Positions 1 to 64,000 of a stretch of 64,000 bases of DNA are shown here, in pieces. Each line of letters begins with the position of its first letter. Position 1 is the stretch's first letter. The notes under the pieces are model-generated. The model made no database searches and had not been told where the DNA came from. It was given only the letters and a program-made list of their open reading frames with translations. This DNA comes from Sipunculus nudus (Eukaryota; Annelida; Sipuncula; Golfingiida; Sipunculidae). Both the position numbers and the translations under genes were made by a program. The stretch covers positions 1,867,501 through 1,931,500 of the forward strand of contig CM049319.1 in the NCBI GenBank assembly GCA_026874595.1, written 5' to 3'.

Positions 1-3000
1 TGTGGGTTATACCATTCAGCTGGAGAGCGGCCTGTAATTAGTTTAATGTGTATGTCTAACAAAACCACAGTAACATTTTGACCTGAAATGGATCCTTTCC
101 TGAATGTATACCCATCCAGAGCTATAAAAACTTCCCGTAGACTACAATCAGTTCTTATACACGACATTATATACCTCAATAGGTCCTCACTAAAAACCTT
201 GTCAAATGGAAGATACACTAAAGTCAGGTGACCTTTAAGGTGAAATTCCTAGCACAAAGGCAGAAATAGAATTCTAAACCTTTCAGTCACCCAGAAGCAC
301 AGATTTTTTAAAAAATAATTGTTGAAGTTAATGCTGTATCAAATATAAGTAAGATGTATTTGTTTTTTTGTGGGCTTCTTTTGTGCAGGGAGTGTATCTG
401 TTTAATTGGCCTCATCTCCAGGGTTAGGTGTGTACCCGCTGCTGCTCCCCTGGGCCAGCCAACCCTGGACAGACTGGTCATGTGTGTAATAATGTGAGAC
501 TCAAAGGACGCCTTCCTCAGTCCCACAGCAACAAAACCAGGCACACTGCTTCAATAGCTACATAGCACACTGACACACCATCTTATACAAAACTACAATA
601 AAATTTCCAATATTGTATTCAAAAAGAATGTAGGCCACTAAATAAATTAAAAAAATGAATTGATATCTGCTGATGTCAGATTTGAACCAAATACTCCCAG
701 CGCCCAAAAATATTCCTAGAATAGGTATATTAAACATATTAATAAATCATTTAATAATCATCCGCTCTGTAACTATCTAATTAATTATCAACTTGGTCCT
801 TGTACTAACAGCCTATTTTAATTTGATGAGAATGTATTTAGTTTTTTTCTTAATGTTAATTTCTTTAATATAAAATACAAAAAGTATCATAAGTGCCCTT
901 CTTTGACTGAAATCACGTCACGTCTTGGTATGGTCAATTTGTTCTCTTTAAGATATGACTGACACACATCTAGTAAAGTCTATATCCCTATGTCTATATG
1001 GTACGTGTAGTCAGCTCCCGTCCTTGAATTCAGAAAGGTGGATGTACCTGCTGTAATTTAAGTCTCTGAAGAGTTTTATGCATCATTAATTTGTCTGTAG
1101 ACCAGGCAACCCCACCTGGTGATAAATGTATCAACTACTGATTGATATCGATGCATTAAACGTCTGTGTTCTTGTAGTGTTTTACATCTTTCCTCAGGAC
1201 ATAAATAGTTGTTAAATCAAAGAGACCTCTAATCTATATTGTTTTTACTGCCCCAGGGGGACTTGCCAACATTTTCCGGGTACAGACTCAAAATCACAGA
1301 AACTGCCAGCAAGGATCAGCAATAAAACTGGCCCAGACTACTGTCATAAATATCTGCTGGTTTTCATGCTCCAATGTAGTGTAATAAAAGCATGGTTTAT
1401 TTTGGCCGTGGAGTATGGCGTCCCGGATGTGTGTGCCGCACTCAGCCTCACCGGTATCAAATGCTGAATCACCATTTATTGAGAATCAGACGATGCTTCG
1501 GAAAAAAATTACGACTTACGACGGTGCCTCAGTCATCTCACAGTCTCAGAGTTTTGTATATACCTCCCGACACCTGCCGATGAAATCGGGAGATTTTTTT
1601 CACCAAGTCTGTATCGGTGTTTATGCTTTGCTGTACCCATGTATTGTCAGTAAACATTCCCTGAACAGCTGTTTTATATTTTTTCAGATATCCCTGTAAA
1701 CTAAGTGTAAATCCTTGGCAGTTTAATGGTTGCTCTGATTGATTTTACTTCAAGACATGACTTGTATGTTTTCCCTCGCCAGGTGTACTGCTCTTCATGT
1801 ACGACTTTTATGTTTTGACAATCATTTTCTGGTTATTTTCCCTTGTTAGTCATACTTATACCTGTGTTATTTTATTATTATTTTGCTCATCCTTTCTACC
1901 CCTTCTTTGTTATTCCACATGTTGATTGATCTAAATGATACCAGAGAAACCTGGACTTTTGGACACTTGTTGCTGGCAGACACTTAATAGTACCAAAGTC
2001 TCACAAGTTAATAAAATGAATAAAATAATAAATAATTATCTGAAAGTAACAAAATTTTTCAGCAGATTCCATTAGCCCATTCCACTACTCTGTCTTAATG
2101 GTCTTTCCAAAATATTTCTTTGAATTTCATTCAGTCATTACATTTATACATTTACCAAAGAAGCAGATATGGGATTACAGAAAAAATGTATATTATAGTA
2201 CAATTACTGACTGAAATGTAAAGAAATTTAAATATCCAATTGTTTTCCAGTGATTTTATGACCAGATCTATCACAACATCCTTTGAAAATGAAGTCATCC
2301 TCATTTTGTAGGCCCCAAACCACATCCTCAACATGAATTATGAAATAATATAAAACATTATGAAATAATACATTTTACACTTTTACTTGGGATAAGGTTT
2401 TAAATTATTTCAAATTACTGAATCAGTATCAGAACAGTATACAATATGTTGAATTTTTATTAACTTTAATAAAAGTAAACTTCAATTAAAAGTGAAAGTA
2501 ATAATTTAATAAATATGCCAAATATTTTTTAGTTTGACAATATATTTAATATTACAATTTTGATTTTGATTCTGATTCACTATACAGGAAGCATTTAGAA
2601 AGAAACCAGTGGTAGGAAGAATCAGTTCGAGCAGAAGGCTAGAGATTTAAAATCCTCATTGGATACACACAAAGAAAAAACATGTCTGTCTCAAACAATA
2701 TAAACATGTTGTAAACTTCAGTAACTTACTAAAGGTATAATAAACAAGAAATAATCCTTCCTTTGAAGGAACTTTAGACACATTTGTCTTTCTTGTGAGG
2801 AAGCCTATCTTTCACTCCAAATTGATGACTTGAGAAAAACAGGTTCATTGAAAGGCCATTTGCAGGCAAGGAAGACTGTACAGTGAGCGTTTATTAGAAG
2901 CAATGGTGAAAATGTCATCCCGACCTGCAGGCAATGTTCGTAATGTACGCAGTCGGATATGAATGAAGCTTGTATGCAGGGAGAACATCTGTGGTGGGTT

Positions 3001-6000
3001 AGCATCAGATGCGGCCCACACATCTATGTCCCATCATAAACAACCTGAGGTGCTGATGGCTGTCCTGGCTGCAAGGCCAGGCAAATCAATCAGCCTTTTC
3101 CAGTTAAACTTAGTCCGTCAAACCATATGGGGCTACATAATTCTTTTAAACTATGACCATTTCTGTCACAAAATGACAGTTGATTTGTTGAAATATTTAT
3201 ATATTTTTAGTTTATAAACAGTAAGTTCATGCCAGGTATATCTGCACTCTCTTCTGAATGAGGATAGAAAAACCATGTGAAAAGAATAATATGTTCAAAT
3301 TAAACTTTAATAACACTTAAGCCATCTCTTTCACTGAATAAAGACTTATCAATATTCTGCCAGAGCCTATTTTAAAGGCATGAGAGTCAGGAGATACAAT
3401 TTTAACAAAAAAACTTCTAGAAATTCTAAACTGAAGCTTACAAAACTAATGATTCAGTTTCAGAGATGAAACCTGTTAAATCATTTTCAAAGTAAAAATG
3501 AACTGAAATTTTACTTAATTAAAAGAAAAACTAATTTAAAGTCATGAGAGGAAAAATTCTGAGAGCTTATTAAGTTTCTGGAGCACAATTAGAAACAGAC
3601 ACTCAACCCAATCACTTTGCTTGGCCTGGATAAAAATCACCCCCACTTGGCCCCTTTCCTGCAAGTGTTTTCAGATGGAGAATGGCACTTTCTACATTTC
3701 TTATGCAAATGAGAGAAACCTACAAGCTATGCACTCTCAGCATTGTTGAATTCCCTGAAATCTACAAACACCTGGCTGTTTGCCAACAATGCTACACCAA
3801 GGTCTGGCTAAGAAGTACAGGCTCTCAAGTTCAGACCAGCAGAAGAGAGAAAAAAATAATAAAAAGCAGATCTCTTTTTCTGTACAGCCTGACTTAGCAG
3901 TGCATAAACCATAACAGCTGTTGTAAGAACTTGTGAACTATCTTACTCCATTGATATACACAGTACACACTGAAGTACTGTACCAGCAACTGACCAGGCC
4001 TGAATGCCAAAACATCAGGAACAACATAAAACACAGATTTTTTTCTCAATTATCCTCTTTCATGCTAAGTGATCACTTATTCCTATAACATATACATTAT
4101 TTTAGAGTACAGTTAGCTTTCAATTTCACACACTGAACTTCAATCATAATCATTAATACCAAATTATTTTATAATACACTAACATATGTTGTTTTTGTAA
4201 ATTCATTATTTATATGATACTGATGAAATATGAAGTTGTGGTAAACAGTTCAATATAAAAGACACTTCAAATTTCAAGAACATATTTTAAACTATGAAAA
4301 TAATAAATCATGACATTTTAAATTTTGAAAATAATAACTCACTGATGCAATGTATCTTCCCTGTCTTTCCCTGTCCCCTATACACACACATCCACTATTT
4401 TTCATGGGAAAAAAAATTCAGGGAATTACTTTAAAACCATAAAATTTACTTATTGTAGAACACGACTGTGGAGCTAGAGTGAAGCATTCATACATTTCAA
4501 CTCCCCACCCTGATAAATGATCACTGGAGGACTTAGCGGCTGATACTAAAGTAAAACATGCAGTGAAGCAAACGATAAAGGATGAGGTGTACTTGTGACA
4601 TGATAAAGACTCAGATATATCACCTCCAGGACAATCTGCCATTTTGAGTGTTCACAGACTCTAGAAGAACAGTATCTGAGCAAAGCTCACTCAGTTAACC
4701 ATGCAGATGTAACTTATAAGGAAAGTAGGAAATATTGCTAATTATTTCATGGGTCAAGCTGGACATAGGTGATGTTGTCCCCTATATACGTCTGTGTGTT
4801 TGTTTGCCTGTGTCTGAAATTCTCAAGACTTCATGGACTCAATATAATACATCTGGTGAACTTGTAAGCCATCTTGGATGGTAAACTCAGTGATGCAAAT
4901 AATATGTGAATGAAGACTTTTTTTTTTCATTTGTAAAGTTTTAACCTTAATAAGCTTTTTAAACTGATAATGGGAACATATTGTGCCCAGCAGCCTATTT
5001 AAAGTTTGCAATGAATATACTTTAATAATACATCACAAATATCAATGTCAGTACAAACATTCTGATCAATAACAACCACAGTAGTAGCTCAGACAACATC
5101 ATGTGACCCTCAGTAGGAAAAATGACCGATGTGACATTCCCTATAGGAAATGTTGGATTTTCTCTAAAGTCCATAATCCTAGCAATGATCTAACAAAATG
5201 TTGACAGGTCTATTAACCAATTAACCCTGTGGGGCCCCAGGAGGTCACAGCGACTTTAAACTGATTCTCTACCAAGGCTTGATTGATGGGATAACCATTA
5301 CTTCTGGACACAGCGGGCGGATGATCTCCCACTGTTTTTGGCATAACTTCCCCAGCCAAATTGACCATATGAATTTGTCAGACATAAGGCAGAGCCCTTT
5401 GTGTTGTCTTTGTATCTCAAATCCCCCCTGTGGCAACTCTGGATCATCCCAGATAATACGGCTCAGTGTCCCCAGTGATAATAAAGCTGGACCAACAGAT
5501 GATACGTCATGTCTTCTATATTTCCACAGCATTAGATACCATTGAAACTATATTTTCCGCTACACAATCTTTAATTGCCATATACCTTTGGGAAATTCAC
5601 TGATTGTGATTCTGTTATATAAAGGACTATTAAAGCTATCTTAATCACAGCAAGTCCCATTAATTTCCTTTCAACATATAAAAAAGTCATATTGGAAAAT
5701 TTCACAAAACCAATGATATCAGTACCAATTTTGCATGTATTGTCTGAAAATTACATTTATATTACATAGATTCTAATTTTTTTATAAGCTAGGGACATGT
5801 CAAGATATTCTAAAAAGAAAACCTTTGTGAATTGGTTGCAAAGTTTGTTTTCTTCTGTAAGCAAGATTGTATGCCAGTCACTGTGACTGGTGAAAATTAA
5901 AATGCAATTAAAGGGGAGAGCAGTTACTTCAAGATAAAAATAAGGTTGTGTCATGTAAGACTGCACAAAATCAAAATCACTTCACAATTTGTTTCTTGGG

Positions 6001-6230
6001 ACATCTGACTTATATAAAAATTATAAAAACAATTTTTATCATAAATCTGTTCCCTATAACTGTACATGTACATACTCCGTTACTGTTTCCAAGAATGTTA
6101 TGTTTCCACCCATGTTTCCTCATATATAAATTTGTTTGTTTATTAGCACAGTTTTGCATGCTAACACTACTGAAACAATTTCCACAAAGCTTTACAGAGT
6201 ATTGATAGGTATAGGCCAAGAAATATATAT
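1..6230. other. AT-rich noncoding stretch, probably THSD7-like intron
   Basis: No reading frame here has cysteine-rich thrombospondin content, a known domain or a convincing pair of splice sites. Most of it is AT-rich. GC-richer islands lie near 400-540, 1240-1600, 2800-3070, 3600-3850 and 5220-5530, but all three frames on both strands are broken or unrecognisable. By position it should lie inside or beyond a long intron of the minus-strand gene whose exons end at 15547; this is inference. Confidence 0.5.
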
Positions 6231-6245
6231 ACCATTTAATATTTG

Positions 6246-6385
6246 TATAGATACAGTAAAGCCTTGCCAAATGACCACCTTGGTTCAGTGACCACCTCAT
6301 AATAATCACCACATTTTCACTTTTTTGCTAGGCTAGATGACCACCTTGAAAATGTGACCGCTTTATAAAGATCCCATTGGTGGAC
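6246..6385. repeat. MITE-like dispersed repeat fragment
   Basis: The block starts with TACAGTAAAGCCTTG and carries three spaced GACCACC or GACCGC words. This layout is familiar from widespread invertebrate repeats with a TA-flanked CAGT end, similar to pogo/Tc-type nonautonomous elements. I cannot find the matching second end, so it is a fragment call. Confidence 0.35.
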
Positions 6386-6589
6386 ATAATTTAAAGGTTT
6401 CACTGAACAAAGAGCGGGGCTATTCCAACAGAATTCTATTTCTCCATAAAGAGAGGTATGTGCTCTACCTAGTACAGAAAGAACATTGTGTGTATTTTGT
6501 CCACTTTATGACATCATGCATACTTATATAAATTATGTTTCGGGATATTTCCAACCAATTACATGTCTTATATTTTGGATTGTGGTTAT

Positions 6590-6830
6590 CTATAGGTTGC
6601 TGGGTTGTGATCACAGGTTGTTTGTTCAGACTGCCTTCCTCACTGAGACCCCTGGCCAAATACTTTACCTCAAGGGTGCTCTCTCCACCCAGGAGTGAAT
6701 GGGTACTGGTCATGCTTGGGCTGCAGGCACAATGTAGAATGGATAACCCTATTGTTTCTATGAAGGCACGTGTAAAGGTGTATACTCCCCAGGGAGTCTA
6801 GGAAGCTACAAGAATTAACAGGCCCATAGA
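6590..6830 (+). repeat. SINE-like repeat candidate
   Basis: The middle of this block contains CACCCAGGAGTGAATGGGTA preceded by a GGCCAAATACTTTACC-type stretch. From memory this resembles the conserved body of some aquatic-animal SINEs. A tRNA-like head is only hinted at near 6595-6625. No tail or target duplication is visible. Confidence 0.3.
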
Positions 6831-7589
6831 CCAGGAAGTTAAAGTATAGAGTTGGATGAGATTCTCATTGAGTGATATCACACTATAAACCAAACCTTCA
6901 CCTTATTATGATCTGCTTTATATTTTTTAATTAGCAATATAACAATAAATGATAGTCACTAATCAAACACAGTCTGTATCCATGGCCAAGCTGTAGGGGA
7001 GGACTGACACAGATGGTCTGATGATGCATGCACAGATGCTGTGTAACTGACTGTATCTTATCGCTGTCCCTTTACTGCATCAGCCCAGTCCTCTTAAAGG
7101 CAATCTGGTGATGCTGACTATCTCATTAGTTACTGATGATCTCGTTACCATGACTGACTTGATGGCTTCTTTATGGCAACATTTTGGATGTCACGCTGTG
7201 AGGTGTAATGGTAACATGCTGTGAAATAGGGAAGACCCCACTATAGTTACTCAAATAATAAGAATTCCTACAGACAACTACAGCCATGCAGGATCTCTGT
7301 TTCAATCTTCTCTATTAATCACTTAAACATCAACCAGAGTTTGGCAAGATGCAATATACAACTTATCGTCTTTTACTTGTCATCCATACATCTGCTAAAT
7401 TCACTTTAACTATCAAATGATGAAGTTTTAACATTACATAATTATTATAATCAAACTGGCACCTAATGCTCCAGTATCAATACCTGTCTTTACCAATAAA
7501 TTTTCATTAAGGTGGACCTCCATCAATCAATAACTAATTCCATATATCAGGGCTATCATGAATACCAGGCTAAACATATATTATACTTA

Positions 7590-7761
7590 AAATCTCTTTC
7601 AGATGCCGAGTTCAGGGTTTCATGCACTGCATGTCATGGCTGTATGTCCAAGAGGATCACTGTCAGACTTGAACCCACACATCCCAGGAAATCGGTAGTC
7701 CTATCACATCTTATCAATAACTGGGACTGGTTGCTCCCTGTGGGGGGGGGGGGGGGGGGGG
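7590..7761 (-). repeat. tRNA-like SINE head next to a 20-G run
   Basis: On the minus strand a B-box-like GGGTTCAAGTC sits at about 7664-7675, preceded by an anticodon-arm-like stretch with GGACTACCGATT. This is the usual shape of a degenerate tRNA-derived SINE head. At 7742-7761 there is an unbroken run of 20 G, a length prone to sequencing error. It is not an intact tRNA gene because no cloverleaf closes. Confidence 0.35.
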
Positions 7762-8340
7762 TGGTATCATCTGGTTTCTCCCTTCTAAATCAACTACTGA
7801 CTTCAAAAGTAAAAGACCACTAATCGACCAAGTAAAAATGCATGTAATGCACTCCAGCACCACTGTATCCCCGAATAAGTCAAAAATGGCAGCATGCCAC
7901 TGAGAGACTGCTATTGGAAAGTGGCATCAAGTAACTGCATCTGTTATCACTACAACAACAGCTAATAATAACTGATGGCAAGTCATGGCCCTGTGGGGGT
8001 AATCATGAATTCAATCAGTCTGAGGTTTTTCTTTTAAACACTGGCATTTATGATTTCACCTTTCATTCAACGTGACCTCGCCGTAATCTTGGATTTAATA
8101 CCACATGTTCGTGTGAAAAGGGTTTATTAAAAGTTCCTATTTCCTTCAAAATATTAAATTGAATTAAATGCAAAACATGCTCCATCACCAATTTGTTTCC
8201 CTTAATAGTATCTAGGGTTGAAAATTGGCATGTTTTAACGGCATGTCCTGGGCAGGTCAAACTTTTGTATAAAAATACAATTTTTTTCTAGTAGCAATGT
8301 CATTTATACATGAAAGCATAGATATCCTGAATCATAATTT

Positions 8341-8475
8341 CAGGGCTCCACATTAGCTGTTAACCGTTAGCTCAGGGCAAGTAAAAGTTCAAGAAAATTG
8401 TGGTAGGGCAACCAAAAGTGGGCTCCTACTTGCCTGACTGGGCAAGTGGGTCAAGCATAAACCTTTACCCAAGGC
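8341..8475. repeat. Dispersed repeat with GAGCCCTG-type end
   Basis: The word CAGGGCTCCACATTAGCT at 8341-8358 is the reverse complement, with one mismatch, of AGCTAATGTCGAGCCCTG at 17255-17272. Both are followed by sequence rich in GGGCAAGT. The pair marks two insertions of one interspersed family in opposite orientation. Confidence 0.4.
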
Positions 8476-8729
8476 CTGAATCTTGACTAATCTTAAGTTA
8501 GCCATTTTCTTTCTTGGAGAAATGAAATCTTACTGTATAAAGCTTAAATTACCTGCACATTTACCTGTGCAAATCCTAAAGAGAAATATTATAAACATAC
8601 TTTTGAACATGTTTATTGTGAAAAATAATCAGGTGGAAGTGGACCACATATTTGTATATGCCAAAACAAAGTTTTGCGGATACTATGTTTCTGACCGGGT
8701 TCCACAGCGGTGTTTGTTTCCAGAATAGA

Positions 8730-9600
8730 ACTCTGAGACTTCTGCACCGATTTTTCCGAAACTTTACACAATTATCAGTTCACATGTGAAATAATTTACG
8801 TTGACCTCTGACCTTTCCTCTCTCCAGTGCGTTTATCTGTGCATCTGTTTTGACACATTAACCCACATATCTTCAGACTTTTTTGACCGATCAGGATAAA
8901 AATTTTGCACATATGTAGCCCTTGGATAGCTTAATAACATACTTAAAAATGGTGGCGCCACCTGCAACTAATTTAGCACAGTGTCCATCCGTTCATCTGC
9001 CTTTGGATAAAATCACTCATATCCGCAGTGGACTTATCCACCTAAAACTTTGCATGGGTATTCATCCTGGATAGCTTTCTTGATTTTATGACAGGTGGCA
9101 CCACCTACATTCAAGTTCAGACTGCAGACATCCAGGCCTATATCTCATTATTGGATTAACATATCCTCCTGAAATTTTGCATGTGTATAGATCTCACATA
9201 GCTCTTTATCATACGCAAAACTGGTGGCGCCACCTGCAACCATTTTTGCACAGCATCCATCTGTTTGTCTGCAGTGGGACAAAATCATTCATATCTTGGC
9301 AGTGGTTTGACTTAAATCTGCCTAAAATTTTGCATGTATATACATCCTGGATAGTTTTCTTGATTTTGTGGCAGGTGGAGCAACCTTCTTTCACATTCAG
9401 GCTGCAGACCTCCAGGCTTATATCTCAGGACTGGTTTAATGTATCCTCCTGAAATTTTGCAAGTGTTTAGAACTGACATAGCTCTATATCATAAAATTTT
9501 GCAATTGTATACAACTTGGATAACTTTCTGGATTTTGTGGCAGGTGGCGCCACCTACATACACGTTTTGGCTGCAGACGTCCATGCTAATATGCAAGCAA
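8730..9600. repeat. Degenerate tandem repeat with GGTGGCGCCACC palindromes
   Basis: A unit of roughly 130-170 bp recurs about five times. Each carries a version of the 12-bp palindrome GGTGGCGCCACC, at 8951, 9094, 9223, 9374 and 9543. Two alternating subtypes can be seen, one followed by TGCAAC and one by TACATT, giving a dimer of about 275 bp. Open frames inside are by-products. It may be the internal array of a nonautonomous transposon. Confidence 0.6.
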
Positions 9601-12215
9601 CACACCTCTCTCTATTTCCCCTTGCCACTCAATACATGCCTCACTTCACCTGTCCCACTCTAGTTTCGGCAGATACACATTCATTTAAATGAGAAGAAAT
9701 ATTAGTGATGAAACATACAATATTTTAAAAAATATTAATATTCTTAAATCTATAAAACAATTCTTTTCCAAGAAAACACATTTTTAATTTTATTTAGGGT
9801 ATCATGTGCATTCATTCATTTTTTAACAGAGCTGCTGTGACAGTATAAGTGTATATTTATATGACTGGTGGACCACTTATCTCACAAAGATCTTTGACAA
9901 AAGTCCTTGAGAACTGCCGAGAGGTAGAGAAAGGTCATTACTGAAGTGATCAATAAACACAGGTTTTTCTTCAAGCCCTCTTGAATTTTTCAGATTCATT
10001 GTTGTCTATTCAATTATTTGGCTGTTTAGTGGGTTGTCTGGTCTTTTGAACTGACATATTTGATTTAATTCTCCTGGAGCTGAGTATCTCACCAGAAAGG
10101 GAAAAGGCTTCATCTCTCAGGTGTCTATAAATAACTGTTCCTTCCAACATCTGCTGACAAAGATATACTTAAACTTGTTAACAAAGACTTTTTTGACAGT
10201 TATATACTGGATGTCCTTGATAAAATTTGCCAACTTGGAGAGGAGATAGCTATAGAAATATATCTCCAAGGCCATTTCATTTTCAAGGACTTTTCAAGTT
10301 TTTTCCATGCAGTTTTTTAAACAGGATTTTTTTTTTGCACTACCATGCTTGCTCTTTTACTGTCCTTTTAATTGTCTGTACCACCAAAGTTTGTTATTTA
10401 TACACCATTTTTATCAGCATTTTCAGTGATAAAATATTACTGCAGAACTAACCATGTCCAAAACATTCCAAATAAATAACAGTATTAACCAAACTGAAGT
10501 CCTGCTACTACACAGGAGTACATGCAACCCTTTCCCTTTTGCAATTAAATGCAAAATTACCCATCAAGATAACCATCTTTTTGAGAAAAAAATTACTACT
10601 GTAGAAATAGAAATTTTTTTCCTGCAGCTTAACAATCATTAATTTTATGTAGAATGAGATTAGAGGACATTATGCTCCCTCAAATGCAAATTTGTAGCAA
10701 AGCAGATTTCAAGCTGATCTTGATCTGATTCCTGATGCAGGATCTGTTTGTATGTTTATTTGTTTGTTTTACAGAAGTTATGTCACAAAGTTATGTAGAA
10801 ATTTTATGGAAATTATGACTATTTGTATGTTTTTCTGTTTGTTTTGTCAAACTTCATGTATATTTTTTAAGAGAATGTTGTGGATACATGGGGAAAAGGA
10901 AAAGGTGAAACATTAAAAAGTTCTCTAAAAAAAATAAAACCTATCATTGGCTGAGGTATGTGCTCATCTACCATTCTCTCTGTTTTTTGTCTGTTAAAGT
11001 ATGACTTGAGACTTTTCTCTACCAGATCCTTAGGACAGTCTATAAAGTGAGAACGCTTATTGAGCTTTAAGTCATCTTATCTTGTCCTGTCAGTTCAAAT
11101 TGGTGAAGCCGTTCTTTTCTTATCTGTGCAGTCTCTACCACTAAACACATCTCATGTTAAAATCTGTCCCTGCGCTGAAGTGCTGCACTTCTACTGCTAC
11201 GGAGGGCTCCTGCAGCTCTCCCAGTAGAGCAACATGATTACCGACAGCTTTACCAGCACTGCATGATACCGCTGGTTCCAGAAACCCCTAGAGCTTCACA
11301 CTGTACTGTTTAATTCTCTCTTCCTGGACTTAATGATCTCATCAGCAATATGTCAGAAGTATACTGCAGTGAGTGAAAAAGACATCCATTTGTTATGTAT
11401 TTCTTTAGGCAGCAGTTGGTACCAGAAACAGTGTCAACGTTAAAAACTTAATACTTCAATTTTATCGACATCCTAGTCCCAGAATAAGGTGAAAATAACA
11501 CCTCTGACATTCTGAGAAGATATGGTCTAAATCCTACCTCAGATACACAGTAAAATATAAACTGTATTGAATCCTGTCATGTCAAATGTATCAAACTCTT
11601 GAAATCACCTCTGTCTTTAAGAACCTCTACAGAAGTATCACTTTAAAGAGAGCCTTAAAAGTAACTGAACATCCCCATGATGTTGCCAAGTGGATGTATG
11701 TGGGAAGTCACATTCCCAAACACTTGACATGAAAACAGCTTTGTCTCACTATCTGACAGGTGTAAAATTTAAATCTACATTTACAGTGATCATGCACAGA
11801 AGTCCCTCATATGGAATCAGTATTTTTTTAAGACATTTATAACTCAGATATTGAGACACTCCTACTTGTCGAATAACGTTTTATTCCATGTGAGCCATTG
11901 AGGTATAACTTGAGTGCAAAACTTACCTATTACTGGTTGCATGGAAATGAACTGTTTCATCTATTTACACTAGTGGTGAGCCAATTAATTGATTGTATCA
12001 ATAATTGGTCATTTTCTTTTAAAATTTATTAAAAGGGTTGTATTTTTTCACAACCAATCATAAACAATTATGTATGCACATGCATGGAAGACATATTAAT
12101 ATTATCCAGAAATACTATTCTTATCCTTACAGAGAAATAAGAAAGATGGGACACAGCATGAAAACTAAAGATTAAGCATGCAGTGAACAAGTATCAGCAG
12201 TTTGGCAACTTGATC
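9601..12215. other. Noncoding stretch, nothing recognised
   Basis: The sequence is AT-rich with homopolymer runs. A GC-richer patch at 11160-11300 was read in all frames and gives no convincing protein on either strand. I see no repeat boundary or RNA gene. Confidence 0.5.
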
Positions 12216-12434
12216 TTTCAGCATAATGTACAAGTAGACTGATCTTACTTTTTAAACATTTCAGCATAATGTACAAGTAGACTGATCTTACTTTTTAAAC
12301 ATTTCAGCATGATGTACAAGTAGACTGATCTTACTTGTTAAACATTTCAGCATGATGTACAAGTAGACTGATCTTACTTGTTAAACATTTCAGCATGATG
12401 TACAAGTAGACTGATCTTACTTGTTAAACATTTT
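12216..12434. repeat. 43-bp minisatellite, about 5 copies
   Basis: Copies start at 12216, 12259, 12302, 12345 and 12388. The unit begins TTTCAGCATGATGTACAAG and ends with TTAAACA. Copies differ only at a few sites (CATAATG versus CATGATG, ACTTTTT versus ACTTGTT), so the array is young. It is in the presumed intron. Confidence 0.9.
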
Positions 12435-13590
12435 AGGTTTCTTTCTATACAGCATATTCCAGAGTCAAATAGAACGAACATGAAATAACTGATTAATAAT
12501 CATCCATCATCTTCAAACATGATTTACAAATAATTCTGACCACTAATTTACACCAATTCAGTATTTATACACTACCTGTTTTTGGAACTCAACTTGCTCT
12601 GGCCAAGTGGTACTGTGTTTTTCCAGATTATCAAGCTTTGGCTAAATTAACCTTATATAAATGGCAGGATAATTTTGTTGCACATCAATGTGAAGGGAAA
12701 GTTTGACGTGCAAAGAGGTTTAATATAGTATACATAGTATACAAATGCAGTACCTAGAGGGGTCACATGACTGAATCCTATATGAGGGTGTAAACTAAGT
12801 AAACGGCACTGAATCATTCAGTGAGTCAGTCAGCCTTTGAACACGGAAACAGGTAAGTAAAAATATACAGCAGCCTCAAGGTGTTAGACAGAGCAGAGAA
12901 AGTTCAGGATCCGTGACTGAGGTGGGTAAACATGGGCAAATCCATCCCCAGGCAAAATACCCTCCCCCCCCAACACAAACTCACCACACATGCTACTAAT
13001 GGGGATAAAGGCTCCTACTCAAACTATTACTGAGTTTAAGGATAGCTTTTAGGAGAAATGTTCATACTGATTGATCCAGGTTTAGGAGAATAAGAAAAAA
13101 ATCCAATAATTATAATATTTGAATGATTATAATATGTCTGCATTTATTTCTTTTTTAAATGTGTGTAAAATTCAGGTGTTTATGCTGCATATCAAACAAA
13201 ATGCAGGAAAATGTATCTGTTTTTTGGTAGGTGTGTGATTTAACCAGGGGAGGGGGATTTTTACTTACACATCAGACTAAGTTACAACTGACCAGTGGTC
13301 AAGGTGTGGGGCATTTGTTAACCTCCAGACCAGAGTACTCATTACCAGCAGTCCTGTAGCCAAAACCTAGTCTCCTAACAGATGCTCCAACCATCAATTT
13401 ACTGGTTGTACCTACGTAAGTGGACGTGTTTACCTGGCTAGCTGTGGAAAGCATCAAGCCCTGTGTTTATTTCTTTAACAGCATTGAGACCAGTCAATTA
13501 TAGCCTAGGTCTGGTCTATAGGTTCTTACTAAAAGTAAAACATCAGAGCTAATGTCAAACCTACTACTGTGTACAAATATACAGGAAAAA
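12435..13590. other. Noncoding stretch, nothing recognised
   Basis: AT-rich sequence with a short C run at about 12964. No gene, repeat edge or RNA structure could be supported. Confidence 0.45.
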
Positions 13591-13594
13591 GACA

Positions 13595-13642
13595 ATGTAA
13601 CAGAGAGAGGGAGAGAAAGAGAGAGAGAGGAGAAGAGGGGAT

Positions 13643-13675
<33 letters not shown>

Positions 13676-14236
13676 AGATGCCAGACATGGCAGTGAAGAA
13701 GAAACAGACTATTAAACAGACTACAGAAACACTGTACATAAGGAACAGACACTGTCATGGAGTAAACCTTAAAAACTAATACAGGGAATTTTTTGTCTGA
13801 GACAGATTTAGACAAGAAGCAAAGTAACAGACAGAGATAGACAGAGTGAAACAGACAGATAGGGTGAGAGAGAAATGGAGAAAGAAAGAGACAGAAACAG
13901 ATAGAGAGAGACTAAGAGACAGAACACAGACTAAGAGATTAAAAAAGAGTGTGAAGAATGGGAGAATGATAGAGGGAAATGAGAGAGAGATCGAGATCTT
14001 GAGACAGAGAGATAGAGATCGAGAGCAAGCGAGAGAGAGAAAAAAAGAGAGAAAGAGAGAAAGAGAAAAAGAGAAAGAGAGAGAGAAAGAGAAAGTCAGA
14101 GACAATGAAACAAAGAAAGAAAGAGACAACAGAGGGAGAAAGTGAAAGACAGAGACATTGAGACAAAGAGAAATAGAGGGACAGAGAGAGAGAGAGAGAG
14201 AAAGAAAGAGAGAGAAAAGACAGAGAAACAGACTGG
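13595..14236. repeat. Long GA-rich purine tract
   Basis: About 640 bp is dominated by GAGA and GACAGA words on the plus strand. Open frames on both strands (Glu/Arg/Lys-rich on plus, Ser/Leu/Phe-rich on minus) come from the composition and should not be annotated as proteins. The polypurine/polypyrimidine asymmetry is the kind that can adopt non-B structure. Confidence 0.9.
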
Positions 14237-14329
14237 ACTAGAGATGGAGACAGACAACATGTGATGAGGGAGACGTAACAGGAATGAGATGAGAACAAAA
14301 TGAGTTTGGGACATCATTAGTATTATTCA

Positions 14330-14760
14330 TAGCTACTAATCCTGGTGCAGCGATACCAGATCAGAGGTCGTTAGTCAGACAGGATAAAAAATGGCCATTT
14401 CCCAAAAGTCTCATTCATTGTACAATGACCCGGGGACAAAATGTAATCTCAGCAAACAAAATAAACCTGGTAGGGCGGGATGTATTCTGATTGGAGCCCG
14501 CATGAGTGCACTATGGCCGGGGTATCTGGAGTTTATTATATGAGCATTAACTGGGCAGAAGCCCTGCTTGTTCTTCCTGATTTATCAGCGGGCTGGCCTT
14601 TTCTGCCGGACACCAGATGTGAGCGGCACATGCAGGGCTGGTGTTTGAACTCTGCTGTTATAATTCCCACATGGTGACAGTCAGCTGGCCCCTACACCTG
14701 TACACGGGAGTTCCTGGTGTGTCTGTGTTTTGTCTGCTCAGGGTATAATGGCTGCATTTA
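14330..14760. other. GC-richer intronic island, no gene seen
   Basis: This block is clearly less AT-rich than its surroundings. Reading both strands gives only short frames with no known domain and no clean splice sites. It could be a conserved noncoding element or an old repeat; the sequence alone does not decide. Confidence 0.35.
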
Positions 14761-15546
14761 CAAGATAAAACTTATCAAGGTCAAGCAGCACACAAAATAT
14801 CTGGACAATCCTTAATGTCATATTTAAGAAATTTATTCATCAGAGTTATAAGTCTTCAGCCATTCTAGGTCAATAATTGTGAAATTTCTCAATTTTTAGT
14901 GCTGTGATATGAAGGACTGGTTTGTCTTAAAGTTAGATTTGGGTAGAGTCATATTAAAACAATGTTATACAAATATGTACAACATTTCTGTCAAAATATA
15001 CCAGTTGGCTTACATAATATTGGTACTTTGGCAAATACATAATAAAACTTACCAGCAAGAAAACTGAATATACTATTAATATTTGGTTGAAATGAAGGGC
15101 TTCTGATTCCCTGATTTGATACACAAAAGCTTTTTTATAATATACAGGGTACACATATACCAAAAGTAACCATATACCAAAAATTGTATGGTACACTTAT
15201 TTTTCACTTCAGAGAGGAAATCTTTAAAACTCACAGCTGTACATGTTCAATGTTTCCTGTATTACAAACTGTTCTTACCAACAAAACTCCTGTGGAATAT
15301 ATATTTAATCTGATATTATGCTTAAAGTTTGCAATGATAGATAAAAAGCTGTGTTTGGCTTATATATCCATGAATATATGTCCCATTTCCTGTACGCAAA
15401 ACCCATTAGCCTCAACCTGAGGAAATAAATCTCACACCAGCACAGAGTTGACTGTTTCAGCAGGACAGTGTATAAAAACAGCACAGCCAACTAGCTTTCA
15501 GCATCTGGCAGCAAGCTGGCATAAAATATAATAAATGGTCCCCTAC

Positions 15547-15655
15547 CTTTCAGCATGTGTCTACAGTAGTGAATGGGGACCGGCCGGTTTTCTGGGTTTA
15601 CGCAGGAAATGGCTCTCTGCCGTACCCCAAGGGCGCAGTCATCACTGTCTGTTTT
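15547..15655 (-). CDS. THSD7-like gene, second coding exon (109 bp)
   Basis: This minus-strand exon encodes 36 residues plus one base. It supplies the middle of a thrombospondin type 1 repeat: the reading includes DDCALGVRQRAISCV and a later IHYCRHMLK, fitting the C-G-x-R-x-R-x-x-x-C and following Cys pattern of THSD7A/B repeats. The acceptor reads TTCTGTTGTAG before 15655 and the donor reads AAAG then GTAGGG after 15547. The upstream exon ending at 22404 stops in phase 0 after W-N-I-G-P-W-T-S-C-R-K, and this exon opens in phase 0, so together they rebuild one repeat. It ends in phase 1. It has no internal start codon in frame before its Met, so ATG-based gene finding misses it. The next exon was not found in the remaining 15.5 kb. 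Confidence 0.8.
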
Positions 15656-16403
15656 CTACAACAGAATTATTGGAAGTTATCTCAAGTCATCAAGTTATCA
15701 AGAAAGAAACATTAAAATACATTAGCTGCAGAAGTGATGTTTCACCAGTGGGAGCACTTACCATTCAAAGCTTTTCTTTTCACATAAAACCCCTTCCTTG
15801 TAGTGATTTGTAATTCATACAGTACACACTGTGGGTTCATTAACATCAACTGATAATTACCAATTTCTGTTCCATATTGTCATTATCTAATATATTATAT
15901 GAATTTATTATATAAATTTATACTTTATGTGGCATTTGCATCACACCTCTTTTCATGGGCCTCCTAGTGATAAAAATTCCAGGAATTTGTAATCATTTTC
16001 CCAAATTCTAGGGATTTTTTGTTGTGATAGGGAATGTTTGTTTCCCTTTAAGTCCCACTAAGTTTCCCCATTTGTATTTGGCTGTATCTTGCAGTTTGTA
16101 CAGAAGGTATGAGTAGCAAATTAACAAGTCATTCATATTATTTTCTTACTGTTCTTACTCTGATTCCCAAAATGGCATTTTGATAACATCTCAAATTTGC
16201 TATAAAGCTCCTAATGCCAGGAATTCCTTTAAATTGTTTCCTGGAATCAACAACATTTTCTGTGTAATCTAGATATGAAACCTTTTATTTGCCCATTATT
16301 ATTATGTAATGAAACCCCATGTAGAATGAGAAATTCGAAAATAAGTTCCTTCTGGTTACTCCAGGAAATCTGTGGTAGGATTTCCTGAAATTTGAAACAT
16401 TAT

Positions 16404-16405
<2 letters not shown>

Positions 16406-16468
<63 letters not shown>
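16406..16468. repeat. TA microsatellite
   Basis: About 60 bp of nearly pure alternating TA lies within the THSD7-like intron. Confidence 0.95.
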
Positions 16469-16471
<3 letters not shown>

Positions 16472-17159
16472 GTAATGTTGTTGCTTTATTTGTTTTGTGG
16501 TGTTAAAACCTGGCAAAATGATCACTTTTTTCTACCACATACCCACTTAAAGATTTTGTATAAGAATAAAACAGTACTAAATTTTTCATGGATTTTAAAA
16601 AAAGATCCCAAATTATTAAATTTGATAGGTGCTTTACAATATATTAGTTAATAACTATTAATTGCTATAAGGAGAGATGTTTACACCTTGTTTCAGCTAC
16701 ACTTTGTTATATTGATGCTGTAACTATGACTGGAATACTATTCAAATAATTGTCAACTAATTTTTTTTATGAAACTTCAGATTGGTAATATAACTGGTCC
16801 TGGTAAACCATATTTGTTAATATTTATCAATTATGTACACATGTGGATTTGAATTTAACTTCATATTTTCCTCCCACCAAACTGCCTTATTTTCATTAAC
16901 TTACAAATATATACCAGCCACCAATAATTGAAAATAAACAAACAAATTTGTTAAATATAAGTATCATCTGATCACTGCCTCCAGTTTGATCACATGATTG
17001 ATGGCATAAAAACATATGAACAGAGGGCACCTGGGCGACCACAGTAAAGCTGCTAATTATCATTTTTATCTTGACCTCCGTATCACATGATGTACCTCAA
17101 TGCATGTGACAGCCTGTTGATGCAATGCATAGCCTGTGGAACACCCTCTTTGTGTTTGT

Positions 17160-17275
17160 GGTTGTGATCCCTGATTTTTTTTAGGACAAATAAAAATTCA
17201 TGCAGGGCAAGTAAAATCTAGATGTTACTTCCCTGCTAGGCATCTACTTTCAAAAGCTAATGTCGAGCCCTGGTC
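17160..17275. repeat. Dispersed repeat, mate of 8341-8475
   Basis: It ends with AGCTAATGTCGAGCCCTG at 17255-17272 and carries GGGCAAGT-type words upstream. This is the inverse arrangement of the copy at 8341, so the two are separate insertions of one family. Confidence 0.4.
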
Positions 17276-18419
17276 CATGACTAAATTTAAAACAACCCTT
17301 GCTATCCTGTGACCCAGTGGCATTATTCAAGGTCACATAACAAGATGAATCCAAAATGGATGAAGATGCTGTGATGAGGATGATATCTCACGAGTAATTC
17401 AGCAAATTTATGATTCTGCATGTTACACATAATCAAATTCAGAAATAACAGATGTAGATATAAAAATTTTCATCTGCTGCAATGACTCATTTTTCTTAAT
17501 TATTAAATTTAACTATTCATGAAACATTTGCCTGTAATTGCCATTCTCTGGAGTGTTTACAGAGTTAATCATTTATGGATGAAGGAGAGAGGCATATTCA
17601 ATGCCAACGGCTCCCTAAGTGACCATTATTAATGATATAATCGGGCTTCAAGATAGATTCAAGTGTTTACAAACATACCTCCAAGGGGCCCCTTATCAGG
17701 TTCCCCAGACTGGTTTCATGAACAGCACCCTAACCCACACTGAGTGTAAAATACCAGTTTAGTTTTGACAGCATTGCGTGGGAAGCTGTGAGAAAATGGT
17801 TTGATGGTGTGACCCTCCCGCAGATTTAATATGTCAAATAAAACTTAAATTTCAGGAGTAAATCATCAATTACAGAATAAATTTATGCATTACTATTTTA
17901 CATTTGTTATTCATGAGTATTGAGTAAGCAAATTTGTGACATATTTATAACCAATACTTTTTGAATCTCCACAGCTGAATAAAGACATGTATATATACTG
18001 AAACAGAGAACAAGACATGAAAGTCTCCATTGTGTTAACTAATAATGCTTTTTAGAGTGTCTACTCAAGAAGGTTATAGCCCCACAGATGGATCTCCAGT
18101 CTATGGCCTCTTTGGTCTACACAACAGCATCTAAAATATTTGCTTTTTCTTCTTCATTTGACAAAAAGAATCTTTGACTGCTATCATTAGGGTTGAAATA
18201 TCATGAAAAAAATAATCAGATTTCTCAAATAATCTTGACTAAAATTTTTCAAGATTCATGGAAATATCTATCCACATTATAATTTCCAAGCTACAAAAAT
18301 ATTTATTTTTGCCGGTGGCCATGAAGTGATGAAACTGAGGATGGTTACAGTGACCCCTCACTGGGCATAAAATGCCAGTTACAGCCAATACAGTATCCCA
18401 GAATCAGCTCAATTTGTAC

Positions 18420-18612
18420 AGTGCTGGTTTAGACAAATGGGACTCTGTTGGGAGTGGGGTGTGATTGTCTGGACTTTTTCTCACCCTTCCCCACCATTAT
18501 GGTAGGTCACATGTGTTTTCACAACCCTGCCCCATTCAAATCATTGGATAAAAGTGAGAAAGCCACTCAGGCTAAGACAGCGAGCTGTGACTGTGCCAGC
18601 CAACTCTGTCCG
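18420..18612 (+). repeat. Diverged direct duplication, copy 1
   Basis: The segment shares long stretches with 21178-21370 in the same order and orientation. Examples are TTTTTCTCACCCTT, ATGTGTTTTCACAACC and AGAAAGCCACTCAGGCT. The copies have diverged by substitutions and small indels. They flank the 180-bp tandem element, so an older repeat may have been split or duplicated around it. Confidence 0.7.
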
Positions 18613-18763
18613 TCTGCCACCACTGATGAAACAACACATGAACATGTATACAACACTTCCTCTACAGCAATATGTGAATTTACAAATTTTTAAATTATTT
18701 TAAAATGTTGCATAACCTTAAACCAAAACTATTTTTTTTTCATCTTGTGAAGTCTGAAGAAAA

Positions 18764-20840
18764 CTAGATGTGTCGGAACGACACGAATGCCCCCGCCTTG
18801 GGCAAATTAGAAACATTTGTAAAATTTGGAAAATTTTTTAAGGTCAGGAGGTGTTGTATGGTCAAAAGTAGGTCAACAAGGGCAAAATGCAAACTCGATT
18901 TGTAACGGGTCATTATCAAGCAACACACCAAAAATTATGCCAGTATATGCAGGCATTGTGAAAAAAAGTCCATACATGTGCATTTTCCATAAAAATTTCT
19001 GTCTTTCATGAAATTTTCTATGTTTAGGATCTGTAAAACAATCAAAAGTAGGTCAACCAGGATGAAACGCAAACTTGATCTGTAATTGTTATTATCTGCC
19101 CACACAAAAAAAATCAGGGTGGTATCTGCAGGCATTGAGGAAAAAAAGTCAGTACATGCATTTGTTATGAAAATTTATATTTTTCATGAAACTTTCTATG
19201 TTCAGGAGCAGTCAAATGGTCAAAAGTAGGTCAACTGAGACAAAACAAGAACTCGATCTGTAACTGGTCATTATCTGCCTACACACCAAAAATCAGGCCC
19301 ATATCTGCAGGCACTGCTTAAAAAGTCCATACATGTGCACCTTTTTTATGAAATTTTCTATGTTAGAGCACCGTCAAACGGTCAAAAATAGGTCAACTGG
19401 GACAAAACGTGAACTCCATCTATAACTGGTCAATATCTGCCAACACACCAAAATTCAGGCCAATATCTGCAGGCATTGCGAAAAAACGTCTGTACATGTG
19501 TATTTCTCATGAAATTTCATATTTTTCATGAAATTTTCTATGTTCAGGAGCCGTAAAACGGTCAAAAGAAAGTCAACCGGGACGAAACGCGAACTCGATC
19601 TGTAACTGGTCTATATCTGCCCACACACCAAAAATCAGGCCAATATCTGCAGGCATTGTGAAAAAAAGTCCGTACATGTGTATCTGTCATGAATATTTCT
19701 ATTTTTCATGAAAATTTCTAAGTTTAGGAGCCGTTAAACGGTCAAAAGTATGTCAACCAGGACAAAACGCGAACTCGATCTGTAACTGGTCTATATCTGT
19801 CCACACACCAAAAATCAGGCCAATATCTGCAGGCACTGAGAAAAAAAAACGTACATGTGTATTTGTCATGAAATTTCATATTTTTCAAGAAAATTTCTAT
19901 GTTCAGGAGCCGTAAAACGGTCAAAAGTAGGTCAACCAGGACGAAATGCGAACTTGATCTGTAACTGGTCTATATCTGCTCACACACCAAAAATCAGGCC
20001 AACATCTGCAGGCATTGCAAAAAAAAGTCCGTACATGTGTATCTGTCATGAATATTTCTATTTTTCATGAAATTTTCTAAGTTTAGGAGCCGTAAAACGG
20101 TCAAAAGTAGGTCAACCAGGACGAAATGCGAACTCGATCTGAACTGGTCTTTATCTGCTCACACACCAAAAATCAGGCCAATATCTGCAGGCATTGTGAA
20201 AAAAAAGTCCGTACATGTGTATCTGTCATGAATATTTCTAATTTTCATGAAATTTTCTAAGTTTAGGAGCCGTAAAACGGTCAAAAGTAGGTCAACCAGG
20301 ACGAAACGTGAACTCGATCTGTAACTGGTCTATATCTGCTCACACACCAAAAATCAGGCCAATATCTGCAGGCATTGCGAAAAAAAGTCTGTACATGTGT
20401 ATCTGTCATGAATATTTCTATTTTTCATGAAATTTTCTAAGTTTAGGAGCCGTAAAACGGTCAAAAGTAGGTCAACCGGGACAAAACGCGAACTCGATCT
20501 GTAACCGGTCTATATCTGCCCACACACCAAAAATCAGGCCAATATCTGCAGGCATTGCGAAAAAAAGTCCGTACATGTGTATCTGTCATGAATATTTCTA
20601 TTTTTCATGAAATTTTCTAAGTTTAGGAGCCGTAAAACGGTCAAAAGTAGGTCAACCAGGACGAAACGCGAACTCGATCTGTAACTGGTCTATATCTGCC
20701 CACACACCAAAAATCAGGCCAATATCTGCAGGCATTGTGAAAAAAAGTCCGTACAACTGTTTCATTTCGGAATGACGGAATGACGGACATGGGTAAAACT
20801 ATATGCCCCGGCCACTTTGTGGCGGGGGCATAAAAAAATT
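18764..20840 (-). mobile_element. Helitron/Helentron-like element with 180-bp internal repeats
   Basis: About eleven tandem units of 180 bp run from roughly 18830 to 20755; GTACATGTGTAT recurs at 19851, 20031, 20211, 20391 and 20571. The flanks are unique. The left end has CTAG at 18764-18767, then a hairpin with stem GTGTCG/CGACAC (18770-18784) and ATGCCCCCGCC (18787-18797). The right end carries the exact inverse GGCGGGGGCAT at 20821-20831 and its own GCCAC/GTGGC hairpin. A hairpin followed by CTAG on the minus strand matches Helitron 3' ends. A central tandem core plus subterminal inverted repeats matches nonautonomous Helentron and bivalve pearl-type elements. No helicase or Rep gene is present, so it is nonautonomous. 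Later units are more alike than the first ones, suggesting recent expansion at the right side. The minus-strand 5' end is uncertain by about 10 bp. Confidence 0.6.
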
Positions 20841-21177
20841 ATGAAGGTTTTTTTTTAATAACCCTACCCTTTATATATTACACCTCTGTGTCTTTCTTTA
20901 ATCTTTCTTTGCAATATCCAGACTATGTTGTTTTAGGAACAAGACTTCAAATGTGAACGATCAATGACTCCAGTTACATTAATGAAAACAGTGTAGGCAA
21001 GGTCCTGTTGAGAAAATCTTAGCACATTGATGAAAATGGTTCTCTCCTCTTCAAAATTCAAGACATTTTCAAAGAATTCACCAGACTCAGTAATAAAATA
21101 ATACTGGTCCTTGAAATTTTCATTATTAAATGTAAGCATTTCCAGGTTTCCAAGGACATATTTGCAGTTCCCAATTT

Positions 21178-21370
21178 GGGCATTGCTGGCTTAGTTAGTC
21201 CCACGTGACTCTGGGAGGAGGGTACGATTAGTCTAGGTTTTTCTCACCCTTTACCACCATTAGGATGGGTTAGATGTGTTTTCACAACCTTGCTCCAGTA
21301 AAAACATGGGGTAAAAGTCAGAAAGCCACTCAGGCTGAGACAGCAAGCTGCGACTGCACCAGTAGATTGA
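21178..21370 (+). repeat. Diverged direct duplication, copy 2
   Basis: Mate of 18420-18612, in the same orientation about 2.76 kb downstream. Short open frames in both copies follow the shared repeat and carry no recognisable domain. Confidence 0.7.
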
Positions 21371-22403
21371 GTAAGTCTGCCAGGGCACAAGCAGCAACAT
21401 GTGAACAGACAAACGCATCCTTTAAAACAAACATGCCACTGACTGGAATGAAATTGAATTTACAAGTTCTCCATGAATGACAAAATTACCCCTAAAAAAA
21501 GTGGGGGCACCACTAAAACTGGGCTAGGAAATTGATGAGATGTTCACTTTCTATGTGCAATCTGAGACAACAACTCAATAATAAACGTTAACAATTTGCT
21601 ATAAGTATGATTAATTTTCCTCTGCAATTTTTTCTATTTAAATGGTTCTTTCTCATTACAAGGCTGTGCCATTATCACTTCTGTAATGTGTATAATCCTC
21701 TTACAATTACATTAAGGTAAAAAATTATAAATGACATTTCCTGTTTGAAAGAATTCATTTGAAGTACCAACACTTTTTTGTGACAATAATGAACATGGAG
21801 TTGTTATTAATTCTAATACATGTTCACCTTTTAAACGAAACACCACCAAAAATTACATTATTAGTCTTTTCTTTAATTGAATAAACTTACATTCCATGTC
21901 ATCATGAACTGTTGTATTTTTATGAGGAGAAAAAAATGAGGTAAATATGGAAACTGAATTTACCTTACTGTTGTTATTTTTCTATATTCAAACTAATTTT
22001 AATATCCACAGGCCATCAGTAGCCTGCAATGGATTACATTTGGTTAAATAAATAAAGAAAGCAGTGCTGTTAATGTTACTTTTAATCTTTCAATTTTTGA
22101 CACCAGTTCTTACACAGGTAATTCATTTACATCAAAGATGCAACCATATTTCACACATTAAATGCTTATAATTTTAATGCTTACCTTTTCATTTACACAG
22201 GAGATTTAAATCAAATATTATTTCAAATGTAAAGTCAATCTCGTTTTAAGATTCTGAAGATTTAAACTTTTGAATTATATGATGTTCAAACCATACGCTC
22301 AGCCTATACACTGCAGGTTCTCATTATATTTGTAGTTTTTTATTAAATTTTGCGACATTCGTCATAATTGGTTTCATGGGTACGTAACTGTCGTCATAGT
22401 TAC

Positions 22404-22969
22404 CTTTCTACAGCTCGTCCAGGGTCCGATGTTCCACCTGTAAATTGGTCCCGTGTTCCCTAAACATGGCGGTAACGCGGCACAAACTTCAGTTTCAACC
22501 AAAGGTTCACATTCAGAACCTTTGTCATTGGACGGAACCAACAACTTTCTGATCCGGTATCGGGTCCCGCGCCCACAATTATGCGAGCACGGGCTCCATT
22601 TTTCCCAGAGAGATAAAACACAGTTATGAGCGCACTCCGACCTCGGACATTTTGCACGGTGTGTTGGTTTTGATAATCCTAGCCGGTGACAATGAAATGG
22701 AGCGACTTTTTCACCGGATTGTATATATACACAGAACACTTCACGTTTTTTATAACACGCCCCACAGCATGTGTCAATGGTATAATCCTTATATGAGCAG
22801 GGACTCCAGTCTGCTTTTTGCCACTCAAATAGACCTGTTTCATTCTCAAATGCTAGCGACCGGCAGCCTATACTTAGAACACCAAATAAACTTATCCATA
22901 CCATAATGGCCATTTTGACGGTGGTTGTAAAAATACCTATATAATCCAACGGGCGTTCTATCAGACAAT
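22404..22969 (-). CDS. THSD7A/B-like thrombospondin type 1 protein, first coding exon
   Basis: The coding part is 22404-22913 (170 codons); 22914-22969 is 5' leader. I chose ATG 22913 because a hydrophobic signal peptide follows at once (residues 1-21, ending near GCRSLA), it has AAA before the ATG and G after it, and a good acceptor (TTTTTTTTCAG, exon start 22969) lies just upstream. In-frame codons further upstream cross that acceptor and a TA/CA microsatellite, so they are not coding. Residues about 31-94 form a first TSP1-type unit (WSPC near 36, then CC-GAC and CVYIQSGE). Residues 97-150 form a canonical TSP1 repeat with W103, W106SPC, CSHNCGRGTRYRIR and terminal PPC. A third starts at W160 (GPWTSC) and continues in the exon at 15547. 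Asn24-Glu-Thr is a glycosylation sequon. Alternating full and partial TSP1 units with a D/N-C-V-L-S-x-W pattern fit THSD7A/B, which in vertebrates are type I membrane or shed proteins of endothelium and podocytes. The donor AGAAAG/GTAACT is phase 0. Confidence 0.85.
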
Positions 22970-23035
22970 CTGAAAAAAAAATACAAGAGTGAAGTGTAAA
23001 AAAAATGTAATACGTAACGTTTGAAAATGGTCTGG

Positions 23036-23069
<34 letters not shown>

Positions 23070-23129
23070 GTCTCTCTCGCTCTCTCTCTCTCTCGCTATA
23101 TATATATATGCATATATACATATATATAC

Positions 23130-23160
<31 letters not shown>

Positions 23161-23504
23161 AAATATAATATAATATAGTTTGACACTTTCAAAACGTTTA
23201 ATTATAGATGTTCGTAAAAAGATTTCTATTACTGATATAACACTGATAAAAAAATAATTACCTGCCTATACTTGTACGAATAGCAGTTTCTTTATACTTA
23301 AGGAAAATTGATGAGAAACTTGACAACTTGTAATTAGGCTCAATCAATTATCGGTACTCGAGTATTAGGCTGCAATTCCCATTACATAGCAATGACATAT
23401 ATTAGGCTTTAATATGAGTAATATCGTACTTAAGTTAACATGGGAACGTATGTACTAGTAGATATATACGTAATTACTCACTCAAGGTACACGCACTAAC
23501 TTAC
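22970..23504 (-). other. Putative intron 1 in the 5' leader, with compound microsatellite
   Basis: A strong donor CTCAG/GTAAGT (exon end 23505) and the acceptor at 22970-22971 would define a 535-bp intron in the leader. Around 23037-23175 it holds adjoining CA, TA and TC arrays. An alternative donor GCAG/GTAATT exists near 23271. The pairing is inferred without transcript data. Confidence 0.5.
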
Positions 23505-24480
23505 CTGAGACGTATACGTTACTCCTGTTTGGGGTTCGATGAACCAACTCTAAAAAACCGTGAGACTTTTAATACTTAATCATTGATGATAGTCCCGAGG
23601 TATGTGGTATCCGGCACAGGGGCAGAAAGTTTTCAAAGTCCTGGGTGTCCGAGTTGTTCTCGGGACCAATAGTATAATCTTACATCCAGTAAAACGAGCA
23701 AAGATTTGTAAACTCACAACATACACCCGTGCTAGCACACCCTAACGTTGAAGTGTTGATAAGCTGGCGGGGTGAGCCGGGGCGAGTGTTAGTTCTATCT
23801 CCTCCGGCTCGACACCGCTAGCCGGTTAACAGCGGGCCTGCTTCCATTAGTACAACAACTGCACCCCGGACTGTCAGGGCTGCTGCTACAAGTGCTGCTG
23901 CCGTACCGGGCTGCCAGCAAACGCTTATCCAGACCCGAGCCGCTCCAGCCCTCGGTGAAGCCATGAAGACTTTCTTTCATTGGAGCCAGCTTTGGTTCTG
24001 GCGGGCTTGGCACGTGGAACTAATTCTAGTTCGCTTATCAGTGGAGGGGTGCTCTGTAGAGTCTCAACTGCTCGCACTCGAACCCTCTCTGTACAGCTAT
24101 TTAGCTTTAGTGGAGGGGTGGGGGTTAGGGGCAAGGTGGCGCCCCTTGATCAACCCCCTTATGCAGCTAATAAGTTAACCCCTACCGGGCGAGAAGCCAG
24201 CACTATGCAAACTTTCTCTAGCAAGTTTAACTGTTTTCTTTAGCGGTTAACGGTGATCTGGCTTTCCTGAGGGGTCGGCAGGTAAATTGCCCATCAACTA
24301 CGTGAATTTGCGCTCCAGTGAAGTAGCGCGGAATCTCGCCCAGAGATATATGGCTTAAAAACCGGAGTAATCGATTTAAAACTGTCTGCTGCAACAGTAT
24401 GTTAATGTTCACTGTACAGAATTTGAAAAATGGGATAGTTCATGCGCACAACAGCGCGTAGGCGTATATAGAACTGACGG
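23505..24480 (-). promoter_or_regulatory. CpG-richer promoter and leader zone of the THSD7-like gene
   Basis: This is among the most CpG-rich stretches of the window, especially 23760-24130. It lies directly upstream of the first coding exon on the minus strand and ends at the GTAAGT donor at 23504. A noncoding first exon probably ends at 23505. Near 24440-24475 the minus strand reads TATATACGCC followed by GCGC-rich NRF1-like words (TGCGCAT), a possible core promoter. The transcription start is not determined. Open frames here on both strands show no domain and are probably incidental. Confidence 0.45.
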
Positions 24481-24659
24481 TTTATTTCAAATTACGTCAT
24501 AAAAGATATGATTAACAGGATTTTTAAAGTTTTGTTTTTATTTCCGTTTCATTCATTTTTTTAAACACGCTCATGTTTATATGTGAAGTTTTAATATGCA
24601 TTAGAACACTACAGGGAATATTAAGGCAGTGAGCAGATGATTTATATTTAAGAAAATCT

Positions 24660-25044
24660 GTCTACCAGAAGCGGATCCAGGGGAGAGGTTCCCCCTCCCC
24701 CTTTTATTTTTTTAGCGACCGCAACCTTTTTAAAGGGGGTTAGACCAATTTCTGCGGTTTGGACCCAACCTTCTTTGGACCTGGTGACTTTCATGTTAGG
24801 GTTTATCATTACTCCTCCTGAGTTGGACCCCTACTCTTCCTAAACCCTGGATCCAACCTGTGTGCACGTGAGACATGCTGAAAATTGACATTATTTGCTC
24901 CATTCTAAGAGAGAGAGATAGTGAGAGAGAGCAGGGGCGTAGCCAGGATTTATACAGACGGGGGGGGGGGGGGGTAGTTCCCCCCCGGGGGGGGGGGGGG
25001 CTCGAGCAGGGTTGGGGCGATACAGCATATCCGCTGGCCAAGGA

Positions 25045-25045
<1 letters not shown>
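24660..25045. mobile_element. hAT-like transposon end fragments with G/C runs
   Basis: AGAAGCGGATCCAGGGG near 24668 and GCAGGGGCGTAGCCAGG near 24931 resemble the terminal CAGNGGCGGATCCAG-type sequence of hAT elements. The same motif bounds the element at 33572-34477. Between about 24960 and 25001 there are G14, C7 and G14 runs that can pair or form G-quadruplexes. No complete element could be closed. Confidence 0.35.
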
Positions 25046-25093
<48 letters not shown>

Positions 25094-25110
25094 CATATAT
25101 TATATATAGA
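25046..25110. repeat. TA microsatellite
   Basis: Alternating TA with a few interruptions, directly after the G/C-run region. Confidence 0.9.
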
Positions 25111-26908
25111 ACCATGCAGCCTTCTTCAATATCCTTAATTTGTATTGCCATTTAAAGACTAAAAACAAGAGGAAGAGCTTGTTTCCTGCATATGGAAGTG
25201 TATAGCCAATGTACAGTAATGAAACTTAGGTGAACATGACTGCTGTTTTTACAGTTTTATTAGATATCTACTGTTATGTCTTAATTTTCTTAGTATATAG
25301 ACACAACTGTCTAAAAAAGTTTTCGCTCAGTATTACATGCAAAGTCGGATAGAGGGTTCGAGGAAACCCCCTGGATAGAGAGAGGGGTCAATTAAATTTA
25401 GCTATTTCATATGTTTCGGTACTTTAGATTCATATTGACAGAGAGGTGAATTATATAATAAAATGTCATTTTATAACAAGTCTCAATAATGTCTATATAC
25501 ATTTTCAGATAACTGTGTCGAACATCACGATTGTGAAAATGAAAATCAGAAAGTGAAATGAAATTAAAAAAAAAAAAATCAATCCATGCAGCTCTTATAG
25601 AATTTAGATCACCATGTGCGCCTTCTTGAATAAATCATAAAACTACATAAACACAGCTGTAAATGAAGGGGTTTTATGTTTATATTATACGCACATGAAC
25701 AAATATGTATAAAAACGCACATATATTGATGATATACCAACCAGATCACAGAAAACAACGACTCTGCATGCACGTGGTTGCGGATTTTATCGCTGAGTTT
25801 GTGTCGTAATCGAGCACCACCTGCGTGTGGTTGTTGTACACCTCAAAGGGTTCCACGCAGACAATATCTCGTTAATTCTCCTCTTTACATCCGTTAATTT
25901 GCGGGATTTATCGAGTACTTGCAGTATTTACCGCTTTTTCAATCACAAAACGTTATTGCCTGTTTCCTGGCTACGAGCCGTGTCTAAACTTCCCCTCTCC
26001 GGTTAGTTAAGATAAGCATTGCCTTTGCTGAAGCACGCACTCATGTCCGTGATTACATGCATAATTAAATGATTACGTCACTCAGGGAAGAGAGTCCTGC
26101 TTATCTATCACCACAACCGAGTCATATCAGGGGTGAGACCAAAGTCCGTTGGTCCGTTTGAAAATGTGTATCATCATACGGCTAGTAATTGATACCGTAG
26201 ACTTCCTAATTATAGAGCGCCTCCGGCCTTTGAATGCAGATTTTCCGTAAATCTATACATTCTGTCGTGTACACTCTGCATACTGACTTAATAAATCCCA
26301 TGTGATTAATACCTTTGACTCGTGTCACTCAATAGAATCACACGACCTCGCAAGTTAAACATATTTATCAGATCCTCCAAACAATTTCAAGCAGAAAATT
26401 CATATATGAAATATATAAAAAAAAAGATATCAAAATTAGCCGGAGACATTCCATGAAAAGACGGCCTCCATGTCATTTATTAAACAGAGCAAGGAGAAAA
26501 GATTATATAAAAGTGAGAAAACACGATTTGAAGTATAGACCTATATACAGCCTCAGTGTAGAATCATTTTTTTTTCTTTTAACCGAACAGCTGGTTGATA
26601 ACAAGAAAGGCACATTGCTAAACAAAATTTATGCGGTGAAAGCATGTGTTTTATAGTACACCAGACATGACTTTATGAGAATATTGATGTCAAAATGAGG
26701 GCGTTGTATTCTGCGGTTATTTAGAATGGCAAAGGAGGGGACGGGTTCGAGAATAAGAAAGGAACATTGTATGGAATGGGATAAAGCCCCTTGATCGATT
26801 ACATTATAATGAACGCGCGTTCATTTCCTGGGACAGATGAGGTTTCATTAACATTAGCTAAAAGCAAAATATGTATAACTGACAGTGTATGACTCTGCCG
26901 ACTACACC

Positions 26909-26909
<1 letters not shown>
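25110..26909. other. Noncoding stretch, nothing recognised
   Basis: Mixed-composition DNA with frames up to about 67 codons but no domain, splice pattern or repeat boundary I can support. Confidence 0.45.
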
Positions 26910-26978
<69 letters not shown>

Positions 26979-27012
26979 CTTATATATATTATATACCTAT
27001 ATATATTATATA
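26910..27012. repeat. TA microsatellite
   Basis: About 65 bp of pure TA followed by imperfect TATATACCT units. The Tyr/Ile frames across it are meaningless. Confidence 0.95.
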
Positions 27013-28697
27013 CCTTGTTTTATTTCAAGGAGGGATTCTTGAATGTCTGAACGGGTTATCCATCATAACAAGCACAGTATATTGTGATTCTAACAACCAT
27101 ATAGAAAATAAAATCTACATGGTGTGCACGGTAAAAAAAAATCAGTTAATGCGTCTGACACATTGGAGCGAGGTGGTGCATTTAGCGCCGTCTACCTACA
27201 CCTAACTGAACTTCTTTTGCTTTCTAGTCTATCATTTAACACTGGCGCAGCTGTAATGAACCGCTTTTGTAACGGTAAAGTTTGCGTCTCTGGTCTGATA
27301 TCACTGACAGTGACATGACTGCATGCAGTGTCATCCATCTGAACACGTTTTTTTGGTAACTTTTCTCAGCTTCCTCAGACAGTTACATATTCTGCATTTT
27401 CCTGTCACCGTGACCAGTCTACCAATTACCTTCTCAGTGGAGAGTCTGTAGTAAAGACCTTGGTCAGGGGTCTTGTAGCTCCGCGGATGGTCCAAAATTG
27501 ACGTGATTCAGCAATTTCGTAATGCAATCACAAGGGTAGCGCTTAAAAGCCTTATCAACGTGTTTATGTAGTTTTTATGCAAATATTTTTCTTTTCAAAT
27601 GAATCATCGTTTGACCTGTACCCTTAAGCTTATGCAAATATATCATTCGGGGAGTCAATTCTCTCTATACACAGCTCGATCGCCAAAACAAATAACACAA
27701 TTCTGCCTGTGGTTAATTTCACGATACCTGCCCAGACTCAATGTATACGCGTCAAGTTTTTAGTTTGTCAACAAAAACGCGAAATGCCTGTAGCAGGTGT
27801 ATATCCCCGGTGGCCCCAGGACACATTTTTACTTTCAAGTTTCATCCTAGATATAATGTTAAAGTTACAGCATTATACGGGCAGTGTAGGCGTCCAAATA
27901 TAGTACAACAATAGCAGCACATCATAACGGGTTCAGTGCTTGAAGAAAAACCTCAAACAAACCCACGAACAAACATCAATCATGCATTTCCAGTTGCTAT
28001 CATTGTTGGCACAGGGTTGCAACGCCGATCTTCTTGACACGAAAGGTAAAAAAGGCGCTGTGCGTGCTGGAGGCTCGGGAACGCCGCGTATCTTACAGAA
28101 CCAAATTGAAACCATGTTTGTTTTATACTAATGAAAAACTGCACGGCCTGCATGGCTGCATGGGGCGGGTTTGAAGAGAGGGGGACCCTGACTGTCAGTA
28201 GCTACTTAAGGCTGTTTGTGGCAGACAAAATGGCCAGGTATAGTTGAATAATTCAAGAGCTCTCTCTCCGAACATCTGCTGGAGTTGACAAATAGGTTTG
28301 GCACCCCCGGAGTATAGGGCAGCAGCTCAACACTCAAACCCGAACAGTTTTGCTTCACTGAATACTAGATAAATTCAACTTATGGCTGACAGTTGGATTT
28401 TTTTTAACCTCAGGTGTTTTCATATCAGCCGCTATACTTGCCAATCATATCTTACTAATTGGCCACAAGCCGCGTTTGATATTAGCTTTACATTCGGTTC
28501 AATAAACTTTGGCATGCAATATGCACATCCAGGACGGCTGCATGCATGCGTGGTCCGGACTTATAGCTTACTGTACCGGTATAGGGCTTCCTAATGAACG
28601 TAATCAGATAGAAATAGGGGAGACCTAAAATAACAAACACATGTTAAGGGCAGAGATACATGATATAGTACATGTACAGCCGTCCCCATTTCATGTG
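27013..28697. other. Noncoding stretch with paired octamer motifs
   Basis: No gene is supported. Two perfect ATGCAAAT octamers, same orientation, lie at 27577-27584 and 27632-27639. The rest holds only short frames without recognisable content. Confidence 0.4.
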
Positions 28698-28699
28698 GC

Positions 28700-28769
<70 letters not shown>
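28698..28769. repeat. TA microsatellite
   Basis: About 70 bp of pure TA. Confidence 0.95.
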
Positions 28770-28771
<2 letters not shown>

Positions 28772-29415
28772 AACATTGTCAACAGAAAGATACCAGTCGA
28801 CGGACTGTGATCAAGTCAGGCAGACAAACAAAAACTGAAAGACATTCAAAACGCAAGACCTAGACAGTATTTATGTATATTATATAGAATATAAAACATA
28901 AATGTCAATATATAGACGCGAAACAGCTAGAAAGTAGCACCGCGGACGGTGAGGTTGGTTAATATTAATGCAGGCAGCAGATATGCCTATGTATACACTT
29001 GTGTGTCCTATATCGCCAGATATAGACAGACAGACAGACAATTTGCATGGGGAGACCATGTACATATATACGAACATGAGCAAGTCCCATGACCGCACAG
29101 ACGCGAGCGTTGTCAGACATGATGTAATTACGTTAGTTCCGTATTTTTTCCCCAAAAATTCGTTTTATATATATAATAGTCCAGATTGAGGGAAAATGAT
29201 AATTTATGATAAACCAAGCAGTCATTTTTGCTGGTATACCTGTATCGACGTACTTTATATATACACCGCCTACAGACCCGTATATTCTGCGGCCCTATGA
29301 TAAGCACTCCATGGATATAATTTGGTCAATAAAGATCAGTTCTAGAATAATGAGGTGAACTTCCCATTGCGTTAATTTTTGTTATGAATATGCCCCTCCT
29401 TATTTTATATAAATT

Positions 29416-29417
29416 TA

Positions 29418-29478
<61 letters not shown>

Positions 29479-29487
29479 TAGATAGCT
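29416..29487. repeat. TA microsatellite with GATA end
   Basis: About 60 bp of TA ending in two GATA units. Confidence 0.95.
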
Positions 29488-29600
29488 GATTCTGCCAATT
29501 AACACCTTCGGAGTTGCAGCTAAGGTACACAATACATGAAAAATCAGTCATATAAAGCATCACATGTATTACTACATTAATTGTAGAAATCAACGTCTCT

Positions 29601-29666
29601 AGAAATTTTAGCGCGGATAATTAACAATATATATATATATTGTTAATTATCCGCGCTAAAATTTCT
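29601..29666. repeat. Perfect 66-bp palindrome
   Basis: Each arm is 33 bp, from AGAAATTTTAGCGCGGATAA outward-in to a central TATATA; the right arm is its exact reverse complement with no mismatch. It could be a snap-back element or a short foldback duplication. A TA run continues on the right. Confidence 0.95.
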
Positions 29667-30834
29667 ATATATATATATAAAACACCGAAGTGAGGAAAAC
29701 TACTGACTGAAGATATATTAAGGTTTCAGCCGCCAGCGTGCTCGGTGGGGAGGGGGGGGGGGGCAAGCAAGAGAAGATGATGGGGAGACCGGAGAGCAGC
29801 AGCACACACAGGTACAACGCTGAAACCGCGGACTATCCGTAAACAGTCTCAGAAGCAAAGACAATGCCTCTCAAGAACCCACCGCTAGGACATTTCGAGG
29901 TTTGGTATCGCCATTATCGTCATCAGCCGTGCGGATAACTATACTTCTCCAAACATTCAACATATATACATATATAGTCACTTATTTCTATAGAGCGCAA
30001 GTATGTTTTCTCCAGAATTTTAAAATGTGAAAATGCTTGTTTTGTTGATCACTTGGGGTAGTCACGCCTTCTAATTTATTGTTTTAAATTGAAGTAAGAA
30101 TATTGCACAATGTATATATATATGGATAATGCCCTTATTAAAATCCAATTAAATGGGGTGGTTATAATTATTAAAGAACGGACCATGGCCATGCATACAA
30201 TCGTGGGGGCGCTGTGTACATTGCACGAGGAAGAAGATAATCTCATTACAATGATGATATAAAATCATCAAGCCCCTGCATGCATGGATTTAATATTTCC
30301 CACGCCTTGGTAAATAAGCCAGGCGTTATACATCTTATCGGTTAGGGTGGGGATCGAACCCTGAACTACCAGTTCCATAGTGACAGCCAGTCGGTGGAAG
30401 GTTATGTTTCCATGGAGCCATATGCATGTTAAAATCTCCATGTATAATAAATTTTTTTTCTGCAAATTTATATTACTTGCGGTCCGTTTGTGTAAAAACA
30501 TCTTAAAATCTGAAAGATCGATAACGTTATGTTTCATTGCTAGAGAGAATTGATTAACTTCCGGCGTTTCACACAATCTTAAAACCTGCAGGATTAATTT
30601 GCTTAGTCGTTTATAATTCGGCGTTAACTTGGGTGTTCATGCATTTGCTGGGAACGCTTAGTTATATAACTCAATATGAGGGTCCACTCATGTAAAAAGA
30701 GACCGTCATGTCTGTAACTATGCAACGTGTGTACTCGAAATAGCAGGTACATCAGGTTAAATCGCCCGTGTCTTATCTGCCGAGTAATAAAACTATTATG
30801 TACTTATCACTGTCTGAAAAGTGTGACCGTATTC
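29667..30834. other. Noncoding stretch with a tRNA-like SINE trace
   Basis: On the minus strand a clean B-box GGGTTCGATCCCC lies at about 30349-30361. The matching A-box would fall near 30385-30410 but is poor, and no cloverleaf closes, so I read it as a SINE remnant and not a tRNA gene. A G-rich run is at 29741-29763. Nothing else is recognised. Confidence 0.4.
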
Positions 30835-33303
30835 AATAACGCTGGAGCACAATGATGCAAATGTTCAGCTGTTGGGTTTTATAGTTCTGTAAAGTCACAG
30901 GGTAGTGAGCATTGGAAATTTGAACGCCCCACTAGAAAAAATACGCTGCATGCAGTACGCTGAGGGTGATTTGTCGGGACCTAACTTAAAAATTAATTTG
31001 TTTATTTTTGTGACAAATACATACATTATCAGAATTCATTGATAAATAGATAGTTTTTCATGATATTTTAAAATATTATCTAATTATATTTTCAGTTGCA
31101 TACTATAATATTTACTCGGGAATCACTGGTGGAGATACTGAAAAAAAAAGAAAATACATAAAAAAATGCCCTTAATTTTTTTAAAGCCGGTCGGATAACA
31201 AAGTGATACAATCAATAAAATATTCTGAATATCCGCGGGTATAAATGGCAGACAGTGTAAAGCTGAACTTTTAATTTGAATGCAGAGTCATATTACATTG
31301 TATCTTAAAACCCAAAAGGTTATTATACGCGGTTTTGATCCATCGTTCTTGTGAAATCTGATATAGTCTTACTGGAAATACCAGATTCCTTTTCTTTCCT
31401 TTTTCCTATCGATGTAACATTAAATCCCTTTCAAAGTAAAGACAAAGATCGGTTTTAAGTACCGAAAAATATTCATTATTTATAACCTTTTATACTACAC
31501 GAAAATAAAAGGTGCAGCTCTACTGATGAAACAATGAAACGGTACCAAGTAACAAGCCGGAAGCAGTTCAAGCAGATGTCCATGCACCATATCAATATCA
31601 GTATATTTCTCATGTATCAACGTCAGTATTGTTCGTATAGATTGCTGTCCGAATTAGACCATACATCTCCGTTGTTTCCAATCGTTATATCATTTTCTCA
31701 CATATAAATATACGTATATATTGATTGTATATATGCAAGAATCAGGTTTTCCTTATTTTATATTCCCACGACAAATATTTTCTCACTGCTTTTCTTTTCA
31801 TTAGCAACAGTAGCCAGGACAGGTTACAGCTGTCAAGTCTTTAGTAGTTTTACTTGCAACAACTATAACATAACACGAAACGTGGTATAAAACGTATTAC
31901 AATGCGTGGGAGGGACTTCTGTAGATTGTAGATGTTCATACTAATGGCCCGTCCAGTTAATGAGATGAATCCCTGACATTTACTTATTACTTCGCCACAA
32001 AGCCGTTGAAGAAGCTTGCGATTCTCCCTCATTCGCATGTTGGTATTTAACACTGTAGATCAAGGATGTCGATGACTGAATGACCGACGCTTTATCTGTA
32101 GTGAAATCCCCGGGAAGGACCACCAGAAGTACGCTCAGTGTTTATGTCACAGAAAAACACGCTGAGTTCAGGTAGCCGGTCCTAGGTGACGCTGACTATC
32201 GCATCGTTGTCCAATTTATTAGTCGCGTGTTGATATACTGGGTTAGACAATTTACTTCAGTCTCGCCTCAAATTTTTACATTCATTTTTGGACTGAGAAC
32301 TAGTAATTTAAAGCATATTGGCCAGTCTAAGAAAAATTACATTTCATGAAAAATTAATGTAATTTGGGTATGCAATCATTCATGATTAATTACGCTAATA
32401 TCTCTTTAATCCGACCAGTCGTTTATTATTGAAAGCGGTGATATAGCTTTCATCCAACCATTAGTTTATTTACAAACACTGTGATATCAATTTTATCCGT
32501 CTATTCATTTATTATCAGATACGGTGATATACATGTATTTTTTAATCCAACCATTAGTTTATTATCAATTACGGTGATATCTCTTTTATCCGACCATCTG
32601 CGGGGCCACCATAGAAGTGATCGTATAGTCAAACATGAAAAACCGTCTCATGCGCTTCTAGGAAACTTTGTTGAATATTAAGCAGCAATATTGTCACTGC
32701 AACATTTAATATGATGCGAGGTGCAATGTCAACAAATGGCAGTGCGTATAAGCCTTCAAATGAAGTAGTTAAATGAAATGGTATCCAGTTCAATGTAAAC
32801 AAAATAATTGCAGATGTATATTAAATGAGCACGGACATCAAAGTATTAAATTTAGCAACAGAAAAATATAGGTCATCGTAATTCAATATTGTCATGTATC
32901 TCAACAATGACTAAGGGTGTTAATGTTTTTGTAATTAATCAGAAATATTTCATTCATATAATATAATAATAAATGGAGTCAAACTTTAACACGTCTGTTA
33001 CTACTACAAAATTGTTTCATTCCTCTAGATATGTTTTTTTCAATTACATGTATTTTGTAAACAGAAGATCCAACAGAAAACTCACAATAAACATTCTAAT
33101 TATGGTATTAATACTATTATGGTAGTCCAGATTACCTCAAAAATATAACCCTTTGGTGTTACCTTTAACCAGTAGTGTGTCGATTAATCGGCTAAATCGA
33201 TTATTTGTCCATTTCTTTCAAAATCGATTTAATCGATGCATTTTTGCAAAATCAAATGAAAACGATTATGTATATACATGCAAAAATCTAATCCTGTCAG
33301 AGA
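30835..33303 (+). repeat. Inverted duplication, copy 1 (segment order A-B)
   Basis: 2469 bp. Part A (30835-31177) matches 35483-35825 in reverse complement, and part B (31173-33303) matches 35825-37955 in reverse complement. The two parts overlap here by the 5 bases TAATT. I aligned the arms by eye and saw only two substitutions in the stretches compared (near 32143 and 32226) and no net length change. Short frames at 31850-32053 and 32481-32681 are identical in both copies only because the duplication is recent. A degenerate minisatellite of about 50 bp (words TTTATCC, CATTAGTTTATTATCA, CGGTGATAT) lies at 32395-32602. I see no transposase, integrase or reverse transcriptase. Confidence 0.9.
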
Positions 33304-33567
33304 TACACGAACACAAAATGACGAACAGTACCAAACCGGACCTTGCACAGCCAACAATCGTATGAGGGCAAGTCAACCATGGATGCGAGTTTCATTATGA
33401 TGTACGTGTCAGACTGTGTACTTGGGTCAATATTTTAGGTACAAGTATGCAGCAGATTTCAAGATAAAATAGAAAATACATAAAATAATCGATTAATAAT
33501 CGATCAACAGTTGTATTTTTATTTCAATCACAATAATGATTTTAAAAACCAATTCCTACCACTAACT
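33169..33567. mobile_element. AATCGATT-rich nonautonomous repeat, hAT-like
   Basis: It begins with CAGTAGTGTGTCGATTAATC, is rich in AATCGATT words, and has a roughly inverted counterpart near 33550 (AGTGGTAGGAATTGG on the minus strand). Similar sequence occurs at 11969-12050 and 54460-54550. The duplication edge at 33303 cuts through it. Confidence 0.35.
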
Positions 33568-33571
33568 TTTA

Positions 33572-34477
33572 CAGTGGCGGATCCAGATATTCTAGAATTG
33601 TGCCATTAATATTTTGTTATATATATATATATATTACTTAAAATATTTAAGGCTATGAAAAAACTAAATATTTGTTTTTATTAAAGTTAATGGCAACTAC
33701 AATGGGTGAGAGTATGGGAGCGGTGTCTCTTCACTCATACTGAGAACATTTTGTCATGTAAACAGGACATTTTGAGGCGCTTTTTTCAACAAAATACATG
33801 AGGATTTTCTGTTCCACAACTATTTTATTCTCATAAATGTCTAAGCATAATATAGTCAAACGTTAGAGGGGTTCAATATTTAATATTTATATTTCTTCAA
33901 ATTTAGGATATAAACTTTAATGCGTTTGCAATATGTTGATGTCAATGGTGAAAATGCCATTCCTTGTTTATAACTTGCAAAATATCATCTTTTAAATGTA
34001 ATGCTCGGGTTTATGATATGTTCAAGTCTTATATGATATGTATTTTACTGGATTCCGTGGTCTAGGTAACGCACGAGACTCGGGCAGCAGAGCACAGATC
34101 GTGAGTTCAAATACCGGTATCAGCAGAGGAGCCATAGGATTTTCACGGTCGACCCCAACCCAGTCCTAGCGCTCTGTAGTTTACAAATAGCGCCTCAGTC
34201 ACAGAAAAATGCGATGGGTTTTCTCCCTCTCTCATTAAATAAACATTCGGATGCTATCTAAACGGAGCAAATTATATTGCTATTCATATCCTCAACTTAG
34301 GAATAAGAAAGTAATAAACTGTGAATAACATAAAGTAATTGTTAATTAATAAAAAAAAAACCAGAAATATGCAAAATGAAATTAATCACGGAATAAATGG
34401 GAAAAGAAATAGGTAACTTAAGAGGTGTAATGCCTCAACGGGGAGGGGGCGGCGTCCCCCTTCTGGATCCACCACTG
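33572..34477. mobile_element. Nonautonomous hAT-like element in the spacer
   Basis: The ends are CAGTGGCGGATCCAGA (33572-33587) and its inverse TCTGGATCCACCACTG (34462-34477), matching at 15 of 16 positions. The CAG..CTG ends and the motif fit the hAT superfamily. Flanks read CTTTTA on the left and CTTTA on the right, so an 8-bp target duplication is not clean. There is no transposase frame. A SINE is nested inside at 34051-34252. Confidence 0.6.
34051..34252 (+). mobile_element. tRNA-derived SINE
   Basis: The head has an A-box-like TGGTCTAGG at 34058-34066 and a B-box-like GAGTTCAAATACC at about 34103-34115, the spacing expected of a tRNA-derived promoter. The body contains GGGTTTTCTCCCTCTC and ends with TTAAATAAACATTCGG. 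This layout fits bivalve SINEs transcribed by RNA polymerase III. No target duplication was identified. Confidence 0.55.
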
Positions 34478-35482
34478 CTTTACCCTCCACCAACTTTCAT
34501 CAAAATCCGATTTGAAATTTTTGAGTATGTCAGATGATAACAGACGGATCTTTCAAGTCACATACAGAGGGTGAAATTTAATTCCTCGAACCTTTGCGGA
34601 GGTGAAATTATAAACTCCAACTGCAATTCAATTATGTAGGACAACATGAGGATTTCGGATTTGTTATTGTAAACGAATACATCTTTAACGCCAAAAGTAG
34701 ATATTCATGCAGAAACAGCATGCAAATGGATTCATGTGTGCTGCCGCCTATTGATGAGTTCTCTAACTACTGTATTCCCCATTATCCTCTTTTTTTCCCC
34801 CTTTGTTAAACTTAATTTCCTAAGCGACCATTATATGTTATCTGATGGGGAGATATATTAAAATATCTATAAATATATTATAAATATAAAAGTCAGCTTT
34901 ATACGCTGGTCTTTACATATTATTTAATTATAATATAAAAGATTTAAATTATTTCAGGTGTCAAAACCACGTTTAGTCGTGAGTCGAGGGAATCAGACAT
35001 TGCCTGACATCAATTTGTTTTGTCAGTAAACTCTTCATGTATAAAGCTAATATATATTTTCTTAAAACATGCCGGGAGACGCATGACGCCTAAAACAACG
35101 AACACTGAAAGGTCAAGAACTTTAACGTGTGGCGATCAAGGTTTGTTATGATAGGAAACATATAATACCGCCATGCAGTCACTAACATTTGGCCCAGTTC
35201 TAGACTTCTAGACTATATAATTATAATTATATATAGATCCCCCCCCCTCCCCCGCTCTAACTGGAATGAATTACCTTTTTGTTTTCCTTAATTCGAGGGG
35301 GTTACCACTCCAAACCTCCCTTGTGAGGTAAATTAGTTTTTAGGGTATAAGTCTTCCATTGTGCAAACTGTATATTCATCTTTTCCTAAAATACGGGATA
35401 CGCCTCTGTTATAGATTAGCTATTCATGAACACACTAACTAAAAAATATAAAGTTATGTACATATATATCCTTACTTACACC
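34478..35482. other. Spacer between the two duplication copies
   Basis: AT-rich noncoding sequence with a C-rich run near 35239-35255. No gene is recognised. Its right end reads CTTACACC directly before the AATTA that opens copy 2. Confidence 0.5.
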
Positions 35483-37955
35483 AATTAAGGGCATTTTTTT
35501 ATGTATTTTCTTTTTTTTTCAGTATCTCCACCAGTGATTCCCGAGTAAATATTATAGTATGCAACTGAAAATATAATTAGATAATATTTTAAAATATCAT
35601 GAAAAACTATCTATTTATCAATGAATTCTGATAATGTATGTATTTGTCACAAAAATAAACAAATTAATTTTTAAGTTAGGTCCCGACAAATCACCCTCAG
35701 CGTACTGCATGCAGCGTATTTTTTCTAGTGGGGCGTTCAAATTTCCAATGCTCACTACCCTGTGACTTTACAGAACTATAAAACCCAACAGCTGAACATT
35801 TGCATCATTGTGCTCCAGCGTTATTCTCTGACAGGATTAGATTTTTGCATGTATATACATAATCGTTTTCATTTGATTTTGCAAAAATGCATCGATTAAA
35901 TCGATTTTGAAAGAAATGGACAAATAATCGATTTAGCCGATTAATCGACACACTACTGGTTAAAGGTAACACCAAAGGGTTATATTTTTGAGGTAATCTG
36001 GACTACCATAATAGTATTAATACCATAATTAGAATGTTTATTGTGAGTTTTCTGTTGGATCTTCTGTTTACAAAATACATGTAATTGAAAAAAACATATC
36101 TAGAGGAATGAAACAATTTTGTAGTAGTAACAGACGTGTTAAAGTTTGACTCCATTTATTATTATATTATATGAATGAAATATTTCTGATTAATTACAAA
36201 AACATTAACACCCTTAGTCATTGTTGAGATACATGACAATATTGAATTACGATGACCTATATTTTTCTGTTGCTAAATTTAATACTTTGATGTCCGTGCT
36301 CATTTAATATACATCTGCAATTATTTTGTTTACATTGAACTGGATACCATTTCATTTAACTACTTCATTTGAAGGCTTATACGCACTGCCATTTGTTGAC
36401 ATTGCACCTCGCATCATATTAAATGTTGCAGTGACAATATTGCTGCTTAATATTCAACAAAGTTTCCTAGAAGCGCATGAGACGGTTTTTCATGTTTGAC
36501 TATACGATCACTTCTATGGTGGCCCCGCAGATGGTCGGATAAAAGAGATATCACCGTAATTGATAATAAACTAATGGTTGGATTAAAAAATACATGTATA
36601 TCACCGTATCTGATAATAAATGAATAGACGGATAAAATTGATATCACAGTGTTTGTAAATAAACTAATGGTTGGATGAAAGCTATATCACCGCTTTCAAT
36701 AATAAACGACTGGTCGGATTAAAGAGATATTAGCGTAATTAATCATGAATGATTGCATACCCAAATTACATTAATTTTTCATGAAATGTAATTTTTCTTA
36801 GACTGGCCAATATGCTTTAAATTACTAGTTCTCAGTCCAAAAATGAATGTAAAAATTTGAGGCGAGACTGAAGTAAATTGTCTAACCCAGTATATCAACA
36901 CGTGACTAATAAATTGGACAACGATGCGATAGTCAGCGTCACCTAGGACCGGCTACCTGAACTCAGCGTGTTTTTCTGTGACAGAAACACTGAGCGTACT
37001 TCTGGTGGTCCTTCCCGGGGATTTCACTACAGATAAAGCGTCGGTCATTCAGTCATCGACATCCTTGATCTACAGTGTTAAATACCAACATGCGAATGAG
37101 GGAGAATCGCAAGCTTCTTCAACGGCTTTGTGGCGAAGTAATAAGTAAATGTCAGGGATTCATCTCATTAACTGGACGGGCCATTAGTATGAACATCTAC
37201 AATCTACAGAAGTCCCTCCCACGCATTGTAATACGTTTTATACCACGTTTCGTGTTATGTTATAGTTGTTGCAAGTAAAACTACTAAAGACTTGACAGCT
37301 GTAACCTGTCCTGGCTACTGTTGCTAATGAAAAGAAAAGCAGTGAGAAAATATTTGTCGTGGGAATATAAAATAAGGAAAACCTGATTCTTGCATATATA
37401 CAATCAATATATACGTATATTTATATGTGAGAAAATGATATAACGATTGGAAACAACGGAGATGTATGGTCTAATTCGGACAGCAATCTATACGAACAAT
37501 ACTGACGTTGATACATGAGAAATATACTGATATTGATATGGTGCATGGACATCTGCTTGAACTGCTTCCGGCTTGTTACTTGGTACCGTTTCATTGTTTC
37601 ATCAGTAGAGCTGCACCTTTTATTTTCGTGTAGTATAAAAGGTTATAAATAATGAATATTTTTCGGTACTTAAAACCGATCTTTGTCTTTACTTTGAAAG
37701 GGATTAAATGTTACATCGATAGGAAAAAGGAAAGAAAAGGAATCTGGTATTTCCAGTAAGACTATATCAGATTTCACAAGAACGATGGATCAAAACCGCG
37801 TATAATAACCTTTTGGGTTTTAAGATACAATGTAATATGACTCTGCATTCAAATTAAAAGTTCAGCTTTACACTGTCTGCCATTTATACCCGCGGATATT
37901 CAGAATATTTTATTGATTGTATCACTTTGTTATCCGACCGGCTTTAAAAAAATTA
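35483..37955 (-). repeat. Inverted duplication, copy 2 (circularly permuted, order B-A)
   Basis: 2473 bp. Read on the minus strand from 37955 it runs B then A, whereas copy 1 on the plus strand runs A then B. The copy is flanked by AATTA on both sides (35483-35487 and 37951-37955), a word present once at the A/B joint of copy 1. The internal B/A joint at 35825 brings together the two outer ends of copy 1 with one shared base. The lengths agree exactly: 2469 plus 5 minus 1 equals 2473. Confidence 0.9.
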
Positions 37956-38139
37956 TATCCCCTTCTTCTTATTAATAATATTAATAATAATGCTATACCC
38001 TGTCATCAGGCGCTTGTATACATTTGTATACATACCTCCACATTTAAATTATATATACATATAATACTCTAATAATACCTTAACACTCACGCCTACACTC
38101 TATGCTGCTGATATATCACTACCAAGGCCGCCGTTACTG
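37956..38139. other. Short noncoding stretch
   Basis: AT-rich sequence with TAATAATA words. No feature supported. Confidence 0.4.
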
Positions 38140-38699
38140 CTACGCCTGATACAACTACTACTACTACAACACGTGCTACTACGACTACTACCAATACCAC
38201 TAGCACTACTACTACTACTAATGCTACTACTACTACTAACTACTACAACTACCACTACTGCTTTACTTGTTCTACCACCACCACCATCATCACCACTGCT
38301 ACTACTACAACTACTACTACTGCTACAACTACTACTACTATAACTTCTACTTCTACTTCTACAACTACTACTACTTCTGCTACTACTACTGCTACTACTG
38401 CTAATACTACTGCTGCTGCTGCTGCTACTCCTACTGCTACTACTACTACAAATACTACTACTGCTGCTGTTGCTGCTGCTACTACTACTACTACTACTAC
38501 CACTACTACTACTACTACTACTTCTTCTACTTCTACGTCTACTACTACTTCTACTACTACTACCACTTCAACTACTACTACACTACTTCTACTTCGACTA
38601 CTACTACTACTACTACCACTTCAACTACTACTACACTACTTCTACTTCGACTACTACTACTACTACCACTTCAACTACTACTACACTACTTCTACTTCG

Positions 38700-38749
<50 letters not shown>

Positions 38750-38952
38750 AACTACTACTACACTACTACTTCGACTGCTACTGTTACTACTACTACTACT
38801 ACTTCTTCTACTTCTACGTCTACTACTTCTACTTCTACTACTGCTAAGCACTACTACTTTTACTACTACTAATACTACTAATACTGCTACATGTACTAGA
38901 TCTAGAACTACTACTACTAGAACTGCTGCCTCCAATACTGCTACCACTACAC
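38140..38952. repeat. CTA/CTT/CTG trinucleotide array, about 800 bp
   Basis: Long runs of CTA and related triplets on the plus strand, including internal duplications of a segment with ACTTCTACTTCGACTACTAC. Poly-Leu, poly-Val and Thr/Ser frames on both strands come from the triplet repeat and are not proteins. Confidence 0.95.
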
Positions 38953-40451
38953 TGTGTGTATATATATTGTTGTGTCGAGAAAAAGTAAAAGGAGAAGAAA
39001 AAGAAGACGGAGAAGAAGAAACAAATGAAACCAGATAAAAATTCATTGAACAGATGTCAAGACTGAATAGCATTATCTTATCAGGCAACCTTGAGGTGGC
39101 GTATCTTGAGCATACCAGTATAACGTACTATTTATACAACTGTGTCTTCAGTCAGGGCTATACATGTGGAGACTGTTGAAAGAAATGCAACATAGTGATA
39201 CTTAACCCCAAGTTAATAGGATAAACGTTGGTATACTTCCGTTTGTTTTAACAAAGTATACCACCGGGAGACAGAGCAACACGCCCGGCTGCTCTAAGCC
39301 CCGTCCCACAGTACCTGGCTCCGTAAACGCTCCGTGACCTCTTTGATTTGACATAAATCAGACCGCCCCCACGTGCAAAAAAATCCGGAGGGAAATCAAA
39401 TCCACTATTATACGGCAGTCGAGGGAGAACTACGACCCCGGTACAATTACAAGAGAACGCGGATCAAAGAGTCAAACCAATACGACCGAAACAATTATCT
39501 TCAAGGACTATCAGTGGACGATTAAGTTATTTTAGACCTGTCTTGTTTTTGGTATCCTCGCCAGATAGCATCTAAGGATATTATTGAAAATTGAAGCACA
39601 CGACCTGGATGGATTTCCCAGGAGGGCTAGCTCTTAGCGACATCTGGTGCCTTAATATGAAAGCATTTGAGGGAAAAGGCGTGTTGGTCCGATCTGTCGC
39701 ATGGTTGCAGTGACCAACCTAAATATTTCTCAAGTCTTACAGACTTTACAGTATATATATATTGAAACTGAACTTTATTCCATGATAAATGTTTGATTTT
39801 AACTGCCTATCTACAAAGATAGTACATTTAGGCCATTTGCATATATTATAATACGATGATTATAGATCAAAATGCAGATTTTTTTTCTAATACTAGTACC
39901 ATCTCTTTTGTAAATATAGAATACAGTCAGTACAAGGTTAATACTCCAGTTCTCTCCACTTGCATTGTGTTTGCGACAATTCTTTCAAACTTATTTTTCC
40001 TTAACAAATAAAGCATTGCAATGTGTTCATAATTCGCTATTAGGAATTCACACGATGAAGATTTTTATTTTGAATCCAATTATTCTCCATGCATTTTTGT
40101 TCTGTCAAAGAAAAATTTTGGCTTCGATGCACAGTACAGATTCATTGTTGCGAATTCATTGGGATTGTTTTAGTTGCCTTGGCGGAGGAAAGCACTCTAT
40201 TCAGTGCACATGTTTATAAAGAGTAGCAGCCGTGAGTAGCCGTGACAAGTTAAACCCAGTCGGCACTGACAATTGGTCTGGTAAGCCTACTGACAGCCAG
40301 TAAACTTGTGGTAGTCTCTTAAGTCAGAGGGCCGGAATGGCACTATAGAGAGGTAATATAATTCTAAGATTGTACCATTATACCGTTTGATCTGGATTTT
40401 GTACATACGACTTATTTATAATATAAGAACATTATGAATAATATATTTATA
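38953..40451. other. Noncoding stretch with a CpG-richer patch
   Basis: 39270-39480 is richer in CG dinucleotides than its surroundings, but no start codon with a domain follows on either strand. The frame at 39965-40219 has no recognisable content. Confidence 0.4.
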
Positions 40452-42172
40452 TATATGTCGGAGCCCAGATCTAAATCCAGTCCAGGTTAAAACTGACCTA
40501 GTCCAGATCACGATTGGGATCTTGTCTAGGCCAGATCATGATTGGGATATTGTCTAGTCCAGATCACGATTGGGATCTTGTCTAGGCCAGATCACGATTG
40601 GGATCTTGTCTAGGCCAGATCACGATTGGGATATTGTCTAGGCCAAATCACGATTGGGATATTATCTAGGCCAGATCACGATTGGGATCTGGTGTAGGCC
40701 AGATCACGATTGGGATATTGTCTAGGCCAGATCACGATTGGGATATTGTCTAGGCCAGATCACGATTGGGATCTTGTCTCGGCCAGATCACGATTGGGAT
40801 CTTGTCTCGGCCAGATCATGACTGGGATCTTGTCTAGGCCAGATCACGATTGGGATCTTGTCTAGGCCAGATCACGATTGGGATCTTGTCTAGGCCAGAT
40901 CACGATTGGGATCTTGTCTAGGCCAGATCACGATAGGGATCTTGTCTAGGCCAGATTACGATTGGGATCTTGTCTAGGCCAGATCACGACTGGGATCTTG
41001 TCTAGGCCAGATCATGACTGGGATCTTGTCTAGGCCAGATCATGACTGGGATCTTGTCTAGGCCAGATCATGACTGGGATCTTGTCTAGGCCAGATCACG
41101 ACTGGGATCTTGTCTAGGCCAGATCACGACTGGGATCTTGTCTAGGCCAGATCATGACTAAGATCTTGTCTAGGCCATTTCTAAACTGGACTAGACCAGA
41201 TTGCGATTAGGATCTGGACTAGACCAAATCAAAATCCTCCTCAATTTAATACTGGTCAAGGCTAATTCTGAACTGGACTAGTCCAGATTTTAATTTGGAT
41301 CTGGACTGGGCCAAGATCAAAATCTATCATCTCAATTTAGATCTGGTTTGGGCCTGCTGTAAACTGGACTGGACTGATCTGTGGATGATTTAACTTAATC
41401 TTGATTAAAGAAATCACAAAACCTACGAGTATAATAAATATATTTATTAAGTTGAAAAATGTTTTGCTATTTTTATACCATTTTGTGAGTGCCATATGAC
41501 AAATTTATATATAGAGCATTTGTTGTAGAAATGCAACAATAAAAGGTAGCTGAAAAAAAACATATATCACAAATAGATTTTGTCACAGCGGCGGAGTCAT
41601 CAGAGGAGTGGAAATGTTTCTACTAATTTCCGAGGTGTAGGCTTTTCTTTGGCCTATTAAAAAAATTAATTTAAAACTTCTTTATATGACATTGAGATTG
41701 TTTCATATTCACCTTGCAATGATTGCATTACTGTTGACTTGGGTATTATTTTCATAAATGTGGTCAAATTTCCAGCAAACTGTATTAATTACAGCTTCTT
41801 TTTTTAATTTAATTTATTTGACAGATGTTTTCCATTAAGTATAAACTAAATTGAATATGTATTAAATAAATTTTATTTTGTTTTATGGTTTTAGTAATAT
41901 TATAAAGCATATTTAAGTGAAACAATATGAAGAAATTCATCAGTTAATCCAGGCAATAAAATAAAATTCTTGAATGAAAATTTAACATATACTTAATGAA
42001 AAGCAATCTAAACTGACATGTTGGAATTTGATCTGGCCTGGTCAAGATCCCGATTAAAATCTGGACTAATCCAGTTTAGAAATGGCCCAATCATGATCTG
42101 GCATAGACCAGATCCCAATCGTGATCTGGACAAGGCCAGTTCTAAACTGGACTAGATTTAGATCTCGGCTTC

Positions 42173-42180
<8 letters not shown>
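40452..42180. mobile_element. Foldback-like element with long TIRs and 28-bp tandem repeats
   Basis: The ends are inverted repeats of about 90 bp, 40452-40541 and 42091-42180, roughly 90 percent alike and starting TATATGTCGRAGCC. Inside the left end a 28-bp unit (CCAGATCACGATTGGGATCT plus TGTCTAGG) is repeated about 24 times from 40500 to 41170. The right end has only about two copies in inverse orientation. The unique centre is 41400-42010 and codes for nothing. TA-rich DNA flanks both sides, so the target duplication may be hidden in TA repeats. Long inverted ends built of short tandem units are typical of foldback elements. It is nonautonomous. Confidence 0.7.

Positions 42181-42211
<31 letters not shown>
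42176..42211. repeat. TA microsatellite at the foldback element edge
   Basis: About 35 bp of TA adjoining the right inverted repeat. Confidence 0.9.
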
Positions 42212-42215
<4 letters not shown>

Positions 42216-43640
42216 AATATAATAATTTTTATTATATGTGTGATGTATATAGCCTAATAGAGCAATCTTTGAAATTTAACTATTTACTAAAGAGTATAAA
42301 AGTGGTTCTTTTATCATTACGTAACGCTAACAAAACTTTAAGAATTACAATTGCACATTCTCTGTTTACAGCATGCGCAAAGAGGGATCCACTGCCTTGG
42401 GGTGCTTCTGTTACCTGTGTCTTCGACAGATGTAGCCAGAGTCAACTACCAGCTTGTGACTGTAAAAAAATATTGCTGATTGAACTTGTGGAGTCAGCTG
42501 GTCCCTCTGTTTCTCTTAACTTGGACTTGCTGTGACTAAAGAAGAAAATGGATCGAGAGATGCAGTGAAAATCTCGATTAGAAAAAAAATAAATAAATAA
42601 GTTGACAAATCCTTAGACAAGTCGATTACAAGTAGCAGACGACCCAGAACTGGAGACATCGCCGCTCAATATGTTTTTTTCCCATTCAAGGTACTTTCGC
42701 TTTGTATACAGATTATTATGTAACAACTCAATACACTGATAGATCTCCAGGACATAGATAATTGTTTTATATTTACACTTAGTTCTCCCAAGGACTGTGA
42801 TTGGCCAGTTTGTCAGCAGGAAGTTGTACGCTAAGACGACTCTCGTGCAATAGGTATTTTCTTGTTGATGTTGTCTTGGCGGGAGCCAATCAATCATTGT
42901 GTTATGGTTTGTTTTCCAACTGTTTGTTGCATTGGATTTTAAGCAGTATGAATTTTGATTTTAGGAGGTTAAACAAATACTACGTGTTTTTGGGGATTTA
43001 ACAGAATCGAGGGTTAATACTTTGAGGGTTTTCTTCAGCATTTTAAATCTGACTGACAAACTGTTTAAATTAGAACTATTTCATGTTTCCGAATTTTTGC
43101 ATTTTGTTCTCAGATCTAGAGTAAAAATCCGGTACACACACACTCACAGAAATACGTATTCACGCAGGCAGAGCAAACAATAATTAAGCAAACCTATGAT
43201 TTTTCACATGAATAGACTCTTCAGTGGAAAATCGGATTGTGCAAACCTCTTACAGTCCCGTGTGTGGACAGCGTGTCATTCAAGCAGTGCATGATTACTC
43301 AGTGTCGATATTTTTGTATTTTACGTTGGTGATCTACGCTTCATAACAGCTCAGTACAGATAAGTCCGGAAGGGTCACGTGTCTGTGGTGGTAACGTCAT
43401 GGATAATACACTAACGAACCAGTTATATATATTGCAGAATATACTCAGCAGCGATCTGCCGTGTACACAGTGAGTATTCATTGCTTAATTGTTGGGTGAC
43501 GGATAATAGAAAACCAAAACTAGATGACCTGAGGTCACGCGCTTGCCGGAAATGATGTTAAGTTAGTCAGATGAACGAGCAGTGTCAAAGTGAAAGAAAA
43601 TAATCCATAGTTAGTTAAGAAAGAACCAATATTAACAAAG
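42212..43640. other. Mostly noncoding stretch, weak mini-exon candidate
   Basis: On the minus strand a 45-bp piece at about 42413-42457 is framed by TTTTTTTACAG and CACAG/GTAACA, which would be a microexon, but there is no supporting neighbour. The rest is AT-rich without recognised content. Confidence 0.3.
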
Positions 43641-43659
43641 TTCTAAAGAAAATAAGATT

Positions 43660-45345
43660 TTGATATATTTTGATCACCTTGACCTTGACCTTTGACTTAT
43701 TTGAATAATAAACATAGGACTTCCAGATATCATCACGATATATGACAAGTGTAATTTACAAAACGATTCCTGCAAAACTGTGGCCAGTAGAATGCTACAT
43801 GTGAGACGCAAGAACCAGGAAGCAGGCGAAATTGAGGACAACTGACAAACAGACAAACATACTGACAAACTGACCCAAGATTGAGAACAGATGACTTAAT
43901 CATGTTATGAAGAAACCTCAGAGGAAGATAATAAGCTATAGTTTATGTAAATGAGGTTAATAGTTTTGGAGATATGGCCAAAAAATGATATGTTGTGCAA
44001 GTTTGAGTGCACCGCCCCCTAGAGGACAATTCTGGAAAATGAAAAACTGGTTTCGAGATTTAAGTGTAAGACATAAGATGTAATAGTTTTAAAAGGATTC
44101 TTTCAAAACTGTGGCCTGTAGAATGCTATATGTGAGACGCAAGATTCGGCAAGCAAGCGAATTTGAGGACAACTGAGAAACAGACGGACACACAGACAAA
44201 GTGACTCAAGATTGAGACCAAATGAATACACCAGGTTTTTGGAAAGACCAAGAGGAAGAAAATAAGCTATAGTTTATGTAAATCAGGTTTATAGTTTTGG
44301 AGATATGGCCAAAAAATGATATGTTGTGCAAGTTTGAGTGCACCGCCCCCTAGCGGCCAATTCTGGAAAATAAAAAATCCGTTTCGAGATATTAGTGTAA
44401 GACATAAGATGTAATAGTTTTAAAAGGATTCTTTCAAAACTGTGACCTGCAGAATGCTATATGTGAGACGCCAGAACCGGTAAGCAGGCGAATTTGATGA
44501 AAACTGAGAAACAGACGGACACACTGACAAAGTGACTCAAGATTGAGTCGAAATGACTACACCAGGATTTAGAAAAGACTCAGAGGATGAAAATAAGCTA
44601 TACTTTATGTAATTGAGGCTCACAGTTTTGGAGATATGGCCAAAACATGATATGTTGGGGAGGTTTGCATACAGCGCCACCTAGCGGCTGCATTCAAAAA
44701 ATGGAAAAACTATTTCGAGATAATAGTGTAGGACTTACGATATGTCAGTTTTCAAAAAGATTCCTGCAAAACTGTGACCTCCAGGGCAAGATTACTGAAA
44801 TCTCGAAATATCTTTTTTGACGAGATATTTTACGAGATATCGCGAGACCTGTAATAAAATCTTGCAGTACGTGTTAAATGCTACCTGATGCAAAAAACTA
44901 GACCTCTCTAGCTTTTAAAATGACAAAGTTAGAAAAATAAGACCCCAGATTTTCGAATATCATGACTTTTTCCCAAAAATTCGTAACCATGGTTACGGCC
45001 AATTTGAGAGCTACACAAGAGCTACACAACAGAAGAAAGGCCTGGGAATGACGTTTAAAATGAGCTATGTTTGAAGAAGATATCCCTTTATAGTAACAAA
45101 GATATGAAGAAAAAACCGTTTTGTATACTTTTGATGACCTTGACCTTGACCTTTGACCTATATTGCCCAAAATCAATAGGCTTCCTGGAATTTTGAATTT
45201 TGACCAGCTGTGTGAGTTTGAAAGCAATTCCTGCAAAATTGTGGCCTGTAGAGAGTCCACAGACAAACACACAAACAGACAGACAGACATACGCAACTGA
45301 CCAACCAACTTGCCGAAATCGAAGATTTCCGGCAAGCAATAAAAC
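43660..45345. repeat. About 340-bp tandem repeat element with TGACCT clusters
   Basis: Three to four diverged units can be followed by the words TTCAAAACTGTGRCCTG, GTGAGACGC, GATTGAG, TTTTGGAGATATGGCCAAAA and CACCKCCCCCTAGMGG (near 44011, 44346 and 44683). TGACCTTGACC clusters occur at the left (43674-43698) and right (45135-45159), so the block is probably one transposon with an internal array. A short hairpin TTGCCG...CGGCAA lies at about 45310-45336. Frames across it are incidental. Confidence 0.65.
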
Positions 45346-47486
45346 AACACAGCAAATTAGTTTTAGATCACAAAAATGGCCGAAATGTCTGTCAGAATTT
45401 GACATGATTGATATTATTAAGCTGAAACAAATCGTACTGCCAGAGCGTTGCCGTGGTTACTATAAGCTTCATATATATCGGACTGGTTACCCTACTTGAG
45501 TCATGATGCCAGTCATACGGGGAAATGCGCAGCAACGGCCGTCTATCCACATCGGTGCTGATACCATTATTCCTTTCCGAGGCAAACCACGTATACATGG
45601 GGATTCCCCGTATTCATATAATATCATTAGAACCATTGATGGCAAAGCCACCACACGATGGTAAAAAAAATATATCTTCCGCTCTTACAATAGAGAATTC
45701 AATGACGTTCCTTGACAGATTCTTTTTATTGGAACTCCTAACAGGTCAAAGGTTAATGTTTATATTTATTCAAGTCGATGAACCATTCAAAGTCTTCTTA
45801 ACGGGTACAGAATAAGTTGGCGCCGAGTCGGAAAGAATTGTGTGAAAAAGAAATACTTGCTGATTTGACACTTGCAAAAGAGAAAAGTTAAGGTTACATG
45901 TATATAATAAAATTATAAGTTAAGTTGTCCAAAGAGGCCCAGATATCTGCAGGCATTGTTATGGACTTACAAAATATCAACAGTTATATGTTAGATTAAC
46001 AAGTAATTAGCAGGGCGCCCAGATAAATGTGTCGGCTAGGGAGACCGTTATACAACATTGACTCAGGACTAAAGAAAAAGTGTGTAACGTGACTAAATCA
46101 TATGTAAGTAAATATATGGAAAACTTGCAACATGAAGTGCTAAGTGCAGCAAGCGCAGCTGTTTATTTTTACTGAAGTTGCAAGTCTCGACTAAAACGTG
46201 AAACATAAAGTTCAGGGCGCGGAGATAGCACCAAAACAACTAACATTTAAAGTGTTACATGGAGTATTTGGACTACTGATGTCTAGATCTTCGGGTATGA
46301 ATATATGCCGTCTCACAATGGACAGGCCGAGCTTTGTTTCATAATACAATCTGAATTGTCACTGATATTTTACGTTTTTTCTTATAACCTTTACATCTTC
46401 ATTTAAGCACTAGAACCTTGTTGCTTAGTAGGCCAACGTCCATGTCACTTACACGCTAAACAAGTCCATGACTGTACAGTCCCTCGAACCAACTGATTAG
46501 ATTTGGTTTCCTTAGTTGAGCACCCCACCATCTTAACCATTATGTAATCCGTTCACAAACGTCATACTGAGACTATGTTTGTATGGCAGTGACCTTTAGT
46601 ACTTGTAATATCGCCCACCGGGAGAGAACATTTCGTGTGGTGTCTGTATATCGGTTTCCGTGCAGCTGAATCAATAACCACTACCTCTGCCGCTGAGCAA
46701 CTTCAACCTGAAAAAATAAATAACAATTACAAGATCGATATGTACTGAAAGATGTTTTGCTGTCCAATTTACACAACATGTTAACATTGTCAGACCTACA
46801 CTCACATAGCTAGCAAGACACGGAAATGCCCTCGTGGTGTCTATATGTCCGACTTTATTCATTATCTGATCTTCTTGGCTTAAGCGGAACGGAACTGATG
46901 ACATTCAAAACTACATGTTTAATATTTCAGATGTATGCGTTGTGTTTTCAGTTTGTGTAGAGTTCTGTTAATCGAACCTGTATAGAGAACATTGGGTAAA
47001 TGCCTACCAGTGGAAAAATAGTTCAGCACATATTGATTATATCTTTTAGAAGAACACTTGATGACTTTGTCAATGAGCTGCTGGCTCGGCTTCACCAGCG
47101 ATAGAGCGCACTCGCCATGCATGACTGCTGTATATGCCACGCTGTCCTAGCACTCCAAGCAGACAGGATTTCTTTTGTGTCGCAGCTAAATTTTAAAGTT
47201 TTTTTTTCATTGGTGTAAGGTATGATCACTTGGAAACCTGAAACGAAGGGGCATCAATAAATCATACAAATATAATAATGGTGAGTGACATTTTAATCTG
47301 AAAATAAAAATGTGGCCGATAATATGGAATAAATGTTGATGGGGCCATATGGGTCCAATAGAGCGTGTTCAGTAGCTAATAACGGTAATGGAAGGATAGT
47401 TCAGTTCTATTTCCGCCATCCCCTATCACTCCAATTAAGTCATTCTATCAGGCAAAGTTGGAGCAGTTGAACCAACACTTAGGATG
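45346..47486. other. Noncoding stretch, nothing firm
   Basis: Frames up to about 96 codons occur but none carries a known motif. At about 45938-45958 a short piece (ATATCTGCAGGCATTG) matches the 180-bp unit of the 18.8-20.8 kb element, probably a fragment of the same family. Confidence 0.4.
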
Positions 47487-47896
47487 CACAATCAGCCAGC
47501 GTACCACTTCAGCCAGCGTACCACTCCAGCCATCGTACCATTCCAGGCAGCGTACCACTCCAGCCAGCGTACCACTCCAGCCAGCGTGCCACTCGAGCGA
47601 GCGTACCACTCCAACTGGCGTACCACTCCAGCCAGCGTACCACTTCAGCTTTCGTACCACTCCAGCCAGCTTACCACTTCAGCCAGCGCACCACTTCAGC
47701 CAGCGTTCCATTTCAGCCAGCGTACCACTCCAGCCAGCGTACCACTCCAGCCAGCGTACCACTTCAGCCAGCGTACCACTCATGCCAGCGTACCACTCTA
47801 GCGAGCATGCCACTTCAGCCAGCGTACCACTCCAGCCAGCGTACCACTCCAGTTAGTGAACCACTCCAGCTAGCGTACCACTCAAGCTAGCGTACC
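47487..47896. repeat. 17-bp minisatellite, about 24 copies
   Basis: The unit CCAGCCAGCGTACCACT repeats with point variants across about 410 bp. All plus-strand frames stay open and give His/Ser/Thr/Pro-rich peptides because the unit lacks stops. I treat these as repeat translations and not a gene. Confidence 0.9.
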
Positions 47897-48937
47897 TATG
47901 ATATATTTAACTTACATGTATATATATATTTTTCTGTAGAACAATCCGGCACGCAACACTGATAACAATCGATGAAGGTAGGGAATTCGGCGTGGCCACA
48001 CACACACAGCTTCCACATACAAGTTGAACAGCTGTTACAATTGATTGAGATATCATATGTCGCAGTCAAAGCCATCATACAGCACTCAACCAGATTCAGT
48101 TATTGAAAATAGAGCATCCGTCCGCACATGGCGCTCCAAGGTTTGTAATATTCAGTACTTTTTTATTGTTATGAAAATGACTTTTCATATATTTGAACTC
48201 TGGTATGTGCGGTAAGTTCCATTAAATTTACATGAATGAGACACACAATCACTCAGCTGTGTGTACCGCAGTTCCTTTGTATAAAAATATACGGGTATTA
48301 GCATAACTCTCTACACACTTTTCGTAACGATCTGTCAAGTAAAGGGAAACACCTTAACAATCACATAGGCTTCACACAAGTGTCTCCATTGACTCCTGGT
48401 AAAGGACACCAAAAAGGAAGGAGACATCCGTATCTGGTGGGTGCGATATGTAATTATTAATTATTGTGGATTTATGTTTTATACCGCCCTGGTTAGAAAT
48501 AATCAAAAAGTAATAACGTGTGGTTAAGACATCAGGACAAACGTGTGAGATGTCGCCAGTTTGGCTTAAATGGAAACAGTGGTATAAACCCAACGTCCAA
48601 AATCCAGCGTCTTAAAAGCGAGATCGTCTGCAGGGCTGGTGTGCGTATTATTTGTATTTATATTTATATTTTATTCACAGGTTTGTCAAACATAGACCAA
48701 CAGCAATGAATTGAGAGGACGGGTACAGTCTTTTACAGCGCCGAAATATTTCCTGGATTTGTAAAGAACATTTGCTTTTTAGTTATTGCTAAACATTAAT
48801 TTGTGCACTTGGTGTAGTTATACTACCTTATGTGGCGCCGATAGATGATAGTTGCAGCATGAGATTACAGATCAGAACAGCTGAAAATATTATAGCTCTT
48901 ATTGTAGGACGTATCGTATACAAGAAGCACACGTTTT
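47897..48937. other. Upstream region of the GT31 gene
   Basis: No confirmed exon. A frame at 48518-48709 could be leader sequence but has no domain. The promoter of the downstream gene must lie here or within 200 bp of its start. Confidence 0.35.
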
Positions 48938-48979
48938 CATTCATGTGTATTCCGTGATCATTCATGTGTATCACGTGAT
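48938..48979 (+). promoter_or_regulatory. Tandem 21-bp duplication with a TCACGTGA E-box
   Basis: The 21-bp unit CATTCATGTGTAT(T/C)(C/A)CGTGAT occurs at 48938-48958 and 48959-48979 with two differences. The second copy contains TCACGTGA (48971-48978), the consensus for MITF/TFE-type bHLH-Zip factors, only 8 bp before the start codon. It is either leader or proximal promoter. Confidence 0.45.
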
Positions 48980-48986
48980 CACAAAA

Positions 48987-49985
48987 ATGGCGACGTCAGA
49001 TATGAGTACTGCATCTTACGTTGCAAGGAGCGGGAACACGTGGTTTTCTGTTGGATACTTGGTCGGGACTGTGGTTGCGTTAATTCTGATATGGCACAAG
49101 GGGCGATCTGTTGCCCAGGGATACAAGGACATCGTTAACCACGATGTCATAAGGAAAATAAAATCCAGATATCCTCCACGGCCACCTGTATACGATCCAT
49201 CATTATGTTCTTCTGATAAAACTGTCGTGATTATCTGTGTCAACTCTAAACCTGAGAACTTTTACCTGCGTCAGGTTATACGAAACACTTACCTTCATCC
49301 AGACCTAAAGAAAAAAGTGAACATCGCATCAGTGTTTGCTGTAGGAAAACAATCTAGAGATCAAATGTATTTACCCCAAAATCTGATTTTGGAATTTCAA
49401 GAACACAGAGATCTCTTTTTGGGTGACTTCACAGATTCTGATAAGAACATTATTGATAAGGAGCTTGCCACGCTTCGGCTGATATCCACACTGTGTCGTC
49501 ATGTAGACCTAGTTGTTAAAGTGGATGATCTCACCATCGTTAATACACCGGGAATTATGGAATTCCTCCTTCCAAAGTTAGATCCTGCTGAAAAATTTAT
49601 TTTAGGTCATTTGCGGACTGGTGATACCCCTAAGCAATGTAAAAACGAAAGCGAGATCTGTGTAAGGAATGAAAACTACCCCGGTGAAATTTATCCCCCG
49701 TACATGGGAGGCCCCTGGGTGGTGTTGACTGGGGATATGGTACCTTTACTATACAATGCCTCACAGTATGTTACAGTTGTCGGACCTCCTGATGTGTTTC
49801 TGACGGGGATCTTGCCAAAATCTGTTCCTGACGTCCGGATGGTGGACCTTACGCCATTTATGGAGATTATACATGGACAAGCGGAAATAAATTGTGCACA
49901 TGACCCAAACAGACCTCTTCTGATTGGTAGAATGAGATCAGCTGATCAAATAAGAGCATGCTGGAGAGAACTGCACGGAAGATGA
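48987..49985 (+). CDS. GT31 beta-1,3-galactosyltransferase-like protein
   Basis: Single-exon gene of 332 codons. I chose ATG 48987 for its strong context (AAAAATGG). An in-frame ATG at 48945 would add 14 residues but has a poor context and lies in a tandem duplication. Residues 19-36 (WFSVGYLVGTVVALILIW) form one membrane span after a short tail, the type II Golgi layout. Family motifs in order: IRNTY (98-102), LFLGDFTDSDKN (143-154), VKVDDL (177-182), YPPYMGGPWVVLTGD (236-250) and PPDVFLTG (267-274). These correspond to the IRxTW, GDFxDxYxN, KxDDD, YPPYxxGxxYVxS and EDVxxG blocks of beta-1,3-galactosyl/GlcNAc transferases. Sequons are at N220 and N257. The third Asp of the DDD motif is Leu and the Glu of EDV is Pro, so activity is doubtful. 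The acceptor substrate cannot be predicted. Confidence 0.85.
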   Translation: MATSDMSTASYVARSGNTWFSVGYLVGTVVALILIWHKGRSVAQGYKDIVNHDVIRKIKSRYPPRPPVYDPSLCSSDKTVVIICVNSKPENFYLRQVIRNTYLHPDLKKKVNIASVFAVGKQSRDQMYLPQNLILEFQEHRDLFLGDFTDSDKNIIDKELATLRLISTLCRHVDLVVKVDDLTIVNTPGIMEFLLPKLDPAEKFILGHLRTGDTPKQCKNESEICVRNENYPGEIYPPYMGGPWVVLTGDMVPLLYNASQYVTVVGPPDVFLTGILPKSVPDVRMVDLTPFMEIIHGQAEINCAHDPNRPLLIGRMRSADQIRACWRELHGR

Positions 49986-50284
49986 GATTTAACCACAATA
50001 TTGCATGCTTTGTCACAACCATGATAAAAGTGTACCATAATGTTCATTGGGGTTACTATTTATTCAGGTGTTCTGACAGAAGGGTATCATTAAATATCTT
50101 GTTCAGTAGAACTGATCACTGTCTTAGGTGACTCACGTGATGTATCAATTGATAAAATAGCGGAACACACCATAAATATGAACCATTTCTTGATATCAAT
50201 CGATAAATCATTGTTCGGGATTTCATCCCGGATATCCATATGTCGCTGACGGGCTCGGACAATTAATTTATCAAATATAGGTAA

Positions 50285-50287
<3 letters not shown>

Positions 50288-50320
<33 letters not shown>
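50288..50320. repeat. GA microsatellite in the GT31 3' region
   Basis: About 33 bp of alternating GA, roughly 300 bp after the stop codon. Confidence 0.95.
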
Positions 50321-50322
<2 letters not shown>

Positions 50323-50342
50323 GATGGGACATGTTTACAAGT

Positions 50343-50348
50343 AATAAA
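50343..50348 (+). terminator. Candidate polyadenylation signal of the GT31 gene
   Basis: AATAAA lies 358 bp after the stop codon. It is followed within about 15-40 bp by T-rich sequence (TTCTTTTTTTATTG), the usual downstream element. Confidence 0.5.
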
Positions 50349-53308
50349 AATCGAAATATTCTTTTTTTATTGTTCCTTTATTGATATTTTATCTGTCCAG
50401 AAAAGTCACATATTTGATTATTATAATCTGAACCATTTATGTGTTGTTGGGTCTGATCCGGAGAGAGGTTTCCGGGCTGAACGTCTGATGAAACGTTATA
50501 TGAAATTATATAAGATACAAACACATCTGTGAAGCAAGTTTTTCGAAGAGTCATCTATCATTTTGTTGGAGTTAGTCGGGGATAATTTTGTCGAAAAAAA
50601 ACTACACCGTACGAAAAGCAGATCGTTAACACCGACAGCTCTTAACCAAGTCACAGGGGGCTTTAAAATGACATATTGTTAAGTTGTGATTTCGTTGGGC
50701 TGTGATTCCGTTAGGCTGTGATTCCGTTAAGCTGTGATTCCGTTAGGCTGTGTCATTTGCCAGAAATATAGAAATATGTGTAGAAGGTTCAGCGGAGGAT
50801 ACATTATTTTATATATAATTGATTTCACCCGAAGCTGTTGGCATAAATATACATGCACATTGTAAAAGAAATAATAATATAATAGTGGAAATGACAATTA
50901 CAAACGATCCGATAATTGTAAAGAATATGAGAGCAACGTCATATTTACGTCATATAGATAACGCCATATTGTCAACGTCATATGGACAACGTAATATGGA
51001 CGTTAAATAGACAAAGTCATGCATATAACGTGATGTACATAACATTCTTCTATTTAAGCTTATCGTAAGTAAGGCAGCGAAATAAGGAACTGGCAGCATA
51101 AGTATTGAACCTGCAGAAAATCATAGATGTTTAAACATGTTTAAAAGTTCTAAACACGAAGGGTATATGAATATTATAAAATTCTAGATAATCATAGTCA
51201 ACTGTGACGCAAAAAACGTGAGTCACAGGGCAAGCCGAGTGTGAGATATTATCCATTGCCTTGATGTCATACGTTCTAGCATGTTCATAGTATATGCCCT
51301 TTAGATATAAACCACACCTTCTGCGACATGATTATGTTAAATTATTCTAAAACAGCGGAGATATATCAAGTACATCCACGATTATGAATGTATCTGCCCG
51401 AAGTATTGGTGACACGTGAAATTTGATTCATTTTCCATGGTAACTTTGTTTCTACTTTGTAGGCAAGTACGACGGTTAAAAGGAGCTTATGCTTGTTAAT
51501 AGGTTTTGCAAAAAAAAGCAAAAAAAAAAAAAAAGCACCAAAAAAAAAAAAAAAAAAAAAAAACAACAAACAACAGGGGCGGTGATTTTGTGGAACAAAT
51601 AAATGTTAGTGAGGCCTAAGTGACGCAATCCGTAAAGTAGAAAATGTTTTACTGTTTCACTTCTTCATACTACCAAGTCTATATCAACACTTTCACAGCC
51701 CTTGATTCCGCGACCATCTCTGGTGTCTATTACATGAATAATGAATGCGGCAATTGAACCAATCAAATGTCTCGCGTACACTTGTGTTATGCGGAAGTCT
51801 GGTGCGAAGCTTTGATCAAACATTTAACCTTGTCGCAGAACCAAGGTCTGTGAATCCTTGATCATGTCATAGACTTGATCGTAAGAAGATGCCGTGTCCT
51901 GGTTATTTCTACAGATCCAGTCAACTTTCAGCCCTTAAAAGTGACCGAAGTGTACCGATACAGATCCCGGACATCTCCTCCAGGCGTTCAGGTAGCAGCT
52001 GGTTAGCCGTCTGTGTCGCCATCTGTCGTTTATTGATGAAATATTGATGAGCCTAGTCTCTCCACGATGAGATAAGATACTGTTTATTCAAGGTAAATAC
52101 ATTCAGTGCCATGAATAAAATTATAGTCGCTGCTCTCCCATGCAGTCCTGAGTATACAAAATATCACATGTTCAATTAAACTTTTAAAATACATTTAAGT
52201 GCAGACTCGAATTATTAAGATGTCGTTAGAGTGCACTAATGGCGTTTATTACCGACACACATTTGGCACATGACATATAAATCCAACATCTAAAATATTC
52301 TTCTTTATAAAATACTTTAAATTGCTCCAAAATATTTATCTCCTCCTTTTGAAGTTGCGGGATGCAGCCACAATGTGGTGTGCGCACTATGTATATGATA
52401 TGCTCACTGAACGCGACCGGTGAAAGTTTATTTTCATTCATGTAGAGGAGTTAGCAGAATGTATATGGGGCAGATACCATTATACATTTTAAAGATAAAA
52501 CACTGCACGTCATGTATATATATATCATGCCCGGTATGTGAATAGGTCCCTTTAATTATAACACCACAAGGTGCAAAAGATACTATGTCTTAGTCGCCGT
52601 TCGCCGGTTTTTTTTAGCAAATTTACTCAAATTTTCAATGAAGGAAAGGAATTGATTATGTTTTTAGGTTTAAAGTAACCTATGACACAACCCGGTAAAC
52701 TTTTGAGGTAATCTGGATCACTATAATGTTTTCTTTGAAAGATTCTTAACCATAGAGCAATCGAGACCATTATCATTTACAAGTGTATCAGATGAAACCT
52801 TGTGTCACTCCTGATGGGGTGTAAGTTGACACAGTCGACAGTTACACAGTCACATGATTGGAGCCACCTTTGTTCTGGTTTGCACACTGACCTTGATTCA
52901 ACCATAGAGTCGGAATAGTGAAACACATTAGTCTTGGCTTTGATTTATGCATTTCCAGTCCTTATGATAACAACATATAAAAATGTGATTAGGATTTTAA
53001 ACAGGTATTATTCCGGATATACTGTATCCAAGAGCTTTCCGGTTAAAATTGAATTAGTTTCTTAAATTTGATTATACTTTAAAAAAAAAAATGTTAAGAG
53101 CTCAAACCCATCTCTTACGTATATAACCCAGTTGCCATTCTTGTCATGAGGTAAATGGTCCTAAAACACAAAAGTAATTGCAAAATTCATTGTAATTGAC
53201 CTATCCACCACAGCCCAAATGCTCCGCCCTTTTAAATTATTATTATAATGAGCCCCCCAAAACGCTCCTACACTTATGGACTTCCATGCCCATGGTAGTG
53301 AGAGCTGA
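50349..53308. other. Noncoding stretch with short tandem motifs and an A-rich tract
   Basis: It holds a 16-bp repeat (TGTGATTCCGTTAGGC, four copies, 50685-50748), a cluster of ACGTCATAT-like words (50936-50997) and a long A-rich tract at 51508-51563 that could be a retroposon tail. The word TTTTGAGGTAATCTGGA at 52701-52717 is the inverse of 33126-33142, marking an interspersed repeat. No gene was recognised. Confidence 0.5.
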
Positions 53309-53976
53309 TTATAACACAGGCGCTTGAATCTCTATTTGTGTTGATCTTGGTTTAAATAGTGTTCAATTTACCTAAACAACAATCCCCTACCGTTTAATGA
53401 GCTTTAAACCATGTTATATCGTTTGCCGGTACTTGTTTATATAATAGATACACAAGGCCGGCATCCAAGTCTGCGGACGGGTAGGCGATAATACAAAAAA
53501 TCAATTGAAATTCCCAAATATTTCAAAGATTTTCGAGGGAAGAAACTTACAGTGGTTAAATGGCCAGTTTTTCTTTCTATAAAAGCATCAACAATTCCAA
53601 TACACACAGTGTACCACATGTAATGAGCTCTTATTTGTAACTAGTCTGTATCCATTAAGCAGCTGTTACCCCAAACAAGGAAATCCCAATGTATCTTGGT
53701 CAGCAGTAAGGATTCCTCCTGGAACCTAACACCTGATTGGTTGATAATGATGGAAATAGTAATCTGGGATAAATCTGTCTGTTCGTCGCTTAATGGATAC
53801 AGACTCGTCCGCAGACTTGGATGCCGGCCTTGTGTATCTATTATATAAACAAGTACCGGCAAACGATATAACATGGTTTAAAGCTCATTAAACGGTAGGG
53901 GATTGTTGTTAAGGTAAATTGAACACTATTTAAACCAAGATCAACACAGATAGCGATTCAAGCGCCTGTGTTATAA
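53309..53976. repeat. 171-bp inverted repeat with 326-bp loop
   Basis: The arms are 53309-53479 and 53806-53976, differing at three positions by eye. The right arm extends inward by 18 bp (53788-53805) whose partner lies at 53644-53661. So 164 bp (53480-53643) is present only on the left side. It may be a foldback element or a local inverted duplication. Confidence 0.9.
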
Positions 53977-55795
53977 CATAATAATGACGTCACAAAGGGC
54001 GATGGCGCATGACGTCGTATTGACTGATGTCATCAACTGGTATCACCTGACCATTGTTTACTATATCGCAGTCATATATGAACTGTGTTGCAATATATAT
54101 TGGATTATTTGTCCCACACGAATTATGTGCCAGGTATGACATTATTATTCACTCGTTGGACGGAGAAATGGCTCCCACAACCTATAGTCTAGAAACTTTT
54201 TATACTGTCTCCTTCGTATAATTAAATATCCCGGAAAACATGACGACATGGGTACTGGTAGTATTTACAGACTACACGTGTTCTGTTTGACAGAGCTCTG
54301 TCAAATTATGCAAAATTTTGTTTTTGTCAGATGATTGACGCTTTACAATGTTTAAGGTCACCTGATTGGTTGCTCCTAAGTCCCATGCTTATGTTTATTC
54401 ATTGAATGAATATGCGATTAAGGTCATATAGAGTTCATGGATAGGTCAATTGTAATCGATTTCTTTTCTGAAATCACAAAAGTAATTTTAATTGTAATCG
54501 ATTAATTATAAAAGTAATTGTATTTGTAATCGATTAATTTTAAAAGTATTTGGACTCAACTCTGCCAGCCGATGTAGTTAATGGAAAATATGAATGAATG
54601 CATGGCCAAGATGCTGCTCAACCATAAACATTGCATGCAAATATCTAAAACGTCAGACGTTTGATGGATCATATGTTAAGGAATTGAAAATACAAAATAT
54701 CCAAATATTATTATAATCTTCAATAATCAATTTCAGACTTGAGTAAGATATAGGCATTTTTTTTTCATAAAAAATGTCCTATAAAATGCGCGTAGTATTC
54801 CTTTCAAGCACATACATACTTAAACATGCCTATGATTGTGTATATATGTACATATGAAATACTAATCGGACCCAGGATCGATGTATACTACTTGTGAGAG
54901 CCACGATGTACATCTGTCAATGTGATGTGGAACGCGACAAAGTTTATTATAATTTTGCTCACCAGATGTCGGGACGTATCGTTTCTGTACTGTGGTGTCT
55001 CTCTGGTGACTTTTTCTGCTATTTTTTTATCCGTTCAATTTTCTTTTTCTTCTTAATGTTCAGATTTCCCCACCAGCATAGCAAAGCATACGATATGACA
55101 CTCTGGACCATCAAAGAATAGAATAAACCAAGTAGTTCACTATCCATATTAAACGATTTCAGTTTCCTTAGAAAGTATAAACGCGGCTAACCTTGACGGT
55201 ATTCTATGTATGGAAGGGGGGGGGGGGGGCCGTCGAGGCCGTAAATATTGATCTGATATTCTTAAAAAGGTTGCTGGGCCTGACAAAAGGGTTTCTGGGA
55301 TAGTGAGGCAGACGGACGACAGGTAGCCTTGAATACACAACTCAGTTGGCGTTTATATTTGACTGGTAAGCCTATTTTTGAGACGTGACACAAGCCATAG
55401 AGGAGGGGGATGCACTGCAACGGCCATCCAACCTGTTGCATCGATATCGTGGTAAACAGAGTGACGAGCACGAGTGATGTATTAGCACAAAAGAGTACAA
55501 ATGGGCTCACAAATCAAAGTGAAAATCCGTCTCTATGTTGATTTCTTGTATCACTTACAAGTTTGCTATCGTCCAATAACCGGTGCTAGGCACTCTTGTA
55601 TTCATACAGTCAGAAATCTAAAACGCACGCAGGGAGGTTTACTAATAAGCCCAGTTACCCTGGAATTTTGCTGGCATGTAGGCCATGAATCGTAAAATCG
55701 CGAAAAAAACCGTAAAGAATAAAGAAAATATTTGAATTTTATTCGAGGGTTACAGTGCGGTCCTCGATGCAAGATGTAATGGCACTCACTGGAAT
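53977..55795. other. Noncoding stretch, nothing firm
   Basis: An AATCGATTAA-type repeat patch is at 54460-54550 and a 15-G run near 55215-55229. A weak acceptor (CTTTTTCTTCTTAATGTTCAG) precedes 55067 and a short frame then ends at an AATAAA-containing stretch near 55119, but no upstream exon is convincing. Confidence 0.35.
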
Positions 55796-58700
55796 GGCAT
55801 GCTGACAACAGATGGACAGGTGGGCGGGTAGGTATAGATAAACCTACAGAGAGGACGACAGACAGAGGCACTGACAGGAGGGAGAGACAGATTGACAGAC
55901 AAAAAGACCAAAACAAACGGCATGCTGATAACAGATGGACAGGTTGGCGGGTAGGTAGATAAACCTACAGAGAGGACGACAGACAGAGGCACTGACAGGA
56001 GGGAGAGACAGATTGACAGACAAAAAGACCAAAACAAACGGCATGCCGAAAACAGAGGGACAGGTTGGCGGGTAGGTAGATAAACCTACAGAGAAGACGA
56101 CAGACAGAGGCACTGACAGAGGAGGAGAGACAGATTGACAGACAAACAGACAAAAACGAACGGCATGCTGATAACAGATGGACAGGTTGGCGGGTAGGTA
56201 GATAAACCTACAGAGAGGACGACAGACAGAGGCACTGACAGGAGGGAGAGACAGATTGACAGACAAAAAGACCTAAACAAACGGCATGCTGATAACAGAT
56301 GGACAGGTTGGCGGGTAGGTAGATAAACCTACAGAGAGGACGACAGACAAAGGCACCGACAGGAGGGAGAGACAGATTGACAGACAAAAAGACCAAAACA
56401 AACGGCACGCCGAAAACAGATGGACAGGTTGGCGGGTAGGTAGATAAACCTACAGAGAAGACGACAGACAGAGGCACTGACAGAGGAGGAGAGACAGATT
56501 GACAGACAAACAGACCAAAACGAACGGCATGCTGATAACAGATGGACAGGTTGGCGGGTAGGTAGATAAACCTACAGAGAGGACGACAGACAGAGGCACT
56601 GACAGGAGGGAGAGACAGATTGACAGACAAAAAGACCTAAACAAACGGCATGCTGATAACAGATGGACAGGTTGGCGGGTAGGTAGATAAACCTACAGAG
56701 AGGACGACAGACAAAGGCACCGACAGGAGGGAGAGACAGATTGACAGACAAAAAGACCAAAACAAACGGCACGCCGAAAACAGATGGACAGGTTGGCGGG
56801 TAGGTAGATAAACCTACAGAGAAGACGACAGACAGAGGCACTGACAGGAGGGAGAGACAGATGGACAGAAAAAAAGGCCAAAACAAACGGCATGCTGATA
56901 ACAGATGGACAGGTTGGCGGGTAGGTAGATAAACCTACAGAGAAGACGACAGACAGAGGCACCGACAGGGAGGAGAGACAGATATACAGACAAAAAGACC
57001 AAAACAAACGACATGCTGATAACAGATGGACAGGTTGGCGGGTAGGTAGATAAACCTACAGAGAAGACGACAGACAGAGGCACCGACAGGGAGGAGAGAC
57101 AGACTGACAGACAAAAAGACCAAAACAAACGGCATGCTGATAACAGATGGACAGGTTGGCGGGTAGGTAGATAAACCTACAGAGAAGACGACAGACAGAG
57201 GCACAAACAGGGAGGAGAGACAGATTGACAGACAAAAAGACCAAAACAAACGGCATGCTGATAACAGATGGACAGGTTGGCGGGTAGGTAGATAAACCTA
57301 CAGAGAAGACGACAGACAGAGGCACCGACAGGGAGGAGAGACAGATTGACAGACAAACAGACCAAAACAAACGGCATGCTGATAACAGATGGACAGGTTG
57401 GCGGGTCGGTAGATAAACCTACAGAGAAGACGACAGACAGAGGCACCGACAGGGAGGAGAGACAGATTGACAGACAAAAAGACCAAAACAAACGGCATGC
57501 TGATAACAGATGGACAGGTTGGCGGGTAGGTAGATAAACCTACAGAGAAGACGACAGACAGAGGCACCGACAGGGAGGAGAGACAGATTGACAGACAAAA
57601 GACCAAAACAAACGGCATGCTGATAACAGATGGACAGGTTGGCGGGTAGGTAGATAAACCTACAGAGAAGACGACAGACAGAGGCACCGACAGGGAGGAG
57701 AGACAGATGGCAGACAAAAAGACCAAAACAAACGGCATGCTGATAACAGATGGACAGGTTGGCGGGTAGGTAGATAAACCTACAGAGAACACGACAGACA
57801 GAGGCACTGACAGGGAGGAGAGACAGATTGACAGACAAACAGACCAAAACGAATGGCATGCTGATAACAAATGGACAGGTGGGCGGGTAGGTAGATAAAC
57901 CTACAGAGAAGACGACAGACAGAGGCACTGACAGGGAGGAGAGATAGATTGACAGACAAAAAGACCAAAACGAACGGCATGCTGATAACAGATGGACAGG
58001 TTGGCGGGTAGGTAGATAAACCTACAGAGAAGACGACAGACAGAGGCACTGACAGGGAGGAGAGACAGATTGACAGACAAAAAGACCAAAACAAACGGCA
58101 TGCTGATAACAGATGGACAGGTTGGCGGGTAGGTAGATAAACCTACAGAGAAGACGACAGACAGAGGCACCGACAGGGAGGAGAGACAGATTGACAGACA
58201 AACAGACCAAAACAAACGGCATGCTGATAACAGATGGACAGGTTGGCGGGTAGGTAGATAAACCTACAGAGAAGACGACAGACAGAGGCACCGACAGGGA
58301 GGAGAGACAGATTGACAGACAAACAGACCAAAACAAACGGCATGCTGATAACAGATGGACAGGTTGGCGGGTAGGTAGATAAACCTACAGAGAACACGAC
58401 AGACAGAGGCACTGACAGGGAGGAGAGACAAATTGACAGACAAACAGACCAAAACGAATGGCATGCTGATAACAGATGGACAAGTGGGCGGGTAGGTAGA
58501 TAAACCTACAGAGAAAACGACAGACAGAGGCACTGACAGGGAGGAGAGATAGATTGACAGACAAAAAGACCAAAACGAACGGCATGCTGATAACAGATGG
58601 ACAGGTGGGCGGGTAGGTAGATAAACCTACAGAGGAGACGACAGACAGAGGCACTGACAGGGAGGAGAGACAGATTGACAGACAAAAAGACCAAAACAAA

Positions 58701-59169
58701 CGGCATGCTGATAACAGATGGACAGGTTGGCGGGTAGGTAGATAAACCTACAGAGAAGACGACAGACAGAGGCACTGACAGGGAGGAGAGACAGATTGAC
58801 AGACAAACAGACCAAAACGAACGGCATGCTGATAACAGATGGATAGGTGGGCGGCTAGGTAGATAAACCTACAGAGAAGACGACAGACAGAGGCACTGAC
58901 AGGGAGGAGAGACAGATTGACAGACAAAAATACCAAAACAAACGGCATGCTGATAACAGATGGACAGGTTGGCGGGTAGGTAGATAAACCTACAGAGAAG
59001 ACGACAAACAGAGGCACTGACAGGGAGGAGAGACAGATTGACAGACAAACAGACCAAAACGAACGGCATGCTGATAACAGATGGACAGGTGGGCGGGTAG
59101 GCAGATAAACCTACAGAGAGAACGACAGACAGAGGCCCTGACAAGAAGGAGGGACAATTTGACAGACAA
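55796..59169. repeat. 121-bp satellite array, about 28 copies
   Basis: The unit contains GGCATGCTGATAACAGATGG, GGCGGGTAGGTAGATAAACC and GACAGAC-rich sequence. In the first third a three-unit periodicity of 364 bp is visible: variant CGCCGAAAACAG units start at 56041, 56405 and 56769. From about 56900 the copies are more uniform. The minus strand has long overlapping open frames because the unit has few stops and 121 is not a multiple of three, so frames rotate; they are not genes. Confidence 0.95.
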
Positions 59170-60359
59170 CAACAACAACAAGTTTATTCAGGAAAAAGGA
59201 GGCCTGGGCCTATAGATCCAATTGAGTATACAAATCTTCTTACATATTAATAGCTGTGTCATAATGTTACATAATTAACATATTTGTATGTGTACTGGCG
59301 GCGTTTATCACACAATTATAACTTTATTGTTTTAACATCAAAGTCCTTGCAATTTCTTTAATTAACTCAAAACTGTAACTAAAAGTTACTAAAGTATATA
59401 ACACAAAAAGCAAAATAAAATAAATAAATTAACTAAATGAAAACATGAAACAGTTTTGTTTTCTCATTTCCCATATACTTACAACAGCCGGTGTATTTTC
59501 AAGGTATATTGGAAGCGGATATTTTGTAATCGAAAACATTACAGGAGGTTACAATAATAATTGTAAAATACCTGAATGCCCATCACAATTACTATTTTTC
59601 AGAACATAAATATACACTTCAATCCAGTCGTTAATCAATAGAATAATGATCTTTTAAAGATAAACCCTAATATTGCCTATGTTTGTTAAAAAAGTCATTT
59701 CATATATTTTTCTCTTAATTCAAAACCATGATATACATATGCTGCAAATCTGATTATTTCCTTCTCTTCACTCAAGTTAAAAACTTTGATAAAACATTCC
59801 TTATTTTGTGCATGTAGGCCCTTTCTCAAATATTTCTTCCTCAAATCATTATATAACACACATTCGTGTACAAAATGGAGCCCGTCCTCTATTTAATTAA
59901 AACCATGGTTAATACAACACTTGCATATTCTTTCTTCTCTATCCATTTGCGTATACCTTCCCTTTTCAATCATCAAATCATGACATGAACATCTCAATCT
60001 GACTAGCACCAATTTACTCTTGGTATTAGTCAAACACAGTAAATATTTCTCCATTCAGAGCATAAATTTAAAAGTACCAAATAAATTTAATTTAGTGTTA
60101 AATTCTACATCACAAGACCAGTTTTGTAATGCCATATCAATAATTCTTTTCTTTATTTTAGCCAAAAATATTCCAATGTCTCCTACTTTTTGATTCATCC
60201 ACACTACCCAAAACCTGCGCTGCATATTATGCTTCTTATATGAGTAACCCATATTTGTTTTCCATTCCTGTCAAGATTAAACAGCATATTATATATACGT
60301 TTTGGATATCTATTATTCCCATTATGTACTAGTTTTGTACAATATTTCACATCTTAATA
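59170..60359 (-). mobile_element. 5'-truncated LINE inserted in the satellite
   Basis: The insert is flanked by a 17-bp perfect target duplication (GACAATTTGACAGACAA, 59153-59169 and 60360-60376). On the minus strand it ends with AATAAACTTG and a (TTG)4 tail, so it is a non-LTR retrotransposon inserted in minus orientation. The minus strand from about 60300 to the stop at 59695 reads as the C-terminal end of a LINE ORF2 protein: H-x-L-x-I-E-x-G-R-Y, then R-E-E-R-I-C-K-C-C, then an E-D-x-x-H-F and E-C-x-L-Y-N-D-L-R-K-K-Y block typical of LINE tails. In-frame stops at 60055-60057 and 59893-59895 and a frame change near 60255 show that it is dead. The reverse transcriptase core is missing through 5' truncation. 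The 3' untranslated part is about 525 bp. Confidence 0.85.
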
Positions 60360-61345
60360 GACAATTTGACAGACAAACATACCAAAACGAACGGCATGCT
60401 GATAACAGATGGACAGGTGGGCGGGTAGGTAGATAAACCTACAGAGAGGACGACGTATGAGACACTGACAGGAGGAAGAGACAAATTGACATACAAAAAG
60501 ACCAAAACAAACGGCATGCTGATAACAGATGGACAGGTTGGCAGGTAGGTAGATAAACCTACAGAGAGGACGACAGACAGAGGCACTGACAGGAGGGAGA
60601 GACAGATTGACAGACAAAAAGACCTTAACAAACGGCATGCCGAAAACAGATGGACAGGTGGGCGGGTAGGTAGATAACCTACAGAGAGGACGACAGACAG
60701 GGTCACTGACAGGAAGGAGAGACAGATTGACAGACAAAAAGACCAAAACAAACGGCATGCTGATAACAGAGAGACAGGTTGGCGGGTAGGTAGATAAACC
60801 TACAGAGAGGACGACAGACAGAGGCACTGACAGAGGAGGAGAGACAGATTGACAGACAAAAAGGCCAAAACAAACGGCATGCTGATAACAGATGGACAGG
60901 TGGGCGGGTAGGTAGATAAACCCACAGGGAGGACGACAGACAGAGGCACTGACAGGAGGGAGTGACAGATTGACAGACAAAAAGACCAAAACAAACGGCA
61001 TGCCGAAAACAGATGGACAGGTGGGCGGGTAGGTAGATAAACCTACAGAGAGGACGACAGACAGGGTCACTGACAGGAAGGAGAGACAGATTGACAGACA
61101 AAAAGACTAAAACAAACGGCATGCTGATAACAGATGGACAGGTTGGCGGGTAGGTAGATAAACCTACAGAGAGGACGACAGACAGAGGCACTGACAGGGA
61201 GGAGAGACAGATTGACAGACAAACAGACCAAAACGAACGGCATGCTGATAACAGATGTTCTGGGTAGGTAGATGAACCTACAGTGAGGACGACAGACAGA
61301 GGCCCTGACTGAGAGGGGAGCCACATCGACAGACAAACAGATCCA
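60360..61345. repeat. 121-bp satellite array, second block, about 8 copies
   Basis: Same unit as 55796-59169. Joining the blocks after removing the LINE and one target duplication restores the phase of the array, so the two are one array. Copies here are more varied, and the last ones decay from about 61250. Confidence 0.95.
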
Positions 61346-61850
61346 GACGGGCGGCAACGACAGGTATACGTCATTAAAGACTTATTTTTAGAGAGAAGAA
61401 TGGACGAGAGGCAAAGACATGCACAGAAAGGATGGAGAGGCGAGTTGACATACGAACAGACGACATATGCTGGTGGACAGTCGGATGGATAGATACAGAG
61501 AAACAAATATTGATGGATGGGATCAACAGAGAGTTTAAAACAGGACGGAGGGACGGACCTACAGACAGCCGCATGTGAACAACTGGGAGATAGGCGGATG
61601 GACAGAAAGAGAAATTAATAGTAATGGGACAAATCGAGAGGAACAGGCCGGAGAAGCGGACGTGCAGAAGAACAGACAGACGCATGTCAACAACTGCTTG
61701 GTAGATAGGCGGGTGTGGATAGACAGAGAAACTAACAGTGATGTGACAGACAGATGCAAACTTGACCGAGAGACGGAACTACAGACGGACAGACAGGTAG
61801 GATGAGTGACCGATAAAAAGACATGTGGGTAGACAGCTGGAATGAATGAC
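61346..61850. repeat. Degenerate GACAGACAGATGG-rich edge of the satellite
   Basis: Irregular GACAGA, GGATGGA and AGACAGA words continue past the clean satellite with no fixed period. Ser/Leu/Pro-rich minus frames are composition effects. Confidence 0.7.
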
Positions 61851-64000
61851 ATGAACGAAACACGATGGACAGATGCTGAACATGCACATTACTTATTATC
61901 CGCTCAGACGTCACTCGGGCATCACTCCGAATGTTCACTAACAAATGTATATATTAGCAGTGTGTGATACAACTTTCTTTCAGGTTACTTTTGACAAGGA
62001 GACTCAAACTCAAGTCGTGGAATGTCAGAAATGTACAGGATTGGTCTGAGGCAGAATTACAAAAGGTCTGTATAAAGTGTTTACTGGACCAAAAATGTCA
62101 GCCTTGGTATCAACACAACTGGCCTGACGTGAGGGGAATAAATTCATGAACGCAAAGTACATTCCATAAAAACATAATTCAGGTGTAATTCACCTGTACC
62201 CGATGAAGAGGAGGGTTCGAGCGTGCATTGATATGTGTGGTGAAGCCTTCACATCAAGACATTCACAAACAACGTGAAGCAAAGTGTGTGTCTATTATAT
62301 TCACTCTTTCTTCGTACTTTTTCGGTGTAAACGACAAAATCGGAGGGACATTTTTTTTTAATTTTTAAGTGACTTGTGACATTAGTCAGGTCCTCTGAAA
62401 AAAAAGGAAAGTGTTTTAATTTTGGAATAAATGCAGGAACTGATCATCCCATTCTATATACCATTTACAAATATCAACCATCACTTAAATCTGTCAGATA
62501 AGGATTATAGACGTATGTTTCCAGCACAGTTAATAACGAATATAAATCAGAAATGAAAAGTACCCGGGGCCAGCTCACAGCATTCATTACTCAGACGTCA
62601 CACAAACAAAACAAAATGTTAAAAAAGTAAGCACATAAGTCAAAAGTTACTTACCAAACGTTATTTACCTCGTGTGGTCGAGTATAACCAAATGATAAAA
62701 TGCTCAAATAAATTCGACATCCGCCTGCAGAGATCATCAGTCCCTGAAGGTGCGCTGGTAGCACTCACGATAATATTCAAAAGGATTAACACAAGTTCTT
62801 CAGGTAAGGTACACTGTAATGTAAAATAAGCCGAATTTGACAGTTTTCTTTATAACACAGGCGGCTGGCCTCCAGCGAAACACTGGTCACACATATAGAA
62901 CCAGATCAATAACAACATAATTTGGATACACAGTAAGGCGAGTTTACACCAGTAATTTTTATCACATTTGCATATTTTTATTAATAATGGCTTACACATT
63001 TCCCTTTTATTTTTATTTGTAATTTTTGCATTCGACTTTAAATGAGTCAAATTTGAACCAAACCCTGGATTTCAGACGTATATGTCCCGACGTTAGGATA
63101 TATACAATGCTTCAGGTCAAAGACAGTTCTTCGAGTTTTAATTGGTACCTGACTTAATTTATACAAAGCTCATGATTATAACCGTCTATATACTTGCACG
63201 AACCAACATTGCATCCTACTATTACTCACATCATCTTAAATTATGTTTTAAATAGATACCAATAATTGATATCCCTAAATAGATAACCCTAATAGATACC
63301 CCTAATAGATACATTAATTCTACATTAAAATGATGAACTCGTTTCTGAGCGAGGGAACACGAACTTCAGAGGAACTATAGGTAATTAGTAGTTTGTTATT
63401 GAGTTATCACATGAAGATGACTGTACAACTTAATGTACCGCTAAATTAAACGACTTTGGTACCTGGGGCGACGATTAAAGATACCCTTCATGGCAGCCCG
63501 CCTGGTTTTGACCCTGACAATTAACTTCGCTTCTTGCTGTAGGGTGCATTACAAATCCTCAGTACAGTTATATCCCAACAGAGAAAACAATCATATACAT
63601 GTACTTCTCTGACAAATAACAAAGACAATTAACATTATCGTCCCGTATATTGGACACAGTCATCTGTGAAAATGCCCCCTTTTGAATTTTAGTTTCTTTT
63701 CTTTAAAGCCGTTCAGTTTCATAATTTGTTAGTCATCAACTATTTTACCCATTTAATAACCATAACATACTTATTTTGTTACAAAGGTCTGATGTTAGCG
63801 TTTCAGGTTTGATGATAGTACTATCTGTATGTTACCGTCTTCAGACTCCCCTTGTCTGGGCATGCCGGGCACAGAGGGTTCTGTTATAACCTGTCTGTTA
63901 ATCATAAGGTAAGGGGTGAATGACATCCAGTTATAGATGTCCTTATAAGTCAATTCTTGATTTTGGTAGCTATGGCCATTTTTTTACCGAGTTCCTCTCC
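61851..64000. other. Mostly noncoding end region with weak exon candidates
   Basis: Three pieces look exon-like but stand alone. After the acceptor CTTTCTTTCAG at 61972-61982, open sequence runs to a stop at 62149. 62669-62813 is open on both strands with usable splice sites. On plus, 63807-63908 (102 bp) has TTTCAG before and AAG/GTAAGG after. None gives a protein I recognise and their phases do not join. A short CCCTAATAGATA-type repeat lies at 63272-63312. Confidence 0.3.

Follow-up and report, generated by a model that had tools for sequence, protein, structure and literature searches.

The locus described here raises the question of how two near-identical copies of one segment came to lie close together in the genome of Sipunculus nudus, in opposite orientation and with their two blocks in exchanged order, and which of the copies was there first. 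The window that we analysed is a stretch of 64,000 nucleotides (GCA_026874595.1, contig CM049319.1, positions 1,867,501 to 1,931,500) from a 1.43-Gb assembly of 153 contigs, and the two copies are spaced 2.2 kb apart within it (Table 1). An original prediction had described the pair as an inverted duplication with a circularly permuted second copy, and self-comparison of the window confirms this, with both blocks aligned: on the minus strand, 31173-33303 aligns with 37955-35825 over 2,131 bp with 3 mismatches, and 30835-31177 aligns with 35825-35483 over 343 bp with 0 mismatches. The two copies are versions of a single 2,468-bp unit, which copy 2 carries in inverted and circularly permuted form, and the alignment finds the block order swapped between them, with a shared 1 bp at 35825 and a 5-bp overlap at the A/B point. 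Chance similarity is excluded by the genome search (E = 0 and 1.6e-174 for the two blocks). A plain mirror inverted duplication was considered as well and rejected on the alignment, since it requires B'-A' after A-B and the plus-strand order here is A'-B'.

Table 1. Positions in the window of the two copies, their joints and the bisected element.
Feature	Position	Strand	Basis
Copy 1, donor unit as read from the bisected element; order A-B, no recognised gene	30835..33303	+	alignment, donor test, frames
Block A of copy 1, 343 bp, no substitution relative to copy 2	30835..31177	+	alignment
Block B of copy 1, 2131 bp, 3 substitutions relative to copy 2	31173..33303	+	alignment
Copy 2, derived unit by the same reading; minus-strand order B-A (plus-strand order A'-B')	35483..37955	-	alignment
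Spacer between the copies, 2179 bp; starts with the remaining two-thirds of the hAT-like element	33304..35482		alignment
Closing joint, fusion of the outer ends of copy 1 (1 bp shared), at which the hAT-like element is cut off	35825..35825		alignment
A/B joint of the donor, putative opening point of the circle; TAATT (AATTA on the other strand)	31173..31177	+	alignment
AATTA, left end of copy 2	35483..35487		alignment
AATTA, right end of copy 2	37951..37955		alignment
Old dispersed hAT-like non-autonomous element, ~395 bp, across the right boundary of copy 1	33171..33565	+	genome search, relatives
Part of the element present in copy 2, its first 133 bp (33171-33303 of copy 1)	35825..35957	-	alignment

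With respect to the joints, the alignment agrees with the anatomy proposed earlier, a 1-bp fusion at 35825 and AATTA at both ends of copy 2. The word TAATT occurs once at the A/B point of copy 1 and recurs, as AATTA, at both ends of copy 2, which comprises one full turn of the unit plus 5 bp and covers the entire unit. The ends of the donor (copy 1, see below) are fused inside copy 2, and the ends of copy 2 are adjacent in the donor. Six 50-bp comparisons of the joint flanks gave between 7 and 19 of 50 identical positions, that is, micro-overlaps only and no extended homology; since long homology is found at none of the joints, homologous recombination is not indicated. When random joints were drawn in the window, an overlap of at least 5 bp arose in 0.7% of draws and one of at least 1 bp in 46%, so that the 5-bp overlap probably has a cause and the 1-bp closing overlap is uninformative. 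The 5-bp overlap fits microhomology and staggered opening alike and does not tell them apart. Both the opening point and the target have a GC content of 28-30% within 100 bp, and the closing ends one of 36-41% (window median, 38%).

Exact alignment of the arms, proposed as a check when the pair was first noticed, gives three substitutions where two had been noticed. These lie at copy 1/copy 2 positions 31422/37706, 32144/36984 and 32225/36903, all in block B, and amount to a divergence of 3/2473, or 0.12% (Poisson 95% interval, 0.025-0.35%). Such low divergence suggests that the duplication is recent, unless gene conversion has homogenised the arms and kept them alike.

The direction of the event, which the original prediction held could not be settled, can be read from the hAT-like element at the right boundary of copy 1. 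Copy 1 and the spacer together contain this element in full, and in copy 2 it breaks off at the closing joint after its first 133 bp. By eye, we observe short inverted ends (TAGTGG.../...CCACTA) and a degraded 8-bp target duplication around the element (33162-33169/33565-33572, 6/8 bases equal), as well as 8-bp flank duplications in relatives, for example in L018 (8/8), L026 (7/8) and L006 (7/8), which are not visible in every relative. Target duplications of 8 bp are associated with hAT elements. A genome search with 33120-33620, in which 40 of 2536 candidates were scored and the family is therefore larger than the matches listed, returned 41 matches. Two are the copies in the window itself; of the 39 non-self matches listed, 38 run across base 33303 and one is a partial piece beyond it. 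All 23 relatives compared (5 from the whole-unit search and 18 from the 33120-33620 search) align through base 33303, with an overall identity of 75-80%, and in the first 30 bases past 33303 the identical columns range from 16/31 to 25/30 across relatives (L004, 23/37; L021, 23/36).

Because this old element is whole across the boundary of copy 1 and truncated at the closing joint of copy 2, copy 1 is the donor and copy 2 the derivative, a polarity that is given by the bisected element and not by an outgroup. The opposite direction had been offered earlier, with copy 2 excised and then reinserted as copy 1, and block order alone is indeed symmetric for both directions. However, the element is complete across the right boundary of copy 1, flanked by its degraded target duplication, and is truncated in copy 2. 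This refutes copy 2 as the original, except if insertion had by chance struck the absent two-thirds of the element in exact register, a coincidence that we find scarcely credible.

Among the matches and frames covered, neither a mobile family nor a recognised gene accounts for the unit. The whole-unit search of the 1.43-Gb assembly, in which 40 of 976 candidates were scored, returned 41 matches, of which three lie in the window and the other 38 cover nothing but the embedded element (query 2333-2469), and among the matches listed there is no second genomic site for the unit apart from 33171-33303. A transposon family or mobile element was rejected, as no other copies of the unit sharing the same ends appear among these matches. 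Three weak genome matches (57-70 bp, 80-84%) fall on the stretch 35604-35671 inside block A. A gene-bearing unit was likewise rejected: 8 of its 11 stop-to-stop frames of at least 50 aa were scanned against Pfam, and none has a match above the curated cut-offs; two matches below the cut-off, eIF-5_eIF-2B (E 0.0098) and MNSV_P7B (E 0.046), were taken as chance. No tRNA or Rfam match was found in the window. The unit is apparently noncoding and not obviously a gene, and we see no function in the duplication. Block B also contains four imperfect repeats of ~43-50 bp each (32398-32597).

In the surrounding DNA, no relatives of either target flank of copy 2 (34800-35482 and 37956-38110) were found in the genome, and a further search matched nothing but the trinucleotide array on the right of copy 2. 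This TAC array (38150-38919) has related arrays on many contigs (at least 136 matches). A local search with the left flank of copy 1, from 30400, found nothing else in the window, in 200 kb around it or in 23 loci. Furthermore, a survey of 264 kb (the window plus 100 kb on each side, with overlapping tandem rows filtered out) yielded 7 pairs of at least 150 bp and at least 95% identity. Two of the 7 are the blocks of the permuted pair, and the other 5 do not combine into a second swapped-order pair within the 264 kb. The survey region also holds an inverted, near-identical and nonpermuted pair at 53309-53482/53803-53976 (174 bp, 97.7%, ~320 bp apart) and, outside the window, an inverted pair at 2063-1616/1101-653 bases to the left of its start (L038; 449 bp, 97.6%, ~515 bp apart). 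Tandem arrays occur at 55793-59178 and 60356-61356 (~121-bp unit, strong strand skew) and at 18831-20763 (~180-bp unit), and a 28-bp unit is repeated ~24 times at 40498-41177. Two frames with recognisable domains are found elsewhere in the window, a Galactosyl_T frame of 366 aa on the plus strand (48885-49985) and, on the minus strand (22374-23201), one that contains a thrombospondin type 1 domain; both are in keeping with an animal genome.

With respect to origin, the arrangement is most likely a circle-type duplication that arose by a one-off local repair or replication accident and was captured in inverted orientation 2.2 kb away, a mechanism that we infer from the joints. In a germ-line accident, a fragment with ends 30835 and 33302/33303 would have come from one chromatid or one replicated copy, and its ends would have joined with a 1-bp overlap to give a 2,468-bp circle. 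After opening at the A/B point (AATTA), this circle would have been inserted in inverted orientation where a break or a stalled fork lay 2.2 kb downstream. An AATTA of the target may have paired with that of the circle, or a 5-nt staggered opening may have been filled in. The circle model of the original prediction is thus retained as the best-supported reading, with its undecided direction replaced by copy 1 as the donor. The single crossover at a 5-bp microhomology that it proposed is possible, and staggered opening or 5-bp over-copying yields an identical sequence.

A circle accounts at the same time for the fusion of the outer ends, for the exchanged order and for the fact that the ends of copy 2 meet; without one, the start and end of copy 2 would have to fall within 5 bp of each other by coincidence (about 11/2468 = 0.45% as a simple ratio). 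Spacing of 2.2 kb in a 1.43-Gb genome is unexpected for a freely diffusing circle, which favours local replication or repair, possibly circle-free, and hints at a local process and not at the reintegration of a free circle. As an example of such a local variant, a fragment of one chromatid may close on itself and be caught by a nearby break in the sister.

The circle-free route most in need of weighing is serial template switching (FoSTeS/MMBIR), in which synthesis would enter the donor at 31173, copy to 33303, move back 2.47 kb to 30835, copy to 31177 and return to the target. The short range, the inversion and the micro-overlaps of 1 and 5 bp are all in keeping with this path, the 2.2-kb proximity would be natural for a stalled fork, and, according to Chicote et al. 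(PMC7450558), end joining and MMBIR cannot be told apart from the breakpoints alone. Nothing in template switching, however, forces the last copied base to lie within 5 bp of the first, a chance put at about 0.45% by the same simple ratio, and we regard this route as unlikely.

An identical order would also be produced if A-B had first been duplicated in tandem in the donor, the middle B-A had then been copied in inverted form and the tandem had finally collapsed to one unit by homologous recombination, which leaves no scar; this is the false-positive route described by Takahashi and Innan (PMC7188851), who use the test for an extra partial copy as their guard against it. The route needs three events and a copied length that equals the tandem period within 5 bp, and no tandem or third-copy remnant was found beside either unit in the window, where 150-bp end probes matched the two copies and otherwise stretches of at most 20 bp; we consider it highly improbable. 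An assembly artefact is more improbable still, as it has to contend with three fixed differences between the copies, with unique sequence flanking copy 2 on both sides and with joints that carry the micro-overlap expected of a real event.

Circle-type duplication is known from human and cattle, and the present case is smaller, lies closer to its donor and has every joint resolved. The example from cattle is a serial translocation of KIT by circular intermediates, said to have been described by Durkin et al. in 2012, which reportedly shares with our pair a permuted copy at a new site and a micro-overlap at the closing joint and which, unlike it, is reportedly interchromosomal, much larger and linked to a coat-colour phenotype. 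For human, Chicote et al. 2020 (PMC7450558) list 24 pairs with the flip, 16 of them characterised (22-3918 kb), with copies 0.09-58.48 Mb apart or interchromosomal and with closing and insertion joints resolved to the base in 3 of the 16, and they discuss a chromatid-fragment model of this type. Those cases resemble ours in the change of order (A-B/C-D to B-A/D-C), in nontandem placement, in having the donor ends fused in the derivative and the derivative ends adjacent in the donor, and in joints with micro-overlaps or short indels and no long homology. They differ from it in scale, since the present unit is 2.47 kb long and 2.2 kb away with every joint resolved, in the insertion overlap (5 bp here versus 1-2 bp) and in the source of direction, which is primate outgroups there and a bisected repeat here (PMC7450558).

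In addition, Takahashi and Innan 2020 (PMC7188851) describe three strong eccDNA-type cases of about 20-130 kb, two of which allow no assignment of donor and recipient, in data where events under 500 bp are undetectable. The signature and the route (closed, cut elsewhere and reintegrated) are shared with our pair. ODIRA inverted amplification (PMC10766186) is similar in making a local inverted copy through an extrachromosomal intermediate; it differs in retaining mirror order and by inference does not alone give a swapped order. A partial search of the literature found no circle-type case outside mammals.

We tentatively raise the possibility, against which more speaks than for it, that small inverted circle-type duplications within a few kb of their donor form a common, unlisted class completed in one cell cycle, in which a chromatid fragment would close on itself and be captured by a break in the cohesion-held sister. 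If such a class exists, its members would escape human catalogues, whose starting point is large segmental duplications. The usual case for circle-mediated duplication is built on human segmental duplications that are large and old and whose joints have eroded; the pair described here appears very young, with all its joints readable. Donor and derivative can be told apart here without an outgroup because the event bisected an old repeat, and a repeat that is whole at the boundary of one copy and truncated at the internal joint of the other could polarise such events in any single assembly, which could let their rate, size and distance be measured.
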